Shown in pieces: positions 1 to 64,000 of a stretch of 64,000 nucleotides of DNA (position 1 is its first letter; every line of letters begins with the position of its first letter). The translations under genes and the position numbers were made by a program. The DNA is from a bacterium (GTDB lineage: Bacteria; UBP14; UBA6098; 4484-93): assembly GCA_021158465.1 (NCBI GenBank), contig JAGGUN010000005.1:4685-68684 (forward strand). Reading direction: 5' to 3'. The notes beneath the pieces are model-generated. The model did no database searches and was not told the DNA's origin. It worked only from the letters and a program-made list of their open reading frames with translations.

Positions 1-640
1 TCCAGGCGTGATTGTTGTCGCACCTCGACCAGTATGGTGTCCAAGCTTCCCTGGCGGGTATGCAGACAGAACGAAGGGCAGAGACATAAAATATCATCAT
101 CTCCTCGCATCTTCCATATCCGCTTTTCAGTGTCTCAAAGACACCCTGGTCCCTGCGCTGCGTCTGCTTGAACCTAACATAACGAGCACATATCTCGTTC
201 ACCTTCAGAGCTGCATCGGTCATACTCAACCCCTTAACCGAGTCATACAGCATATCATAGAAGAAACCTCGCCAGTCCTCGAGCGGCTCCTGCGAAACCC
301 TCATCGGAAGAACATAATGGTAGAATATATCGTCAGGGATCTCCTTCCCCCAGGGAAGCGTCTCGTAAGCCTGAAAGCTGTATTCGATATGGTGAACAAG
401 GAGCTCAGATTTTACCTGTGCGAGGTCAGATTCCGACATATATTTCAGGAGGAAAATAAGTGCACGCTGCTTCTCCGGCTCGAGCATATCGAGAGCCTCT
501 GTTATCTGGTCGATATTATCACCGGCACACTCGACTAAACGGTCAAGCTCACCGGTAAAAACCCCTGTGGTAAGCGGCTGAGCCAAAAGCTCTCCCCAAA
601 ACAGCCAAACCATAAACAGCATACTGCTAACTATTCTCAT
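1..640 (-). CDS. Secreted transglutaminase-like protein, C-terminus cut by window edge
   Basis: Reading the minus strand from the ATG at 640 gives an open frame of 213 codons running off the window edge. It starts with a hydrophobic signal peptide (MRIVSSMLFMVWLFWGELLA, then QP). Near the truncated end the frame contains GYGRCEEMMIFYVSALRSVC and then NNHAW. This matches the transglutaminase-core pattern, in which a Cys in a G-x-C-x-E/D context is followed by a catalytic His; the third residue (Asp) would lie outside the window. An AGGAG lies directly against the ATG, so the exact start is uncertain. A promoter-like pair is visible upstream. Substrate unknown; the protein probably acts in the periplasm or at the surface. 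The plus-strand open frame over the same bases has no recognisable features. Confidence 0.8.
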   Translation of the reverse strand, partial: MRIVSSMLFMVWLFWGELLAQPLTTGVFTGELDRLVECAGDNIDQITEALDMLEPEKQRALIFLLKYMSESDLAQVKSELLVHHIEYSFQAYETLPWGKEIPDDIFYHYVLPMRVSQEPLEDWRGFFYDMLYDSVKGLSMTDAALKVNEICARYVRFKQTQRRDQGVFETLKSGYGRCEEMMIFYVSALRSVCIPAREAWTPYWSRCDNNHAW

Positions 641-667
641 CTCCTAATACCTGCCTTCTTTAAGGTT

Positions 668-696
668 AATCTAATATAAAATCACCTGATAGTCAA
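668..696 (-). promoter_or_regulatory. Promoter of the transglutaminase-like gene
   Basis: On the minus strand TTGACT (696-691) is followed after 17 bases by TAGATT (673-668). Predicted transcription starts about 20 bases before the ATG at 640. It is arranged back to back with the promoter at 706-734. Confidence 0.5.
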
Positions 697-705
697 GAAT
701 ATGAA

Positions 706-734
706 TTGACTTTTTACCCCAAAATTAGTAAATT
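706..734 (+). promoter_or_regulatory. Promoter for the 755-15395 run
   Basis: TTGACT (706-711), 17-base spacer, TAAATT (729-734). The predicted start is near 741, a few bases before the AGAGGGG ribosome-binding site and the ATG at 755. Confidence 0.55.
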
Positions 735-754
735 TAGGATAATAAGAGGGGTCT

Positions 755-1507
755 ATGTCAGAAGAGGCGATAACAAATTACAGGAGACTTAAGCAGTTTG
801 TTCTTTCATTCACGGATGGGGTGCTCTTTGGTGTTGCGTCACTCGATGGATTGGAGGAGAAGTTAGATACTGAGATAAGGGATGTTGCCCTGAAGATGAA
901 GTACGGGATAAGCATAGCCAAGAGGCTTCCTGTAGCTGCTCTTGAGACAATCACCGACCGTCCGAACCGTATATACAAGCATATCTATCGTCAGACAAAT
1001 ATCCAGCTGGATAATCTGGCACTGCTTCTCGTCGATAAGATTCAAGGGATGGGCTATTCGGCTCTTCCGATTCCTGCATCCGTTGTTCTTGACTGGCGTA
1101 AGCAGAACAGCCATTTCTCGCACAGGCATCTTGCCGTTGCAGCAGGTATCGGCTGGTGGGGAAGGAACAATCTCGTGGTAACGCCACAGTATGGCTCACA
1201 GGTTAGGTTAGTCTCTGTCTTAACAGATATGCCGCTTAAGGTTGACACACCGCTCGACCGCGGATGTGGAGACTGCACAGACTGTATCTCTGCCTGCCCT
1301 GCAGGAGCACTCTCTCTCACTCCACCGTTCTACGACTTCCAGAAATGCTACAGTAAGCTCAGGGAGTTTGCAAAAAAAGGCGGTATCGGATACGACATAT
1401 GTGGGGTTTGCATAAAGGTCTGTAAGGGAAAGGAGAGATCGCATGAGGGGAAGCTCACTGAGGTTTCTGGAGAGGATTGTGAACACTCCAAGCCCATCGG
1501 GTTTTGA
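755..1507 (+). CDS. QueG-like double [4Fe-4S] cluster protein
   Basis: 250 residues. The middle part (SHRHLAVAAGIGWWGRN, then TPQYGSQVRLVSVLT) resembles the epoxyqueuosine reductase core. It is followed by a ferredoxin-like pair of Cys clusters: CGDCTDCISACP, and FQKC with CGVCIKVC, giving eight Cys for two [4Fe-4S] clusters. True QueG reduces epoxyqueuosine in tRNA with cobalamin. This protein is shorter than QueG, has no C-terminal HEAT part, and resembles the QueG-related proteins of anaerobes, so queuosine function is uncertain. AGAGGGG precedes the ATG. The last 65 bases overlap the next gene, suggesting co-expression. Confidence 0.75.
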   Translation: MSEEAITNYRRLKQFVLSFTDGVLFGVASLDGLEEKLDTEIRDVALKMKYGISIAKRLPVAALETITDRPNRIYKHIYRQTNIQLDNLALLLVDKIQGMGYSALPIPASVVLDWRKQNSHFSHRHLAVAAGIGWWGRNNLVVTPQYGSQVRLVSVLTDMPLKVDTPLDRGCGDCTDCISACPAGALSLTPPFYDFQKCYSKLREFAKKGGIGYDICGVCIKVCKGKERSHEGKLTEVSGEDCEHSKPIGF

Positions 1508-2522
1508 GTATCCAGTCCTCGACCTTGTGGAAAAGGAACTCGAAGGTTATATCGACAAGGTCATCCCTGATGTAACTGGGAACAGAATATTTGTCGTGAA
1601 CCCATCGGGCTCACCAAAAGTTATGCTTGCCGGACATTCGGACGAGGTGGGGCTCATGGTCACCTATGTGAACGAGAAGGGGTTCATATATTTCCGTTCC
1701 ATCGGCGGGGTCGATCCAGATATACTGCCAGCAAGAAGGGTTATCATACATACGAAAGATGGTCCTGTCCGCGGGGTTATAGGTGAACTGCCGATACACC
1801 TGAAAAAACGGGATGAGCAGAAGAAAAAGCGTGAGGTGTCGGACTTCTTCATCGATATCGGATTAACGAAGAAAAAAGAGGCAGAGAAGAAGGTTGCGAT
1901 CGGCGACCCGATAACATTCGATGCGCAGTTTGTTAGACTGTCGAACGACATCGCAGTTGCCAGGGCTTTCGATGACAGGGTGGCAGTATTCGTTCTCGCA
2001 GAGGCGATAAAACTACTGAAGGGGAAAAGGTTTGACCCAGCGGTCTACTTTGTTGGGACGGTCCAGGAGGAGATAGGTTCATTCGGTGCAAGGACAAGTG
2101 CCTTTGGGGTTGACCCTGATTGTGCTATTGCTATGGATGTCAACCATGCTACGGATTATCCTGGGATATCCAAGGAGAAATATGGCGATATCTCGCTTGG
2201 CAAGGGACCAGTAATCGCCAAAGGTGCTGCGATAAACCCTGTGATGTATAAACTCCTCCTCAGTGTGGCAAGGGAAAAGAAGATTCCGTACCAGTCGGAG
2301 GGGATACCATCCCGAACAGGAACCGATGCAGACTCCATCAGAATAGCACGCTCAGGGGTAGCAACTGCTCTCGTGAGTATCCCCAACAGATATATGCACA
2401 CGCCTGTCGAAGCAGTTTCCCTCTCCGACCTTGAGAACTCATCACGGCTCGTGGCAGAGTTTATCCTGTCACTGAAAAGAGGGACAAATTTCATACCGAC
2501 TAAATATGGAGCAGAAGGTTAA
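1443..2522 (+). CDS. M42 family metallo-aminopeptidase
   Basis: 359 residues, the usual length for the M42 (glutamyl aminopeptidase / endoglucanase M / FrvX) family. The N-terminus (LRFLERIVNTPSPSGFE) is typical. Metal-ligand regions are visible in order: AGHSDEVG, RAFDDRVA, VQEEIGSFGA (catalytic and ligand Glu), MDVNHATDYPG and a late SIPNRYMHTPVE. Members are cytoplasmic dodecameric aminopeptidases with two divalent metals that trim short peptides. The ATG at 1443 is preceded by AGGAGAG at good spacing and lies inside the end of the QueG-like gene. The 3' end overlaps the histidine kinase start by 17 bases, so the three genes are probably translationally linked. Confidence 0.9.
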   Translation: MRGSSLRFLERIVNTPSPSGFEYPVLDLVEKELEGYIDKVIPDVTGNRIFVVNPSGSPKVMLAGHSDEVGLMVTYVNEKGFIYFRSIGGVDPDILPARRVIIHTKDGPVRGVIGELPIHLKKRDEQKKKREVSDFFIDIGLTKKKEAEKKVAIGDPITFDAQFVRLSNDIAVARAFDDRVAVFVLAEAIKLLKGKRFDPAVYFVGTVQEEIGSFGARTSAFGVDPDCAIAMDVNHATDYPGISKEKYGDISLGKGPVIAKGAAINPVMYKLLLSVAREKKIPYQSEGIPSRTGTDADSIRIARSGVATALVSIPNRYMHTPVEAVSLSDLENSSRLVAEFILSLKRGTNFIPTKYGAEG

Positions 2523-5094
2523 CATAGCAATCTATCATCCAGATATCCCTATACCGGGAGATATAACGGATGGGCTTAAGTCGATCGGAGAGATAGAGGA
2601 AATTCCCACCATTGACTCTCTACCAGCAGGGTTCAAGGGTGTACTTCTTATATTCACAAGAGAGGACAACCTCCCCCTGAATGATGTCAAGCGCATTTCC
2701 AGCAACAACGATATAGAGGTCATCATTGTTTGCCCTGGCATCCCCGAGAAGCAAAAGCTGTATCAGCTTGGAGTCTTTGCCGTTATCGACTCGACGGTGC
2801 CGGAGGAGATAATCCACACTGCTGCAAATGCAGGCAGGTTAGCAAGAAGCACAGAAGGTTCTATCATCTCAAAGGATCCTGGGCTTCAGGAACGCTGCGA
2901 TGCGATAGAGAAGCTACTGGAAGATGCTTCTCGTGAGCTGGTGGAAAAGAACAGGTTCCTGATGGGTATCGTGGACAATATCCCAGTCGGAATAGTTTCC
3001 CTTGACCCCAACGGAAGAATAACCTATGTGAGCTGTGCGTTTGAATCGCTCTTCTCTACCCCAAGGAACAAGCTCCTTGATAGGGAAATAGATACGCTTT
3101 CGGATGTTATGGAGCAGGATATTTCCACCGTATTTCAAGAAGTGCTGGAAACCCATCGATTAAAGGCAGAAACCATCGAAGACAGCCAGAGAAGAATCCT
3201 TAGCATCCGCTGGATACCGATACTGGAAGGGGAGTTACTCCAGAACATCCTGCTCCTTGTTGAGGATACAACCGCCCAGATACGCTACAAGCAGTGGATA
3301 GAGACTATACTCGAATCGCTCGGCGACGCTGTTTGCATACTTGATAGAGAGAAAAAGGTTGTCTGGGCAAACCAGAAGATGAAGGAACTATTCGGCTACC
3401 ATAGCGAGATTATTGGCGCAGATTGCAAAGAAGTCTTCAAATGCGAGAAGGATTGTGAAAATTGTCCGCTCTTCGCACCGTTCATCGACCAGAAGACACA
3501 CCATGGAACAAGGGAATACACTACCACAGAAGGGGATAAGAAATTCCTTGACCTCACTGCCGCTGGTATGAAGCCTGTTGGAGATATGGCACAGCAAGTA
3601 GTGGCGGTTATCAAGGATGTCACCGAGAGGGAGAACCTCTACAACGATGTTGCATCAGCCAAGGAGAATCTGGCGATTATCAACCGCTCACTCAACGAGA
3701 AGCTATCCCAGATGCGGATGATAATCGAGCTATCCGACACACTTCAGGTGACAAGCGACCTCGACGAAATTCTCCACATAATCCTAACCGCCGTCACAGC
3801 TCAGCAGGGGCTCGGGTTCAATAGGGCATTTCTGGTACTACACAACCCTGAAACAGGGAGGCTCGAAGGCAGATTTGCTGTAGGACCGTCCGACCCAGAA
3901 GAGGCTGGGAGGATATGGCATCAGCTCAAGGATGACGGAGCTTCACTCAGGGAGATACTCAGCCTATACAAATATGAGGAAGAGAAACATAGACTGGGGA
4001 TAAACAACACGGTCAAAAAGATAACCTGCCAGCTCTCACAGGACGACAATGTGCTTGTGCGGGCATTCAAGACACGAACACCGTATCTCGTTACGGACGC
4101 CGCAAATGACCCACTCGTTCCGAGGGAGATGTATGAACTACTCGGGGCTGATTCCTTCGCTGTCATCCCGCTCGGTTCAAAGGACACAACATACGGGCTC
4201 CTGCTCGCCGATAACATTATAACGAAGGCACCCATAGAGCAGAAGCAACTCAACCTTCTGAAGGTCGCGGCAAACCACGCATCGCTTGCAATCGAGCGGT
4301 ATTATCTCGGCGAAAAGCTTGCCGAGAAGATAAAGGAACTCAAGAAAGCAACCAAAGCCTTAATGGAGAACCAGGAGAAGCTGATAAACGCCGAGAGGCT
4401 TTCTGCCATTGGACAGATGGCAGCACAGATCGCACATGAGATAAGACACCCACTATCAACCATAGGTGGAATGGCTCAAACATGTCTCAAACGCTTCGAT
4501 CCATCCGATCCGCTATACGAGCGTATAAAGATAATCGTTGATGAATCCAAACGGCTGGAAAACATCGTCAACAATGTCCTCGATTTCTCCCGAGCAAGAC
4601 ACCCGAACATCCAGGAAACAGATGTCAACGAGGTGCTTCACTCCATTATCGGTGCCATTTCGATGGAGGCGATTAAGTCAAACATCATCATAAGGGAAAA
4701 CCTCGACGAAACGCTCCCTTTAATTGAGGCGGATAAGGACCAACTTTTCCAGGTTTTCTTGAACCTTGTAAAGAACGCTATATCTGCTATGCCAAAGGGA
4801 GGAAAACTCGAGATAACAACCCGTAAGGATGTATCCAATGTCTGGGTTGAGGTCTCAGATACAGGCATAGGAATTGCCCCGGAGAACGTGGACAAGATAT
4901 TCAAGCCGTTCTTCACAACCAAGTCCACAGGGATCGGGCTCGGGCTCCCGATAACATACCAGATAATCAATAACCATCACGGAAGTATATGGTTCACCAC
5001 CCAGGAGGGGAAAAGAACGACATTCTATGTAAAACTTCCGATAAAACAACCAAAAGGAGGTGATAATGGCGAGGCTACTTCTGGTGGAGGATGA
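2506..5094 (+). CDS. Soluble multidomain sensor histidine kinase (PAS-PAS-GAF)
   Basis: 862 residues with no membrane segment. Residues 1-115 look like a receiver fold without a clear phosphoacceptor Asp. Two PAS domains follow (about 150-255 and 265-375), the second with a Cys cluster (C307, C313, C317, C320). Then come a GAF domain (about 405-600), a dimerisation/phosphoacceptor domain with His644 in AHEIRHPLS, and a GHKL ATPase domain with an N box (NLVKNAISAM) and G boxes (DTGIGIA, GIGLGLP). It autophosphorylates His and presumably signals to the receiver encoded directly downstream, whose gene it overlaps by 29 bases. The PAS Cys residues may bind metal or sense redox state; that is inference. 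Confidence 0.92.
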   Translation: MEQKVNIAIYHPDIPIPGDITDGLKSIGEIEEIPTIDSLPAGFKGVLLIFTREDNLPLNDVKRISSNNDIEVIIVCPGIPEKQKLYQLGVFAVIDSTVPEEIIHTAANAGRLARSTEGSIISKDPGLQERCDAIEKLLEDASRELVEKNRFLMGIVDNIPVGIVSLDPNGRITYVSCAFESLFSTPRNKLLDREIDTLSDVMEQDISTVFQEVLETHRLKAETIEDSQRRILSIRWIPILEGELLQNILLLVEDTTAQIRYKQWIETILESLGDAVCILDREKKVVWANQKMKELFGYHSEIIGADCKEVFKCEKDCENCPLFAPFIDQKTHHGTREYTTTEGDKKFLDLTAAGMKPVGDMAQQVVAVIKDVTERENLYNDVASAKENLAIINRSLNEKLSQMRMIIELSDTLQVTSDLDEILHIILTAVTAQQGLGFNRAFLVLHNPETGRLEGRFAVGPSDPEEAGRIWHQLKDDGASLREILSLYKYEEEKHRLGINNTVKKITCQLSQDDNVLVRAFKTRTPYLVTDAANDPLVPREMYELLGADSFAVIPLGSKDTTYGLLLADNIITKAPIEQKQLNLLKVAANHASLAIERYYLGEKLAEKIKELKKATKALMENQEKLINAERLSAIGQMAAQIAHEIRHPLSTIGGMAQTCLKRFDPSDPLYERIKIIVDESKRLENIVNNVLDFSRARHPNIQETDVNEVLHSIIGAISMEAIKSNIIIRENLDETLPLIEADKDQLFQVFLNLVKNAISAMPKGGKLEITTRKDVSNVWVEVSDTGIGIAPENVDKIFKPFFTTKSTGIGLGLPITYQIINNHHGSIWFTTQEGKRTTFYVKLPIKQPKGGDNGEATSGGG

Positions 5095-5446
5095 TATCAA
5101 CTTCGCCAAGACCTGCAAGATCCAACTGGAGGAAGAAGGATACGAGGTAGAGGTCTGTCACTCTGGAGAAGAGGCTGTTGAGCTGATACCTAAGGAAAAG
5201 TTTGACCTCGTGATCCTTGATATCAGAATGCCAGGTATCTCTGGGATAGACGCCCTCGAGAAGATTATCAAAAAGGACCGCACCCTCCCTGCAATTATCT
5301 ACACCGCATACCCCATCTATAAAGAGAACTTCTTGACCTGGCTCGCAGACGAGTATGTAGTAAAATCCAGTGATTTCAGTGAACTCAAGGAGAAGATACA
5401 TTCTATTCTGGAAAAGAAGCGCAAGAAAGAGGAGAGCAAGGAATAA
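5066..5446 (+). CDS. Single-domain response regulator
   Basis: 126 residues comprising only a CheY-like receiver: acidic pair in LLLVEDD, phosphoacceptor Asp52 in LVILDIRMPG, switch Thr in IIYTAY and the conserved Lys in VVKSS. There is no output domain; a charged Lys/Glu tail ends the protein. AGGAGG at 5055-5060 is five bases before the ATG at 5066, so this start is preferred over the in-frame GTG at 5060, which lies inside the Shine-Dalgarno. It overlaps the 3' end of the histidine kinase gene and is its likely partner. Lacking a DNA-binding domain, it probably acts by protein contact or within a phosphorelay. Confidence 0.9.
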   Translation: MARLLLVEDDINFAKTCKIQLEEEGYEVEVCHSGEEAVELIPKEKFDLVILDIRMPGISGIDALEKIIKKDRTLPAIIYTAYPIYKENFLTWLADEYVVKSSDFSELKEKIHSILEKKRKKEESKE

Positions 5447-5460
5447 TTCACTTGTTGTCT

Positions 5461-8400
5461 ATGAAAAAGAGGCTCTCAAAAATCCTCACAATATGCGGTA
5501 TAGTAATCCTTATCATTATTACAGCGGTAATCATATTCCTGAAAACGCCTGCCCTCCAGAGAGTTGTACTCAGTCCATTCCTTGAAAAAAAGGGAATCTC
5601 TTTATCCTATCACTCCATCTCTGGGAATATTATACATAGACTCGTCCTGACCGAATTAGAGCTCACCTATCAGCAAGATCAGCGTACAGCCAAGCTAACG
5701 GCAGACAGCCTTTACCTCGACTACCCTGGTCTAAACATAATCAAGAAGCGGTATATCTTTGAACGCATTCGTTTAGTAAATCCCAGCCTCTTCTTCCGCG
5801 ACTACTCAAAGAAAGAGAAGGTTAAAACAACTGCAAAGCCATCTCTCCCAGAGATTTTCTCTGCTGAGTCCGTTCAGGTGATAAACGGAAGGCTGGACGC
5901 CTTTGGTGAGAAGGTCTCGGAGCTTGATCTTTTGTGTGGACTCACAGTTCGAGGGGACACCATCCGTGCACGCATCGACACAACAGCTTGCCTTATCGAG
6001 GAGAGGGGAAGACTCCAACATCTTGCTCTGAAAGCAACAATTGTAGACCTGAATAAACTGACATTCGGGTCGCAGGTCAGACTGGATACAACGCAGATCG
6101 CCCTCTGTGGGAATGGGAAGATAAAGCCTGTATCGTTTGACATAGAGCTTTCCGCCGAGAGGCTCAATATGGATGAGCTGGACAGATTCCTCTCGCTCGG
6201 TAAGGGGCTGAAAGGGTGCGGAAAACTAACGGGGAGAATTCATCTGGAGAAGGAAGAAATTGTTGCCCAGATAGACACAATCGACGGCAGGTTCTGGAAT
6301 ATAGATTTCAAGAATGCGAAAGGGGATCTTACATACAGCTTCAACCGCAACCTCCTTAAGATAACCGATTACACAGGAGAGCAGTTCGGCGTCCATGTGG
6401 AGCGGGTAAACCTCACCTTCGATTTCTCACACAAACCCGTGCATTACTTCGGGGAGGCAAGATTCCGCCACTTTGACCTTGCTATATTTTCTAAGAATAA
6501 TAAGAAAAGGGGTTCATCCGACCTATCAGGGTTCCTCAGATTAGATGCGTTCGGATTTAAGTCGAAGGATCTGAAGCTCGACTTCCAGGTTAAACTCTCT
6601 CCTGGCGAGATTTTCAACACATCTCTCGATACGGCGGAGGTCAGGTTCGATGTCACCGCTGAGGATATCTCCTTCGACAGCACATCCTGGCTCGAAATCG
6701 GCAAGAACAGGCTCTATCTTACAGGAAGAATAGGGTTCAAGGACACTATCTCACTCGATTGCAAGGCATCCTTGAGGGAGTTTGAGGGGATACTATCCTA
6801 TTTCAACATCAAGAGGGTATCGGGCAAAGGTAGCTTCTCAGGGAAAATCTCCGGCAAGACCAAGAACCCTGCCATCTCAGGCAGGCTCTTCATAGATGAG
6901 TTGCAATCGGGCTCAATCTGCCTCACAAAAGGGGTAGCTAATCTTCAGCTTAAGGAACTGGCAACCGGAGCAATAGGTGGAATAAGCGTCAGCTCACACA
7001 TTAACGGGCTGCCTATGGGCATAGACTCAGTCTCCGCCGAGCTTTTGCTTCATCCTGGCAGGATAGAGATAAAACCTGTCGAGCTGCTCGGTAAAGATGT
7101 GTTCTCACAGGCTGTCGTGGATGTCGAACTTGCAAAGGGAACAGTAAAGCGGCTCCTTGTGCGAGGGCTCTCCATCGATATGTTCGGTGAGGAGATAACG
7201 ATAGCGGACGATGTGCCTATCTATATCGAGAACGGCGGCATCCTCTTCGAGGATGCAAACTTCATCTCATCAGCGGGCAAGATGAACCTATCCTTCTCCT
7301 CGGACACAAGCGGCGTTGCAAGGATAATAGGCTCCATCGAGAACATACAGATACTCCCGTTGGTCTCTCTTATCTCACCCGAGCTAAACATAGGGGGAAA
7401 CTGCTCCGGCAATTTTGATATCACAATGCGGAGGTTCGACCTGAAAACCCTCTCCGGGAATGCCCTGCTATCTGTCTCTCCCCTGTTTTTCAAGGAAACA
7501 GCCTGGGATAGCGCCCGGGTGAAACTTACAACATCGGGGGACAGTCTGATACTCGAGAGGAGCTATCTGTTCGGAAACAGTTCCCATATCGAGGCAAGCG
7601 GGGGAATCAAGCTCTCACCTTCATATCCACTGGATATCCGACTCACTGCTGTTGGTTCCGATATGAGTTTTTTAGGAGAGTTTGTCCCAGAGATAAAAAG
7701 CCTATCTGGCGACTATCTAACCGACATCCGTATCAGAGGACCAAAGGATTCTCTCACATTCTCTGGAGAGGCTTCCCTGTCCTATGGAAAACTGTACCTT
7801 CGCTCGCTCCCTGACCCACTGGAGAATGTCAGGCTATACTCGAGGTTCTTGGGCAATAAGATACTCATAGATACTATAAGAGCAGAACTAAAAACAAAAC
7901 CCCCTGGAGGAGAAACCCTCTGGCAGAGAGTAAAGCAACTGCTCACGGGCAAGAAACTCACAAAAGGGGAAATTGTCGGCAGTGGGGGGATCGACCTGGA
8001 AGAGATTTCGTCGCCAAGGTTTGATATTCAGCTATCCGCCAGAGGGCTACCCGTGAACCTACCCCAAAAGGGTATATACGTTAGAACCGATGCAGACCTC
8101 GAGATAAAAGGGGAAAAACAACTGGAGATAACAGGTAGTATAGGTGTTTTGGAAGCAAATATTGTGAAGCTGGAACTTGGAACATCAGAGGGGGAACCGC
8201 TGAAAAATATCTCTCTCCTTCTGGAGGTAACAGCTCCCGGGAATGTCTGGGTATTTGTTCAGAACCTTATTGACGCCGAGATATCCGGACAGATAACCGT
8301 CTCCACCGCCGACGGCAAGATAATCCTATCAGGCGAGGCAGAAACAATCAGTGGTAATGTCTTTGCGTATACCTCCACATTCAAGATAGACGAGGGCAGA

Positions 8401-8946
8401 TTTATCTTCGACAACACAAGCGAGGTAAACCCGAAGCTTGACATAAAAGCATCCACACAGGTGCAGGATGTTACCGTCTATGTGAATGTCACCGGGACAC
8501 TCAAGGAGCCCGCTATCGCGCTTTCCTCATCGGATGCCGCCTACTCTGAGGAGAAGGATATCATCGCACTTCTGGCATTGAACCGCCCAATAGGTGACGA
8601 AGCCGACACATCGAGCACAAATAACCTTATCAGCGAAAGGACAAAAAGCATCGCATCGTCGTTTCTCGAGAGGCAGTTTGAGGATATTGCTCGCAAAACA
8701 CTCGGAGTGGAAACATTCGAGATTACTCCACCACCGGATAATATACTGGATATCGGCTCGGCAGAATTCACGGTCGGGAAATACATAACGAGCAGGCTGT
8801 ATCTGCGCTACCAGAGCAAGCTGAACCTCGGCGAGGAACAGGAGTTCGACATAGTATATAGGCTTAGCAGAAGAATGACCTTCTCCGGCAAGAAAGACTC
8901 CAAGGGAAATTATCATATAAATTTGAACCTGTTATGGGAATTCTAA
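5461..8946 (+). CDS. tamB: TamB/DUF490-type translocation and assembly protein
   Basis: About 1161 residues. An N-terminal membrane anchor (ILTICGIVILIIITAVIIFL) is followed by a very long beta-rich, AsmA/TamB-like body with repeated amphipathic strands. The C-terminal DUF490 signature region (ISGNVFAYTSTFKIDEGRF, then a VTGTLKEPAIALSS-type segment) ends in aromatic LLWEF. TamB-like proteins span the periplasm as a hydrophobic groove and help move lipids or outer membrane proteins. The ATG at 5461 is preferred over upstream TTG codons because it begins the basic/hydrophobic anchor; the ribosome-binding site is weak. The gene overlaps the downstream Omp85 gene by 13 bases, the classic tamB-tamA pairing, which strengthens the call. 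Confidence 0.88.
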   Translation: MKKRLSKILTICGIVILIIITAVIIFLKTPALQRVVLSPFLEKKGISLSYHSISGNIIHRLVLTELELTYQQDQRTAKLTADSLYLDYPGLNIIKKRYIFERIRLVNPSLFFRDYSKKEKVKTTAKPSLPEIFSAESVQVINGRLDAFGEKVSELDLLCGLTVRGDTIRARIDTTACLIEERGRLQHLALKATIVDLNKLTFGSQVRLDTTQIALCGNGKIKPVSFDIELSAERLNMDELDRFLSLGKGLKGCGKLTGRIHLEKEEIVAQIDTIDGRFWNIDFKNAKGDLTYSFNRNLLKITDYTGEQFGVHVERVNLTFDFSHKPVHYFGEARFRHFDLAIFSKNNKKRGSSDLSGFLRLDAFGFKSKDLKLDFQVKLSPGEIFNTSLDTAEVRFDVTAEDISFDSTSWLEIGKNRLYLTGRIGFKDTISLDCKASLREFEGILSYFNIKRVSGKGSFSGKISGKTKNPAISGRLFIDELQSGSICLTKGVANLQLKELATGAIGGISVSSHINGLPMGIDSVSAELLLHPGRIEIKPVELLGKDVFSQAVVDVELAKGTVKRLLVRGLSIDMFGEEITIADDVPIYIENGGILFEDANFISSAGKMNLSFSSDTSGVARIIGSIENIQILPLVSLISPELNIGGNCSGNFDITMRRFDLKTLSGNALLSVSPLFFKETAWDSARVKLTTSGDSLILERSYLFGNSSHIEASGGIKLSPSYPLDIRLTAVGSDMSFLGEFVPEIKSLSGDYLTDIRIRGPKDSLTFSGEASLSYGKLYLRSLPDPLENVRLYSRFLGNKILIDTIRAELKTKPPGGETLWQRVKQLLTGKKLTKGEIVGSGGIDLEEISSPRFDIQLSARGLPVNLPQKGIYVRTDADLEIKGEKQLEITGSIGVLEANIVKLELGTSEGEPLKNISLLLEVTAPGNVWVFVQNLIDAEISGQITVSTADGKIILSGEAETISGNVFAYTSTFKIDEGRFIFDNTSEVNPKLDIKASTQVQDVTVYVNVTGTLKEPAIALSSSDAAYSEEKDIIALLALNRPIGDEADTSSTNNLISERTKSIASSFLERQFEDIARKTLGVETFEITPPPDNILDIGSAEFTVGKYITSRLYLRYQSKLNLGEEQEFDIVYRLSRRMTFSGKKDSKGNYHINLNLLWEF

Positions 8947-10754
8947 AGAAAGCGGTAATAATTGTTCTCATTCTGCCTGTGCTTGCATCCGGAGAGACGG
9001 TGAAGTCTGTGCGCATCGTCGGGAACAAGGCTATCTCCCTGTTTACAATAAAGTCTGTAATGGAGACAAAACCTGCTCTCATACCGTTCATCACGGGAGA
9101 GAACAAATTCTCCCAAAGCACTCTGAAGGAAGATCTCAAAAACATCCGCTCACTCTATCGAAGGAGGGGATATCTGTTCGCCGAGGCGACTGCGGAGGTC
9201 TCCGTTGATTCCCTCGGAGGGGCATACATCCTCGTGAAGATAACAGAGGGAAGCCAATACTTCTTTGACAGTTACACGACTGAAGGATGTGGTTATATCC
9301 CTTCCGGGAAGCTACATTCTATCGTCGGGTTCAAGCGTGGTGAGGTATTCAACGCAGAGAGGTTATCCGAGATCGAACAGGGGATATGGGAGTTTTCCGC
9401 TGACATCGGCTACCCATACGCAAAGACAACGATAACGATTGATACTCTTCCCGAGCATCGCGTCAGGATAAACATCAGTGTGGACAGGGGAAAGCTTGTG
9501 CATTTTGGGGAAACAAGGATAAGCGGCCTGCGCTTCTCCTCGAGCCTGATTGTGAAAAGGGAACTCACCTTTCATAAAGGAGAGCTTTTTTCGCAGAAAG
9601 AGATAAAAAAGAGTCGTCAGAACCTGTATGAGCTTGGCATATTCAACTCTGTGAGGATAACGGCTGTCGATATCGAGGATGAGCCGGACACAGTCGATAT
9701 TCTCATCACCCTCTTTGAGAAGAAACCTAACTGGTTCGGGCTTCGTCTTGGTGCCGTCGCCGACACAAACTATTCCCTCTCTGTTGATGCATCTGTCGAG
9801 TGTGGCAACAGAAACCTATTCAAGATGGCGCGGAGTATCAGGTTCTCTATAGCAAATGAATTCTTGCTTTTTAGATCCTGGGAGAACCTGAGAAACCGCT
9901 TTACCATCTCCTATCGCGAGCCATGGGTTATGGAGACCAGAACACCCGGTGAACTCACATTCTACTTCGAGCCAGGCAACTATCGTGAGACCCGTCAATA
10001 CAGAATACAGAAGCTTGGCGGAGAGTCAAGCATCTCGCACAGGTTCACCAGATATACGAGGCTCGGGTTCGGGTTCGGATATGAGCGGGCAGATATATTC
10101 GGCGTGAAGAGCCCAGAGCTTGCCGAGAGAATAAGACAGGAGGAGGGGATAATCATCCAGCGGAGGGTAACCTTCTTGGTTGAGCGGGATAGCAGAAACA
10201 GCTCGATATACCCGACAGAAGGCTCTATATGTAGGGCAAAGCTTGAGTATGCCGGCGGAGTTCTTGGCGGTGATGACAACTTCGCGAAACTTGACCTACT
10301 TTGGACAAGGTATCAGGAGGTCGAGGCAAGTTCTGTTCTGGCATCGAGGATAAGGTTGGCAGATGTCGGTAACCTTGCACCCGGCGAGGATATACTTCCC
10401 CACAACCGCTTCCAGTTGGGCGGTGGCTCCTCGGTCAGAGGGTTTGAGGAGTTCTCCATGGGTCCCCGTGATGAGGGCGGTTTACCGACAGGGGGAAAGG
10501 TGCTATTTCTTGCAAACTGCGAGCTCCGTTTCCCCTTATACTGGAAGTTGGGAGGAACGATATTTGTCGATGCTGGTAACCTGTGGGACAACTATCGCTC
10601 GGTCAAGCCAGAGAACATACGCATCTCGTCCGGGATAGGAATACAGTTTCTATCACCCGTGGGACCCGTCAGGCTCGACTATGCGGAAAGATTAACCAGA
10701 CTCGACGCAGGAACAAACGGGATGTGGCATTTTGGACTGCTATATGCATTCTAA
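8934..10754 (+). CDS. Omp85-family outer membrane barrel (BamA/TamA-like)
   Basis: 606 residues. Signal peptide at 1-20, then about three POTRA repeats (for example TVKSVRIVGNKAIS, and the one ending NLYELGIFNSVRI), then a beta-barrel from about residue 265. Near the end QLGGGSSVRGF carries the VRGF motif of the Omp85 L6 loop, and the terminal strands (LSPVGPVRLDYA) are typical. The protein inserts or helps assemble outer membrane proteins. With only about three POTRAs and an overlapping tamB upstream, TamA is the closer analogue, but a housekeeping BamA cannot be excluded from this window. Its presence is direct evidence for an outer membrane. Confidence 0.92.
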   Translation: MGILKKAVIIVLILPVLASGETVKSVRIVGNKAISLFTIKSVMETKPALIPFITGENKFSQSTLKEDLKNIRSLYRRRGYLFAEATAEVSVDSLGGAYILVKITEGSQYFFDSYTTEGCGYIPSGKLHSIVGFKRGEVFNAERLSEIEQGIWEFSADIGYPYAKTTITIDTLPEHRVRINISVDRGKLVHFGETRISGLRFSSSLIVKRELTFHKGELFSQKEIKKSRQNLYELGIFNSVRITAVDIEDEPDTVDILITLFEKKPNWFGLRLGAVADTNYSLSVDASVECGNRNLFKMARSIRFSIANEFLLFRSWENLRNRFTISYREPWVMETRTPGELTFYFEPGNYRETRQYRIQKLGGESSISHRFTRYTRLGFGFGYERADIFGVKSPELAERIRQEEGIIIQRRVTFLVERDSRNSSIYPTEGSICRAKLEYAGGVLGGDDNFAKLDLLWTRYQEVEASSVLASRIRLADVGNLAPGEDILPHNRFQLGGGSSVRGFEEFSMGPRDEGGLPTGGKVLFLANCELRFPLYWKLGGTIFVDAGNLWDNYRSVKPENIRISSGIGIQFLSPVGPVRLDYAERLTRLDAGTNGMWHFGLLYAF

Positions 10755-11208
10755 GAAAGAGACACTGTGGTTCGCCACGGACGGAACACTCGCCAGACTG
10801 GCACGCTGGTTGAGGCTGTTCGGTTACAACACAATCGTCATACCGAACAACCTCCCGATGCTCCTTTACCTCTCCTCCCACCAGGGAAGACTGCTCCTGA
10901 CACGCAGCCAAAGATGCGCTGAACTTGCAGGAAAAGACGCTATCCTTCTCTCCTCAGAGCAATTGCCCGAGCAGATAGCGTTCTTGAAAGAGAAAATAGG
11001 TATAGAAACAGAACCTATTTACACTCGCTGCACCCGCTGCAACGCAACGGTCTTCCCGATAGAGAAAGAAAAGATCAAACAGCTTGTTCCACCGTACACA
11101 TACAAAACGCACGAGGAGTTCTTCTTCTGCCCGATATGCAGAAAAATTTACTGGCGAGGAACACACGAAAAGCGAGTCCGTGAAACCCTAAGGAGGTTTC
11201 TAAGGTGA
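10744..11208 (+). CDS. Mut7-C RNase-domain protein with zinc ribbon
   Basis: 154 residues from the ATG at 10744, which overlaps the end of the Omp85 gene; an in-frame TTG lies at 10732. The N-terminal half (FATDGTLARLARWLRLFGYN, then LLLTRSQ) is the PIN-like Mut7-C (DUF82) fold with the leading acidic residue. The C-terminal half has a zinc-ribbon pattern, CTRCNATV ... FCPICRKIYWRGTH. The family is predicted to be RNases; direct biochemical evidence is limited. Its stop shares bases with the GTG start of the endonuclease V gene (GTGA), indicating translational coupling. Confidence 0.85.
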   Translation: MHSKKETLWFATDGTLARLARWLRLFGYNTIVIPNNLPMLLYLSSHQGRLLLTRSQRCAELAGKDAILLSSEQLPEQIAFLKEKIGIETEPIYTRCTRCNATVFPIEKEKIKQLVPPYTYKTHEEFFFCPICRKIYWRGTHEKRVRETLRRFLR

Positions 11209-11882
11209 GATGGAACAAAGAAAAGCTTACGATAAAGGAAGCAGTGTCCATCCAACGAGAGCTTGCCTCGAAGGTAAGGCTCACCCCGTATGAGGGGGTC
11301 CCGTCGCTCGTTGGCGGGGTCGACCTGTCGTATTCGAAGAAGACAGGAAATTTCTTCGCTGGACTCGTCATAATAGCAAAAGAAGGGGAAGAGTTTAAGG
11401 TCATCGAGAAGGTCAGATTCACAGGAACCCCTGACTTTCCATATGTTCCTGGGTTGCTCTCATTCAGGGAAGGACCTGCTGTGCTTGAGCTTATGAGGCG
11501 TGTCAAAAACCGCCCAGATGTGCTTTTCTTGGATGGTCAAGGTATCGCTCATCCGAGATTTCTGGGAATAGCAGCCCACATCGGTGTCCTGCTCGAGATA
11601 CCATCCATCGGTGTGGCAAAATCGAGGCTCGTGGGAGAATATGAAGAACCAGGAGACGAAAAGGGAAATTTTACTCCTCTTATGTATCATGGGAAACAGG
11701 TTGGAGCTGTATTGCGGACAAGGAGGAAGAAAAAACCTGTTTTTGTCTCCCCTGGGAACCTTATAACCGTTGCTGATGCAGTGCGCCTGACACTCGACTT
11801 CACAGGCAGGTACCGAATTCCCGAGCCGACTCGGCTCGCCCATCTCTTCGTCAACAGGCTTCGAGTCGAACAAAACCCTTGA
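11205..11882 (+). CDS. nfi: Endonuclease V
   Basis: 225 residues, normal length. Catalytic acidic positions are visible: Asp in GGVDLSYSK, Glu in SFREGPAVLEL and Asp in LFLDGQGIAHPR, followed by the conserved GIAAHIGVLL and GVAKS. The enzyme nicks DNA (and in some species RNA) near deoxyinosine and other deaminated bases and acts in cytoplasmic repair. The GTG start at 11205 is preceded by AAGGAGG (11190-11196) at good spacing. Deaminated-base repair is especially useful at high temperature, but thermophily is not shown here. Confidence 0.95.
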   Translation: MRWNKEKLTIKEAVSIQRELASKVRLTPYEGVPSLVGGVDLSYSKKTGNFFAGLVIIAKEGEEFKVIEKVRFTGTPDFPYVPGLLSFREGPAVLELMRRVKNRPDVLFLDGQGIAHPRFLGIAAHIGVLLEIPSIGVAKSRLVGEYEEPGDEKGNFTPLMYHGKQVGAVLRTRRKKKPVFVSPGNLITVADAVRLTLDFTGRYRIPEPTRLAHLFVNRLRVEQNP

Positions 11883-11914
11883 ATTTCTCCCGTTTTACCT
11901 TATCTTTTTATATT

Positions 11915-12682
11915 GTGAAACCAGTTGCCTTGATAATCGCAGGTTTTGACCCAACAGCTGGTGCAGGTATCCTCGCCGATAGAGCAGTATTCAACCGTTT
12001 CGGGATATTCTCTGTTTGCACGACAGCAGCACTCACCGCTCAAGGAAAAGATGGGGTAATAGAAATCTCCCCTGTTCCCTCCGAACATTTGAGCAAGCAA
12101 CTGCAGGGGATAGAATCGCTCTTCACCCCCAAGGTGGCGAAGATAGGAATGCTGTATTCCCCTGAGAATGTCGAGGTGGCGGCAGAATTCCTGCACAGGC
12201 GGAAGGTAACCTCTGTACTCGACCCGATGATACTCTCCAAAAACGGCACCCCGCTTGTCAGAGAAGAAGCGATACCGCTTATAAAGGAGAGGCTATTCCC
12301 CGAGGTTTCACTCATTACACCAAATATCCCGGAATTCAAGCGGATAGTGGGAATAATACCGTTCTCACCAGAATGGGTGGAGAAAACATTCGAGTTCCTG
12401 AAACAATACAAACAGCTTTCTCTCCTTCTCACCGGCGGACACAAAAAGGGTGTCCCGATAGACCTTCTGTTCCATCAGGGGAAGCTGCATACATTCACGG
12501 GTAGGAGGATAACCGGTATAACCCCTCACGGGACAGGATGCATCATCTCATCAGCGATAGCGGCAAATCTTGCACTCAACAGACCGCTTCCTGAGGCGGT
12601 CTCGGTTGCGAAGAGATACCTCGAACAGATGCTCAAAAGAGTAATCGTTAGGGGAAAGATCGACTATCTGGAGATAGAATGA
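11915..12682 (+). CDS. thiD: Hydroxymethylpyrimidine (phosphate) kinase, ThiD-like
   Basis: About 256 residues of the ribokinase-like HMP kinase family. The N-terminal ALIIAGFDPTAGAGILAD corresponds to the ALTIAGSDPSGGAG signature, and the C-terminal GITPHGTGCIISSAIAANLA is the anion-hole/catalytic motif. It phosphorylates HMP and HMP-P for thiamine synthesis. The GTG at 11915 gives the canonical N-terminus; a TTG at 11879, overlapping the nfi stop, would add 12 residues and cannot be excluded because neither has a good Shine-Dalgarno. No other thi gene or TPP riboswitch is seen here, so a salvage role is plausible. Confidence 0.88.
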   Translation: MKPVALIIAGFDPTAGAGILADRAVFNRFGIFSVCTTAALTAQGKDGVIEISPVPSEHLSKQLQGIESLFTPKVAKIGMLYSPENVEVAAEFLHRRKVTSVLDPMILSKNGTPLVREEAIPLIKERLFPEVSLITPNIPEFKRIVGIIPFSPEWVEKTFEFLKQYKQLSLLLTGGHKKGVPIDLLFHQGKLHTFTGRRITGITPHGTGCIISSAIAANLALNRPLPEAVSVAKRYLEQMLKRVIVRGKIDYLEIE

Positions 12683-13233
12683 TAGATTGGATCTTGGCGG
12701 TCGACCACAAACTGTTCTACTTCATCAACCGCTCACTCGAATGTGACTTGCTTGACACCATCTGCCCGATACTGACCCTCCCTTCATTCTGGCTCATACC
12801 TCTTGTACTTATGCTGTATCTGGTTGTCCGCAGTGAACCGAAGACGGGGCTGGCATGGGCACTGCTTTTGCTCTTACTCTTTGCTGTATCTGACTTTGTG
12901 TCGTCGGGCTTACTTAAACCTTTCTTCGCGAGGCTCCGCCCCTGCAGAGCGTTACCCGATGTCCATCTCCTTGCCTACTGCTCAAAGGGGTTCTCATTCC
13001 CATCAGGGCATGCTACAAACTCCTCTGCAGTCGCCGCATTCTCATTCGCTCTAAGTAGGAAAACAGTTTCCCTCATACTGATATTTATAGCCCTACTCAT
13101 CTCCTTTACGCGCGTGTATGTCGGCGTTCACTATCCAACCGATATATTCTCCGGCTGGATAATAGGAGCAGGCATCGCTTCTGGATTTATAAAGCTTTTC
13201 AAACTGATAGAAGGAAAGATGAGAGCAAAATGA
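12679..13233 (+). CDS. PAP2-family membrane phosphatase
   Basis: 184 residues with about five or six hydrophobic segments. It carries all three phosphatase motifs: KPFFARLRP, FPSGHATNS and TRVYVGVHYPTD, with the catalytic His residues in the second and third. Such enzymes dephosphorylate lipid phosphates such as undecaprenyl pyrophosphate or phosphatidate at the cytoplasmic membrane; the substrate cannot be read from sequence. The start overlaps the thiD stop by four bases (ATGA), and its own stop overlaps the next start in the same way. Confidence 0.9.
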   Translation: MIDWILAVDHKLFYFINRSLECDLLDTICPILTLPSFWLIPLVLMLYLVVRSEPKTGLAWALLLLLLFAVSDFVSSGLLKPFFARLRPCRALPDVHLLAYCSKGFSFPSGHATNSSAVAAFSFALSRKTVSLILIFIALLISFTRVYVGVHYPTDIFSGWIIGAGIASGFIKLFKLIEGKMRAK

Positions 13234-13742
13234 GAAGAAAGACATTCTGTCCATACTGTGGCGCAAAGCTCACTTCAAAGGTGGTAGGAGATAGAGGGAG
13301 GCTTGTCTGCTCATCATGTGGGCAGATAGTATACGAGAACCCTATCCCTGCAACAGGCGTTGTCGTATTGGATGATATGAACAGGATTCTGCTTGTGAAA
13401 CGAGGTGTAGAGCCGTGCAAGGGCGGATGGTCACTCCCGGGAGGGTTCGCAGAGATTGACGAAACTATCGAGGAAGCAGCACTACGGGAGCTCACAGAGG
13501 AAACGGGAATAATAGGTGAGATTGTGAGACTTATAGGTGTGTACTCACAGCCGAGTCCACAGTATAAAAATGTCCTCTTAGTCGGATACCTCGTGAAGGC
13601 TCTATCCAGCAACCTCCGCCCCTCCGACGATGTAGTAGAAATAAGATTCTTTGATAAAGGCTCTCTTCCTGAGGTGTGCTTCGAGGGACACAGACGGTTC
13701 ATCGAGGCAACCCTCGGTGTAAAGCCGAGTGGCAAATACTGA
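13230..13742 (+). CDS. Nudix hydrolase with N-terminal zinc ribbon
   Basis: 170 residues. The N-terminal zinc ribbon (CPYCGAKL ... CSSCGQ) precedes a Nudix domain with a complete box: GFAEIDE, then a REL-T-EETGI helix fitting GX5EX7REUXEEXGU. The ribbon is reminiscent of NADH pyrophosphatase-type or ADP-ribose-type Nudix proteins, which hydrolyse nucleoside diphosphate derivatives; the substrate is not decided by sequence. Its ATG overlaps the PAP2 stop (ATGA). Confidence 0.9.
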   Translation: MRRKTFCPYCGAKLTSKVVGDRGRLVCSSCGQIVYENPIPATGVVVLDDMNRILLVKRGVEPCKGGWSLPGGFAEIDETIEEAALRELTEETGIIGEIVRLIGVYSQPSPQYKNVLLVGYLVKALSSNLRPSDDVVEIRFFDKGSLPEVCFEGHRRFIEATLGVKPSGKY

Positions 13743-13756
13743 GAAAGGAGGATTCT

Positions 13757-14671
13757 ATGCAGGCTGCCGTATTCCCCGGTCAGGGGTCACAGAGACCCGG
13801 TATGGGGAAGGAAATCTACTCCCGCTTTCCAGCGGCAAGGAAGGTATTCGACACAGCGGAAGAGATAGCAAGTTTCCCACTGAAGAAGATATGCTTCGAA
13901 GACAGAGAGGGAGCTATCAACCAGACACAGTATACCCAGCCGGCACTCTTTGTCTCAAGCCTTGCGACGCTTGCCGCAATAGGGGATGTGGTCAGGTTTG
14001 ATGCCGTTGCTGGACACTCACTCGGCGAATACACAGCACTCGTCGCAGCGGGAATAATTTCCTTCGAGGATGGAATGTATGCTGTTCTGAGGAGAGGTGA
14101 ACTTATGAGCCGCTCATCCGAGACACCAGGCGGCATGGTCGCTGTCATCGGTCTTAACGAGGAAGAGATAGAGGATACCATCTTCCCGCTAAAACTAAAA
14201 GGGATAATAAACATTGCTAACTACAATTCTCCCAGGCAGATTGTGATATCCGGGGAGCTCGAGCTGATAAAAGAAGCACAGGAACTCCTTTCTCCAAAAG
14301 CCAGAAAGCTGATCCCTCTTGCCGTCTCTGGGGCATTCCACACAAAACTTATGAGTAGAGCAGCCAAGGAGATGAGCAAAGTCCTAAAACCTATCCGATT
14401 CAAAAAACCAAAGGTAGCCTATTTTTCCAATGTCTCAGGGAAGAAGGAAGACGACCCAAAGAGGATAAAGGAACTTATGAGAAAACAGATAGAATCTCCT
14501 GTTCGCTGGGTCCAACTCGTTGAAAGTATGGTAGGATACGGCATCAACCGGTTCATCGAGGTCGGGGAAGGTAGGGTTTTAACAGGGCTCATAAAGAGGA
14601 TTACAAAGGATGCTGAACTTGTTAACATAAACTCCGTCGGCTCGGTGGAAAGCTTCTGCAAGGAGGAATAA
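13757..14671 (+). CDS. fabD: Malonyl-CoA:ACP transacylase
   Basis: 305 residues. The N-terminal FPGQGSQRPGMGKEIY, nucleophile Ser in GHSLGEYTALVAAG and catalytic His in GAFHTKLM are all present. It transfers malonyl groups to ACP for type II fatty acid synthesis in the cytoplasm. The ATG at 13757 has AAAGGAGG five bases upstream and is the correct start; the open frame extends upstream but without family-like sequence. The next gene is fabG, separated by one base. No acpP or fabF follows, so the fab cluster is minimal here. Confidence 0.97.
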   Translation: MQAAVFPGQGSQRPGMGKEIYSRFPAARKVFDTAEEIASFPLKKICFEDREGAINQTQYTQPALFVSSLATLAAIGDVVRFDAVAGHSLGEYTALVAAGIISFEDGMYAVLRRGELMSRSSETPGGMVAVIGLNEEEIEDTIFPLKLKGIINIANYNSPRQIVISGELELIKEAQELLSPKARKLIPLAVSGAFHTKLMSRAAKEMSKVLKPIRFKKPKVAYFSNVSGKKEDDPKRIKELMRKQIESPVRWVQLVESMVGYGINRFIEVGEGRVLTGLIKRITKDAELVNINSVGSVESFCKEE

Positions 14672-14672
14672 A

Positions 14673-15395
14673 ATGCTTCTTGAAGGGAAAAGGGCAGTTG
14701 TGACAGGCGCAGCCTCCGGCATCGGACTCGCCATAGCAAAGAGGTTCTCGGAAGAGGGAGCGGAAACTGTTCTTGTAGATATAAACGCTGAAGCGCTCGA
14801 GAGGGCAAAGCGCAACATCCCAAACTCATCCGGAATTATCTGTGATGTATCAAGAGAGGAGGATGTTAAATCCCTGAAGGAGAAAGCAGGTGATGTTACA
14901 ATCCTTGTCAACAACGCCGGAATATCCAGGGACTCAATTCTCATCCGTGCGAGGAGAGAAGACTGGGAAAGAACCATATCGGTCAATTTGACCTCCGTCT
15001 TTCTGCTCTCCCGTGCGTTCGCAAGAGGAATGATGCGAGCGAGGTACGGCAAGATAATTAATATATCGTCGGTCATAGGTCTTATGGGGAACATCGGGCA
15101 GGTAGCCTACAGTTCATCGAAGGCAGGCATAATTGGGCTGACAAAAAGCCTTGCCAAAGAGCTTGCAACAAGGAACGTCTGTGTCAATGCGATCGCTCCA
15201 GGATTTATCGAGACACCGATGACAGACACCCTCTCCAAGGATGTCATCGAGAACTACAGGAAACTTATCCCACTCGGTCGATTCGGCAAACCCGAGGATG
15301 TCGCAAATGCAGCACTATTCCTGGCATCAAGCCTCTCCGACTACATAACAGGTGTTGTCCTCCGTGTTGACGGCGGAATGGTTACAGGATATTAA
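14673..15395 (+). CDS. fabG: 3-oxoacyl-ACP reductase (SDR family)
   Basis: 240 residues, normal for FabG. Classical short-chain dehydrogenase features: GAASGIG nucleotide-binding loop, NNAG, catalytic YSSSK and the ending GVVLRVDGGMV. It reduces 3-oxoacyl-ACP with NADPH in fatty acid elongation. AAGGAGG precedes the ATG. The position directly after fabD supports FabG over other SDR roles. It is the last gene of the first plus-strand run; a new promoter candidate follows. Confidence 0.95.
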   Translation: MLLEGKRAVVTGAASGIGLAIAKRFSEEGAETVLVDINAEALERAKRNIPNSSGIICDVSREEDVKSLKEKAGDVTILVNNAGISRDSILIRARREDWERTISVNLTSVFLLSRAFARGMMRARYGKIINISSVIGLMGNIGQVAYSSSKAGIIGLTKSLAKELATRNVCVNAIAPGFIETPMTDTLSKDVIENYRKLIPLGRFGKPEDVANAALFLASSLSDYITGVVLRVDGGMVTGY

Positions 15396-15412
15396 ACATA
15401 GGAAAAATTCCC

Positions 15413-15442
15413 TTGACTTTTGACATAAGTTCGATTTATTGA
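15413..15442 (+). promoter_or_regulatory. Promoter candidate for the lipoprotein pair
   Basis: TTGACT (15413-15418) with an 18-base spacer to TATTGA (15437-15442). A second -35-like TTGACA starts at 15420 but has no good -10. It lies in the 92-base spacer after fabG. Confidence 0.35.
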
Positions 15443-15487
15443 ATTTGTGTTAAAAGTGGAGTTTTTAACCTAACCAAGGGGGAAAAA

Positions 15488-15802
15488 ATGAGAGAGAAAA
15501 TTGTTGTCATCAGCCTTCTGACAGTTGCCTTTGTGGCGTTCGCTGTTGGCTGTCAGCAGAGTCCCGAGGCAAACCGAGCCATTATGGAAAGATTGGACCA
15601 GCTGGAGAAGAGGGTTGCCGACCTCGAACTCCAGTTGAATGAGCTCAAAAGTGGTGTGGAAAAGCCTGAGGTCCAGCCAAAACCCGAAGAGAAACCAGCA
15701 GAGGAAGCTGTCAAGCCTGAAACCAAGCCCGAAGAGGAAACAGCAAAGCCCGCTGCTCCCGCTCCAAAACCGAAAAAGAAGGTGAAAAGAAGAATAAAAT
15801 AG
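15488..15802 (+). CDS. Small coiled-coil lipoprotein
   Basis: 104 residues. An N-terminal signal with lipobox FAVGC predicts lipidation at Cys22. A short heptad segment follows (IMERLDQLEKRVADLELQL), resembling Lpp- or YbgF-type trimerising coiled coils, then a Pro/Glu/Lys/Ala-rich extended region and a strongly basic tail (KPKKKVKRRIK). Such a layout suits a membrane-anchored spacer whose cationic end binds an acidic polymer or peptidoglycan; that is inference. AAGGGGG precedes the ATG. No specific family recognised. Confidence 0.75.
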   Translation: MREKIVVISLLTVAFVAFAVGCQQSPEANRAIMERLDQLEKRVADLELQLNELKSGVEKPEVQPKPEEKPAEEAVKPETKPEEETAKPAAPAPKPKKKVKRRIK

Positions 15803-15815
15803 GAGGGAAAGCACA

Positions 15816-16574
15816 ATGAAGAAGCTACTACCTTTACTGCTTGTTTTGCCGCTTGTTTTCTTCGGGTTCGGATGTGAGGAGAACCCAGAGGAGCCAGAGA
15901 CTGAGGCACCATCCGCACCAAGAAACTTTACGATAACAGCCGGCGCAGATGAGGAGAGCCTTGAGCTTTCCTGGTCACCCCCATCGGAGGGAGAGGTAAC
16001 AGGATACTATATCTACTTCAATGATGAGATAATTGACTCCGTCGAGACCGGGCTCAGCTACACACACACACCAGACCAGCTGGGGAATTATCAGGTTGCA
16101 GCTTATAACGACGAGTATATAGGAGAGAAAACCCCCGAGATTTCGACCGAGCTTGTGACAGGCGAAAGCCAAGAAATCTGGCGCATGGATGACCCAAGCC
16201 CTGAGCACCCGTCTGGGTACGGCTGGAACGAAGACGGAAGCGGTACAGCATATAGTATGTCAGGGACAGCAAACCAGCCATATGTTGACCTTTACTTCGA
16301 TACGGATAACACTCTCAATTCCCCAGACAACCTCGGAGCAGGCTGGAGAACAACCGCTATTGCTCTCGTAGCTGAGACATACAACAATATCGAGCTTGCA
16401 CCGGCAACTGGATACTACAATATGGAGGATGTTGCTTTAAACGGGGTCTATATCCTCCAGATACAGGATGGCAACTACATCAAGCTCCAGATAACCGGCT
16501 GGGATACCGTTACCAACAAGATAACATTCAAATACGGCTTCCAGACAATCCCCAACTTCCGCAGGATGAAATAG
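15816..16574 (+). CDS. Lipoprotein with fibronectin type III-like domain
   Basis: 252 residues. Signal peptide with lipobox FGFGC, an acidic linker (EENPEEPETE), then a fibronectin III-like module (about 32-105: SAPRNFTITAG ... LELSWSPPSEGEVTGYYIY). The C-terminal half (about 118-252) is a beta-rich region of unknown type with many Tyr/Trp/Asn residues. It is likely an outer or inner membrane-anchored surface lipoprotein. TAGGAGGGA precedes the ATG, 13 bases after the upstream small lipoprotein. A clear terminator follows, so the two form a bicistronic unit. Confidence 0.75.
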   Translation: MKKLLPLLLVLPLVFFGFGCEENPEEPETEAPSAPRNFTITAGADEESLELSWSPPSEGEVTGYYIYFNDEIIDSVETGLSYTHTPDQLGNYQVAAYNDEYIGEKTPEISTELVTGESQEIWRMDDPSPEHPSGYGWNEDGSGTAYSMSGTANQPYVDLYFDTDNTLNSPDNLGAGWRTTAIALVAETYNNIELAPATGYYNMEDVALNGVYILQIQDGNYIKLQITGWDTVTNKITFKYGFQTIPNFRRMK

Positions 16575-16581
16575 AATGATT

Positions 16582-16620
16582 GCGGGTCCCTTTGATAAAT
16601 TCTCAGGGACCCGCTTTCTC
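16582..16620 (+). terminator. Intrinsic terminator after the lipoprotein pair
   Basis: A 10-bp perfect stem GCGGGTCCCT (16582-16591) / AGGGACCCGC (16605-16614), 13-base loop, followed by TTTCTC and further T-rich sequence. Confidence 0.85.
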
Positions 16621-16630
16621 ATTTCTTAAT

Positions 16631-17371
16631 ATGAACCTCGAAAACAAGGTATTCCTTATATCTGGGTCTATCGTTGCAGTCTCTGCTGTATCGCTGTTTC
16701 CAGCAGGCTCGATATTCGTCTCGGGGCAGTCGCTGGAGAAATTCATACCCTTAGGTGCAGGCGGGATACTTGTTTATATCATCTCATCACTTATTCTTCT
16801 TTACCTTGGGATAGAGCTTGCGGTTCATACCAGGTCATACGATTTCCCCTTCATCCGCAGGATACTGACAAAAGCTTCTTTGAGAGGTAATCTCTCAAAT
16901 GCAATGAAACATTCCCTCTTCTCCGCAATAGTTGTTTGGCTTGCCCTCATCGGGATAAGAAACATCTTTTCCTCCTTCCTTAAGACGCTTCCCTTTTCAT
17001 TTTGTTATAGCTACAACAACATCTTCCACCTCCTCGCCGTGAACTGGTCATCATCGCTCTTCGAGGAGATAGCTTTCCACCTTTTCCTCTTCAACCTGTT
17101 CCTTCTTGTCTTCGGCTTTATAAAGCTGAAATATCTTCGGTCTTTCCTTGCATATTCCCTGACCGCCGTTGCATTTTCATTTTACTTCATTCCCGAGATG
17201 CTGGGGGTTCTGTCGGTACCACAGATAATAAAGGTGCCAAGTAGCCTGATTCTGAGCCTTCTCGTCTACAACGGAACGCTCGGCGCTGTGCTGAACATAC
17301 TTTATCGCAAGGAAGGGTTGGAATCGGCGGTTATCGCCCACTTTATTCTGAACCTGCTCTTAAGGATGTAA
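16631..17371 (+). CDS. Multi-pass membrane protein, degenerate CPBP-like
   Basis: 246 residues from the ATG at 16631, with seven or eight hydrophobic segments. The C-terminal half resembles the CPBP (Abi) intramembrane protease family: SSSLFEEIAFHLFLFN aligns with the EExxxR motif, and AHFILNLL fits the HxxxN motif. The Arg of the first motif is replaced by His and no clear FxxxH motif is seen between, so activity is doubtful. The upstream part of the open frame overlaps the preceding terminator and is not likely coding. Function unknown; no Shine-Dalgarno is obvious. Confidence 0.6.
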   Translation: MNLENKVFLISGSIVAVSAVSLFPAGSIFVSGQSLEKFIPLGAGGILVYIISSLILLYLGIELAVHTRSYDFPFIRRILTKASLRGNLSNAMKHSLFSAIVVWLALIGIRNIFSSFLKTLPFSFCYSYNNIFHLLAVNWSSSLFEEIAFHLFLFNLFLLVFGFIKLKYLRSFLAYSLTAVAFSFYFIPEMLGVLSVPQIIKVPSSLILSLLVYNGTLGAVLNILYRKEGLESAVIAHFILNLLLRM

Positions 17372-17381
17372 TATTTGTTAC

Positions 17382-17410
17382 TTGACTTTTTCTTTCAAGA
17401 TGCGTAAAAT
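17382..17410 (+). promoter_or_regulatory. Promoter of the giant metalloprotease gene
   Basis: TTGACT (17382-17387), 17-base spacer, TAAAAT (17405-17410). The ATG is at 17441 with AAAGGGGGAAG just upstream. Confidence 0.65.
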
Positions 17411-17440
17411 GTTGGATCGAATAAAGAACAAAGGGGGAAG

Positions 17441-20400
17441 ATGAGGATTGCTTCACTGCTTGCAATGCTTTTTGCCTTACCTTCTTTTCTCTTCGGCTTC
17501 CTGCCGACGGAGGAGGATTTCATTGGAGGAAAGGCTCCCGTTGAGCGCCTTACGACAGTTGCACCGGACAACCTTGCCTGGTCTGACTTCATATCAAAGT
17601 ATCCCAGCTGGCTCGGCTTTTGGGACAGGGAAACACAACACCTAAGACGAGCTTACGGCAGGGGTATACGGCTTGTGGATGTCTCAACCGACGAACAGCT
17701 TGACCAAGCAATAAGAAGGTTCGTCCAGAATAACTCCCATGCTCTCGGTATAGCAAGTGAGTCCTTTGAACTCCTTTCTGTCAACCGTATTCTGGGAAAG
17801 GTATTCGCGATTTACAGGGAGGTATATCATGGTATCCCGGTCTGGCTTGGCAGGCTGGATTTCAGCCTAACAAGTGAAGGAAAGCTTCTTCTCATCTCGC
17901 TTCAGACCCATCCAAACCTCTCGGTTGATATAAATCCAAGGATACCGGAGGATGAACTGGCGGACTATCTCCCCAAACGGGAAGGGATATTGTCTGCCGA
18001 GCTTATCATTTTCCCCGAAGGCAAAGGGCATCTTGCCTGGTGGATAAGAACCGAGTCAAAGAGAAGCTACATTCTGGACGCTCACACCGGCGAAATTCTT
18101 CTTACCTATCGTGAGACACCAACCTGTTACGGCGAGGTAACGGGGAACATCCACCCGGAGTATATGACCGACACCCCGATGGTTCTGCCCCTGCCGTTCG
18201 TCTATATCAACCTCGATTTGGAGCTTGATACTGCAGATGTAAACGGGCGATATTCAAACGAGCTTTCACCCGGCTGGGTATGGGTTCAGGCGAAGGGGCT
18301 TTTCTGCGATGTCCAGCCTTTTGAGGCTGAGCCGCTCGCTGTTATCGAGGAGGTAACAGGAGATGAGGTTAATCTCTTCTGGGAGGATGTATCCGATGAG
18401 AGCGGTGCATACTTCCATATCAATCTGATGCATAATTATTACAAGATGCTCGATGCAGGTTTCTGCGCACTCGATTATGAGGTTCCTGTGGTTATTCGGG
18501 ATGAGGAGCCACCCTGCCCTGACAATTCTTTCTGGGATGGCTACGGTGTGCATCTCGGAGCTGGCGGCGACATCTTCAATAACTTCGCATTCTTCTCCGA
18601 TGTCATTTACCACGAATATACACACGGAGTAACACATAACATCTATCCATCCTCGGAACTTCCATATACAGGTCAGCCAGGTGCGATTGACGAGGCGTTG
18701 TCCGACTACTTTGCCTGCACTGTAACGGACGACCCGCTCATCGGTGAAGGAGGGCTATACAGAATAGGCGACCCCGAAATGTATATGCGCTCACTCGAGA
18801 ACGACCTTACCTTCCCTGACGACTGGGAGGGTGAGGTGCATGCGGACTCGAGGATAATATCCGGCGCCTTCTGGGAGATAAGAGAAGCACTCGGAGCAGG
18901 ATACACCGACACGCTTGTTCATTTCGCAAGATACGGCTACCCAAACAGGTTCGATGATTATGCTTATACAATCCTTGTCCTCGATGATAACGATGCTGAC
19001 CTATCCAACGGCTCGCCGCACTTCAGCCAGATATACTCTGCCTTTCAGAGGCATGGAATAGGACATTTTGATATTGTCATCGTGCATACAGGCTATCACG
19101 ACACAGAGGACGAGAGCAACCCATACCCGATAACTGCCGAGATAACAAGCACATTCCCACTGGATATGGATACAACTGGCATCTATTTCTCCACAGGGGA
19201 GGAGTACAGCTTCATCCCAATAACCGAGGTCGAACCACATATATACAGGGGTTATATCCCGCCTCAGCCCTACGGAACAATCGTCTCCTACTATATCTTT
19301 GCAATGGACACGATGAATGTTGAGGCAAGGCTACCGGAGGGGGCACCGGGAGAGCTGTTCTCGTTCCGCGTCGGCGAGGATACAATACCCCCCACCATAC
19401 GCCATACCCAACTGGACGGCGAAACACCGGAGACCTTCCCTGTCGAGATAAGAGCAACCATCAAGGACAACCTCGGACTGGAGAGAGTAACAGTTGAGTA
19501 TCACAAAAACCACGAGGCGAACAGAACCGTCCCGATGACCGAAGAGGGAATAGATACATATTCTGTCCCGATTGATTTCGATGATATAGTAGTCGGGGAT
19601 ACCGTCTATTACCGGATAACTGCAACGGATGCGTCATCGCGTCACAACGAAGCCTCATTTCCCGAGGAGGGATACGCGAATTTCCCTGTAGTCCGAGGGA
19701 TATTCCTCGATTTCGAGGAGACAGACGGGATGTTTGTGTCTTCCGACGGCTGGGAATGGGGTGAACCACATGGCGCTGGTCCCGAAGAGGCACACTCCGG
19801 CAGAAACCTATGGGGAACAGTGATTGACGGATATTATAGCAACGATGCCGACTACTCGCTTACAACACCCGACTTTGACATCTCAGATTTCTCGGTGGCA
19901 ACAGTTGAAATGTATCAGTGGTTCTCTACAGAGGGGCGCTTCGACGGCGGTAATATCAAAATCTCAACGGATGGCGGAGAGACATGGAGCATCCTCACAC
20001 CTGTTGGAGGCTATAACACCCACGAGGTCTCAGCACTCTCCGAGCCAGGGTTCTCCGGCAATGCACCAGAGTGGAAGAAGGTAAAATACAACCTCTCCTC
20101 GTATCTTGGCGGAAATGTTCGCTTTCGGTTTGACTTTAGAAGCGACCATGGGATAACCGATGCCGGCTGGTACTTCGACGATCTTGTGATAATGGAGAAA
20201 CAGCTTCTTCTTCCACCGGTCAATCTCTCAGCTGAATCCGGCTGGGATGGCGAAATCCCGCTTCACTGGAGCCCACCAGAGGCGGGAATGAGACCAGGAG
20301 GGAGCCTCATCGGATACAATGTTTACAGGTCGGAAGAGCCAGATGCATTCCCACCTGACCCAATAAACTCGGTACCCACCACCGACAGCTTCTACACAGA

Positions 20401-21625
20401 CTACTCGGTCATCCCAGAGAGAGAATACTTCTACTATGTCACGGCAGTTTATGTCACAGGAGAAAGCCCTCCATCCGAAATCGTGTCAGCAAGCTCATAC
20501 TGGGTGGTTATGGAGGCGACGACCGATTCTGTTGCCGTGAGGCTACCAGTTCGTGGGACGGCAGAGGAAACATTCGACATAGTGAATTCTGGCACAGGAC
20601 CGCTTCGCTACAGTATAGCAGTTGCTCCATACAGTTCGAAATCGATACCTATAGAACCACCAGGTGAATGGGTACTCCTTGCCGAGGACCCTGTCGACAC
20701 TGACCTCGACCTCGATCTTGCGGCGATCTTTGCACAGCACACAGAGGCGATGCTCTACCTTATGATAACCGCTCACCGACCTATGGGTGACTATACATCC
20801 GATTACATCGTAGGATATGGGCTTGACACCGACTGCGACTCCACAACAGGATTTCCAATGGGTTCTGTGGGAGCAGATTACATCATCGGGCAGGGAGCTC
20901 TCGGATACGGGACATCGATAATACTCCGCTATAACCCCGATTCTCCCTACGGATTCGATATGGTAGGTCCTGCTGGGTGGGAGCATTACAGCGATCCAGG
21001 CGACACGGTGGCTGTCGGGGTAGCTATGACAGACATCGGCATGCCAACGGAGGTGAACCTCGTAGTCGTGACTATGCCAGAGATAGAATTTCCCCCTCCC
21101 ATCGAGGACTTCATACCTGATGAGGGATACCTCCACTATTCCGTCTTTTCCGTCAACTGGCTGTCATTCGAGCCGGTATTCGGCGAGATACCAACAGGCG
21201 GCAGGAGCACGATAAACCTGTTGTTCAACGCCGGAAGTCATCCACCCGGAGATTACCTTGCCAACCTTGTTATCCGTTCAAACGACAGGGTCAACCCTGA
21301 TATTACGATCCCTGTTTATATGGAGATTGTGGTCGGAATAGACAAGGAAGAAGCCCTTCCTACAGGGTTTGCCATCTCTCAGCCTTATCCAAACCCGTTC
21401 AACACCAAGACGGATATCAGGGTCGATGTTCCACAGGGAACAACCGTAGATATCTGCCTGTTCAACATCAAAGGAGAGGTGGTGAAAACAGTCCTCTCTG
21501 ACAAGCTCGCCCCAGGGAGATACAGAATAGGGATCGATATGAAGGAGCTCCCGAGCGGTCTCTACTTTATTAGAATGAAAGCAGGGAAATTCTGTGAGAC
21601 GAAAAAACTGATGCTCCTGAAGTGA
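17441..21625 (+). CDS. Secreted multidomain zinc metalloprotease with C-terminal sorting domain
   Basis: 1394 residues. Signal peptide (about 1-19), an FTP/PepSY-like propeptide (to about 215), then a thermolysin/fungalysin-like (M4/M36) catalytic domain. HEYTHGVTH (His391, Glu392, His395) and AIDEALSDYF (Glu418) supply the zinc ligands and general base. Downstream are Ig-like domains, a jelly-roll/MAM-like module (about 750-930, ending GWYFDDLVI), a fibronectin III domain (about 935-1035), an uncharacterised beta region, and a sorting domain (about 1315-1394) with QPYPNPFNTK and ending ETKKLMLLK. It is probably exported through the outer membrane by a type IX-like route and used for extracellular protein degradation. 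Confidence 0.9.
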   Translation: MRIASLLAMLFALPSFLFGFLPTEEDFIGGKAPVERLTTVAPDNLAWSDFISKYPSWLGFWDRETQHLRRAYGRGIRLVDVSTDEQLDQAIRRFVQNNSHALGIASESFELLSVNRILGKVFAIYREVYHGIPVWLGRLDFSLTSEGKLLLISLQTHPNLSVDINPRIPEDELADYLPKREGILSAELIIFPEGKGHLAWWIRTESKRSYILDAHTGEILLTYRETPTCYGEVTGNIHPEYMTDTPMVLPLPFVYINLDLELDTADVNGRYSNELSPGWVWVQAKGLFCDVQPFEAEPLAVIEEVTGDEVNLFWEDVSDESGAYFHINLMHNYYKMLDAGFCALDYEVPVVIRDEEPPCPDNSFWDGYGVHLGAGGDIFNNFAFFSDVIYHEYTHGVTHNIYPSSELPYTGQPGAIDEALSDYFACTVTDDPLIGEGGLYRIGDPEMYMRSLENDLTFPDDWEGEVHADSRIISGAFWEIREALGAGYTDTLVHFARYGYPNRFDDYAYTILVLDDNDADLSNGSPHFSQIYSAFQRHGIGHFDIVIVHTGYHDTEDESNPYPITAEITSTFPLDMDTTGIYFSTGEEYSFIPITEVEPHIYRGYIPPQPYGTIVSYYIFAMDTMNVEARLPEGAPGELFSFRVGEDTIPPTIRHTQLDGETPETFPVEIRATIKDNLGLERVTVEYHKNHEANRTVPMTEEGIDTYSVPIDFDDIVVGDTVYYRITATDASSRHNEASFPEEGYANFPVVRGIFLDFEETDGMFVSSDGWEWGEPHGAGPEEAHSGRNLWGTVIDGYYSNDADYSLTTPDFDISDFSVATVEMYQWFSTEGRFDGGNIKISTDGGETWSILTPVGGYNTHEVSALSEPGFSGNAPEWKKVKYNLSSYLGGNVRFRFDFRSDHGITDAGWYFDDLVIMEKQLLLPPVNLSAESGWDGEIPLHWSPPEAGMRPGGSLIGYNVYRSEEPDAFPPDPINSVPTTDSFYTDYSVIPEREYFYYVTAVYVTGESPPSEIVSASSYWVVMEATTDSVAVRLPVRGTAEETFDIVNSGTGPLRYSIAVAPYSSKSIPIEPPGEWVLLAEDPVDTDLDLDLAAIFAQHTEAMLYLMITAHRPMGDYTSDYIVGYGLDTDCDSTTGFPMGSVGADYIIGQGALGYGTSIILRYNPDSPYGFDMVGPAGWEHYSDPGDTVAVGVAMTDIGMPTEVNLVVVTMPEIEFPPPIEDFIPDEGYLHYSVFSVNWLSFEPVFGEIPTGGRSTINLLFNAGSHPPGDYLANLVIRSNDRVNPDITIPVYMEIVVGIDKEEALPTGFAISQPYPNPFNTKTDIRVDVPQGTTVDICLFNIKGEVVKTVLSDKLAPGRYRIGIDMKELPSGLYFIRMKAGKFCETKKLMLLK

Positions 21626-21641
21626 GGCTTACTTCTTCAGG
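21616..21641. terminator. Hairpin between convergent genes
   Basis: CCTGAAG (21616-21622) pairs with CTTCAGG (21635-21641) across the three-base gap between the protease and ftsX stop codons. U-tracts are short on the plus side (AATTT) and displaced on the minus side, so bidirectional termination is only probable. Confidence 0.4.
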
Positions 21642-22480
21642 AATTTCCTGACAGCGAACCCGCTTGCGACAGCGCCGGTTATTCCCCCAAGAACGACAAG
21701 GAAGATGACCACATACCCTATCGGATAGAGCTTCGGGAAGAAACGCACAAGAGCAAGTTCGGCAAGACAGAGCAACCCCGAGGAGAAAAGTCCAGCAAAT
21801 ATCCCCTCAAATATCCCCTCGACTACAAACGGTAGCCTTATAAACGACGCCGTCGCACCAACGAAACGCATAATATATATGGACTCTGCCCGCTCAACGA
21901 TATTGAGCTTTATCGTGTTTACGATAATAACAAGCATCCCGAGGAGTATAATAACTCCGGTTACAATATCGATGAGAGTAAATGTCTTTATCGCCTTATC
22001 AACCCTCTTGGCAACCGCCTGCTTGAACACGACCTCATCAACAATAGGAAGCTTACCTATCCTCTCAATCAGAGCATCAAGCTTTTTCCCACTCCGATAC
22101 CCAGCAGAAAGCCTCACGCGGAACGATGCAGGTAGTGGGTTGCCAGTGATGTCACCAGCTATATCCTCACCAAACTCCTGACAGAATATCCGATAAGCCT
22201 CCTCCTTAGAGATATAAACTACCGTATCTATCCCATCCATCCCCAGAAGGAGTGAGGAGGTTTTTTCCCTTTCATCCTTCGAGAGTTCTCTGGTAAGAAA
22301 TATCTCCATCTGGAGCCTCTTTTCAGCATAGTCCGCGTAGCTTTTCAGGTTAAAGGTTATATGCAGAAAAAGCCCGAACAGGAAGAGAGCAATGGTCATA
22401 GTGATAACAGACAAAGCGGTGACAAATCTTCTTCTCCACATTGTGGAGAGAGCCTCACCGACTGCCCAGAAGAGCTTCAT
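21629..22480 (-). CDS. ftsX: Cell division protein FtsX
   Basis: 283 residues with the FtsX layout: an N-terminal cytoplasmic start (ALSTMWRRRFVTALSV), TM1, a periplasmic domain of about 110 residues (LQMEIFLTRELSKDE...), then three TMs in the FtsX permease domain. With FtsE it forms an ABC-type complex at the septum that controls peptidoglycan hydrolase activity instead of transporting a substrate. Its ATG overlaps the ftsE stop (ATGA). Confidence 0.95.
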   Translation of the reverse strand: MKLFWAVGEALSTMWRRRFVTALSVITMTIALFLFGLFLHITFNLKSYADYAEKRLQMEIFLTRELSKDEREKTSSLLLGMDGIDTVVYISKEEAYRIFCQEFGEDIAGDITGNPLPASFRVRLSAGYRSGKKLDALIERIGKLPIVDEVVFKQAVAKRVDKAIKTFTLIDIVTGVIILLGMLVIIVNTIKLNIVERAESIYIMRFVGATASFIRLPFVVEGIFEGIFAGLFSSGLLCLAELALVRFFPKLYPIGYVVIFLVVLGGITGAVASGFAVRKFLKK

Positions 22481-23136
22481 ACGAGCTTCCCCTCACGAAG
22501 TTCAAGCACCCTAAAGTCAAAATCCCGAAGCATGTCCATATTGTGGGTTGCAAGTATAACCGCTGTTCCCTGCCGGTGGATATTCAGTATAAGCTCCATT
22601 ATTCCGCCTGCTGTCTCAGGGTCGAGGTCACCTGTCGGCTCATCAGCGAGAATGAGCGGCGGAGAGAGGGCAATCGCCCTGGCAATCGATATCCGCTGTT
22701 TCTCACCACCCGACAGCTGAGGAGGATAGAAATCCTTCTTGTGTGAAAGCCCGACGGACTGAAGCAGCTCATTCGTCCGTCTCCTTATCTCCTTCCTCGA
22801 CTTCCCAACAGCCCTCAAGGCAAAGGCTATGTTCTCGTAAGCTGTCTTCTCCTGTAGGAGTTTGAAATCCTGAAAAATGACTCCAACCTTCCTACGCAGG
22901 AGTGGAATCTCATCCATCGTGATGGTTTTTGTGCTCCAACTAAGATACCTTATCTCACCGTACGTCGGGAATTCTCCGAGGTATATCAGCTTCAAGAGCG
23001 TCGACTTACCAGCACCAGAAGGACCAACAAGAAACACAAACTCACCTGCATCGAGTGAAAACGAGACCCTATCCAGTGCAAGCCAACGGTTGGAATACAG
23101 TTTTACTACATTATCGAATATCAGAAAGTCGCTCAT
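22477..23136 (-). CDS. ftsE: Cell division ATP-binding protein FtsE
   Basis: 219 residues. Walker A GPSGAGKS, signature LSGGEKQR, Walker B LILADEPTGDLD and the His switch in ATHNMD. The N-terminal LIFDNVVKLYSNRWLALDRV is typical of FtsE. It is the cytoplasmic ATPase partner of FtsX, encoded directly downstream with a four-base overlap. The ATG lies one base after the VWA-protein stop, without a strong Shine-Dalgarno, so translation may depend on the upstream gene. Confidence 0.95.
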   Translation of the reverse strand: MSDFLIFDNVVKLYSNRWLALDRVSFSLDAGEFVFLVGPSGAGKSTLLKLIYLGEFPTYGEIRYLSWSTKTITMDEIPLLRRKVGVIFQDFKLLQEKTAYENIAFALRAVGKSRKEIRRRTNELLQSVGLSHKKDFYPPQLSGGEKQRISIARAIALSPPLILADEPTGDLDPETAGGIMELILNIHRQGTAVILATHNMDMLRDFDFRVLELREGKLV

Positions 23137-23137
23137 A

Positions 23138-25357
23138 CTATCTGGGAATGGTTAGGCAGCCGTCTTCGTTGTACAGCGAATCGAGGGTAATGGTAACGCT
23201 GTCGGCATCGGTGTAAGGCATAGAAACCGTGACTGTATACGATGTTCCCCCACCGGAGAATGAGATATAGGGCGATGGAGGATGAAGCTGAAATGTCGAA
23301 TCCGCACCGGTAAAGGGATTAGTTACCCGCACCGTGAAATACACCCGGCTTGTATCTATATTTACACCGGCTGTATCCCGTATGGAGAATATCATCTCCT
23401 GCTCCTCACAGGATGAGTATTCACCACAGGGGTAAGGACAAACGATTTCAGCAACTGCTGGAACGCAACCACCCTCGAAGTAGTATGTGCAGCAAAAAAC
23501 CGTATCGTTAGGTCCACAATAGTCGGAGCTTACAAGGTCCTGGAAATGGAAACAGATTTCAAGGGACGCCGGGTCACCCACAAGAGCGCGGATAGCGCCA
23601 GCTTCCTCGGCAAAGTTCAGATACCAGTCGTGCTCAGGGCAGCCAGGACACAAGCCCAGAAGGTCAAGAGCGTCGTTGCAAGCTGTCCTGATGATGTAAA
23701 AGTTCTCAAACGGGACACCCGGGGTAGGCGGCATTACGACAGGCGTGTCGATTACGCATTCTATCGGCCAGCTGATAGAGTTGTGCATAAAAACATATTC
23801 TGCACCGAGCCCAGGAACGCCTCCACCTGGAATTACCCCACCATTTATCGTCATATACATCGATGTGAATATCGCCATCAGCTCCTCTATAGTCGCAAGT
23901 GTATCGAGATTATCGAAGATGGTCATACCGGCTATCTCATCGTGAGCATAAGCATGAAATCTTATGGAATCGGTATCCTCGATGGTCGAGCCGCAGGCAG
24001 GGGAAAATCCCCAGTCCTCAACGACAGGCGGCTCCTGGTCGGTATGGAAAGAGCAATGCTGGGAATACCTCAGATTGCAACCTGTTACATCCCACGCCTG
24101 ACTGACATAGAACTGAACCTCGAAATCGTTGGGCCAGGGGGTTGGTGGGTCGTATCGAAGAAGCCTCGTCGCAGGGTCATAAGACATCCCCTCATCAGAA
24201 AGCGAATAGTCTGTCCCGTTTATGTTCAGCCGAATGGATGCAGGGTCAACAGGCAACCAGCTCTCAATCTTCACAATGATATGCTGGTATTCACAGGCGG
24301 TCAGAACACCACAGACAGGATGGATAACCGTTGCAACAGGACCAGGACAGCCGCAGTTCTCGACAAAAAGGCAGCCCACAACAGAATCCCGCTCCGTTGC
24401 TGTCCACATCCGAATGAAGAAACATTCACCATAACCGGAGCAATCCTCGACCTCATTTATCCACCAGCGGAAATGATGGGTTGCTCCAGCAGGTATCGTA
24501 GCAGTTTGAATAGTATCCGACGAATCGGCTACCTCGATACACTCCTCGGGGTCGACCTCCACGGTTATATCGAGTGGCGCACCCGTCGTGTTCTCAATCC
24601 ATATATCGATTGTAACAAACTCTGCAATAGCATCGACTATAATATCGAGAACATCGCTTATATCTGTGCTGAACTCGAAACCCTGCCCACCTGTCGTATC
24701 GCAATAAATGTTGTAATTGAGGCTATCGTAATTGGGCTCCATCGAGGAATACACACAATCGAAATATCCGAATATCATCACACTATCTGCCAGGGCAGCA
24801 TCGATGAGGTCGGTATTCAGAACACCTGTCCCAGGGTAAGCGTCATCACATTCATCTGTCATAAAAACAATTACACTCTGAGCACCAGGCCGCCAGTGCA
24901 TATTTTCTATCGCGTGCAGCATAGACTCGCTTGTCTCTTCATACCCACCCTCTGCTCCGGAGAGCCCATCGACGATACCCTCGAAGGTGGATGCATCGAC
25001 AAGGTCATATCCGTGAGGGTAGTTCTCCGACTCACAATATGTAACCACACCGAACATCGCATCATACCCAATTGATGCAATGTTAAAAGCGAATTCCCCT
25101 ATGTTCATATATAGCTCATCGATACAGTCGCTCATACTGCCGGATGTGTCTATCACAAAGACCACATCGACCATACCGACATCGGTGGAGCAATTAACCG
25201 TGTATTCGCCGAAGGTATCATCGGGTATAAATATTCTGGACGCTCCCCCTCGCTGGTCCGCCGACGCCCGGATGACACGGAAACTGTTGGCTCCATATAC
25301 GAACGAGGTAAAAAACAGAATTATCAGCATTGCAATAACTGATTTCTCTCTGCTCAC
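23138..25357 (-). CDS. Secreted von Willebrand factor A domain protein
   Basis: About 739 residues from the GTG at 25357, which follows a GGGGGGAG ribosome-binding site. An in-frame TTG at 25387 is too close to the predicted transcription start. A signal peptide (SVIAMLIILFFTSFVYG) leads to a VWA domain with the MIDAS sequence DTSGS (Asp70). Cys-rich Ig-like modules follow (for example CEEQEMIFSIRDTAGV), related to modules in the 1207-aa protein at 57585-61208. There is no YPNPFN sorting domain; the protein ends abruptly in CLTIPR within what looks like a late Ig-like strand. Surface adhesion or matrix binding is the likely role. It is the first gene of an ftsEX transcript. Confidence 0.8.
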   Translation of the reverse strand: MSREKSVIAMLIILFFTSFVYGANSFRVIRASADQRGGASRIFIPDDTFGEYTVNCSTDVGMVDVVFVIDTSGSMSDCIDELYMNIGEFAFNIASIGYDAMFGVVTYCESENYPHGYDLVDASTFEGIVDGLSGAEGGYEETSESMLHAIENMHWRPGAQSVIVFMTDECDDAYPGTGVLNTDLIDAALADSVMIFGYFDCVYSSMEPNYDSLNYNIYCDTTGGQGFEFSTDISDVLDIIVDAIAEFVTIDIWIENTTGAPLDITVEVDPEECIEVADSSDTIQTATIPAGATHHFRWWINEVEDCSGYGECFFIRMWTATERDSVVGCLFVENCGCPGPVATVIHPVCGVLTACEYQHIIVKIESWLPVDPASIRLNINGTDYSLSDEGMSYDPATRLLRYDPPTPWPNDFEVQFYVSQAWDVTGCNLRYSQHCSFHTDQEPPVVEDWGFSPACGSTIEDTDSIRFHAYAHDEIAGMTIFDNLDTLATIEELMAIFTSMYMTINGGVIPGGGVPGLGAEYVFMHNSISWPIECVIDTPVVMPPTPGVPFENFYIIRTACNDALDLLGLCPGCPEHDWYLNFAEEAGAIRALVGDPASLEICFHFQDLVSSDYCGPNDTVFCCTYYFEGGCVPAVAEIVCPYPCGEYSSCEEQEMIFSIRDTAGVNIDTSRVYFTVRVTNPFTGADSTFQLHPPSPYISFSGGGTSYTVTVSMPYTDADSVTITLDSLYNEDGCLTIPR

Positions 25358-25390
25358 ACCACTCCCCCCTGTTGCGGAGTTTGTCAATAA

Positions 25391-25419
25391 ATTATAACCA
25401 ATTCAACAATCATTTGCAA
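25391..25419 (-). promoter_or_regulatory. Promoter of the VWA-ftsEX operon
   Basis: On the minus strand TTGCAA (25419-25414), 17-base spacer, perfect TATAAT (25396-25391). Confidence 0.6.
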
Positions 25420-25432
25420 GGGAAAATCTTAT

Positions 25433-25462
25433 TTGCAACTTCGCGGATTTGGGATATATTAT
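25433..25462 (+). promoter_or_regulatory. Promoter of deoC
   Basis: TTGCAA (25433-25438) with TATATT (25455-25460, 16-base spacer) or TATTAT (25457-25462, 18-base spacer). It is divergent from the promoter at 25391-25419 and shares the same unusual -35 sequence. Confidence 0.5.
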
Positions 25463-25492
25463 GTTTAGTAAGAACTCAGACAAGGAGCAACA

Positions 25493-26233
25493 ATGGATTC
25501 CAAAGAACTTATCAGTCGAGCCAAGGGGATAATCCATACCTTTACCAAGGAGACTTCTCTCTTTCCTAAGCCAAGACTTGAGAAGCTCAACAGTTTCTTT
25601 GACCACACACTTCTTTCCCCCTCAGCAGGAGCATCGGAGATAAAGCGGCTCTGCGAGGAGGCAAAAAGGTATGGATTCTACTCCGTATGCGTCAACCCTT
25701 ACTGGGTGAGTGTTGCAAGGGGAGAACTTCAGAAGACGGATGTTAGGGTAACCACAGTCGTCGGCTTCCCACTCGGGGCAAACAGCCCGAAGACAAAGTG
25801 CGAGGAGGCAAAAGTAGCCATCTGGGAAGGTGCAGACGAGATAGATATGGTCCAGAATATTGGGCTCATCAAGTCCTTGGAATTCGAGGCGGTATCGGAC
25901 GAGATAAGGCTTATCAAGGAAACAATTGGAAGCAATACACTCAAACTAATAATTGAAACAGCATATCTAACGGACATCGAGAAGGTTATCTCTTGCCTTC
26001 TGGCGAAGGAGGCTGGCGCGGATTTCGTTAAGACATCGACAGGGTTCGCGAAAACCGGTGCCACCGTATATGATGTTGCCCTTATGAGGCACGCAGTCGG
26101 AGAAAGAGTTGGTGTGAAAGCCGCAGGCGGAATAAGAACGCTTGCCGACGCTATCGCTATGATACAAGCCGGCGCAACACGGCTCGGAGCAAGCAGCTCC
26201 GTCAAGATCATCGAGGAGACAAAAACCCTTTAA
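25493..26233 (+). CDS. deoC: Deoxyribose-phosphate aldolase
   Basis: 246 residues. Core motifs: FFDHTLLSPSA, VVGFPLGAN, a strand with EIDMVQNIG, Schiff-base Lys in DFVKTSTGFA, and KAAGGIRTLADA. The enzyme cleaves 2-deoxyribose 5-phosphate to glyceraldehyde 3-phosphate and acetaldehyde in nucleoside catabolism. An N-terminal extension of about 35 residues (the helix before LNSFFDHTLL) is longer than in E. coli but seen in many bacteria. CAAGGAG precedes the ATG. No other deo gene is in the window. Confidence 0.95.
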   Translation: MDSKELISRAKGIIHTFTKETSLFPKPRLEKLNSFFDHTLLSPSAGASEIKRLCEEAKRYGFYSVCVNPYWVSVARGELQKTDVRVTTVVGFPLGANSPKTKCEEAKVAIWEGADEIDMVQNIGLIKSLEFEAVSDEIRLIKETIGSNTLKLIIETAYLTDIEKVISCLLAKEAGADFVKTSTGFAKTGATVYDVALMRHAVGERVGVKAAGGIRTLADAIAMIQAGATRLGASSSVKIIEETKTL

Positions 26234-26237
26234 AGAA

Positions 26238-27158
26238 ATGAAAAATACCACAAGTAAATTCACCTGCATTCGATGGTCCAATTTCTCAGCGTACCTAGAC
26301 CATATCCTAATCACAAAGGGACTTTCCCCGAACTCGCTCTCAGCTTATCAGCACGACCTCGAAAGGTTCTTCAGCTTCTGCGATGAACACAAAAAACAGA
26401 TCAGCAAGGTAGACCAGTTTTTCATATCAAGCTACCTGAGACATCTTCTGGACCTCGGACTGTCCCCGAGAAGCGTCAGCAGGAATCTGTCATCCATCAA
26501 ATCGTTCTACCGGTTCCTTGTCAGTGATGGAGTACTAACAAGCGAGCCGAGCCAGTTCGTCGAGGCGCCCCGGGTAAGGCAAAATTTCCCCGATGCCCTG
26601 ACATACGAGGAAACAGAAAACCTGCTCGCCGCTGTTCCACTGTCGACCCTGCCAGGAATTAGAGATAGGGCAATCCTTGAGTTCCTGTATTCCACCGGTT
26701 GCCGTGTATCAGAAGCCTGCAGACTGAGGATAGGAGATATATACTTCGACGAGGGGTTCGTGAGGCTCTTTGGAAAGGGAAACAAGGAGCGAGTCGTCCC
26801 GCTCGGGAGAGAAGCTTCCTACTATCTTTCCAGATACATCCGAGATGTCAGGGACAGGTTCGTTAAACCTCACTCCAAGGATTATGTCTTCCTGGCGGAG
26901 AGAAAGGGAACTCCTCTCTCCCGTGTTGCTGTCTGGATGATAATCAAGAAGTATGCCAAAAGAGCAGGGCTCAAAAAGAATGTTCACCCACATACTCTTA
27001 GACACACATGCGCAACACATCTACTGGAAGGTGGGGCAGACCTGAGGGCTGTCCAGGAAATACTCGGACATGAGGACATCTCCACAACGCAGATATACCT
27101 TAATATCCAGAAACAATGGCTGAAAGAGGAATACAGAAAATACCATCCACGAGCATAG
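26238..27158 (+). CDS. xerD: Tyrosine recombinase XerD-like
   Basis: 306 residues with an N-terminal SAM-like core-binding domain (about 15-105) and a C-terminal catalytic domain. Catalytic set: Arg in STGCRVSEA, Lys in KGNKER, HTLRHTCATH (H-x-x-R), His in LGHEDIS and Tyr in TTQIYLN. It would act with a partner recombinase at dif to resolve chromosome dimers. The second Xer gene at 39114-40022 is the probable partner. No dif-like or att repeat flanks it, so it is a housekeeping enzyme and not an integrase. Confidence 0.9.
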   Translation: MKNTTSKFTCIRWSNFSAYLDHILITKGLSPNSLSAYQHDLERFFSFCDEHKKQISKVDQFFISSYLRHLLDLGLSPRSVSRNLSSIKSFYRFLVSDGVLTSEPSQFVEAPRVRQNFPDALTYEETENLLAAVPLSTLPGIRDRAILEFLYSTGCRVSEACRLRIGDIYFDEGFVRLFGKGNKERVVPLGREASYYLSRYIRDVRDRFVKPHSKDYVFLAERKGTPLSRVAVWMIIKKYAKRAGLKKNVHPHTLRHTCATHLLEGGADLRAVQEILGHEDISTTQIYLNIQKQWLKEEYRKYHPRA

Positions 27159-28300
27159 TAGCTCTCCTTTTTCTTCTCTTATCGGCAGCTTACTCTGAGC
27201 CCGTTTTCGAGGTGACCAGATTTGCCCAAGACAGCCTGGTCCGTGTCGAGATAAACTACTCGGTAAGATACAATGATCTACAGTTCGTTAGGGGCAACTC
27301 TGCTTACCTGTCAATATTCCGAGTAGGCGCTTTGCTTGAAAAAAAAGAACAGATAGTGACATCTATATCTATATACGATACGCTCATTGTTGCAGATTAT
27401 TCTATCACAAATTCCACCAATCAACACTTCGGAAATATCGATCTACTTGCCCCTCCTGGAGACTATAGCATCGAGATCTTTTTGGAGGATAAATATGCAA
27501 AAAAGCGTTACAGCAAGAAGAAAAAAATTCGACTACCAGATTACAAAAAAGGTGAGTCACAGCTATCGGATATCCTGTTTTTCAAATCTGTTGCAGGCAC
27601 ACTCTATCCGCTCCTTACTCCTGACATAGATCCAACCGATACAGGCAACTACATCTACTTCGAGTGTTATCCGAAAGAAAAAACAGATTCTATATTGCTG
27701 GATATCTGTATTTCTCACCGCGGGACAGGTAAAGACTGCGAAAAAAAGAGCTTCCCAACCAGTGAAGTTATTCGGGTATATCATCCGCTCGCCTTTTCCA
27801 CTTTTTCATCAGGGAAATACTCCATCTCAGTCAGAAAGGGAGGAGAAGAAGCGAGTAGGGAACTCTACATTTATCTTGACCCGGAGAAGGAGCTTTTGTT
27901 TGACACGAAGGCAGCGGTTTCAAAACTCTCACTCATTGCCTCTTCGACGGAGCTTGACTCCATACGGAATGCCAAAACGGATGAGGAGAAACTTTCCATC
28001 TGGGAGAACTTCTGGAAGAGGCGGGACCCGTCTCCTGGGACAGCCGAGAACGAGGCGAAGGATGAGTATTACCGTCGCATCCGCTGGGCGAATGAGCATC
28101 TTTCTGGGCTTCTCCCTGGTTGGACATCCGACAGAGGACAGATATATATCCTCTATGGTGAGCCAGACGAGATAGAGGTGCATCCGTTTGAGCTTAATTC
28201 AAAGCCGTACGAGATTTGGTACTACTACCAGCTGGACAAGGAGTTTATATTTGTGGACAAAACTGGGTTTGGGGATTATATTTTATATTATGAAAAATAG
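27116..28300 (+). CDS. GWxTD-domain secreted protein A
   Basis: 394 residues. Signal-peptide-like N-terminus (IVALLFLLLSAAYS), a beta-rich region with charged loops, then a GWxTD domain (about 280-394) with the signature GWTSDRGQIYILYGEPDEIE and an aromatic C-terminus. GWxTD proteins are found in Acidobacteriota and FCB-type bacteria, usually in pairs; no biochemical role is established as far as I know. The ATG lies inside the last 43 bases of xerD without a clear Shine-Dalgarno. It overlaps the second GWxTD gene by 11 bases. Confidence 0.8.
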   Translation: MAERGIQKIPSTSIVALLFLLLSAAYSEPVFEVTRFAQDSLVRVEINYSVRYNDLQFVRGNSAYLSIFRVGALLEKKEQIVTSISIYDTLIVADYSITNSTNQHFGNIDLLAPPGDYSIEIFLEDKYAKKRYSKKKKIRLPDYKKGESQLSDILFFKSVAGTLYPLLTPDIDPTDTGNYIYFECYPKEKTDSILLDICISHRGTGKDCEKKSFPTSEVIRVYHPLAFSTFSSGKYSISVRKGGEEASRELYIYLDPEKELLFDTKAAVSKLSLIASSTELDSIRNAKTDEEKLSIWENFWKRRDPSPGTAENEAKDEYYRRIRWANEHLSGLLPGWTSDRGQIYILYGEPDEIEVHPFELNSKPYEIWYYYQLDKEFIFVDKTGFGDYILYYEK

Positions 28301-29654
28301 GATTGCAAATCTTGTTGCCCTACTTCTGCTTTTGCCTGTCACAGGACACTGCGGTCTCAACCTTGCCTCCAGTTGGTATGCTTACCGTTATCGGAACGGA
28401 GATTCGCTGGCATACACGGCTCTTTACTACTCGTTTTCCCGAGAGCTTCTGAGCTTCGAAGATGAAGATTCTCTCTGGGTTTCAAACCTCGCACTCTCGG
28501 TGGAGCTGTTCGACTCCACTGGAAGGATGATAGATACACTTTTCAAGCCGCTCAAAACATCCGTCCAAAAGGGAGAAATGGTGACCCGTTCCTATACAGT
28601 CTTCGACTACATTGAGCCCATATTATATCCGGGAAGATATAGTGCAAGGCTACTTTTGACCGACCTAAGCAGCGGGAACTCCGACACATCCGTTGCTCTG
28701 ATAACTGTTCCTGATTTCTCCGGGGATACGCTTTCCTTATCCGATATAACCCTGCTCTCGGACATTGCAGAGCCAACAGGGGGCAGGTTTACCAGATATA
28801 ACAGGGACTTACTCCCGAACCCATCTTGTCTCTACGGAGTGAGGCTTCCTATTATGTACTTCTATTGCGAGATATATAATCTTTCCCTCGATGGAGATTC
28901 CACCTACACGGTCAGATATACCATATTAGACAAGGAAGGGAAACCTGTCAAAACCCTGCCGGAGGAGATTTACAGAAAAAGCTCTGATACGGGCGTTATC
29001 CTCCGCGGGATAAACATCGTTGCTCTACCTGCTGGGGATTATACGCTCGCAATTTCTGTTAAGGATAATGCCCACGAAAGAAGGATAACCGGCGAGAAAC
29101 GGTTCACTATCGAGGAAAGATATGCAGGTATTCCATCGGACACGACGCTTGAGATTATGATGTCCCAGGTCTATTATCTTCTCTCAGAGGATGAGAAGAG
29201 GGTTCTTGCAACTCTTCCGAAGAACAAGCAGCTGGAATATATAAGTTCGGTATGGGAGCGGCTGGATCCCGACCCGGAGACAGAGGAAAATGAACTACGG
29301 GACGAGATAATAAGAAGATGGCGGTATGCGATAGATAATTTCTCGACGGCGGAGAAAGGTAGGCTCATTCCCAATGGATGGAGAAGCGACAGGGGGCGTG
29401 TCATCATCAAGTACGGTTTTCCCGATGAGGTTGAGCGACACTATTTTGAGCCCGGAGAGTATCCTTGGGAGAAATGGACCTATTACTCTATCCAGGGTGG
29501 AGCGGAGTTTATCTTTGCCGACCTATCAAATGTGGGGAAAATGGAGCTTCTATCATCCACAGCGCCCGGCGAGGTCACAAACCCTTATTGGCGGGATCTC
29601 ATCCGCAAAAGCGCCGTCACGGGACACAGAAACATTATTATAAGGGAGGAATGA
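28290..29654 (+). CDS. GWxTD-domain secreted protein B
   Basis: 454 residues from the ATG at 28290, which begins a good signal peptide (NLVALLLLLPVTGHC, ending near a possible lipobox-like GHC). The middle is beta-rich with repeated Asp/Ser-Thr strands. The C-terminal GWxTD domain holds GWRSDRGRVIIKYGFPDEVE and WEKWTYY. It parallels protein A immediately upstream and probably arose by duplication. Both are expected in the periplasm or on a membrane surface. The TPR gene follows after one base with a GGGAGGA ribosome-binding site. Confidence 0.8.
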   Translation: MKNRIANLVALLLLLPVTGHCGLNLASSWYAYRYRNGDSLAYTALYYSFSRELLSFEDEDSLWVSNLALSVELFDSTGRMIDTLFKPLKTSVQKGEMVTRSYTVFDYIEPILYPGRYSARLLLTDLSSGNSDTSVALITVPDFSGDTLSLSDITLLSDIAEPTGGRFTRYNRDLLPNPSCLYGVRLPIMYFYCEIYNLSLDGDSTYTVRYTILDKEGKPVKTLPEEIYRKSSDTGVILRGINIVALPAGDYTLAISVKDNAHERRITGEKRFTIEERYAGIPSDTTLEIMMSQVYYLLSEDEKRVLATLPKNKQLEYISSVWERLDPDPETEENELRDEIIRRWRYAIDNFSTAEKGRLIPNGWRSDRGRVIIKYGFPDEVERHYFEPGEYPWEKWTYYSIQGGAEFIFADLSNVGKMELLSSTAPGEVTNPYWRDLIRKSAVTGHRNIIIREE

Positions 29655-29655
29655 A

Positions 29656-31032
29656 ATGAATTACGAACAGATTGAGGAACTCCAGGAAAAGCATCCCGAG
29701 CTGCCCATCTTCGCCAGGGTCGCAGAAAACCTCTTAAATCAGGGAAAACTGCAGGAAGCAATCGGTGTGCTAACCGCGGGAATCGACAGGTTCCCTGATT
29801 ATCTGACGGCAAAGATACTGCTCGGGAAACTCTACCTCAACAATAACGAGCCTGAGAAAGCACTCGATCTGCTTCTCCCCCTTTCACACAAGGAGATACA
29901 GAATCTTGGAATAATCCAAGCCATAGCACAGGCATATTTTATGCTGAAAGATTATAAGAAGGGGTTATCTTTCCTGCAGAGGTTATACTCCATCGATTTC
30001 ACAAACAGCGAATTGCTGAAGGAGATATCAAATCGCAAGCGGGAGATCAAAGAGGGGGTTCCTGAGGAGAAACCAAAACCGCCCGAGGAGAAACCAGAAG
30101 AAAAACCTGCTCCGGAACCTGTAGCAAAGGAGGAATTCCACGAGATAGAGGTAAAAGAGGAGACAATCCCCCAGCAACCAGAAGGGATAGAAGAGATAAT
30201 ACCGGAGGAAGCAATCGAAGAGATATCCGAGCCCGAGCCAGAGGAGAAACTTACCACCACAAGCGATAATATCGAGGGATTGCTTCCTACCGAGGAGCAA
30301 GGAGGTGAAATACCCGAGCCCCAACAGGAAGGAACATTTGAGCTCTCGCTCGAAGAGCCGTTCGAAGAGACCAATGGAAAAGAAACAAAACACGAGGAGG
30401 TTCCCGAACCCCCTCCAGAAGAGGTGGAAGGGGTTCATCATTTGGAATTCAATGGAGAGCCAGAGAAAGTGGAACAGATCGAAGGACTCATTATCAGGAA
30501 GTCTTTTACCCCTCCTGATGAGACAAAGACACCGCCACCAAAGGATATAGATGAAAAAGGGTTTCGCAAGATATCGTTGGAGGAGGAAAAAGAGGAAGAA
30601 AAACCAATCTTCGAGGAGGACGAGGGAATAATTCCCGGACTCCTAAAAGAGGAAGACCTCCAGGAGGAAGCGCCACCTTTAAGAACGGAACCCGAGAAGA
30701 AGGAGTTTTCACCGGAAGAACTTGAACTCACGGATGAGCTGACTGTTAAAGGAGCAGAACCGGAAAAGGATATCAAGGCAGGACCGGAAACATTCTCAAA
30801 GAAAGAGCTTGAAGAAAGGTTATCAGATACCGAAGAGGCGACTCCCTCAGGGCTACCACCGGACAACCTCCTTTCCCCCACTATGGCAGAGATATTTGCT
30901 GGTCAGGGGCACACGGAGAAGGCTATAGCTATATATGAGAAGATCATCGACCAGTTCACCGGTGAGGAGAGAGAAAGATATGTCAAGAGAATTGAGGCAC
31001 TGAAAAAGAGGCTCGAGGAAGAGAATAAATGA
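29656..31032 (+). CDS. TPR protein with long acidic Pro/Glu-rich linker
   Basis: 458 residues. N-terminal tetratricopeptide repeats (about 1-125: IFARVAENLLNQGKLQEAIG, ILLGKLYLNNNEPEKALDLL). A low-complexity region rich in Glu, Pro and Lys spans about 130-400. It ends in another TPR-like pair (MAEIFAGQGHTEKAIAIYEK) and a charged helix. No signal peptide, so it is probably cytoplasmic. A split TPR scaffold joined by a disordered linker suggests bridging of two partners; the partners may be the GWxTD proteins by context, but that is inference. The long antisense open frames here arise from the GAR-rich codons. Confidence 0.75.
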   Translation: MNYEQIEELQEKHPELPIFARVAENLLNQGKLQEAIGVLTAGIDRFPDYLTAKILLGKLYLNNNEPEKALDLLLPLSHKEIQNLGIIQAIAQAYFMLKDYKKGLSFLQRLYSIDFTNSELLKEISNRKREIKEGVPEEKPKPPEEKPEEKPAPEPVAKEEFHEIEVKEETIPQQPEGIEEIIPEEAIEEISEPEPEEKLTTTSDNIEGLLPTEEQGGEIPEPQQEGTFELSLEEPFEETNGKETKHEEVPEPPPEEVEGVHHLEFNGEPEKVEQIEGLIIRKSFTPPDETKTPPPKDIDEKGFRKISLEEEKEEEKPIFEEDEGIIPGLLKEEDLQEEAPPLRTEPEKKEFSPEELELTDELTVKGAEPEKDIKAGPETFSKKELEERLSDTEEATPSGLPPDNLLSPTMAEIFAGQGHTEKAIAIYEKIIDQFTGEERERYVKRIEALKKRLEEENK

Positions 31033-32003
31033 CAAACTTCTCCAATAAACTTCTCCTTGCCCCACTTTCCGGAATAACAGACGCAATCTTCAGGCGAATT
31101 GCGAGGCGCTTTGGAGCGGACATCACACTCTGCGAGATGGTAAACTGTGAGGCTGTCATCAGAGGGGTAAAGAAGACCGACAAGTTGCTTGCCTTCTCCC
31201 CCGACGAGCATCCGATAGGAGCACAGCTATTCGGCAAGAATCCCGCATCCTTTAGAACAGCGGCAAAGATACTCGAGGAGGCGGGGTTCGATTTTATAGA
31301 CATAAATGCAGGCTGCCCAGCAAGGAAAGTTATATCAGGTGGAGCAGGCGCAGCTCTCCTGAGATCTCCTAAACTGCTCGTAGAAATCTTATCTGAGATA
31401 TGTTCTGCAACAAACCTCCCTGTTACGCTCAAAACACGGCTCGGATGGGATAAGCCAGATCTGCTCGAGTCTATCGAATTGCTCGAGAAAACAGGGATCG
31501 CCGCTCTAACAGTGCATGCAAGAACAGCAAAACAAGGCTTCAGCGGAGAAGCAAGAAAGAATTATCATTATATCCGCCAGATAAAATCGACATTGAATAT
31601 CCCTGTCATAGCAAACGGGGATGTATTCTCCCTGGAAGATTACAATCTCATCCTCGCAGAAACCGGTGCAGACAGCGTCATGATAGCCCGAGGAGCGCTC
31701 GGCAACCCTTGGATATTTAAGGAGATAAAGCAGGGAAAGAAGATATCCACATCACTTCAGGAAAGGTTATCTGTTCTGCTCGAGCATATCAACGGGTTGG
31801 TAAACCTCCACGGAGAAAGAAGAGGACTCCTCATCTCCAGGAAGTTTATCATCTGGTACACAAAAGGACTACCATCAGCGAAGCAGTTCAGGACAAAGCT
31901 TTTTGAGGAGACAAAAACCCTCTCTGATGCCAAGAAGGCAATTATAGACTACTTCAACACGATAAGAGAGAATGAGAGAACAGAAAGACCTGCCGCTTGT
32001 TGA
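31029..32003 (+). CDS. dus: tRNA-dihydrouridine synthase
   Basis: 324 residues. The FMN TIM barrel starts with LLLAPLSGITDAIFRRIARR; catalytic Cys in DINAGCPARKV; tRNA/FMN-binding HARTAKQGFSG and GNGD-equivalent IANGDVFS, then MIARGALGNPWIF. It reduces uridine to dihydrouridine in tRNA D-loops using NADPH. The DusB group is the nearest, but subgroup assignment is not certain. It overlaps the TPR stop by four bases and the PyrK-like gene by 32 bases. Confidence 0.93.
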   Translation: MTNFSNKLLLAPLSGITDAIFRRIARRFGADITLCEMVNCEAVIRGVKKTDKLLAFSPDEHPIGAQLFGKNPASFRTAAKILEEAGFDFIDINAGCPARKVISGGAGAALLRSPKLLVEILSEICSATNLPVTLKTRLGWDKPDLLESIELLEKTGIAALTVHARTAKQGFSGEARKNYHYIRQIKSTLNIPVIANGDVFSLEDYNLILAETGADSVMIARGALGNPWIFKEIKQGKKISTSLQERLSVLLEHINGLVNLHGERRGLLISRKFIIWYTKGLPSAKQFRTKLFEETKTLSDAKKAIIDYFNTIRENERTERPAAC

Positions 32004-32718
32004 AAAAACTCGTCTGGGTGATGATGTGTATCTTCTGGGTTTCAAGACGCCAGAAGCTATTCAGTTTAGACCAGGGCAGTTTGCAATGCTCAGGGCAACT
32101 CACCTGTTCGACCCGTTCCTCAGACGCCCGTTAGCGATATTTAGACAAGAGGATTGCATCATCTATTTTCTGATGCAGGTAAAGGGAAAGGGGACAAAAC
32201 AGCTCTCTTCTATGCAGATAGGAGACACCGCAGACATACTCCTGCCACTCGGAAACGGCTTCCCCCCAGACATCGAAGGAGACTGCCTAATCCTGGCAGG
32301 AGGAATGGGAATTGCACCCGTTTTCTCACTTCTTTCTTCCTATAGGAAGCCCATCCTTATCTACGGTGCAAGGACAGAATCGGAGCTCTTCGCACTCGAG
32401 ATAATCAGGGAAACAGACAGCGAGGTTATTGTCTCGACAGATGACGGTAGTAAAGGAGAAAAAGGCGATGTAGTTTCCGTCTTCTCACACCTATTCCCTG
32501 ACTTCCACGGCGACATTCTTGCCTGCGGACCGGACGGCATGATGGACTCGTTGAGAAGAGCAACTGAGGGGAAGGATATAAGGGTGTTCGCCTCGCTTGA
32601 AGCACGAATGGCATGCGGTGTAGGAGCCTGTCTGGGCTGTGCCATCAGAACGAAGAACGGCATGAAACGTGTCTGCAAGGATGGACCCGTATTTGATATC
32701 GCAGAACTTGTCACATAA
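31972..32718 (+). CDS. pyrK: PyrK-like flavoprotein/[2Fe-2S] electron transfer subunit
   Basis: 248 residues: a ferredoxin-reductase fold with FAD-binding RRPLAIF, NAD-binding ILAGGMGIAPVFSLL and ACGPDGMM, and a C-terminal [2Fe-2S] cluster CGVGACLGCAI ... RVCKDGP. This Cys spacing is typical of PyrK, which passes electrons from the type 1B dihydroorotate dehydrogenase PyrD to NAD. No pyrD is adjacent, unlike the usual pyrK-pyrD order, so it might serve another flavoprotein; the name is given by similarity. Confidence 0.8.
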   Translation: MREQKDLPLVEKTRLGDDVYLLGFKTPEAIQFRPGQFAMLRATHLFDPFLRRPLAIFRQEDCIIYFLMQVKGKGTKQLSSMQIGDTADILLPLGNGFPPDIEGDCLILAGGMGIAPVFSLLSSYRKPILIYGARTESELFALEIIRETDSEVIVSTDDGSKGEKGDVVSVFSHLFPDFHGDILACGPDGMMDSLRRATEGKDIRVFASLEARMACGVGACLGCAIRTKNGMKRVCKDGPVFDIAELVT

Positions 32719-32727
32719 AGGAGTCCA

Positions 32728-33897
32728 ATGGAAATAATCGTATTTCCAGCAATACTTGCTATCCTACTTATACTGGGAGTAATCGAATATTCCTCACACA
32801 AGCGGAACCTGCATAAGATTCCTATTCGCATCCATGTAAACGGTATCAGGGGGAAATCATCGGTAACGAGGCTAATCGGTGGAGCACTGCGGGAGGCTGG
32901 TCATAGAACAGCCGTCAAGACCACCGGCACATCACCGAGGTACATCGATACCCGTGGGGTCGAGCATCCTATTCAACGGCAGGGAAGAGCAAACATAAAG
33001 GAGCAGTTGAAAATCTTCAAGCGAGCAAGAGAGGAGGGAGCAGAGGCGATATGTGTCGAGTGTATGGCAATTGACCCTGAGCTCCAGTGGGTAACCGAGC
33101 ATAGGCTCGTCAAATCGACAATCAGCGTTATTACCAACGTCCGCTATGATCACACCGATGTTATGGGCGAAAGGATAGAGATGATAGCAGATGCTCTCTC
33201 AGGCACTATCCCGAAGGGCGGGCTCGTCTTCACTGCAGAGGATGAAAACTTCTCGCTTCTCAAAAGGAATGCGGATAAGCTCGGTGCAATGATAGTAAAA
33301 GTAGAGCCTTCATCGGTGTCGGACGAGGAGATGAGACATTTCTCCTACATCGAGCACAAGGAGAATGTTGCAGTTGCCCTTGCTGTGGCAGAGCATCTCG
33401 GGATAGACAGAAAAACCGCCCTCGCTGGTATGTACAAGGCACACCCTGACCCCGGAGCACTTTTCCGCTACGAGATAAAACAGTTCAAGAAGAGGATAAC
33501 ATTCTACAGCATCTTCGCCGCAAACGACAGAGAATCTAACATCCGTATATGGAGAATGCTTAACCTAACCCCATCTAAATCTGCCCCCGTGATCCTCATC
33601 GTTAACAACCGCTCCGACAGGCTAAGCAGAATAAAACAGTTCGCCGAAATCATCGGCGATGAAATTACCGCCAACTACTACATCCTTGTGGGAGGATTTG
33701 CGAGGGCGTTCGGCTCGATCCTCCTGTCCAAAGGGATACCAGCGGAGTGTATCTTCAATATGGCAGGAAGAGAACCCGAAGAGATATTCGAGCGAATCCT
33801 CGATTTGACGGCTCGAGAGTCCTTCGTCTGCGGAATCGGCAACATCGGCGGTGAAGGACACGCAATAGTGGAGTTCTTCAAACACAGAAGCGAATGA
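32728..33897 (+). CDS. PgsB/CapB-like Mur-ligase-family amide ligase
   Basis: 389 residues, the length of PgsB. An N-terminal hydrophobic segment (IIVFPAILAILLILGVIEY) precedes the Mur-ligase P-loop IHVNGIRGKSSVTRLI. It also has VKTTGTSPRYI, VECMAIDPELQ and NVRYDHTDVMG, characteristic of poly-gamma-glutamate synthase subunit PgsB/CapB, which activates glutamate carboxyl groups with ATP at the membrane. The expected partners PgsC (membrane) and PgsA are not found next to it: the following gene is a sensor kinase with a four-base overlap. The polymer made, if any, is unknown. AAAGGAG precedes the ATG. Confidence 0.82.
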   Translation: MEIIVFPAILAILLILGVIEYSSHKRNLHKIPIRIHVNGIRGKSSVTRLIGGALREAGHRTAVKTTGTSPRYIDTRGVEHPIQRQGRANIKEQLKIFKRAREEGAEAICVECMAIDPELQWVTEHRLVKSTISVITNVRYDHTDVMGERIEMIADALSGTIPKGGLVFTAEDENFSLLKRNADKLGAMIVKVEPSSVSDEEMRHFSYIEHKENVAVALAVAEHLGIDRKTALAGMYKAHPDPGALFRYEIKQFKKRITFYSIFAANDRESNIRIWRMLNLTPSKSAPVILIVNNRSDRLSRIKQFAEIIGDEITANYYILVGGFARAFGSILLSKGIPAECIFNMAGREPEEIFERILDLTARESFVCGIGNIGGEGHAIVEFFKHRSE

Positions 33898-35495
33898 AAA
33901 AACAGTACACCTTTTTAGCCGTTCTTGCAACTGCACTGCTCATCTTCCTGGGATATCTCGGCATCCGCCAGGAAAGAAGAATCCTCTTAGAAATCCTGCG
34001 CTCAGACGCAGAAATTCTTTCGCAAAGCATAATACTCGCCTCACGAACAATCTTCAAGGCAGACTCCCTAACAGAATTGATGATAGAGGATAAGATTTCA
34101 TCCGTACTACTCTTCCTCTCCGAGCAGGATGAGAAAAACCTCTCCAAGGAGGATATAGCGGAAATTGCTCTTATGCATAACCTCGGATACCTCGGCTTCT
34201 TCCAAGAAAACGGAAGCCACTCTATGGTGAACCCAGGAGAGATACCGAGAGAGCTTATCATCAAGCTCCTGAACTCATCCTCACAAGATAGCCTGTCATT
34301 CCTCGGTGTCGACCCGGCATTCCCGCAGAGTGGAAACGCAAAAGGCGGCTCAATCAAGAACGGAAATCTTACATGGATCGCCTTCCTCAAGCCAGAAGAG
34401 GTAAGAAAACTCCGCGAGAGTATGGGCTTCGGACAGTTCATAAGGAAACTTGGACAGTTCCCATCAGTAAGGTATATAGCGATACAGGACACATCAGCAA
34501 TCCTCGTCGGAACAGGGTTTGTAACACGACTATCAAGGATAGAAACCGACCCGTTCCTCAAGCGGGTTATCAGACACCACAACGCAAAAGGCAGAATTAC
34601 AAGCTTCAAAGGAGAAAAGATATTCGAGTTCGTTCAACCGTTCCCACAGATAGGAACATTCGGCGGCATCATCAGGATAGGGCTATCCCTGAACGAATAC
34701 AACTCTCTCATCCATAACTTTTACATCGCCTGGTTCATTCTCATCCTCATTCTTATCTCTGCTTCGCTCCTGACAATAAGACTGCTATACGCCAGAGAAA
34801 GGATCAGGCAACTGGAGACAAACCTCACCCGAACAGAGTATCTGCGATCACTCTCCCAGCTGACGGCGGAACTTGCCCACGAGATAAGGAACCCGCTCAA
34901 CAGTATCTCTATATGGGTTCAGAGGGTATCTGGTGAAAGAGGAGAAGATGAATTCACGATGAAGATACAAAAGGAAATAAAGAGATTGAACGACATTGTA
35001 ACCCAGTTCATCGCACTGGCAAAGACAGCGTCAGTCAAGAAAGAAGAGCAGAATCTGAAGCCACTCCTACAGGAGATAATAGAGATACTCTCTCCCGTAG
35101 CCTCTGAGAAGAATGTCAAACTCCACCTTAGAGGAGAACCAGAAAAAACTGCCTACTTCGACTACGAGAAGCTGAAGATAGCGCTTCTCAACATCCTGAA
35201 GAACGGGATAGAGGCTTCATTCCCAGACAGGGCAGTAAGCATAGAAACAGAGAGAAGGGGGGAAGATACGGTTATTCAGATAACAAATGAAGGAAATCCA
35301 ATCCCACATAAAAAGGGAGAGCGGTTGTTCGAGCCATACTTTTCAACAAAGGAAAAGGGTGGTGGATTAGGACTCTTCACAGCCAAAAGGATTATCGAGG
35401 AACACGGCGGAAGGGTGGAGCTCATCTCGAAAGGGAACCTAACAACATTCAGAATTATTCTGCCGGGCTCTCCCACGACCTCTTCCTCCCGCTAA
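33894..35495 (+). CDS. Membrane-bound sensor histidine kinase without partner
   Basis: 533 residues: TM1 at about 6-23, a periplasmic sensor region of about 250 residues (Cache-like by size only), and TM2 at about 279-300. A HisKA domain follows with His329 in AHEIRNPLNS, and a GHKL ATPase with NILKNGIEAS, ITNEGNPIP and GGGLGLF. No response regulator is adjacent. The start overlaps the PgsB-like stop (ATGA), so regulation of, or sensing by, the polymer ligase is possible but unproven. The 3' end overlaps the convergent methyltransferase gene by 41 bases. Confidence 0.9.
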   Translation: MKKQYTFLAVLATALLIFLGYLGIRQERRILLEILRSDAEILSQSIILASRTIFKADSLTELMIEDKISSVLLFLSEQDEKNLSKEDIAEIALMHNLGYLGFFQENGSHSMVNPGEIPRELIIKLLNSSSQDSLSFLGVDPAFPQSGNAKGGSIKNGNLTWIAFLKPEEVRKLRESMGFGQFIRKLGQFPSVRYIAIQDTSAILVGTGFVTRLSRIETDPFLKRVIRHHNAKGRITSFKGEKIFEFVQPFPQIGTFGGIIRIGLSLNEYNSLIHNFYIAWFILILILISASLLTIRLLYARERIRQLETNLTRTEYLRSLSQLTAELAHEIRNPLNSISIWVQRVSGERGEDEFTMKIQKEIKRLNDIVTQFIALAKTASVKKEEQNLKPLLQEIIEILSPVASEKNVKLHLRGEPEKTAYFDYEKLKIALLNILKNGIEASFPDRAVSIETERRGEDTVIQITNEGNPIPHKKGERLFEPYFSTKEKGGGLGLFTAKRIIEEHGGRVELISKGNLTTFRIILPGSPTTSSSR

Positions 35496-36183
35496 CAAGG
35501 AGTGAAACAGGATAAGAGAATCCATTTTCCATTATGAGCTCCTTCAGGCTTTCACCCGCCCAAGCGATGGCAGTATAATCTGGATGTCCTCGAACGCTCT
35601 CCAAACGCTGGTCAATGCTTTTCACCACGAGCCCGATTGTCCCCCTGTCCCGTACTACCTTCTTTGGAGATATCCTCTCCACATACTCAATCTCAAAACG
35701 CCTGGAAAGAACCCCCAACAAAGCCTCCTTCGAATACAGCGGATAGTGCGGAATTCCCCGTCTTCTGTCAACTTCGACGCCAAAGTTATGCCAGTCCACA
35801 TGGAGCTTCTGCTGGAGAGTATCAAATTCACCCAGCATCTCGTGAATAACCAGCACCCCATTGGACGAAAGGACCCTGCTTATCTCCTGAACAACCCTAT
35901 CCGGGGCAACAAAATGATGAAACGAATGCTGAAGCGCAACACAATCGAAGAAACCGTCAGAAAAAGCAAGAGAAACCGCATCCATACAGAGAAACTCCAC
36001 CCGCTCTGAAGAAGAACTCATCTTCGCCCTCTTTACCACCCCAAGGGAAGGAGCAATAGCATAAATCTTACCATCCTTTATAACGCTCTCTAAAACAGAT
36101 GTAAAATAGCCCAAACCTACCCCCAGATGAAGACAGTTTGCAACCTTTCTTTTCCTCAAAATCTTCTTGAGCTTACGCTTCAT
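35455..36183 (-). CDS. SAM-dependent class I methyltransferase
   Basis: 242 residues. Motif I-like CLHLGVGLGYFTSVL, an acidic/post-I region (IYAIAPSL), motif II FFDCVALQHSFHHF and motif III LSSNGVLVIHEML match the Methyltransf_11/UbiE-like fold. The glycine-rich loop has HLGVGLG where E/D-x-G-x-G is usual. Substrate unknown. GGTGGAG lies close to the ATG. A monocistronic unit from its own promoter, ending inside the tail of the convergent sensor kinase gene. Confidence 0.8.
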   Translation of the reverse strand: MKRKLKKILRKRKVANCLHLGVGLGYFTSVLESVIKDGKIYAIAPSLGVVKRAKMSSSSERVEFLCMDAVSLAFSDGFFDCVALQHSFHHFVAPDRVVQEISRVLSSNGVLVIHEMLGEFDTLQQKLHVDWHNFGVEVDRRRGIPHYPLYSKEALLGVLSRRFEIEYVERISPKKVVRDRGTIGLVVKSIDQRLESVRGHPDYTAIAWAGESLKELIMENGFSYPVSLLVSGRKRSWESPAE

Positions 36184-36224
36184 TCTCCACCAGGATTAAA
36201 ATATTAAACAGTTGAGTGTAAAAT

Positions 36225-36253
36225 CATATAGTATAAAAAACAGAATTTGTCAA
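36225..36253 (-). promoter_or_regulatory. Promoter of the methyltransferase gene
   Basis: Minus strand TTGACA (36253-36248), 17-base spacer, TATATG (36230-36225), 42 bases before the ATG. Confidence 0.6.
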
Positions 36254-36273
36254 GGAAAATATTGAGGAAGTGG

Positions 36274-37188
36274 CTACTTCATAAGGTGCATAATAATTGC
36301 CTTCTGGACATGGAGTCTGTTTTCTGCCTGATCAAAAACCACAGAGTGTGGTCCGTCCATAACCTCGTCGGTAATCTCTCGTCCCCTTTCAGCAGGAAGA
36401 CAGTGCATAACAATGGCATCTGGGCTTGCCGATGCGAGGAGTGTTCTATTCACCTGGAAACTGGCGAGAAGCTTACTCCTCTCTTCCGATTTCTGCTTCT
36501 CGTGCATAGATGCCCAAACATCTGTATATATAACCTTCGCTCCCTTTACTGCCTCCTTGGGGTCGTGCAGAATACTAATCTTGCTTTTCTTCGCACCCGT
36601 TGCTCGTTTTAGTATCTCTTCATCGGGAGCAAGTCCCTCTGCTGTTGCAATCCTCAGGTTCATAGGGAGGAGTGAAGCAAGGTTCAACCAGGAGTTGGCG
36701 ATGTTGTTTGGGGCGCCGATATAGGTTATTGGAACACCTTCGATATAGCCGAACTTCTCCATAATAGTAAGAGCGTCTCCCATAACCTGGCAAGGATGAG
36801 TCAGGTCTGTCAAGGCGTTTATCACAGGCACAGAGGAATACTTGCCAAGCTTTTCCACATCCTCCTGAGAGAATGTTCTTATTACGATAAAATCGACATA
36901 TCTGGATAGTACCCGTGCTATGTCCTCGATACTTTCCCGCTTCCCGAATCCGATTTCTGCATCGGTTAAATAAACAGAGCTTCCGCCAAGTTGTGCTATT
37001 CCGACTTGGAAGCTCACCCGAGTTCTCAGAGAAGGTTTGTGGAATATAAGAGCTCCTGCCTTACCGGCAAGCGGTTTCGGACCTTCTCCCCATGCGCTCA
37101 TATGCTTGAGTATCATACCTCTGGCAATGACATCCTTCACCTCATCGGCGGTGAAGTCAGTTATCGTTATGAAATCTTTACCCTTCAT
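36274..37188 (-). CDS. argF: Ornithine carbamoyltransferase
   Basis: 304 residues. Carbamoyl-phosphate loop FHKPSLRTRVSFQVG, HPCQ, a DVWASM ornithine-loop segment and the Cys motif MHCLPAERGREIT. These assign the protein to the OTC branch of the transcarbamoylases, forming citrulline from ornithine and carbamoyl phosphate. Two positions differ from the commonest form: SLRTR instead of STRTR, and SMH instead of SMG in the ornithine loop. A strong AAAGGAGAG precedes the ATG. It is the last gene of the topA-xerC-hslVU run; no other arg gene is present. Confidence 0.9.
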   Translation of the reverse strand: MKGKDFITITDFTADEVKDVIARGMILKHMSAWGEGPKPLAGKAGALIFHKPSLRTRVSFQVGIAQLGGSSVYLTDAEIGFGKRESIEDIARVLSRYVDFIVIRTFSQEDVEKLGKYSSVPVINALTDLTHPCQVMGDALTIMEKFGYIEGVPITYIGAPNNIANSWLNLASLLPMNLRIATAEGLAPDEEILKRATGAKKSKISILHDPKEAVKGAKVIYTDVWASMHEKQKSEERSKLLASFQVNRTLLASASPDAIVMHCLPAERGREITDEVMDGPHSVVFDQAENRLHVQKAIIMHLMK

Positions 37189-37197
37189 TTCTCTCCT

Positions 37198-38562
37198 TTA
37201 CAGGATATAGTTACTCAGATCCTTGTTGGATATTATTGCCGACAGTTTCTTCTTCACCATAGATTTTCGGATGACAACCTCTTTATTTTTATACTTATCC
37301 AGAGAGAACATAACATCCTCCAGCAGGGCAGAAAGTACTGTATGGAGGCGTCTCGCTCCTGTGTCTTCCATCTGTGAGTTTGCCAGTGCTGCGAAATGAG
37401 CTATCTCCTTTATTGCTGCTCGGGTAAAGCGGAGTTTAGCGCCTTCAGATGCCACGAGTGCCTGGTACTGTTTGACCAAAGCGTTTTCTGGCTCTGTTAG
37501 GATGCGTCTGAAATCCTCTTCTGTAAGGCTATCCAATTCCACTCGGATAGGTAAGCGTCCCTGCAGTTCTGGTACAAGGTCTGATGGCTTGCAGTTTGAG
37601 AATGCGCCTGCAGAGATGAAAAGGATATGGTCGGTTCGGACGATGCCGTACTTAGTCATAACATTGCATCCTTCGATGAGTGGAAGCAGGTCTCTTTGGA
37701 CACCCTCGCGGGAAACATCTGGTCCCGATGTTGTGCCTTTCCCAACGATTTTGTCTATCTCGTCGATAAAGATGATTCCGGAGTTTTCAACGCGCTCCTT
37801 TGCGGTAGCTATTATCTGGTCCATATCGAGCATACGGTTTATCTCTTCCTGCAGGAATATATTGCGTGCTTCTGCGACGGTAGTTTTTCTTCTTTTCTTC
37901 TTTGTTGGGAAAATCCCTGAGAACATTTCTTGCAGGTTAACTCCGATGGTGTCGCCGGCTATGGGAGCGATCACCTCCATCACGGGGAAGAGCTCTTCAG
38001 TTGCATCTATCTCGATGACACGGTCCTCGAGCAATCCCGCTTCCAGCTGTCTTTTTATCTTGTTTCGGTTATTTCGCCAGCGTTCCTCCTGTTCAACCAA
38101 CTCTGGCGAGTAGTATTCACCACCCTGTTTCTTTCGTCTCGGCTTTGGAGGGAGAAGGCAATCAAGGAGCCTTGCATTTGCTATCTCCAAAGCCTTTGGC
38201 ATCACCTCCTTGCTCTTTTCCTGCTTAACCATACTAACTGCCAGGTCCATAAGGTCCCGGACCATAGATTCCACATCTCTGCCGACATAGCCGACCTCTG
38301 TGAATTTGGAGGCTTCTACTTTGACAAATGGTGCACCTGCGAGGTTCGCCAGTCTTCTGGCGATTTCTGTTTTGCCGACTCCTGTGGGACCGATCATAAG
38401 GATGTTGTTTGGCATAATCTCGTCCCTGAGGGGTCCTTTGACCCTTTGTCGGCGCCAGCGGTTACGCAGGGCAATAGCAACAGCACGCTTTGCCTTCTTT
38501 TGCCCGACTATATAGCGGTCAAGTTCCTTGACGATCTTCTCGGGCACCAATTCCTCATTCAT
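37198..38562 (-). CDS. hslU: HslU ATPase of the HslUV protease
   Basis: 454 residues. N-terminal VPEKIVKELDRYIVGQKKAK, Walker A GPTGVGKTE, the inserted I domain (about 110-245), Walker B FIDEIDKI, sensor ISAGAF and the C-terminal DLSNYIL tail that activates HslV. It unfolds substrates for the HslV peptidase in the cytoplasm. The ATG at 38562 follows GAGGTGA; an in-frame GTG two codons earlier is less likely. It begins eight bases after hslV. Confidence 0.97.
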   Translation of the reverse strand: MNEELVPEKIVKELDRYIVGQKKAKRAVAIALRNRWRRQRVKGPLRDEIMPNNILMIGPTGVGKTEIARRLANLAGAPFVKVEASKFTEVGYVGRDVESMVRDLMDLAVSMVKQEKSKEVMPKALEIANARLLDCLLPPKPRRKKQGGEYYSPELVEQEERWRNNRNKIKRQLEAGLLEDRVIEIDATEELFPVMEVIAPIAGDTIGVNLQEMFSGIFPTKKKRRKTTVAEARNIFLQEEINRMLDMDQIIATAKERVENSGIIFIDEIDKIVGKGTTSGPDVSREGVQRDLLPLIEGCNVMTKYGIVRTDHILFISAGAFSNCKPSDLVPELQGRLPIRVELDSLTEEDFRRILTEPENALVKQYQALVASEGAKLRFTRAAIKEIAHFAALANSQMEDTGARRLHTVLSALLEDVMFSLDKYKNKEVVIRKSMVKKKLSAIISNKDLSNYIL

Positions 38563-38569
38563 ACTCACC

Positions 38570-39103
38570 TCACAGTGTTAGGACCTTGATATTAGAGTTG
38601 GTATACACACATATCTTCGATGCTATCTCGAGTGCAAGCCTTGCGATCTCGGTTGCTTTCAAGGAGGTAGCTGTCTCGATGAGTGCGAGTGCTGCTGCTC
38701 TGGCGTATGCTCCGCCCGAGCCGATACCAACCACCGGCTCATCAGGTTCAACAACATCACCTGTGCCTGATATCACAAGCGACTTCTCCTTGTCCATAAC
38801 GAGGAGCATTGCCTCGAGCCGTCTGAGATATTTATCCGTTCTCCACTCCTTGGCAAGTTCAATCGCTGATTTCTCCAGCTTTCCCTTGAAGGCTTCGAGC
38901 CTGGTCTCAAACCGCTCGAGCAGTGTAAAGGAATCGGCGGCAGAGCCTGCGAAACCGGCAAGTATCGTATCGTTATACAGTTTGCGAATCTTCAACCCGC
39001 TTGATTTCAGGACAGTATCTCCAAGGGTTACCTGCCCATCTCCCGCAATAGCGACCTCTCCGCCATAACGGACGCCGAGTATTGTTGTCCCTTTAATATC
39101 CAT
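38570..39103 (-). CDS. hslV: HslV peptidase subunit
   Basis: 177 residues from the ATG at 39103, which has GGGAGATGG just upstream. [19 protein letters not shown] contains the nucleophile Thr6 after a predicted five-residue propeptide, followed by AGDGQVTLG and the conserved [13 protein letters not shown]. It forms the dodecameric proteolytic core with HslU caps. The longer open frame upstream overlaps xerC and does not resemble the family. Confidence 0.96.
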
Positions 39104-39113
39104 CCATCTCCCT

Positions 39114-40022
39114 TCAAGAATGTGGATGAGCCTTTTTGTAGACCTCCTTGAGATGTGCGAGGTCAAGATGCGTGTAGATCTGTGTCGTCGAGAGGGAGGC
39201 ATGCCCCAGAAGCTCTTTTATAGCAACAAGTGATGCGCCCTGCTCGAGCATATGGGTCGCGAATGTATGCCTGAGACTGTGTGGGGTAGCCTCTTTATCC
39301 GTTGCCAGGGAAAGATATTTCTCCACTATCCGACGGATACTTCTCACCTCCAAAGGATGCCCTCTCCTGCTCAGGAAGAGATGGTCTATATCCTCGCTGT
39401 GGGCAAGCTCCCCTCTGACGGAGAGATAGTTTTCCAGCGCGCTGCGCAGCTCTCGTCCTACCGGCACAAACCTCTGCTTTTTCCCCTTCCCTATAACCTT
39501 TATCTCACCTGCTGAGAGGTCTACATCCTTGAGCGTTAAGCCTGCCACCTCAGAGATGCGCATCCCTGTGTCGTAGAGCAGCTCAAGAATTGCCCTATCT
39601 CGCCTGCCAGCTGGGGTATCCTCGAACTCAATTGAAAGCAGGGAAAATATCTCAGGTAGTGAAAGGATGGTTGGCAGTCTTTTCTCACCCCTTGGAATGT
39701 CGATGTATGCTGCGTAGTTGACTTCAATCACACCGTTCTGGCACAGGAATTTCCCGAAGGATGAGAGCGCTGCCTTTTTCCTCACAAGCGTTGCTGCAGA
39801 ATACCCAGTGCGGTATAGGGAGAAGAAATAGTGCCTCAGAGCAACAATATCTACATCCGATGGATAGATAGTATCGGTCTCAAGCTCAGCCTTCATAAAC
39901 TCAACGAACTGGCGGAGATCGGTCTCATACCCTCTAACTGTCTCGGCGGAATATCCCCTATTCTTCCTAATGTGAAGGAGGAACTCCACGAGATAATCCT
40001 CGATGTTCATCTCTTTACACAT
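39114..40022 (-). CDS. xerC: Tyrosine recombinase XerC-like
   Basis: About 302 residues. N-terminal core-binding domain ([20 protein letters not shown]), then catalytic Arg in [12 protein letters not shown], Lys in [19 protein letters not shown], His in LGHASLS and Tyr in TTQIYTH. The position between topA and hslV is the classic place for xerC/codV in Firmicutes-type operons. Start codon is uncertain (ATG at 40022 or 40010, both without a clear Shine-Dalgarno). Likely partner of the XerD-like protein at 26238-27158. Confidence 0.9.
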
Positions 40023-40040
40023 AGGCAAAGGGGGAAAGGG

Positions 40041-42101
40041 TTATTCTTTCATCTCTTCCGTGTATGAGCAGACTGTACAATAGATTTCTTTCTTGCCCCT
40101 TCTGACAAACCTTGTTGGTGCGCCGCATTTCGGACAGGGAGAAGAGATTGGTGTATCCCAGGATGCGAAGCTACACTTAGGGTAGTTGGAGCATCCGTAA
40201 AATTTTCTACCTCTTTTCGTCATCCTCTCTACGAGGTATCCGTCGCAACCTTCATAAGGGCAGCGGATTTCCGTGGTTATAGGTTCAGAGTATTTACATC
40301 TTGGAAAGTTGGAACAAGCAAGGAACTTCCCGTATCTGCCCATCTTGATCACCATCGGGGCACCACACTTCGGGCATCTCTTTTCGGTGGTCTTGGTTAG
40401 CTTGCTCTTGAACTCGGCGATTGTCTTCTTAGCCTGGTCGATGAGTTCCTCCAGCTCCTCGTAAAAATCGGAGAGGACACCCACCCAGTTGGCTTTTCCT
40501 TCTTCAATCTTATCGAGCTTACTCTCCAGCTCGGCGGTGAACCCAACATCAAATATCTGCTCGAACCTACCGGACAAAAACTCATTCACAATCCGTCCTA
40601 TCTCAGTAGGAACAAGGGTCTTATCCCTCTTGACAACATATTTTCTGGCAAAGAGAGTAGAGATAATCTGTGCGTATGTGCTTGGTCGTCCTATTCCATC
40701 GGCTTCGAGCTGTTTCACGAGCGTTCCCTCGGAGAATCTGGGCGGAGGCTTGGTAAAGTTCTGCTTGGGGGAAATCTTCTTCGGAGAGATTAACATCCCC
40801 TCGGAAAGCTCTGGAAGGTGATAGCCCTTCTCCTTCTCCCCGTTGCGGTCTGGAAAGACGCGCAAGAACCCGTCGAACACAAGGGTTTGCTCATCGGAAA
40901 CAAACAGATACCCATTGGATGCTATCTCTACCTTAGTTGTGTCGTAGACCGCGTCTGACATCTGGGAGGCGAGGAACCTACGATATATGAGGTCGTATAG
41001 CTTATACTGGTCAACGGTAAGATACTCTCTTATCTTCTCGGGTGTAAGAGAGAGGTCAGTTGGTCTTATCGCCTCATGGGCATCCTGCGAGAGGTTCTTG
41101 TTTTTGAACCTCCTGGGGGAGGAATAGTCCGAGCCAAAATTGTCTGTGATATACCTCTTAGCAGCGGCTATAGCAGATTCAGCAAGTCTCACTGAGTCGG
41201 TTCTCATATATGTAATAAGTCCCACTGGACCAGCTTCACCCAGTTCAACCCCCTCGTAGAGGGATTGGGCGGTTCTCATCGTTCTCAAGGTAGAGAAACC
41301 GAGTCTTTTTGCTGCCTCGAGTTGCATCGTCGATGTAATAAACGGTGGAGACGGGGACCTCCTCTTTCTTTTCTTTACAACCTTCTGAACGGAGAACTGG
41401 CTCGAACGGAGCTTTTTTATGTGCTCATTGACCTCCTTCTCGTTGGGTATACGCTGTTTTTTCCCGTTTATCTTCTCAAGCTTTGCGGAGAACTCTATAT
41501 TGTTTTTGACAAAAGTAGCAGTTATCGTCCAGTACTCTTCAGGCACAAAAGATTGGATTTGCTCCTCCCGCTCGCAGACAAGTCTCAGCGCAACGGACTG
41601 GACGCGTCCTGCTGACAAGCCGCCGTAGATAGCCTTCCATAGAAGAGGGGATACCTCATATCCAACGAGCCTATCGAGTATTCGTCTTGCCTGCTGAGCA
41701 TTGACTTTGTGTATGTCGAGTGTTGTTGGGTGGCTTATTCCAGCGAGAACAGCCCGCTTGGTTATCTCGTTGAAGAGGACACGATAGATATTTTTCCCTT
41801 TACTGTCGATGAACCTTGATATATGCCAGGCTATCGCTTCTCCTTCTCTATCGGGGTCTGATGCGAGGAAGATGTTGTCTGCATCACGAGCCAGCCGTTT
41901 TATCTCCTCGATAAACTTTTCCTTACCAGGGATAATCTCGTACTTCGGCTTGAAGTTGTTTTTGACATCGACGGCAAGCTCCTTCTTGGGTAGGTCAACT
42001 ATATGCCCGGCGGATGCCACAACGGTAAAATCCTCGGTTAGGTAGCGCCTGAGTGTCCGGCACTTAGTCGGCGATTCCACTATGACGAGGTTTTTTGCCA
42101 T
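40041..42101 (-). CDS. topA: DNA topoisomerase I
   Basis: 686 residues. N-terminal Toprim domain (NLVIVESPTKCRTL, DPDREGEAIAW), active-site Tyr298 in GLITYMRTDS, and three C-terminal Cys4 zinc ribbons (CPKCGAPMVIKMGRYGKF, CPYEGCDGYLVER, CPKCGAPTRFVRR). It relaxes negative supercoils. It begins six bases after rpoZ and is followed by xerC. Confidence 0.97.
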   Translation of the reverse strand: MAKNLVIVESPTKCRTLRRYLTEDFTVVASAGHIVDLPKKELAVDVKNNFKPKYEIIPGKEKFIEEIKRLARDADNIFLASDPDREGEAIAWHISRFIDSKGKNIYRVLFNEITKRAVLAGISHPTTLDIHKVNAQQARRILDRLVGYEVSPLLWKAIYGGLSAGRVQSVALRLVCEREEQIQSFVPEEYWTITATFVKNNIEFSAKLEKINGKKQRIPNEKEVNEHIKKLRSSQFSVQKVVKKRKRRSPSPPFITSTMQLEAAKRLGFSTLRTMRTAQSLYEGVELGEAGPVGLITYMRTDSVRLAESAIAAAKRYITDNFGSDYSSPRRFKNKNLSQDAHEAIRPTDLSLTPEKIREYLTVDQYKLYDLIYRRFLASQMSDAVYDTTKVEIASNGYLFVSDEQTLVFDGFLRVFPDRNGEKEKGYHLPELSEGMLISPKKISPKQNFTKPPPRFSEGTLVKQLEADGIGRPSTYAQIISTLFARKYVVKRDKTLVPTEIGRIVNEFLSGRFEQIFDVGFTAELESKLDKIEEGKANWVGVLSDFYEELEELIDQAKKTIAEFKSKLTKTTEKRCPKCGAPMVIKMGRYGKFLACSNFPRCKYSEPITTEIRCPYEGCDGYLVERMTKRGRKFYGCSNYPKCSFASWDTPISSPCPKCGAPTRFVRRGKKEIYCTVCSYTEEMKE

Positions 42102-42107
42102 AATTTC

Positions 42108-42386
42108 TTAAAGCACCGTCTTTCCAGCTTTCGGAGGAGTTTCTTCCAAGGAAGAGCTCGCTTTGTAGACTTCCTCTGTCCGCTCGTAGGTAATGCTCCC
42201 ATCGATCAGTCCCTTGATAGCCTTGATAGTATCCTTCTCTTTGGTTATTGCTTTGCGCTCCATCTGCTGTTCAAGCGCCACTCTCTTCTCCGTAATCTGT
42301 CTTGCCCGCCTCGCAAGAAGTATTACTATCTCGAAGCGGTTAAGATCCCCCCTTACCTCATCTATCTTTCTCTCTATCTCATACAT
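42108..42386 (-). CDS. rpoZ: RNA polymerase omega subunit
   Basis: 92 residues. NRFEIVILLARRARQI corresponds to the omega signature (N-R/Y-E-x-V-x-x-A-x-RARQ), and IKAIKGLIDGSITYE to the later REIAEGKI helix. The order gmk-rpoZ is very widely conserved. The start overlaps the gmk stop by eight bases, with GGGGGTAGAG upstream. The C-terminal part is divergent and low in conservation. Confidence 0.88.
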   Translation of the reverse strand: MYEIERKIDEVRGDLNRFEIVILLARRARQITEKRVALEQQMERKAITKEKDTIKAIKGLIDGSITYERTEEVYKASSSLEETPPKAGKTVL

Positions 42387-43032
42387 TGTCTCTACCCCCT
42401 TTGGGAAAGAACGCTTGGAATTTCTCTATACGAGAGGTTCTTGATTTCTCGGCGAATATTATCTTTTCGATATCCGAGACTGCCTGAGGAACGGTTTCAT
42501 TGAAGACAAAATAATCATAGCTGTGGAGAAATTGCAACTCCTTATCTGCGGATGCGAGACGGTTTCTTATCTCATCAGGAGAATCCTTCCCTCTCGATAT
42601 TATCCTATTGCGGAGCGCCTCGTAGGAAGGTGGTAGAAGATACAACAGAACGGTATGATCAGGGAAAGCTTTCTTTATAGAGTGTCCACCGGCAAAATCG
42701 ATATCGAATACCATCGTCTTCCCGGACCGGAGTGCTTCTTTAATCCCGTTCGCCGGTGTACCGTACAGGTTTCCATAAATTTCCGTGTGTTCGACAAAGT
42801 ATCCTTGAGAAAGCTTCTGGAGAAACTCATCCTTGCTTATGAAATAATAATCCCTGCCGTCCTTCTCGCCAGGTCTGGGAGCTCTGGTGGTTGCAGAAAT
42901 GGACAATATAAATTCTGGGTGTCTATCCGTGAGCGCCCTGCAGATAGTAGTCTTACCTGTTCCTGAGGGGGCTGAGATGACCAAAAGAAGCCCCTCTTCC
43001 TTAACACTTACCACCACACCTCTATTATTCAT
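42379..43032 (-). CDS. gmk: Guanylate kinase
   Basis: About 217 residues from the ATG at 43032. P-loop SAPSGTGKTT, SISATTRAPRPGEKDG for GMP binding and the conserved GKTMVFDIDFAGG. It phosphorylates GMP to GDP. The open frame extends to a GTG at 43107, but a strong promoter (43067-43094) lies inside that extension and family members start close to the P-loop, so 43032 or one of the GTGs shortly after is the likely start. Neighbours yicC and rpoZ are the usual ones. Confidence 0.93.
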   Translation of the reverse strand: MNNRGVVVSVKEEGLLLVISAPSGTGKTTICRALTDRHPEFILSISATTRAPRPGEKDGRDYYFISKDEFLQKLSQGYFVEHTEIYGNLYGTPANGIKEALRSGKTMVFDIDFAGGHSIKKAFPDHTVLLYLLPPSYEALRNRIISRGKDSPDEIRNRLASADKELQFLHSYDYFVFNETVPQAVSDIEKIIFAEKSRTSRIEKFQAFFPKGGRDNV

Positions 43033-43066
43033 AACGGGTTTCTCATCGAGGCGATTTCGACGAACA

Positions 43067-43094
43067 AATATATCCAAAAACGAGAAAATGTCAA
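43067..43094 (-). promoter_or_regulatory. Promoter of gmk-rpoZ-topA
   Basis: Minus strand TTGACA (43094-43089), 16-base spacer, TATATT (43072-43067). It lies 23 bases after the yicC stop and 35 bases before the chosen gmk ATG. Confidence 0.65.
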
Positions 43095-43116
43095 AGTTTA
43101 TTTTCACAGGTGAAAA

Positions 43117-44001
43117 TCATTCAACATTCTGGACCTGTTCACGGAGCTGCTCAAGCACAGCGCGCATCGAGATGGTCTCGTCTATTATCTCCTGCTGACT
43201 ACTTTTCGCAGCAATAGTTGTTGCTTCTCTGTGCAATTCCTGTAGAAGGAAGTTTAGTCTTCGACCGACCGGCTCATCACATAGAAGAAGCTTCCGCATC
43301 TGAGATATATGGCTTTTAAACCGAACTATCTCCTCCTTTATATCCAACTTCTGGAGTAAAAGGAGCATCGCCGAACCTATCTTCTCCTCATAAGCAGATG
43401 TATCTGAGAACAATTCTTTTGCGTCCCTGCGAAGCTTTTTCAGAACAAGTTCCCTTACCACCCCTTCCGAGACCCTCTCTATCCGCTCGATGGATGATGA
43501 GAGCCTGTCTATACCCGCTTCAATCTGGGCTGAAAGGTTTTTCCCTTCTTCTTTTTTCATCCTGTCGAGCTCCTCAAAAGCCTCAACAAGCGAGCGATAG
43601 ACAGGTTCCCATACCACCTCATCGAGTGAGCTACTCCTATCGAGCCTGACAACATCTGGGAAAGCGGTCAAGATATTAACCTTCACATCATCGGGGAGGG
43701 GATCTTTCCCCAGAACGCTTTTAAATACCTTTTCATACTCTCTAAAAAGAGGCATATCGAGTGTCGGTGAGACAAGTGCCCTCATACTGACAGGGGTAAT
43801 CCTGATAACGACTGTTATCCTCCCCCTTGATACCTTCTCGCGGATAAGCATATCTACCTTGTGCTCCATCTCTTGGAAGCGGGATGGGAGCTTCACGGAG
43901 ATGCTCAAGAAACGGCTATTAAACGAGCTAACGGTCGTTTCAACAAATATCTCGTTCGCCTCAAAAGAGGCGCTACCAAACCCTGTAAGGCTTTTTATCA
44001 T
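43117..44001 (-). CDS. yicC: YicC-family protein (putative endoribonuclease)
   Basis: 294 residues. The N-terminal MIKSLTGFGSA and SFNSRFLSISVKLP, and the C-terminal EPVGRRLNFLLQELHREATTIAAKS are signatures of the YicC family, reported as metal-dependent endoribonucleases in enteric bacteria. The order yicC-gmk-rpoZ is conserved. Its ATG overlaps the stop of the exosortase-partner gene, so it may be read from the surface-protein transcript. Confidence 0.93.
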   Translation of the reverse strand: MIKSLTGFGSASFEANEIFVETTVSSFNSRFLSISVKLPSRFQEMEHKVDMLIREKVSRGRITVVIRITPVSMRALVSPTLDMPLFREYEKVFKSVLGKDPLPDDVKVNILTAFPDVVRLDRSSSLDEVVWEPVYRSLVEAFEELDRMKKEEGKNLSAQIEAGIDRLSSSIERIERVSEGVVRELVLKKLRRDAKELFSDTSAYEEKIGSAMLLLLQKLDIKEEIVRFKSHISQMRKLLLCDEPVGRRLNFLLQELHREATTIAAKSSQQEIIDETISMRAVLEQLREQVQNVE

Positions 44002-44504
44002 TCAAACATCCTATCGAAGCTTATCTCTCTACCTGCAAAGAACATCCACAGGAAGAACGGCAGGAAAGCAAGGAGTAGTGCATCGATAAACACCTTTATC
44101 CCCTCGAGGGTGGACGAGCCGCTCTCGACGAAAAGGATAATAACCGATAGCGCAACTATATGGAAGATGATAAGTATTCCAAACCCGAGCAGGGCATCCC
44201 TTAACCTTTTGTTCCAGCGTATACTTTTTGATGCAACAAGCAACGCCCAGAACGGGATAATATTCGCCACAACCGGGTTTGCTGAAACGGAGAAATCCGC
44301 TCTCATACTGTATGAACGAACGAAAAGTTCACCCGCGCGTGTGAAAAGATATTCAAGCCTCCCACGTGAGAAAACATCAGAGAACCAGACAGAAACCCTC
44401 CCTACAACAGATATATAGGCATCCCTTACGAAAAACCAGAGAAGAAACAGGACAATAGCGGAGGCGAAAAATCTTACAAGGAACAGGAGTTTATCTTTTA
44501 GCAC
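43998..44504 (-). CDS. Four-TM membrane protein coupled to exosortase
   Basis: 168 residues, GTG start at 44504, overlapping the exosortase gene by 14 bases. Predicted helices at about 8-27, 80-95, 108-129 and 139-157, with a loop of about 50 residues between the first two (RGRLEYLFTRAGELFVRSY). No motif I can name. Small membrane proteins are known next to some exosortase types (for example exosortase H-associated proteins), and the tight overlap suggests the same here. It could hold the exosortase or its substrate, or form part of the acceptor transfer; all inference. Confidence 0.7.
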   Translation of the reverse strand: MLKDKLLFLVRFFASAIVLFLLWFFVRDAYISVVGRVSVWFSDVFSRGRLEYLFTRAGELFVRSYSMRADFSVSANPVVANIIPFWALLVASKSIRWNKRLRDALLGFGILIIFHIVALSVIILFVESGSSTLEGIKVFIDALLLAFLPFFLWMFFAGREISFDRMFE

Positions 44505-45024
44505 GCTCCACCACCCTGTCTATCCATAGCACCCAAAGTAGCAGAACGACCACGATAAATGTTATCTGCCAGAGGTATTCGTGAACAAAATCAAAGACCG
44601 GCCGGGAGAAGTACTCACCAATCACCGCAAGGAGGACAAGCCTTACAATATTCAGGATAAATACAGCTGGGAGACCGACTATATGCCCCAAGAGCTTGTG
44701 CCACCCGCGAGAGGGGTAAGCAAGAATCGCTCCTGACAAGATAAAAAACGCGAACACCCCCGTGCATTCATACACAATCTCAAGGGAGATATGCTTTAGC
44801 TGAATCACTGCACCTGATAGGGAAACAGAAAAGCCAAGAAGTTTGAGTACCCTAAAAAACAACCTTGCTGTGAAGCTAACTGGAGCAACCCTAAAAGATT
44901 CTGGAGGAAGGACATAGAGAAGAAGATACTCTGCAACGACAAAGAGTATCATAAAGATGAGGAAGCGTAGGACCAATGTTCGAGTCCCTCTCCCCCCCAG
45001 CTTTCTCCCTTTTTTACTTGCCAT
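44491..45024 (-). CDS. Exosortase/archaeosortase-family protein
   Basis: About 177 residues from the ATG at 45024 (upstream TTG codons at 45069 and 45051 are in frame, but the sequence between holds a hairpin). There are about five or six TM helices. The family's catalytic triad is visible: Cys87 in VYECTGVFAFFILSGAILAYP, Arg128 in ILNIVRLVLLAVIGE and His148 in FDFVHEYLWQ. Exosortases cut C-terminal tripartite sorting signals (motif, TM, basic tail) in the membrane and transfer the protein to another carrier. The short length is near the exosortase H-like group. The adjacent 57-residue gene is the obvious substrate candidate. Confidence 0.85.
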   Translation of the reverse strand: MASKKGRKLGGRGTRTLVLRFLIFMILFVVAEYLLLYVLPPESFRVAPVSFTARLFFRVLKLLGFSVSLSGAVIQLKHISLEIVYECTGVFAFFILSGAILAYPSRGWHKLLGHIVGLPAVFILNIVRLVLLAVIGEYFSRPVFDFVHEYLWQITFIVVVLLLWVLWIDRVVERAKR

Positions 45025-45041
45025 ATGGGAGAGGTAGGAAA

Positions 45042-45065
45042 GGGGGAGCAAAAGAACACTCCCCC
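45042..45065 (-). promoter_or_regulatory. Hairpin between mini-protein and exosortase genes
   Basis: Perfect 7-bp GC stem: CTCCCCC (45059-45065 plus strand) with GGGGGAG (45042-45048), 10-base loop. On the minus (coding) strand the stem is followed only by TTTCC, so it may be a partial terminator or an mRNA-stabilising 3' structure. It would allow more mini-protein than exosortase from one transcript. Confidence 0.55.
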
Positions 45066-45084
45066 ACAAGTCTACCGGATTTTC

Positions 45085-45258
45085 CTACTTTTTCCTCTTG
45101 ATGAGTCGATAAACTCCGTAGCCAGCGGCACCGACAGCTATCAGGGGAATTGCCAACGGACCGATCGGAACACCGGACGGTCCGGAGGGTACGCCCTGAG
45201 CAAAGACTGCCGCCGAACTCAGAAGAACCGCTCCAGCAGCTAAAACCGTCCTTAACAT
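45085..45258 (-). CDS. 57-aa mini-protein, candidate exosortase substrate
   Basis: 57 residues. Strong AAGGAGG six bases before the ATG at 45258. An N-terminal signal peptide (MLRTVLAAGAVLLSSAAVFA, cleavage after AFA-like VFA) is followed by a short Pro/Gly segment (QGVPSGPSGVPIGP), a C-terminal hydrophobic helix (LAIPLIAVGAAGYGVY) and a basic tail (RLIKRKK). After signal cleavage only about 37 residues remain. The motif-TM-Arg/Lys order is the tripartite layout of exosortase sorting signals. It lies 61 bases before the exosortase ATG and 17 bases after the upstream surface-protein stop. No known CTERM type is recognised with certainty; VPIGP or GPSGVP may be the cleavage motif. Confidence 0.75.
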   Translation of the reverse strand: MLRTVLAAGAVLLSSAAVFAQGVPSGPSGVPIGPLAIPLIAVGAAGYGVYRLIKRKK

Positions 45259-45275
45259 TGCGAACCTCCTTGAAG

Positions 45276-46595
45276 TTACTTGATAAATAGAACCTTCTTC
45301 ACCAAACTCACATCAGACGAAACCAGCCGGACAAAGTATACTCCTGTCGGGTTGCCATCTGCATTCCAGACGGCATATCCAGAAGGTGAAGCACAATCGA
45401 GAACAGCAACCAGTTCTCCCGATATGTTCAAAACCTCGAGGGAGAAATCCTCCCTTTCAGGGACATTGTAGTATATCCTAACGGAGGAGTTAAACGGATT
45501 GGGAAACACTTCCAGAGAAAACCTATCAGGAGCCAGTTCTCCTTCTGCTCCGAGCATCCGTACGAGATGTATCTCGAATACATAGTCACAATCTCCCTTG
45601 GAGAAGCTATACTCCGTTGCATCCAGCGGGTTTATTATCACATTGCGGATCACATCGTGAACATCGACTCGATATCCTTCGGGGCAGACAATATCCCAAC
45701 TGAGGATAGCAGGACCGCTCTCACCCGTAACAACAAGCCTCCAGGTGGGCTCCCCCGATGAGTTCTTCGCATCCACGCACAGAGGTCCTTCTCCGTCGAG
45801 GTAGGCAAAGAGAGGAACAGAGGCATCGGGTAGCTCAAAAAGCGGTTTCTGACAGTCGAGCTCGTCGGCTCCATCGAGGGCAAGATATGAGGTCGCAATG
45901 ATATTGGAAGCATCAGCGAAACCGGCACGACTAACAGTGAAACGCCCTACAAACTCCCAAGAGGGCTCGGGGATGGTGGCCTTCATTCGATCGAGCAGAG
46001 TAAAATTCAATGTTCCGTTCTCGGGACAGAGTACCCTCACCCAGAACGCTCTACAAACTGGAACCCAATCCTCGCCCGTGGATAACCACGGGAAAAGCGG
46101 GTCATAAAACTTCATCTGGTTTTCTTCCCAGTAGAAGTATACCCTCTGCATATTCAGGGAAGAGAGCCATATCGCCGTCCAGGAAAGCGGAACAGTATAT
46201 GGATTCCCGACCAGATTCCAGCCAGAACCATAGTAAGGGAGAACAAGGAACGTATCACCCTCAACAGAATACCCCGAGATAGCTACCTCCGTGCTATCGA
46301 ATGTACTCCAGAGGAAATATCCATCAAAGAGCCGGAAGTTTGCTGGCACACGGAACTCACTAATAGTTGGATCATATCTGTAGATAAAACTCCCCTCACC
46401 AGTTGGTCCAGAGCCCATACTGAAAGACGGTATCTGCCCGCGGAGCTGGAGCGGGATAGAGACCGGGTCAGCAACAAGGGATGTGGAGAACATATTCCAC
46501 CCCCTCGAAAGCACAGTCGTTACCGTGTCGGTACCTTGGGCAAGAAGGGTCCCAACGGAGAGTAAGATAATCAGAACCGCAACTAGATATTTCAA
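45276..46595 (-). CDS. Secreted GWN-module protein with C-terminal sorting domain
   Basis: 439 residues; the TTG start at 46595 follows AAGGAGG at seven bases. Signal peptide (YLVAVLIILLSVGTLLAQ). A 'GWN' beta module begins at about 30 (SRGWNMFSTSLVADPVSIPL) and continues through FLWSTFDS and SGWNLVGNPYTVPLSW. A beta region with TVSRAGFADASN follows, then a sorting domain with EVFPNPFNSSVRIYY, ending in LVKKVLFIK. The same modules in the same order occur at the C-terminal end of the 1806-aa protein encoded upstream, so the two are paralogues. Surface role unknown. Confidence 0.82.
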   Translation of the reverse strand: MKYLVAVLIILLSVGTLLAQGTDTVTTVLSRGWNMFSTSLVADPVSIPLQLRGQIPSFSMGSGPTGEGSFIYRYDPTISEFRVPANFRLFDGYFLWSTFDSTEVAISGYSVEGDTFLVLPYYGSGWNLVGNPYTVPLSWTAIWLSSLNMQRVYFYWEENQMKFYDPLFPWLSTGEDWVPVCRAFWVRVLCPENGTLNFTLLDRMKATIPEPSWEFVGRFTVSRAGFADASNIIATSYLALDGADELDCQKPLFELPDASVPLFAYLDGEGPLCVDAKNSSGEPTWRLVVTGESGPAILSWDIVCPEGYRVDVHDVIRNVIINPLDATEYSFSKGDCDYVFEIHLVRMLGAEGELAPDRFSLEVFPNPFNSSVRIYYNVPEREDFSLEVLNISGELVAVLDCASPSGYAVWNADGNPTGVYFVRLVSSDVSLVKKVLFIK

Positions 46596-46618
46596 CCGAT
46601 AACCTCCTTTATCTCTTC

Positions 46619-46644
46619 TGGGGGCGTCGATACTGGCGCCCCCA
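46619..46644. terminator. GC-rich hairpin between the two surface-protein genes
   Basis: TGGGGGCG (46619-46626) pairs with CGCCCCCA (46637-46644), 8-bp stem and 10-base loop. There is no U-tract on the minus strand, so complete termination is unlikely; partial termination or mRNA processing is possible. Confidence 0.45.
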
Positions 46645-46663
46645 CCAATATTATTTAGCTCTT

Positions 46664-49600
46664 CTATTTAAGTAATACCATCTTCTTCGTTTCGACAAAG
46701 TTACCAGCCCGAAGCTTATACAGATACACCCCTGTCGGCACAGGCACACCATCGTCATCCATCCCATCCCAGATGATAGAATAGTACCCTGCCTCCTGAT
46801 TCTCGTCCACAAGGGTAACCACCTTTTGCCCAAGCAGGTTGTAAATCTCAAGCACAACATCCGTATTCTCAGGAAGTGCATAGTTCACAGCTGTTGCGGC
46901 ATTGAACGGATTAGGATAGTTCTGCGAGAGAGCATAGGTGGTGGGAATAGCCAGCTGTTCAACATCGGCTGCTATCCTGGTAACGACAATCTCAAAGTCC
47001 CGCGTGTCTCCTGACTCGTGGAAGGTGTAAGAGGGTTCCTCTACCATATTGACATCCGCTCCGGTGGAGAGGTCGTGCAGCACAACGGAGTATCCCTCTG
47101 TCGGCACGAAGAGCTCCCCATCAGCAGGCCAGCTGATTGTCATAGTGCCAAGGCTCGTTACATCACCATAAGCCTCGATATGGAAGCTCCATACCTTTGG
47201 CACAGATGTCTCAAGAGGTGCCTTGTTGTCGACCGCCAGCGCAGAATCAGAAGCGACAAAATAGGAGATGAAAGTCTGCCCTGATGGAATAAATCCAGCA
47301 GGTATGTGAAGCATATCGGATGGGTCAAACCCGTCAGAAGCACCCGCCGATGTTGCCATAACACAGGGGTCTTCCATGCCGGCTCTACTCGCAACAATCT
47401 CTATACCGATGCTATCAACTACCACTGTTCTCTTGAACAGTCTTGTGCCTGTTGCCTTGGCAGGTGGTAGAGGTTCATAGCGGAACGGAAGCGTTCCACC
47501 TTCGTCAGTATCAAGCACTTGCACCCAGAAACCGACCCAAGGGTCAAGCATCCTGTCGACCATACCAGCCGGAACACCAAACCCTATACCTGTTGCTGGA
47601 TTATAGTAGTAGAACCCAAACTGGTCACCGAGCCAGACATAGTAGGATGTTCCTATACCGGAGAACTCCGGGTCACTGCAGACAGCGTGCCAGTCAACGA
47701 GCTTACTGTAAGGGTTCCCCATCATATACCAGCCAGTTGAGGCTTCGGTATAGGGCAGGACAAATGTTGTATCCCTTGTGAACGGCTCACCGGAAACATC
47801 GAAGTGGGAGTCGTCGAACCAGGACCAGAGGAAATACCCTGTGCCGATGTCGAACGATGTTGGAACAACAAACTCCCTGTCCTCGGAATCGTATTTGTAG
47901 ATAAGGGAACGCCACGGGTCGGCATACCACGGCGATATATCGTCACGCAGTTGCATACTGACATTGTTCGGCTCAGCCTCAACAGGAACAGATATCAGAT
48001 TCCAGTCCTTGTGGAGCGCCGGATTCACCTGGATAGTGGCTACAAATGGGTTGGGGCTCTCATCGTCATCGAGGAAGATGTAAATCGGGAACTCGTATGT
48101 CCCTGGTATCAGGTCGAGGCTGCCGTCATATATTATATAGAATGTATAGCATTCACCTGGCGGGATGACACCTGCTGGCGGATAAACCGACAATCCGTTC
48201 GGGAGGGTGGCATGCCCAGAATCGATGATGTAGACATAGTGGGTCACACGCGAGTGGAACCAGAACCTGCCCTCGCTGTCGATATCGAGTCCACCGGTCG
48301 AGAACAGCCCCGAAGCATCACCGGGGAGCGTAAACGAGCTGATTATCCTCTTGTTCTCGAAGTCCATCTCGTAGCAGATATCCATACCCAGTTCTGCAAC
48401 CCAGATTGTCCTCCTACCGGGATGGAACGCCAGACCACCCGTGTAGAAGTAGTTGAGGCTATCGATTATGGTGCCTGGATTGGGCCAGCTCTTCCCCCTC
48501 ACCTTATAGATAGGCGTACCAAGAAGGACACCACCATACATAAAGTAGTCAGACGAGCCGAGATAGAAAACATCCTCGACAGGGTCATACGCTATACCAA
48601 ATTCGCCCATCTGATCCCAGATATGAGCAGGGTCGGTGAGGGAGTCAACCATCATATGTGACACAGGGTCCCAGGCAAAGAGCCCTGTTGCTGCAATGGA
48701 TGTATTCCAGAGGTAATCTCCCACTCTCTGATTGTTGAGGGCGATAGCGGTATCCGGGAGCCAATAGGCGTAAGCGACCTCACCTGTAAACGAGCCATCA
48801 GCGGTGGAGAACTTGAAGAACCTGTTCGTTGCCATATCGGTAATCCAGTAGTAGTTATCGTTCTGAATTCCGATGCCCCAATCGGTAACGATACCTGCAA
48901 GCGGGTCAACACGGAAGGAGTCGACAATATCGCCTGTAGCAAGCGTCCTCGAAAGACTCCTATCGGCGGATGCTCCGTCGAAGCTCGAAGGAACTATGCC
49001 TTTTTTCACATCCATAATATCTATCGCACTCTCGGGAGCAACACGAGAAGCAGAGATACCGTCGTCGAATGAAAGCGATTTCGTGAAGGGCATTATCGCC
49101 TCAGGACTGACATATATCTCAATAGGTTGGTCGGTCGGGTTGCATATCGTCACGGGAACAGAATCGACCGTCCCATAGGTCACCTCACCTGTTATATGAT
49201 CGGATGGTGTAAGATGAAGCGGGGTCATCCGGATAATTACCTCTGTCGTATCGCCTTCATAAACATTTGCGCTGACAAATCCAGGGAAATATCCCATCTT
49301 TGTTCCGACTATCTGCTTTGCACCGGCAGGAATATTATCGAGGAAGAACTCACCGCCTGTATTCGAGTAGGTCACACCTGGACCGCACCTAACCCTCGCG
49401 TTGTAGATAGGCTCGTGTGTCTCGATGTCCACGACATATCCCTTGACAGCACCGGTGGGCCAGCTATATCCCTCGAAATCATCGAGATACCAGCCGGGAT
49501 AATCATTTATGGACCCATCGGAGGCGAACCAGAACATAATGTCGGTAGCGTCACCTTCATACGCCGAGAGGTCGAGCCAGACCTGCTCCCAGCCGCTGCT

Positions 49601-52084
49601 ACTGCCTGAATAAGCAGGTAGACCACCAAGAACATTGCCGAAGGAAGTGGAAATCACTGTAGGATAGCCTCCTTCCGGGAAATGAAGCCACCAGTTATCA
49701 CCGTTGTCGGTGGATACCCAGATGTTTCCTCCGTCATACCCCGTCGTAAGATAATTCTCCATATCATACCAGTGCCAGAAGGAGATATAAGCATACGGTC
49801 TATCAAGATGGACAAACAGTTGCCAGGAAGCATTGTTCATACCATAGTCTCCGCCGATGACCGTTCCCCAGCAGTATGGTGCAGAATGAGCCGCAGCGGG
49901 TCCCGTTCCAGAGGGCGTTCCCCACTCCCAGAAAGCATCCTCACCCACAACAAAACCGCCATCATCTGTATCAAAGTCCTCTGTCCAGTCGGGGGTCTGC
50001 GGATCGAGGATAATGTCGGCAACATAAGTCGTCTCATTGGAGACAACCTCCACATCATACACCACCTCTACGCCATACCCAGGATATGAGGCGACTATCG
50101 AGTATATTCCCGATTCGAGAGGTCCAGCGAGGTAGACTCCTCCCGTGGTGGTATAGAGGAGAGTATCGTGTGTGCCACCGATATCTATAGCGATCCAGGG
50201 GTCACCATAAGGACCGGTATCGGAGAGGTCGGCAAGACCTTGTATATATCCTATCGGCATCGGCTCGAGCACAAAATTCACAAATGCTGTATCGTCGAGA
50301 GCCACAGATACACCATAAGCAGTATCTGGATAGAAACCGGGGCAGGATGCAACTACAGTATATGAGCCGGGCGGAACGGATATCGAGTAATCGCCCGATG
50401 GTGACGCAGAATGGGTAGTCCTCCCGAGCTCAACAACAAGCACCTCTGCTCCCCCGTTGTCCGTTCTACCGACAAGGTTTACATTGCCGGCAATCACCGC
50501 GTGATGCGGTTCGACAGGAACAAACTCAACGGCGCTTTGGTCCTCGAGTCCGTCTGCATCGGTGTCATAAGTTCCATTATAAACATACTGGGTGTATTCC
50601 GCATCATCTCTCCTTACACCAACGGTAGAAGATGTCAGAACTCCGGAGGAAATGGTCTTATACTTGACTATGAGCTCGCCGTTATCCCCCGGAACGGGAG
50701 CGGAAGGATAAGCAGGGTCAATAAGTATCACCTCAAAGGTGGAGAGGTCCCCTGTTGCCCAATCCTCGGCATTATTCCATTCTATGACGAACCTATGATG
50801 AGAGATGTCGTTGTAGACATACACAGAGCCCGCGGTAGGACACCAGAGGGGATCATAAAACGCAAAGTCATCCCACAGCGGAGCGAACATAAAGTCAGGA
50901 GCAGATGGGTCGGAGAGCTCATAGTTGGCGTAGAAATCGTCTCCCGGGTCCTCTCCGAAGCTTATCCACCCGTTCGTGGATACCCAGACAGTATCATAAT
51001 CCCTTCCATAGAACCTGAACGGGAACGGCAGCTCAACAGGTGCATGGTTGTCATCCCAGCTACCCCAGCCATAGAGGTCCCAATCGATGAATGTGCCGAC
51101 ACCTGCTATCTCCACCCAGTCCGTATCGGGGACAAACTCTCCATCATCCTCATCATCGTAAGCAAAGTATGGACCGTATATCACGAAACAGAATGTATCA
51201 GAATAGGCGGTATTGGGCGGGGAGAACAAATCGGTGGCGGTAATATAATAGCAAACCTCCGTCCAGACAGGCTGAGGTGGTATCGTAACGAAGTAAGAGT
51301 CCGGCACAGCAGTCTCCGACATAGGAAGAGATGTCCAGCCACTGCCAGCGTTATAGTAGACATAAACGCTTGTCGGGTCGACACCGGAGAAGTCGGTTAT
51401 CGTAGCGCCGACACCGTATCCCGACATACCATCCGGCTGGTCATCAAGCGGTGTATGAGAGATAACTGGAGGCGCAGGCTCACTTGCACCACCACCGTAG
51501 ACATAAACAGAGTCCACAATCCACCAAAAATCGTCGTAGGAACGGTAAAGAAAGGCAAACTTTACATGGCTCTCATGGGCAGCTTTATCACTGACATCCC
51601 GTGTACAGTATGCAGAATCAACATCAGTAAAGGTGAAAAGCGTCTCGGACCAACTGACACCGTCGTCGGTACTCAAGAGAACATAGGCAAGATGCGTCCC
51701 TGCAGTGTAAGTATTGAAGAAATGCCAGAAACTAACAATCACCGTGTCATAGAAGCTGCAATCAAGGGTGGGAGTTATAAGCCAATCATTACAAGAATCA
51801 GCTGGTGGATACAAGAGAGGGTCAGAATAGAGTATCTCGGCAAAATTCCCGTGAGCAGCCGGAACGAACGGCGATGTTGTAGTGGTAGGTCCAAGATGCC
51901 AGTCATCGAGAGTGTCCGGGTCTCCACTTATATCTGTGTTCCCCAGAGCTAACTTCGTCCAACCGGGAGGAAGCCAGCTATCTTCAAAATTCTCCTCCAA
52001 TAAATAATCAGCCAACAGCGAACCGAACATTAAGACGAGTGTAGAAAACACCACTCCCAGAAACACACCCAGCCGACGGCTCAT
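46664..52084 (-). CDS. Giant multidomain surface protein with C-terminal sorting domain
   Basis: 1806 residues. Signal peptide (VVFSTLVLMFGSLLA). Approximate order: choice-of-anchor J-like jelly roll (30-200); Ig-like (205-310); a lectin-like region with FRFYGRDYDTVWVSTNGWIS (315-540); carboxypeptidase-regulatory-like beta domains (545-700 and 880-970) around a second jelly roll (WEWGTPSGTGPAAAHSAPYC ... GWYLDDFEG); a beta-propeller-like stretch (about 1060-1340); a GWN module (DWNLISVPVEAEPNNVSMQL); and a sorting domain (SQNYPNPFNAATAVNYALPE ... ETKKMVLLK). AAAAGGAGG precedes the ATG. Likely a secreted adhesin or surface-layer component; no enzyme motif is seen. First gene of the operon leading into the exosortase block. 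Confidence 0.85.
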   Translation of the reverse strand: MSRRLGVFLGVVFSTLVLMFGSLLADYLLEENFEDSWLPPGWTKLALGNTDISGDPDTLDDWHLGPTTTTSPFVPAAHGNFAEILYSDPLLYPPADSCNDWLITPTLDCSFYDTVIVSFWHFFNTYTAGTHLAYVLLSTDDGVSWSETLFTFTDVDSAYCTRDVSDKAAHESHVKFAFLYRSYDDFWWIVDSVYVYGGGASEPAPPVISHTPLDDQPDGMSGYGVGATITDFSGVDPTSVYVYYNAGSGWTSLPMSETAVPDSYFVTIPPQPVWTEVCYYITATDLFSPPNTAYSDTFCFVIYGPYFAYDDEDDGEFVPDTDWVEIAGVGTFIDWDLYGWGSWDDNHAPVELPFPFRFYGRDYDTVWVSTNGWISFGEDPGDDFYANYELSDPSAPDFMFAPLWDDFAFYDPLWCPTAGSVYVYNDISHHRFVIEWNNAEDWATGDLSTFEVILIDPAYPSAPVPGDNGELIVKYKTISSGVLTSSTVGVRRDDAEYTQYVYNGTYDTDADGLEDQSAVEFVPVEPHHAVIAGNVNLVGRTDNGGAEVLVVELGRTTHSASPSGDYSISVPPGSYTVVASCPGFYPDTAYGVSVALDDTAFVNFVLEPMPIGYIQGLADLSDTGPYGDPWIAIDIGGTHDTLLYTTTGGVYLAGPLESGIYSIVASYPGYGVEVVYDVEVVSNETTYVADIILDPQTPDWTEDFDTDDGGFVVGEDAFWEWGTPSGTGPAAAHSAPYCWGTVIGGDYGMNNASWQLFVHLDRPYAYISFWHWYDMENYLTTGYDGGNIWVSTDNGDNWWLHFPEGGYPTVISTSFGNVLGGLPAYSGSSSGWEQVWLDLSAYEGDATDIMFWFASDGSINDYPGWYLDDFEGYSWPTGAVKGYVVDIETHEPIYNARVRCGPGVTYSNTGGEFFLDNIPAGAKQIVGTKMGYFPGFVSANVYEGDTTEVIIRMTPLHLTPSDHITGEVTYGTVDSVPVTICNPTDQPIEIYVSPEAIMPFTKSLSFDDGISASRVAPESAIDIMDVKKGIVPSSFDGASADRSLSRTLATGDIVDSFRVDPLAGIVTDWGIGIQNDNYYWITDMATNRFFKFSTADGSFTGEVAYAYWLPDTAIALNNQRVGDYLWNTSIAATGLFAWDPVSHMMVDSLTDPAHIWDQMGEFGIAYDPVEDVFYLGSSDYFMYGGVLLGTPIYKVRGKSWPNPGTIIDSLNYFYTGGLAFHPGRRTIWVAELGMDICYEMDFENKRIISSFTLPGDASGLFSTGGLDIDSEGRFWFHSRVTHYVYIIDSGHATLPNGLSVYPPAGVIPPGECYTFYIIYDGSLDLIPGTYEFPIYIFLDDDESPNPFVATIQVNPALHKDWNLISVPVEAEPNNVSMQLRDDISPWYADPWRSLIYKYDSEDREFVVPTSFDIGTGYFLWSWFDDSHFDVSGEPFTRDTTFVLPYTEASTGWYMMGNPYSKLVDWHAVCSDPEFSGIGTSYYVWLGDQFGFYYYNPATGIGFGVPAGMVDRMLDPWVGFWVQVLDTDEGGTLPFRYEPLPPAKATGTRLFKRTVVVDSIGIEIVASRAGMEDPCVMATSAGASDGFDPSDMLHIPAGFIPSGQTFISYFVASDSALAVDNKAPLETSVPKVWSFHIEAYGDVTSLGTMTISWPADGELFVPTEGYSVVLHDLSTGADVNMVEEPSYTFHESGDTRDFEIVVTRIAADVEQLAIPTTYALSQNYPNPFNAATAVNYALPENTDVVLEIYNLLGQKVVTLVDENQEAGYYSIIWDGMDDDGVPVPTGVYLYKLRAGNFVETKKMVLLK

Positions 52085-52142
52085 AATTATTCCTCCTTTT
52101 CCTTCGCGTTATGGTCTATTCCTCGAATTTCAATTTATTTGA

Positions 52143-52170
52143 AAGATAAAAATATAATTCCGCTTGTCAA
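52143..52170 (-). promoter_or_regulatory. Promoter of the surface protein/exosortase operon
   Basis: Minus strand TTGACA (52170-52165), 16-base spacer, TATCTT (52148-52143), about 60 bases before the ATG at 52084. Confidence 0.55.
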
Positions 52171-52184
52171 GGCTTTTCGCATAT

Positions 52185-53396
52185 CTATCTTCCCTCGACT
52201 ATCCTTTTTGTATCTTCTCCGATAATCCTTTCCTCATCTGTCGGGATAACAAGCACTCTCACAGGAGAGCCAGGAACAGAGATATCCGTTTCCTCACCTT
52301 GAACGGAGCTATTCTTCCCCTCATCTATCTGAATGCCTAAAAACTCCAATCCAGAAAGTATACTGCTGCGAACATAAGACGCATTTTCGCCAACTCCCGC
52401 CGTAAAGACGAGCACATCGAGACCGCCCATTGCTGCAGCATAAGCGCCAATGTACTTCTTCACTCGGTAGCAATAGATATCGAAGGCGAGCTTGCAGCGC
52501 GGATTGCCCTCGTTCATTCCCTTTATGATGTCTCGCATATCGGATGAGAGACCAGAGATACCCAAAAGCCCGCTCTTCTTGTTCATTATTCTGTCCAGCT
52601 CATCAAAAGAAAGTTTCTCCCTTCTACCCAGGAAGAAGGTTATTGCAGGGTCTATATCGCCGCATCTGGTGCCCATAACAACCCCCTCCAACGGCGTGAA
52701 CCCCATTGAGGTATCAACCGACACTCCACCCTTGACCGCTGTGATGCTTGCTCCGTTCCCCAGGTGAGCTGTTATTATCCTAAGTGATTCAATGTTCTTT
52801 CCGAGTATCTCTGCTGCTCGATGTGCAACATAAAAGTGGCTTGTCCCGTGGAAACCGTACCTGCGGACACGGTAGCGTTCATAGTACTCATAAGGTAGTG
52901 CGTATATGTAGGCATGGGGTGGGATGCTCTGGTGAAAGGCGGTATCGAACACGGCGACCTGTGGAACATTCGGAAGAAGAGCCTCCGCTGCCTCTATCCC
53001 CTTCAGATTAGGCGGATTGTGGAGCGGTGCAAGCGGGATACACTCCCTTATCTTGTCCTTCACACCCTGCGTTATGAGGACAGAATCAGAAAACTCCTCT
53101 CCACCGTGGACAACACGGTGTCCAACCGCCTCTATCTCTTCTACCCTCTTTATGACGCCATACTGCTCGTCGAGTAGAAGCTCGATTATCCGCTTTATAG
53201 CCTCTGAGTAGTTGATAACCCTGTCAGGCTCTTCACGGAGGCTCTTTTCATCGGGGAAGAACCTTTTATGATTCACCACAGGAGAGGGTATCCCTATCCT
53301 CTCAACGAGCCCTTTGGCAAGAACTCCTGCTCCATCTGTATCCCGAAACTGGTACTTTACCGAGGAGCTCCCACAGTTCAATATAAGTATCTTCAC
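52185..53396 (-). CDS. ackA: Acetate kinase
   Basis: 403 residues. NCGSSSVKYQF, GHRVVHGGEEF, FDTAFHQSIPPHAYIYALPY, RYGFHGTSHFYV, HLGNGASITAV and FTAGVGENA are all family motifs. It interconverts acetate + ATP and acetyl phosphate + ADP, giving substrate-level phosphorylation in fermenters. GTG start at 53396 after GGAG. No pta (phosphotransacetylase) is next to it. It lies 72 bases after acpS. Confidence 0.97.
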   Translation of the reverse strand: MKILILNCGSSSVKYQFRDTDGAGVLAKGLVERIGIPSPVVNHKRFFPDEKSLREEPDRVINYSEAIKRIIELLLDEQYGVIKRVEEIEAVGHRVVHGGEEFSDSVLITQGVKDKIRECIPLAPLHNPPNLKGIEAAEALLPNVPQVAVFDTAFHQSIPPHAYIYALPYEYYERYRVRRYGFHGTSHFYVAHRAAEILGKNIESLRIITAHLGNGASITAVKGGVSVDTSMGFTPLEGVVMGTRCGDIDPAITFFLGRREKLSFDELDRIMNKKSGLLGISGLSSDMRDIIKGMNEGNPRCKLAFDIYCYRVKKYIGAYAAAMGGLDVLVFTAGVGENASYVRSSILSGLEFLGIQIDEGKNSSVQGEETDISVPGSPVRVLVIPTDEERIIGEDTKRIVEGR

Positions 53397-53468
53397 CTGC
53401 CCACTCCGTTTGTTTTTAAAAAGTTACACAATTTAGTTTCCTTCATCCTCAAAAGCAAGAGCTTTTTA

Positions 53469-53813
53469 TCATTTGAGAATAATAACCGATGCTACCGCTA
53501 CATCGCGGGTGTGGGAGAGGGCAAGGGACGAGCCTGGAACAGGTTCTCCACGGAACAGGAGGATCGGCTTGCCAGAGCTGTCAATCTTCACGGAGAATTC
53601 GGCAACGGATCTTACCTCTCCCGAAGGATAGGCTTTATATGCTGCCTCCTTGGCGGCGAATCGAACTGCTAACGAAGAAAGATAGTCTTTCCTTTTGAAG
53701 CAAAACTCTATCTCGTTATTTGTGAAGAAGCGTGAAAGGAATTTTCTTCCATATCTTTCCACAAGCTTTTCAATCCTTTCTATCTTCACAATATCAACGC
53801 CGTGCAGAAGCAT
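53469..53813 (-). CDS. acpS: Holo-[acyl-carrier-protein] synthase
   Basis: 114 residues from the ATG at 53813. HGVDIVKIERIEKL holds the Mg-binding Asp, and SLAVRFAAKEAAYKAY the second signature with Glu and Lys. The C-terminal SSLALSHTRDVAVASV is typical. It attaches 4'-phosphopantetheine to ACP for fatty acid synthesis. It starts four bases after the stop of the nucleotidyltransferase gene. The longer open frame upstream is a shadow of that gene. Confidence 0.93.
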   Translation of the reverse strand: MLLHGVDIVKIERIEKLVERYGRKFLSRFFTNNEIEFCFKRKDYLSSLAVRFAAKEAAYKAYPSGEVRSVAEFSVKIDSSGKPILLFRGEPVPGSSLALSHTRDVAVASVIILK

Positions 53814-53817
53814 TTGG

Positions 53818-56316
53818 CTACTCTTTCTGCCATTTTTCCAACAGGTTTGAATACTCAGCGACGAGGCTTTCTGCTCTCTGTAGAGTGGTCGCCTCGGAGA
53901 ACAGGTAAAAGAACGGTTTTTCTGAGTCGGGTATGACAAGAATCCATCCGTCGGGGAAAAGGATTCTAACACCGTCGAGCACTTCTCGGCTCTGTCCTGC
54001 GGTCTGCTCGATGAGGCGGCGCATCACATACCCCTTCTTCTCCCACGAGGAAAAAACCTTCCCTTCCGCTCGAAAGTATGTTCTTATCTGTGAGCGTATC
54101 TCACTCAAGGTGACTCCAGTTTTTGCCAGGAGTTCGAGTATCTTCATAATCGCATACATACCGTCACAGGCGAAGGAAAAATCGGTAAAGATAAATCCGC
54201 CTCTGGTTCCGCCGACGAACTCCACCCCTGGGACCGAAACCGCCTCCATCATCGAGAGATGGTCGTTCTTCGTGTGGATAAGTTCAACTCCAAAGTCCCT
54301 GGCAAGTCTATCGAGCCCCATCGATGCTGATATGGGAGCAGCCATCTTCTTAGGAGGAGCAACATCCATAACCAGCTTTGCCACGGTGAGCAGCTCCTCA
54401 TCCGGGGTAAGCACTCTACCCGTGTCGTCGACAATGGATATACTTTCACCGGATGGGTCTATCATAAATCCGGCAGAAGCTCCAAGCGAAACGACGATCG
54501 TTGACAGCTGAGAGAGTGTTTTCAAGAGCTCATCCCTTGTTCGGGCGACCCTGGTGGTATCGACATAGGCGTTGAGGGAGACAACATCCACATTTGTTGC
54601 CCCGATGATTGACGGGAATATATTTGCGGCACCACCAAAGCTATAATCTATTACCACCCGGAGGTCAGCGGAGACAAAAGCCTCCATATCGATATGCTCA
54701 AGAAGGGAATCTCTATAGTTCTCCTGGGTTCTCGTCGGGTAGAATACCTTCCCTATTTCGTTGAATGAAGCCCTTGGAAACTCTTCACCGGCGAAGAGCC
54801 TCTCAATTGCGCGGCAGGTAGCAACGCTCATATCCCTGCCCGCCCCATCGAAGAAGATGATGTCCTGCAATCTAACATTTCTTGGGGATTTTCTTGTGTA
54901 TATGCCCGCCACAGCTCTACCTGAACTGCTTAGGTGGAAGCGTGTGACAGGTATAGGCAAAAGTCCTATATCTTCTACATCTACTCCTGCGGACAGGAAT
55001 CCCGACACAAGTGCTCTTTGAACCATTCTTGATGCTGGGTCGGCATCCCTTGAGACGACAACCGTCTTTCTCTTACCAAGCTTCGCACCGACGGCTGCGC
55101 CGAGCTTCGCTGCAAACTCAGGCGATATCTCAAGATTCGCAAGCCCTGTAATCCTTGCATTGACAAATAGCTCACCTGATAATCGCTCACCCCACACAAG
55201 CGAGGTAGAGACGGTCGTTCCCTCCTCTATTATCTTCTGTGGCCATATCTTCACACCTGGCAATATGCTAACCCTATCCCCTATGTGGCACCCATCACTC
55301 ACGACCGCATTCTCGTGTATAACCACGCCTGACCCTATACAAACAGAGTCGGCAATAATCGCCCCGGAGATGCTACAGTTCTCCCCAACCGTAGAGTTTT
55401 TCCAGATAACCGCTCGGGAAACGCTGCTGCCCGCACCAAGCACCGTGCCATCGCCTATCACGCATTCAGATAGGCTTGCGCCTCGACCAATCTTGACATC
55501 CTTTCCAAGAACAACTGTCCCTGCGAACCTCACCTCATCAGGAATAGGAGAATCAGAGAAGATGAGGGCGTCTTTCTGTTTATGAGCAGCGCCAGGAACC
55601 TCAATATCAACAAGGTCCCGGAGAGCATCAAGGTTAGCCATCCTGTAATGGATGAGATTCCCCACATCCCTCCAGTATCCCTTTGCTATGTATCCAAAAA
55701 GAGGAAGCTTTTCCTTGAGGAGGAGCGGATAAAGATCTTTGGAGAAGTCGAATTCCCTTCCTTCGGGGATATAGTCGAATATCTCGGGTTCAAGTATGTA
55801 TATCCCAGTATTTATTGTATCGGAGAACACCTCCCCCCATCGTGGCTTTTCCAGGAAGCGAACAATCCTACCATCCTCATCAACTATCACTATCCCGAAA
55901 GCAAGCGGATTCTGGACCCTCGTAAGAACAATCGTCGCAATGGCACACTTCTCCTCGTGGAACCTGATTACATCCTTAAGGTCAAAGTCGGTCAGCACAT
56001 CCCCTGATATCACAAGCATTCTATCTGTTATCATATCCTTCGCATTCCGGACGCTTCCAGCGGTTCCGAGGTCGCTCTTCGCCATACAGTAGTCCATCTT
56101 GAAATCGAACTGGCTGCCATCACCGAAATAGTCTCTTATATAATCAGGTTGATAATAAAGGAGAGAAACCGCATTGCCGATACCTGCCTTCTTCAGCAGG
56201 TTTATGACATGATGCATAATCGGTCGATTAACTATCGGCACCATAGGCTTTGGAAGTCGGCTGGTCAGTGGGCGAAGCCGCCTACCAAAACCACCTGCCA
56301 TTATAACAGCCCTCAT
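53818..56316 (-). CDS. Sugar-nucleotidyltransferase / phosphomannomutase-like fusion
   Basis: 832 residues. Residues 1-230 are a nucleotidyltransferase (MAGGFGRRLRPLTSRLPKPM, VISGDVLTD, YWRDVGN). About 255-375 is a left-handed beta-helix of hexapeptide repeats. About 385-832 is a phosphohexomutase-like region. The nucleotidyltransferase probably makes GDP-mannose or a related NDP-sugar. In the mutase part the phosphoserine loop (usually SASHNP) reads GIYTRKSPRN (471-480), and the metal loop (usually DGDADR) reads DPSGES near 620, so mutase activity is probably lost. AAAGGAGGAGG precedes the ATG. It heads an operon with acpS and ackA. Confidence 0.88.
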   Translation of the reverse strand: MRAVIMAGGFGRRLRPLTSRLPKPMVPIVNRPIMHHVINLLKKAGIGNAVSLLYYQPDYIRDYFGDGSQFDFKMDYCMAKSDLGTAGSVRNAKDMITDRMLVISGDVLTDFDLKDVIRFHEEKCAIATIVLTRVQNPLAFGIVIVDEDGRIVRFLEKPRWGEVFSDTINTGIYILEPEIFDYIPEGREFDFSKDLYPLLLKEKLPLFGYIAKGYWRDVGNLIHYRMANLDALRDLVDIEVPGAAHKQKDALIFSDSPIPDEVRFAGTVVLGKDVKIGRGASLSECVIGDGTVLGAGSSVSRAVIWKNSTVGENCSISGAIIADSVCIGSGVVIHENAVVSDGCHIGDRVSILPGVKIWPQKIIEEGTTVSTSLVWGERLSGELFVNARITGLANLEISPEFAAKLGAAVGAKLGKRKTVVVSRDADPASRMVQRALVSGFLSAGVDVEDIGLLPIPVTRFHLSSSGRAVAGIYTRKSPRNVRLQDIIFFDGAGRDMSVATCRAIERLFAGEEFPRASFNEIGKVFYPTRTQENYRDSLLEHIDMEAFVSADLRVVIDYSFGGAANIFPSIIGATNVDVVSLNAYVDTTRVARTRDELLKTLSQLSTIVVSLGASAGFMIDPSGESISIVDDTGRVLTPDEELLTVAKLVMDVAPPKKMAAPISASMGLDRLARDFGVELIHTKNDHLSMMEAVSVPGVEFVGGTRGGFIFTDFSFACDGMYAIMKILELLAKTGVTLSEIRSQIRTYFRAEGKVFSSWEKKGYVMRRLIEQTAGQSREVLDGVRILFPDGWILVIPDSEKPFFYLFSEATTLQRAESLVAEYSNLLEKWQKE

Positions 56317-56444
56317 TCACCTCCTCCTTTGAGGCTCACTTAAATATAATTTCTACTGCTCTCAGCGCAACTACAAATAAAATAAAAATATCCCCGCGCT
56401 TCACAAAACATAGGAGCTGTAGATTCTCGGAAATCTCCGCCCTT

Positions 56445-56530
56445 TGCCGGGAGCCGGAATCGAACCGGCACGCTCATAACTGAGCGAGGGATTTTAAGTC
56501 CCTTGCGTCTACCTGTTTCGCCATCCCGGC
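56445..56530 (-). tRNA. tRNA-Leu (TAA)
   Basis: 86 bases. Acceptor GCCGGGA pairs with TCCCGGC, discriminator A. Anticodon loop CTTAAAA gives anticodon TAA (reads UUA/UUG). A long variable arm (CTCGCTCAGTTATGAGCG) and T-arm GGTTCGATTCC are present, typical of class II tRNA-Leu. The 3' CCA is not encoded. Confidence 0.95.
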
Positions 56531-56577
56531 GGTCCTCCCAGTCACCAGAGAAATCTCCAGATCCTTAAACTTGATAA

Positions 56578-56605
56578 AATATAGCTACTTATTCTCGTTC
56601 GTCAA
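56578..56605 (-). promoter_or_regulatory. Promoter of tRNA-Leu
   Basis: Minus strand TTGACG (56605-56600), 16-base spacer, TATATT (56583-56578), about 50 bases before the tRNA. Confidence 0.5.
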
Positions 56606-56662
56606 GTTCGGTTTTACTGGATGAGCAGACTCCCCAGAGACCATCCGATAGACAGAAAAAAC

Positions 56663-56735
56663 TGCCACCCCGCAGAATCGAACTGCGGACACAAGGCTTT
56701 TCAGGCCTCTGCTCTACCAACTGAGCTAGGGTGGC
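56663..56735 (-). tRNA. tRNA-Phe (GAA)
   Basis: 73 bases. Acceptor GCCACCC/GGGTGGC with discriminator A, D-arm GCTCAGTTGGTAGAGC, anticodon loop CTGAAAA (GAA), T-arm GTTCGATTC. CCA is not encoded. The minus strand continues with GTTTTTTC, a likely termination run. Confidence 0.96.
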
Positions 56736-56747
56736 AATCCAACTATA

Positions 56748-56775
56748 AAAATACCTCAACAGCAGATTTTGTCAA
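56748..56775 (-). promoter_or_regulatory. Promoter of tRNA-Phe
   Basis: Minus strand TTGACA (56775-56770), 16-base spacer, TATTTT (56753-56748). Predicted start a few bases before the tRNA. Confidence 0.5.
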
Positions 56776-56789
56776 GGAATTTTCTGCTC

Positions 56790-57584
56790 TCACCCGCTAC
56801 GGATAAACCGGTAAGCCAAAACACCGACAAGAACAAGGAGTACCACACCAAGAACCCTCTTCAGTATCTCCTTTTTCAGCTTGAGGGATACATAAGGTCC
56901 TGCAATTCCACCGAGGATACCAGCTATCACAAACGGCAGAGCATAGTCTATCCTGACATCACCTGCGACTGCGTGCCCGACAAACGATGCAAACGATGTC
57001 CCGGCGGTCATGAGTGTCGATGTCCCGATTGCCACAGCAACCGGCACACCAAACAGTGCAACAAATGTCGGAACATAGATAATACCTCCACCGATACCCA
57101 GAAGGGCAGAGAATACCCCTGCCAACATCTTCATAGGCAGAAGAACGGGTAATCCGATGAAGTATCTTTCCCCCTCCTTCTCCCTTTGCCAGATAAATCT
57201 ACCCCTTCTTTTCTCGCTCCGGTTTCCTGCAACGGGTATATCGAATATCATAGAGAAAGCAGATAACAAGAGGACGGCAATAAGCAGTAACTTCAGTGGA
57301 AGAAGTGGTATCCGATTGGCAAACATTCCGGCAACAAGCGCCGATGCAAACGATATCGAGCCTGCAACGGCAGCAAGTGGAATATCTGTTTTCTTCTCCT
57401 TTATGTACCTTGTGGACGCCACAGTCGCCATAAACAGTATTATGAAAACACTTGTCGATGTCGCTGTGTGAAACGGCAGCCCCAGAAGGAGCAAGATTGG
57501 CACATAGAACGCTCCTCCTCCTATCCCAACCATAGACGAGATGGTGGCAGATACGAAGATACCGATAGCGGCTAAAAGTATCAA
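56790..57584 (-). CDS. TSUP (TauE/SafE) family membrane transporter
   Basis: 264 residues with about seven or eight TM helices. Two repeated halves each start with a glycine-rich motif: SSMVGIGGGAFYVPILLLLG and SALLGIGGGIIYVPTFVALF. This is the signature of the TauE/SafE/YfcA permeases, which move sulfite, sulfoacetate or related sulfur/organic anions. A soluble loop of about 25 charged residues separates the halves (SEKRRGRFIWQREKEGERYF). TTG start directly follows the stop of the upstream 1207-aa gene, with GGGGA upstream. Substrate unknown. Confidence 0.88.
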   Translation of the reverse strand: MILLAAIGIFVSATISSMVGIGGGAFYVPILLLLGLPFHTATSTSVFIILFMATVASTRYIKEKKTDIPLAAVAGSISFASALVAGMFANRIPLLPLKLLLIAVLLLSAFSMIFDIPVAGNRSEKRRGRFIWQREKEGERYFIGLPVLLPMKMLAGVFSALLGIGGGIIYVPTFVALFGVPVAVAIGTSTLMTAGTSFASFVGHAVAGDVRIDYALPFVIAGILGGIAGPYVSLKLKKEILKRVLGVVLLVLVGVLAYRFIRSG

Positions 57585-60500
57585 TCAGTCCCCTGTTGAG
57601 ATGGTTGCTGGTTCAGATAGGTATATCCAGTACCCGTTGCCGGGGAGCAGGGTATCTGCCATCTCGTATCTTCTCTCCGGTGCGATGAAACGGTATAACG
57701 GCGAGTGCTCTGCCCCCTCGGATATGCAGAGGGAATCTGCAGGATACGGTGAGGATAGGGCTCCGAGTATGTTCCATCCACGGGAAAGATGCCTGTGGTA
57801 TCCCTCAAGCCTCATCCCTGAGAGCGTTACTGTTGTGGCAGACGATGACAGAAACCAGAACCCTTCTCCCGGCTGCGGAGAGAGCACCGGTTCATATCTG
57901 CCCTCATCAGGCAGGAAGCGATAGGGATTCCCTATCATTGTCGGGAATATCTCTGCAAGCTCTGCCATTGGGACAACGGGCAGGGAGACGAGGTTCCAGC
58001 CTTCGTAGAGCGTTATTGTGGCAAACCCAAGCGGTGGTCTGTCAAATCGGATATAGAGCGTCTCGTTGGCTGAGAAACTATATTCGGTCGTTACTGTCAT
58101 ATCCAGAGAATCGTTCAGTGTCAGGCGCCCTGCGGGAAGATACTCAACCTCCCAGAGAACCGTCCCTCCTCCACCACAGGTTATAAGTTCCCAGACGGAT
58201 GGGATGCTGTGCGAATTCCTGATATCGCGTGAGAGCCCGGTTATGTGTGGGTGTGCCGGGTCGTGGATACTGAAACATCCTCCAAGTTCCCCGGGGACAG
58301 GAGGCAGTGAGAGCATGTCTATCCCTGGGTCATAGTTTTCAGTAGCTTCATCCGACATACCGAATGAGACACGGGATGTTATATCTCCACCTGTATCCAT
58401 AAATGATAGTTCATATAGCCAGAGAGCGCTTCTCCAATTGATAAGTAGCCGCCCGTTCTCCGTCGGAACAAAGTCGGAATTGACGACAACCTCATCGAGG
58501 ATAACCTCTGTTTCCTCACCCTCTGGAGCATCATCGGGAACAACAAAGACAAGATAGGCAAGCACACCATCTGTCTCCACACTGGCTGCGCCGGACAGCT
58601 CCACGACCATATAGTCCAGAAGAGTAGTTATACCATCGATTGTCCAGGAGTCAAGGAATGTTCCAGCCGTTTCGACGCCAAGCGGCGTTAGGAAATCCGG
58701 GTTCACATTGACTGCTATATGGACAAAGTATGCGTCCATTCCACCAGCGTTTCGGGTGTAGACGGGGATATAGATGGTATCCCCGGGGGTTGCGGTCGTG
58801 TCCGGCAGATAGCAGGATAGATTGAGCAAGCGGAATTGCCAGGAATACGGCTCCATCCTGTTGACATCACAGACGGTTACCCTGTCCTCTGCCCCGCAGA
58901 ATTCGCAGATTACCTCATCTCCAGGGGAGAAGTGCAACCCACAGTCCTCGGTCGGGATGATGATCGTGTCCCCTGAAACCTCGACGCAGGCAGCAGACAC
59001 CGCGAGTGTGTCGGAGTTTATAACGACATAAGCAGAATCGAGATTCACACCTGAAACATCATCTGCGATAATAATTCGAATAATCGGCGTCCGCTCGGAT
59101 ATTGTCGAACCATCGGCTGGCTCGACGGACACCACATAAGGTGGCTCTGTATCCACTATGTATGAGAAGCTCGAATGCACGAGGGCGTTCGGCAGGCACA
59201 GGTCTGGGGTGTCTAAGAGCGAATCTATCTCCACGGTGACAACCGTTCCCGACGCAAATGTGAGATACGAGATTGTAGCGGATGATTCCGTTACTGTCAT
59301 CTCAGGGTCAAGCGGGAAGAACTCCTCCCTGTTGACAAACATATGCACGGATGCTGTATCGACACTGGAGACCGCATCGGCGAACCAGACCGTTATCGCA
59401 GAATCGGGGCAGGAGACAACCGCACCATCAGGCGGGAATGTTCCTGTTATAACCGGAGGCGAGAAGTCCGTGAAGAACCGCCATAATATAGGCGTAGCAA
59501 GGGAATTCCCCAGCGAATCCTCCACGGACAGAAGCGTTAAGGTAATCGTGTCATTATCCTCGAACGGCACAGCTGGAGAGAATGTCAGGTTCGGATACTC
59601 GAACGACAGTTCGCTGTCCGCCGGTGTGAAGAGCTCACCATCGACAGAGAAGACAATAGTTGATGGGTCCACACCGCTCGTATCGACAATCCGCATCATA
59701 GCGCCCTGCTCACGGCAGGCAGAGATTGCTCCATCCGGCGGAAGAATAGGAACAGCAAGTGGTCCGGAGGCATCCTCATAAATCATATCGGTATGGTACG
59801 CAACGAACGGTATCAGGTCATTCGAGACATCGATTGTGCAGTATCCTGAGCGGTGCAGGTTCTCCACACGCACGCCATCGTCTCCGAACAGCCAGACACC
59901 GTCGGGGGTCCTGTGATTATAGAATATATGCCTGACAGTAGCCCCCGCGTCGAACCCCTTCATCCAGGAAAGATGCACACCACCCTCCGGATCAACTGCG
60001 ATGAGTTTGCCCATCGTTGAGTTCTGCTGATAGTCATACCAAGTCCAGCCGATGATCTCACCTGGAGATTCGGTATTCGGTGTCGTATCAGGCGGCTCAA
60101 GAAGTGCGGAGGCAGGAACCTGCAAATATCTGACAGGATTATTCGTCCAGCTTCCCTCTCCCTGCGGGATACCGCCTGCATCCTTGTCCTCGATGTAGAT
60201 TATGTGAAGCGTATCGTTGACGAGCTTTGCCAGAGATGACCAGTGTTCACTCCGGCAGTCACCGGGGAGAGCAAACGGAGTTGATGTCCTCGTCAGATTG
60301 TGAGGTTCGCCCCAGCTTGCTCCATTGTCCGTCGAAACGGAGGCGTATATATCTCCGTTGGAGTATCCACTTGACGCCACATCGGTTGATGAGAACTGTG
60401 TCCAGGTGCAGTAAAGGTACCCTGTCTCAGGGTCCTCGCCCATACTCATCTTGGAGACCGTTCGGTTCCAGACACCGGGGTATGAGTCGAACCAGCCGTT

Positions 60501-61208
60501 TGCAACAAGTGAGAAGCCTGTCTCCTCCGACCAGTGATAGATGTTTGCGCCCGAGCCGGATGTCACACCTGTTGCCTCATCGAAGTATATAGCATTGAAA
60601 ACGATATGTAACCTGTCCCTATGGTCGTATATAGCATCGAGGTCGCAGTATGCACGGAGGGTATCGGATGATGTATACCCTGTCAGGTTAACCCTATCCG
60701 ACAGGTCCCAGCTGGTCCCATCGGGTGATTCGACATACCAGACATCGCTATTGTAGACAGACAGCATGTCCCGTGGGCGTGTATATACAATCGCAACCTT
60801 ATCGGACACCGGGGATGTTGCGACCGTTGGAGAGACGGCAAGCGTCGTGTCAATGATGAGTATATCCGAGTAGGAGCACCCGTCCTCGGAGAAGAAATAG
60901 CCAATAAGTTGCAGTTCGCCCGGCTCAGCATGGAGCGTTGTAACGATATGAACTCGTCCGTGCCTATCGAGCATCATATGAGGCCAGATCATCTCCGGCA
61001 GGAATTCATACACCTGATGCTCACGGAAAAAGCCTGTTCCCGAACGCGCCTCTACCGACACAGCAGGATAGTACGGCTCATCCTTGGCAGAATGTATCAC
61101 AGGGAGCCGCTCCCGCCTCTTCATAACGGAGACAGGCAGTCTTGTTATTGCACCAAGTGGAAGCACAAACAGAAGCAGAAGGGAAAATGCAACTGTTAAT
61201 CTTTTCAT
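57585..61208 (-). CDS. Secreted sialidase-like propeller / Ig / cohesin-like protein
   Basis: 1207 residues. Signal peptide (LTVAFSLLLLFVLPLGA). The N-terminal half (about 60-500) resembles BNR/sialidase beta-propellers (STDNGASWGEP, ESPDGTSWDLSD), but catalytic sialidase residues are not evident. Then come three Ig-like modules (each with a DTSGVDPSTIVFSVDGE-like strand), a cohesin-like domain (about 835-955; TPGDTIYIPVYTRNAGGMDA), and a GWN module (EGWNLVSLPVVPMAEL ... GEGFWFLSSSA). No YPNPFN sorting domain: it ends in GYWIYLSEPATISTGD, so retention at the surface would need another mechanism. GGGGGGA precedes the ATG. Confidence 0.8.
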   Translation of the reverse strand: MKRLTVAFSLLLLFVLPLGAITRLPVSVMKRRERLPVIHSAKDEPYYPAVSVEARSGTGFFREHQVYEFLPEMIWPHMMLDRHGRVHIVTTLHAEPGELQLIGYFFSEDGCSYSDILIIDTTLAVSPTVATSPVSDKVAIVYTRPRDMLSVYNSDVWYVESPDGTSWDLSDRVNLTGYTSSDTLRAYCDLDAIYDHRDRLHIVFNAIYFDEATGVTSGSGANIYHWSEETGFSLVANGWFDSYPGVWNRTVSKMSMGEDPETGYLYCTWTQFSSTDVASSGYSNGDIYASVSTDNGASWGEPHNLTRTSTPFALPGDCRSEHWSSLAKLVNDTLHIIYIEDKDAGGIPQGEGSWTNNPVRYLQVPASALLEPPDTTPNTESPGEIIGWTWYDYQQNSTMGKLIAVDPEGGVHLSWMKGFDAGATVRHIFYNHRTPDGVWLFGDDGVRVENLHRSGYCTIDVSNDLIPFVAYHTDMIYEDASGPLAVPILPPDGAISACREQGAMMRIVDTSGVDPSTIVFSVDGELFTPADSELSFEYPNLTFSPAVPFEDNDTITLTLLSVEDSLGNSLATPILWRFFTDFSPPVITGTFPPDGAVVSCPDSAITVWFADAVSSVDTASVHMFVNREEFFPLDPEMTVTESSATISYLTFASGTVVTVEIDSLLDTPDLCLPNALVHSSFSYIVDTEPPYVVSVEPADGSTISERTPIIRIIIADDVSGVNLDSAYVVINSDTLAVSAACVEVSGDTIIIPTEDCGLHFSPGDEVICEFCGAEDRVTVCDVNRMEPYSWQFRLLNLSCYLPDTTATPGDTIYIPVYTRNAGGMDAYFVHIAVNVNPDFLTPLGVETAGTFLDSWTIDGITTLLDYMVVELSGAASVETDGVLAYLVFVVPDDAPEGEETEVILDEVVVNSDFVPTENGRLLINWRSALWLYELSFMDTGGDITSRVSFGMSDEATENYDPGIDMLSLPPVPGELGGCFSIHDPAHPHITGLSRDIRNSHSIPSVWELITCGGGGTVLWEVEYLPAGRLTLNDSLDMTVTTEYSFSANETLYIRFDRPPLGFATITLYEGWNLVSLPVVPMAELAEIFPTMIGNPYRFLPDEGRYEPVLSPQPGEGFWFLSSSATTVTLSGMRLEGYHRHLSRGWNILGALSSPYPADSLCISEGAEHSPLYRFIAPERRYEMADTLLPGNGYWIYLSEPATISTGD

Positions 61209-61210
61209 AA

Positions 61211-61771
61211 TTATCCCCCCAGCAATTTCTTTTCCCTCAGTATATTTTTCACCTGTTCAGTCCTCTGCTTGAGGCTTCCATGCGGCTCGAAGTATTCGAC
61301 AAACAGCAGCTTAAGGAGAGATAATATCATTCCATCGATCTGCCACTGATAGTTTGGGTCAGGGGTTCTGACACCGTCGTCGACAAGCGGGAACTCACCC
61401 GGTCGGAGGAATAGAAGCAGGTCATACGGATGCCTGCGGTAGTGATACATTACCTTCTGCTGATATGCTAACAGCTTGGCCTCGGTGAATGTGCAGTGCC
61501 TCAAAAAGAGTGTCAGGTTGTCGAAGACCGACCTATCGGAGACGAAGCCGTCCGGGTGTTCCAGCTCGGATTTTATCTGCATTTCGAGCACCCTATCCTG
61601 AAAGCGTAGAAGAAGATTTGGGTCCTTCCGAATCTCCTTTAGCTCCATCCCGAACTCAGCCATAACGAGCCTTGCCTGCTCCCTTATCAGAGGTAGAGAG
61701 AACTCCTCCGACAGTGCTCTCGCAAGCGTCGTCTTGCCCGTTCCACTGGCACCTATGATAGCTATCTTCAC
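61211..61771 (-). CDS. NadR/Ttd14-like P-loop ATPase
   Basis: 186 residues. Walker A GASGTGKTT, Asp/Arg-rich DRSVFDNLTLF and a lid-like HYRRHPYD segment place it with the AAA_28/NadR kinase-like ATPases, related to nicotinamide riboside kinase domains. Substrate not determined. GTG start at 61771 without a good Shine-Dalgarno. It ends two bases before the 1207-aa gene and probably heads that operon. Confidence 0.7.
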   Translation of the reverse strand: MKIAIIGASGTGKTTLARALSEEFSLPLIREQARLVMAEFGMELKEIRKDPNLLLRFQDRVLEMQIKSELEHPDGFVSDRSVFDNLTLFLRHCTFTEAKLLAYQQKVMYHYRRHPYDLLLFLRPGEFPLVDDGVRTPDPNYQWQIDGMILSLLKLLFVEYFEPHGSLKQRTEQVKNILREKKLLGG

Positions 61772-61901
61772 AAAAGAAATATAAGAGGTGGAAGCGGTTT
61801 TTCAAGCGATAATTTCCAGATTATAAATCAAGCGAGAATGTTTAGATGGAATATGCAAGCAGATTGGTCGATAATAATTTCAAAAAAGAGTCATTTTTCC
61901 C
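61772..61901. other. AT-rich spacer, no gene seen
   Basis: 130 bases between the NadR-like gene and the promoter at 61902. It holds a TATAAT on the minus strand that could serve the NadR-like gene, but no matching -35 is clear. No open frame of interest. Confidence 0.4.
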
Positions 61902-61931
61902 TTGACATAAATCTACGCTCAATATTTTTAT
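61902..61931 (+). promoter_or_regulatory. Promoter candidate for leader RNA
   Basis: TTGACA (61902-61907) followed at 15-21 bases by the AT-rich TATTTTTATAAA. The exact -10 is unclear. Confidence 0.5.
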
Positions 61932-61934
61932 AAA

Positions 61935-62132
61935 AGGAGTAGAATGATTACTCAAGCGCAAATGCTCCGCCTTTGCCCTTTCTCTCCGCCGCATGTTCCA
62001 GCGCATTATAGCGGTTATCGAATGCCTCGGATTTGTGTAAGTCGTAGTATATCAAGAACTTATAGCAATCACTTAAAGTTTAGCCGTCTTTTCGCTGGCT
62101 CGTCAAAGCGGGATTGTGAAGGCGGTTTTTTT
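61935..62132 (+). ncRNA. Candidate structured leader RNA or sRNA
   Basis: About 200 bases between a promoter and an intrinsic terminator. Complementary arms CGCAAAT and ATTTGTG, with CCG/CGG continuing after a small bulge, would fold the 5' half around an inner CCGC/GCGG stem. It ends in the T-run at 62126-62132. No known RNA family recognised. A 70-codon open frame (61944-62156) with an AAGGAG upstream covers it, but its composition is not protein-like and it runs through the terminator. Confidence 0.4.
62084..62132 (+). terminator. Intrinsic terminator or attenuator before the 62173 gene
   Basis: CCGTCTT (62084-62090) pairs with AAGGCGG (62119-62125, one G-U), with an inner CGCT/AGCG stem, followed by seven T (62126-62132) and GTTTT. 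It lies 28 bases before the AAGGAGG of the downstream gene. Confidence 0.65.
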
Positions 62133-62172
62133 GTTTTGCAAACCTCAAACCATTAAATTAAGGAGGTCTATT

Positions 62173-63495
62173 ATGAGACGCACTGTATGGATTGTTTTTG
62201 CAGTGATTCTGTTGGTCAGAACTTGCTTCGCTGAATGGGAAACAACGATAGTAGATTCCTCAAGCTATTTTTCAGGAAGATGTGACATTGCCGTAGATAG
62301 CGATAATCACCCCGCTATATGTTATTGTAAGTCCATTGCAGATAATCCAGGATTGTATTATGCGTTTTATGACGGCTTGAACTGGAACATAGAGATAGCG
62401 GACTCAGGATGGGATTTTAAAGGTTTAAGTATTACCTTTGACCAGAATAATTATCCCCACATTTCGTATGGAGCGTGTTATCCATCATATGATTTAAGGC
62501 ATGCCTGGAAGGACGCTGAGGGTTGGCATTATGAGATTTTGGATACATCAGGATTTGGATCGAGTAACTATCTGCATTGTTCATCTATTGTTACCGATGC
62601 CAATAACCATATTCATATCGCCTATAGCGTGGGCGGTGATCTGGCAGGTAGAGGTATACAATATGCTTTCTGGGATGGCTCATCCTGGAGTCTCGATACA
62701 TTAGTTTCAGATGGATCTATGGTTTGTCTATCCACCGATGTTGACACAAATAATTATCCACACATTACAGACTGGTTCGGAGTGTATTGTAAATTTAACG
62801 GTGCAGATTGGGAAATCGATACCCTTGATTTCGCGGAGTATGGGGGAGTGCGCTTAAGATTGGACTCTCAGAATCGTCCCAATATAGTTTACTGCGATGC
62901 TTTTGGGAATGTATTCTGGGCTTATTATGATGGGTCCTGGGTAATAGATTCAGTGGGAGTAAGCGCACAGGGAAGCAACGCTCCGTTTGATTTAGATATA
63001 GATGACTATGTTCATATCATTTATCACTCGGTTCCAGACACTTCTCTCCGCTATGTCACTAACACGAGTGAGGACTGGACAGATGAGGTCATATGTATAC
63101 CTGACAATGTGACCGGCTCTCAAGCATCTGGAATTGCTGTTGATGGAAGTGGCAACATCCATGTATGCGACAGCGACATTTCTCCAAGTTATATGAAACT
63201 CATCAGGTATCACCATCGTGCAGGTTCGGGGATTAAAGAGCCAGAAGACGAAACTCAAATACCGGAGAGCAGATTAGTTCAAAATTATCCCAACCCATTC
63301 AATTCCTCCTGTGTCATCACTGCACCTTCGGGAGCGACTATAGAAATCTTCAATTTGAATGGCAAATGCATAGGGGCGTTTGACAAAACGCCCTGCGTGT
63401 GGCAACCAAATGAATCAATCTCAAGCGGAGTATATCTGATTAGAGCAACAGTTGGTGACCAGACAATCACCAAGCGAGCAATACTAATCAAATAA
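62173..63495 (+). CDS. Secreted beta-propeller-like protein with C-terminal sorting domain
   Basis: 440 residues. Signal peptide (VWIVFAVILLVRTCFA). Six or seven repeats of about 45-50 residues with the pattern 'D-x-N-N-x-P-H-I-x-Y' followed by 'W-x-x-x-x-L/I-D' (for example DSDNHPAICY, DQNNYPHISY, DANNHIHIAY, DTNNYPHITD, DSQNRPNIVY) suggest a beta-propeller. A sorting domain ends it (VQNYPNPFNSSCVITAPSGA ... TKRAILIK). AAGGAGG precedes the ATG at 62173. Codons are more AT-rich than in neighbours, which may mark a more recently acquired gene. No catalytic motif seen. Confidence 0.82.
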   Translation: MRRTVWIVFAVILLVRTCFAEWETTIVDSSSYFSGRCDIAVDSDNHPAICYCKSIADNPGLYYAFYDGLNWNIEIADSGWDFKGLSITFDQNNYPHISYGACYPSYDLRHAWKDAEGWHYEILDTSGFGSSNYLHCSSIVTDANNHIHIAYSVGGDLAGRGIQYAFWDGSSWSLDTLVSDGSMVCLSTDVDTNNYPHITDWFGVYCKFNGADWEIDTLDFAEYGGVRLRLDSQNRPNIVYCDAFGNVFWAYYDGSWVIDSVGVSAQGSNAPFDLDIDDYVHIIYHSVPDTSLRYVTNTSEDWTDEVICIPDNVTGSQASGIAVDGSGNIHVCDSDISPSYMKLIRYHHRAGSGIKEPEDETQIPESRLVQNYPNPFNSSCVITAPSGATIEIFNLNGKCIGAFDKTPCVWQPNESISSGVYLIRATVGDQTITKRAILIK

Positions 63496-63566
63496 CAATG
63501 TAAGCTCAAGTAGAACAAGCGGGAAAACAAGAGAAAAACAGGTTAGATATCGGCAATCTCCAATTT

Positions 63567-64000
63567 CTATTTCCCGATGCAGAAACGGGAAAAGATACTG
63601 TCGAGTATCTCCTCCGGCGGGAGATTTTTACCCGTGAGAAAGGAAAGCGTATCAAGCGCCTCCCTTATGTCCGATGCAGCGAGGTCATAAGCCTCCTGAG
63701 ATATATTTTGCTTTGCCAGAGCAAGAAACCGCTTTGCCTTCCTCAGTATCCCGGAAAGTGAAGCCGAGAGGAAAACACCATCCTCCGGGAGATGCTCATC
63801 GAAGAACCGCTCAAAAGCCGCCTCAAATCTATCCATCCCATCCTTTGTCTTCGCGGAGATAACAAACCGCCTGTCCTCGGGAAAGGCGGAGACTGTCTCC
63901 TCGTTCACACCTAAATCAGCCTTGTTGAGCAGAAAAAACGGCTCTCTGTCCGAGAGCTCACCGATAACCTTCTTCTCCACATCCGATATGAGCTTCGAGA
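63567..64000 (-). CDS. mnmE: tRNA modification GTPase MnmE, C-terminal part
   Basis: About 144 residues, continuing beyond the window edge. FLLNKADLG is the G4 (NKxD) motif of the GTPase domain, followed by a VISAKTKDG G5-like segment. The helical domain ends in ILDSIFSRFCIGK, the FCIGK hallmark whose Cys is required for function. With MnmG it makes the 5-carboxymethylaminomethyl modification at tRNA wobble uridines. The frame is open without a stop to position 64000. Confidence 0.95.
   Translation of the reverse strand, partial: SKLISDVEKKVIGELSDREPFFLLNKADLGVNEETVSAFPEDRRFVISAKTKDGMDRFEAAFERFFDEHLPEDGVFLSASLSGILRKAKRFLALAKQNISQEAYDLAASDIREALDTLSFLTGKNLPPEEILDSIFSRFCIGK

Follow-up and report, generated by a model that had tools for sequence, protein, structure and literature searches.

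The window, the whole 64,000-nucleotide stretch analysed here, carries on its minus strand a dedicated exosortase cassette: a 57-residue CTERM mini-protein, an exosortase and a partner that appears to be a catalytically dead paralogue of the enzyme, most likely serving T9SS cargo encoded directly upstream. We assign this explanation as a whole a probability of roughly 0.7. On the minus strand the genes are transcribed in the order 1806-aa T9SS-tail protein, 439-aa T9SS-tail protein, mini-protein, exosortase and 168-aa partner (Table 1). The three cassette reading frames lie where the initial annotation, made from the sequence by itself, had placed them, and on the same strand. The exosortase and partner genes overlap by 14 nt, an alternative TTG start at 45069 would give a 192-aa exosortase, and a further reading frame (43117-44001) overlaps the end of the partner gene. 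For bacterial exosortases, substrates and products in the cell are still largely unproved, and an enzyme with an inactive paralogue and a 57-residue substrate would be about the smallest system for reconstituting the reaction. More surprising than the mini-substrate itself are the paralogy of the partner and the repeated occurrence of T9SS-cargo genes beside mini-CTERM genes.

Table 1 Features of the exosortase cassette and its upstream neighbours, numbered by window position.
Feature	Position	Strand	Basis
168-aa membrane partner, overlaps exosortase gene	43998-44504	-	hhalign with wide profiles, AF2
Exosortase-family transpeptidase (putative activity), 177 aa from ATG 45024	44491-45024	-	PF09721, TIGR04178, invariant residues, AF2
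57-aa CTERM mini-protein	45085-45258	-	Conservation, purifying selection, single profile match in genome
Mini-protein basic tail RLIKRKK	45088-45108	-	Alignment
Mini-protein C-terminal TM helix PLAIPLIAVGAAGYGVY	45109-45159	-	Sequence; conserved AIPxIAVxAxxYGxY
Mini-protein signature motif VPIG	45160-45171	-	VP[IV]G among relatives
Mini-protein Pro/Gly spacer QGVPSGPSG, 9 residues	45172-45198	-	Sequence; 7-10 residues in relatives
Mini-protein signal peptide, residues 1-20, predicted cut VFA/Q	45199-45258	-	Sequence and alignment; cut site inferred
439-aa secreted protein, T9SS type A tail	45276-46595	-	TIGR04183 30.5 bits, PF18962 33.3 bits
1806-aa T9SS-tail surface protein	46664-52084	-	TIGR04183 45.7 bits

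A dedicated exosortase and its probable mini-substrate

The exosortase exceeds the cut-offs of PF09721 (59.7 bits, cut-off 25.7) and of the signature model TIGR04178 (65.9 bits, cut-off 23). Cys87, Arg128 and His148 (numbered from the ATG at 45024), the set already recognized in the initial annotation, are invariant across six relatives, and together with the scores these conserved residues place the protein in the exosortase/archaeosortase superfamily. A cysteine transpeptidase activity on the CTERM substrate is putative, being read from these sequence features. The enzyme is the sole PF09721 match in the 2.04-Mb genome, and its AF2 model has a pLDDT of 80. PDB sequence and fold searches with the exosortase and the partner returned nothing meaningful for either.

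The mini-protein reading frame is conserved beside homologous exosortases in five genomes from three families, at a length of 52-57 aa. Seventeen positions of the alignment (n=5) are invariant, including V30, P31, G33, A36, I37 and P38, as is the A20-Q21 pair at the end of the signal peptide. Compared with its congener, the frame shows 12 nucleotide differences, of which 8 fall at third codon positions (dN 0.033, dS 0.186), and it evolves under purifying selection, as do the exosortase and partner genes.

Among 17 genomes from the phylum, five have both the mini-protein and the exosortase and the other 12 have neither, a coincidence with a chance of 1/6188 (~1.6e-4) provided that the genomes are independent; the G001 and G013 genomes are only 80% complete. 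The order T9SS-tail gene, mini-protein, exosortase, partner is identical in all five carriers. Judged by reading the sequences, the gene after the partner is presumably YicC-like in the window genus, thiazole-synthase-like in G002 and G005, and DUF59-like in G013. In G013 the cassette stands between the giant T9SS gene and the DUF59-like gene, and in four members of its family (G004, G007, G009 and G011) the giant T9SS gene is followed by the DUF59-like gene with the cassette absent, so the three genes were gained or lost as a unit. The mini-protein frame is short, as a chance ORF or a pseudogene beside an exosortase would be, but its conservation in five genomes, third-position bias, invariant motif and joint gain and loss with the enzyme refute that explanation, which we consider practically excluded.

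A profile built from the five mini-protein sequences gave one credible match in the whole host genome (E<=10); two further matches were rejected, one being a signal peptide and the other an antisense frame. A scan for a signal-like start, C-terminal TM segment and basic tail over 407 kb (~20% of the genome), comprising the window and a 343-kb sample of the same genome, returned the mini-protein as the only convincing gene, although very dissimilar CTERM signals could escape both a 20% sample and a profile search. The claim that this is the only tripartite signal in the 64 kb thus holds and extends to 407 kb, and both checks that had been proposed, for homologues beside related exosortases and for other CTERM proteins, favour one enzyme with one substrate. 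Weak profile matches in distant genomes were mostly partial, in large frames or in signal-peptide regions, and none was accepted as a homologue.

A protein-sorting enzyme that has one target in its genome is said to form a dedicated system, enzyme and target tending to be neighbours (PMC3237569). The cassette shows this pattern, with one target in the genome next to its enzyme, other CTERM types having been covered by the profile and the 20% sample. Given its conservation beside the exosortase, purifying selection and single CTERM match, the mini-protein is very probably the dedicated substrate of the window exosortase.

The partner as a distant exosortase paralogue

Alignment of a 19-exosortase profile to a 16-partner profile with hhalign gave a probability of 94.8% (E 5.5e-8), colinear over 143 columns, whereas reversed sequences did not exceed 0.1%, nor did any of 21 further multi-TM proteins exceed 4.3%. 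Single partner sequences scored at most 41.5% against the exosortase profile, far under the profile-profile score, so the case for paralogy depends on family profiles. The partner residues aligned with Cys87 and Arg128 are neither Cys nor Arg. The AF2 models of the two proteins (pLDDT 85 for the partner) have a similar order of elements, namely one or more helices, three strands, a short helix and TM helices. By these comparisons the partner is apparently an inactive, distant, full-length paralogue of the exosortase that lacks the catalytic Cys and Arg, and we favour a role as a non-catalytic subunit. The initial annotation had described a four-TM gene overlapping that of the enzyme; the overlap stands, but the non-catalytic paralogy visible to profile alignment had been missed.

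Companion genes overlapping or closely behind an exosortase gene are seen in many phyla, and the partner is homologous to those at five loci (L037, L038, L039, L041 and L044; hhalign probability 93-98%, with no other multi-TM protein above 1.4%). Paralogy would be the first explanation offered for the unexplained membrane proteins that stand beside many exosortases. Exosortases of Geomonas (L013:4827-5849) and Thermodesulfovibrio (L014:4785-5861) are extended at the C terminus by a further half of ~170 aa, possibly a fused partner; the homology is suggestive only (probability <1% for the narrow profile and 13.7% for the wide profile), and these proteins were not used as Rosetta-stone evidence.

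T9SS-cargo genes upstream of the mini-protein

In all five carriers in the phylum, the gene directly upstream of the mini-protein encodes a T9SS tail. In G002, G005 and G013 it is an orthologue of the 1806-aa protein, and in the window genus it is the second protein, of 439 aa. With type A sorting tails over the cut-off and SprA in the genome, these upstream genes qualify as T9SS cargo; SprA was also found in most of the phylum. The SprA-like T9SS translocon of the window genome lies at G000:C31:23972-29578, in a host apparently outside Bacteroidota. The 1806-aa protein is matched across the whole phylum, mostly at full or near-full length, with or without the cassette. Its retention in cassette-free relatives means that the giant protein does not generally need the cassette, and the occurrence of one mini-protein in a genome with dozens of matches to the T9SS-tail protein likewise counts against a tie to cargo, as does the place next to the mini-protein being taken in the window genus by the 439-aa gene and not by the giant one.

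The same arrangement recurs in the closest known system, XrtX/PID-CTERM (NF046081/NF046080). Locus L016 of an uncultured, Bacteroidota-like bacterium (genome G386) has three consecutive genes: one for a T9SS-tail protein, one for a PID-CTERM mini-protein of 85 aa (37.3 bits against a cut-off of 26) and one for an exosortase resembling XrtX (121 bits against a cut-off of 170). About a dozen PID-CTERM mini-proteins, of 55-85 aa where the locus was read, lie at loci L099-L110 of this genome; the model gives 14 matches in frames of 60-113 aa, with a dozen clear ones over the cut-off. A T9SS tail ends the gene directly upstream at 9/9 testable PID-CTERM loci, counting those where the mini-ORF is intact and upstream sequence is available, at gaps of -3 to 339 bp; eight of these nine upstream genes are over the TIGR04183 cut-off and one scores 18.3 bits, and some of the loci are paralogous and hence non-independent copies. 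Only about 21 T9SS-tail genes were detected across G386, a rarity that leaves the adjacency unexplained by chance. In this one genome, on which the XrtX/PID-CTERM comparison is based, T9SS-tail adjacency thus presents itself as a possible general rule for PID-CTERM proteins. This neighbourhood, at 5/5 loci in the phylum and 9/9 in G386, is what the otherwise largely correct cassette reading of the initial annotation had overlooked.

The PID-CTERM proteins also bear on whether the mini-protein is a substrate at all. It could instead stay uncleaved, as a small two-helix membrane regulator, a chaperone or a third subunit of the exosortase-partner complex; the very short spacer (7-10 residues) would leave almost no product, and the strongest conservation lies inside the TM segment. 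Yet the layout is tripartite, with motif, TM segment and basic tail, and the PID-CTERM relative has the same CTERM layout behind a 30-residue spacer. A dozen PID-CTERM genes over the cut-off in one genome are, moreover, expected for substrates and not for a subunit, and we regard an uncleaved mini-protein as unlikely.

An ordinary dedicated exosortase system, a variant of the XrtX or XrtH type in which the small substrate serves an independent function, for instance as a short surface or signalling peptide, is a serious alternative that we hold to be quite possible. ArtB, XrtH and XrtX are the best NCBIfam exosortase matches, and dedicated systems with an adjoining target are an established sortase pattern (PMC3237569). 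Here the T9SS adjacency would be incidental, against which stand the T9SS-tail genes directly upstream at every phylum and G386 locus, with so few tails in the latter genome. On gene neighbourhood, a functional tie between the cassette and T9SS cargo has about an even chance of being real. The recurrent pairing of mini-CTERM and T9SS-cargo genes, of which we found no description in the literature searched, suggests that two pathways of protein sorting are linked in a way not yet described and that T9SS protein display includes an unrecognized step. In Flavobacterium johnsoniae, XrtF and its adjacent partner are required for biofilm formation as T9SS genes are, and their mutants share the surface-colonisation and biofilm defects of porU/porV deletions (PMC10936215).

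A more speculative extension is that mini-CTERM proteins are cargo-specific companions of T9SS proteins across Bacteroidota and the deep-branching phylum, the exosortase and its dead paralogous subunit making a peptide conjugate that would anchor or license the cargo encoded upstream. We infer such a role from gene order alone, in two lineages, and advance it as a minority possibility; if true, a reaction of the inner membrane, that of the exosortase, would be coupled to T9SS sorting at the outer membrane.

Proposed mechanism

In the dedicated cassette that we favour, Sec would export the 57-aa pre-protein and signal peptidase would cut between A and Q. The C-terminal helix and basic tail would then keep the mini-protein inserted in the inner membrane, so that VPIG lies on the outer side. 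Cys87, with Arg128 and His148, may attack near VPIG to form an acyl-enzyme, which the amine of a lipid or glycan would resolve, by analogy with work on archaeosortase and rhombosortase. Archaeosortase A works by a Cys in its active site; lipidation of its substrates is C-terminal and probably involves an ethanolamine lipid (PMC7157517). The expected product is a peptide rich in Pro, roughly 9-15 residues long, attached to a lipid or glycan carrier, and we propose such a conjugate tentatively. Lipidation, one of two fates raised in the initial annotation, is plausible by this analogy; for the other, polymerisation of the peptide, the present analysis found no sign in favour. In Bacteroidetes, a Gln exposed at the N terminus after the signal peptide can turn to pyroglutamate, a rule that the paper limits to this group (PMC5837995), and pyroglutamate at the N-terminal Gln of the mini-protein is only a possibility.

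The enzyme and its apparently inactive paralogue are hypothesized to form a heterodimer, probably with the partner as its non-catalytic half. The cassette would most likely serve the cargo encoded directly upstream, for example by providing an anchor or an accessory for its surface display.

Comparison with known exosortase systems

Small dedicated substrates have precedents. The window substrate is small beside the large proteins that exosortases usually sort, as had been pointed out, but it is not unprecedented: PID-CTERM substrates in G386 have about 55-95 aa, and the XrtJ/PExPT-CTERM model (TIGR04200), named after its exosortase, describes a mini-target of 57 positions. To the latter the window mini-protein gives a weak full-length match, under the cut-off (13 bits, cut-off 40, E 0.066). 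Neither the PID-CTERM nor the PExPT-CTERM model had a match over its cut-off among about 290 relatives, and literature searches for XrtX, XrtJ and PID-CTERM gave no relevant paper.

The XrtX/PID-CTERM system shares with the cassette a compact exosortase, a mini-gene directly behind a T9SS-tail gene, and a substrate made of signal peptide, short spacer, VP[IVF][DG]G.. motif, TM segment with a Y-G motif and basic tail; against the window CTERM profile, the L016 protein outscores 200/200 TM-shuffled controls. Both cassette proteins nevertheless fall under the cut-offs of this system (exosortase 69.3 bits, cut-off 170; mini-protein 6.4 bits, cut-off 26). Its motif is VPxDGG rather than VP[IV]G, about a dozen substrates occur in G386 as opposed to one per genome, and no partner was seen behind the L016 exosortase, whereas the window partner overlaps its enzyme.

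Archaeosortase B, the enzyme of VPXXXP-CTERM proteins, is an archaeal family. Its model (TIGR04144) gives the window enzyme its top NCBIfam exosortase score, 96.4 bits, under the cut-off of 150, and its target motif starts with VP as in the mini-protein. The Flavobacterium XrtF and its exosortase F system-associated protein likewise pair an exosortase with an adjoining partner gene, but the window enzyme scores 20.2 bits on the XrtF model (cut-off 90). The XrtF target is unknown (PMC12188702).

The XrtH/IPTL-CTERM system (TIGR04177, TIGR04174, NF041730) resembles the cassette in having a compact exosortase that overlaps a downstream membrane partner, with the substrate gene immediately upstream (L056, L057/L008 and L061). 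It differs in its substrates, which in the loci examined have about 190-395 aa and the motif IPTLSEW, and in score, the window exosortase reaching 71.4 bits on TIGR04177 (cut-off 86) and the partner 16.2 bits on the XrtH-associated membrane protein model NF041730 (cut-off 35). Partners are common beside XrtH-type enzymes, and in L056, L057 and L061 an IPTL-CTERM substrate, an exosortase and an overlapping partner are consecutive. Genome G240 encodes three exosortases, two of which (L056 and L061) lie in such loci.
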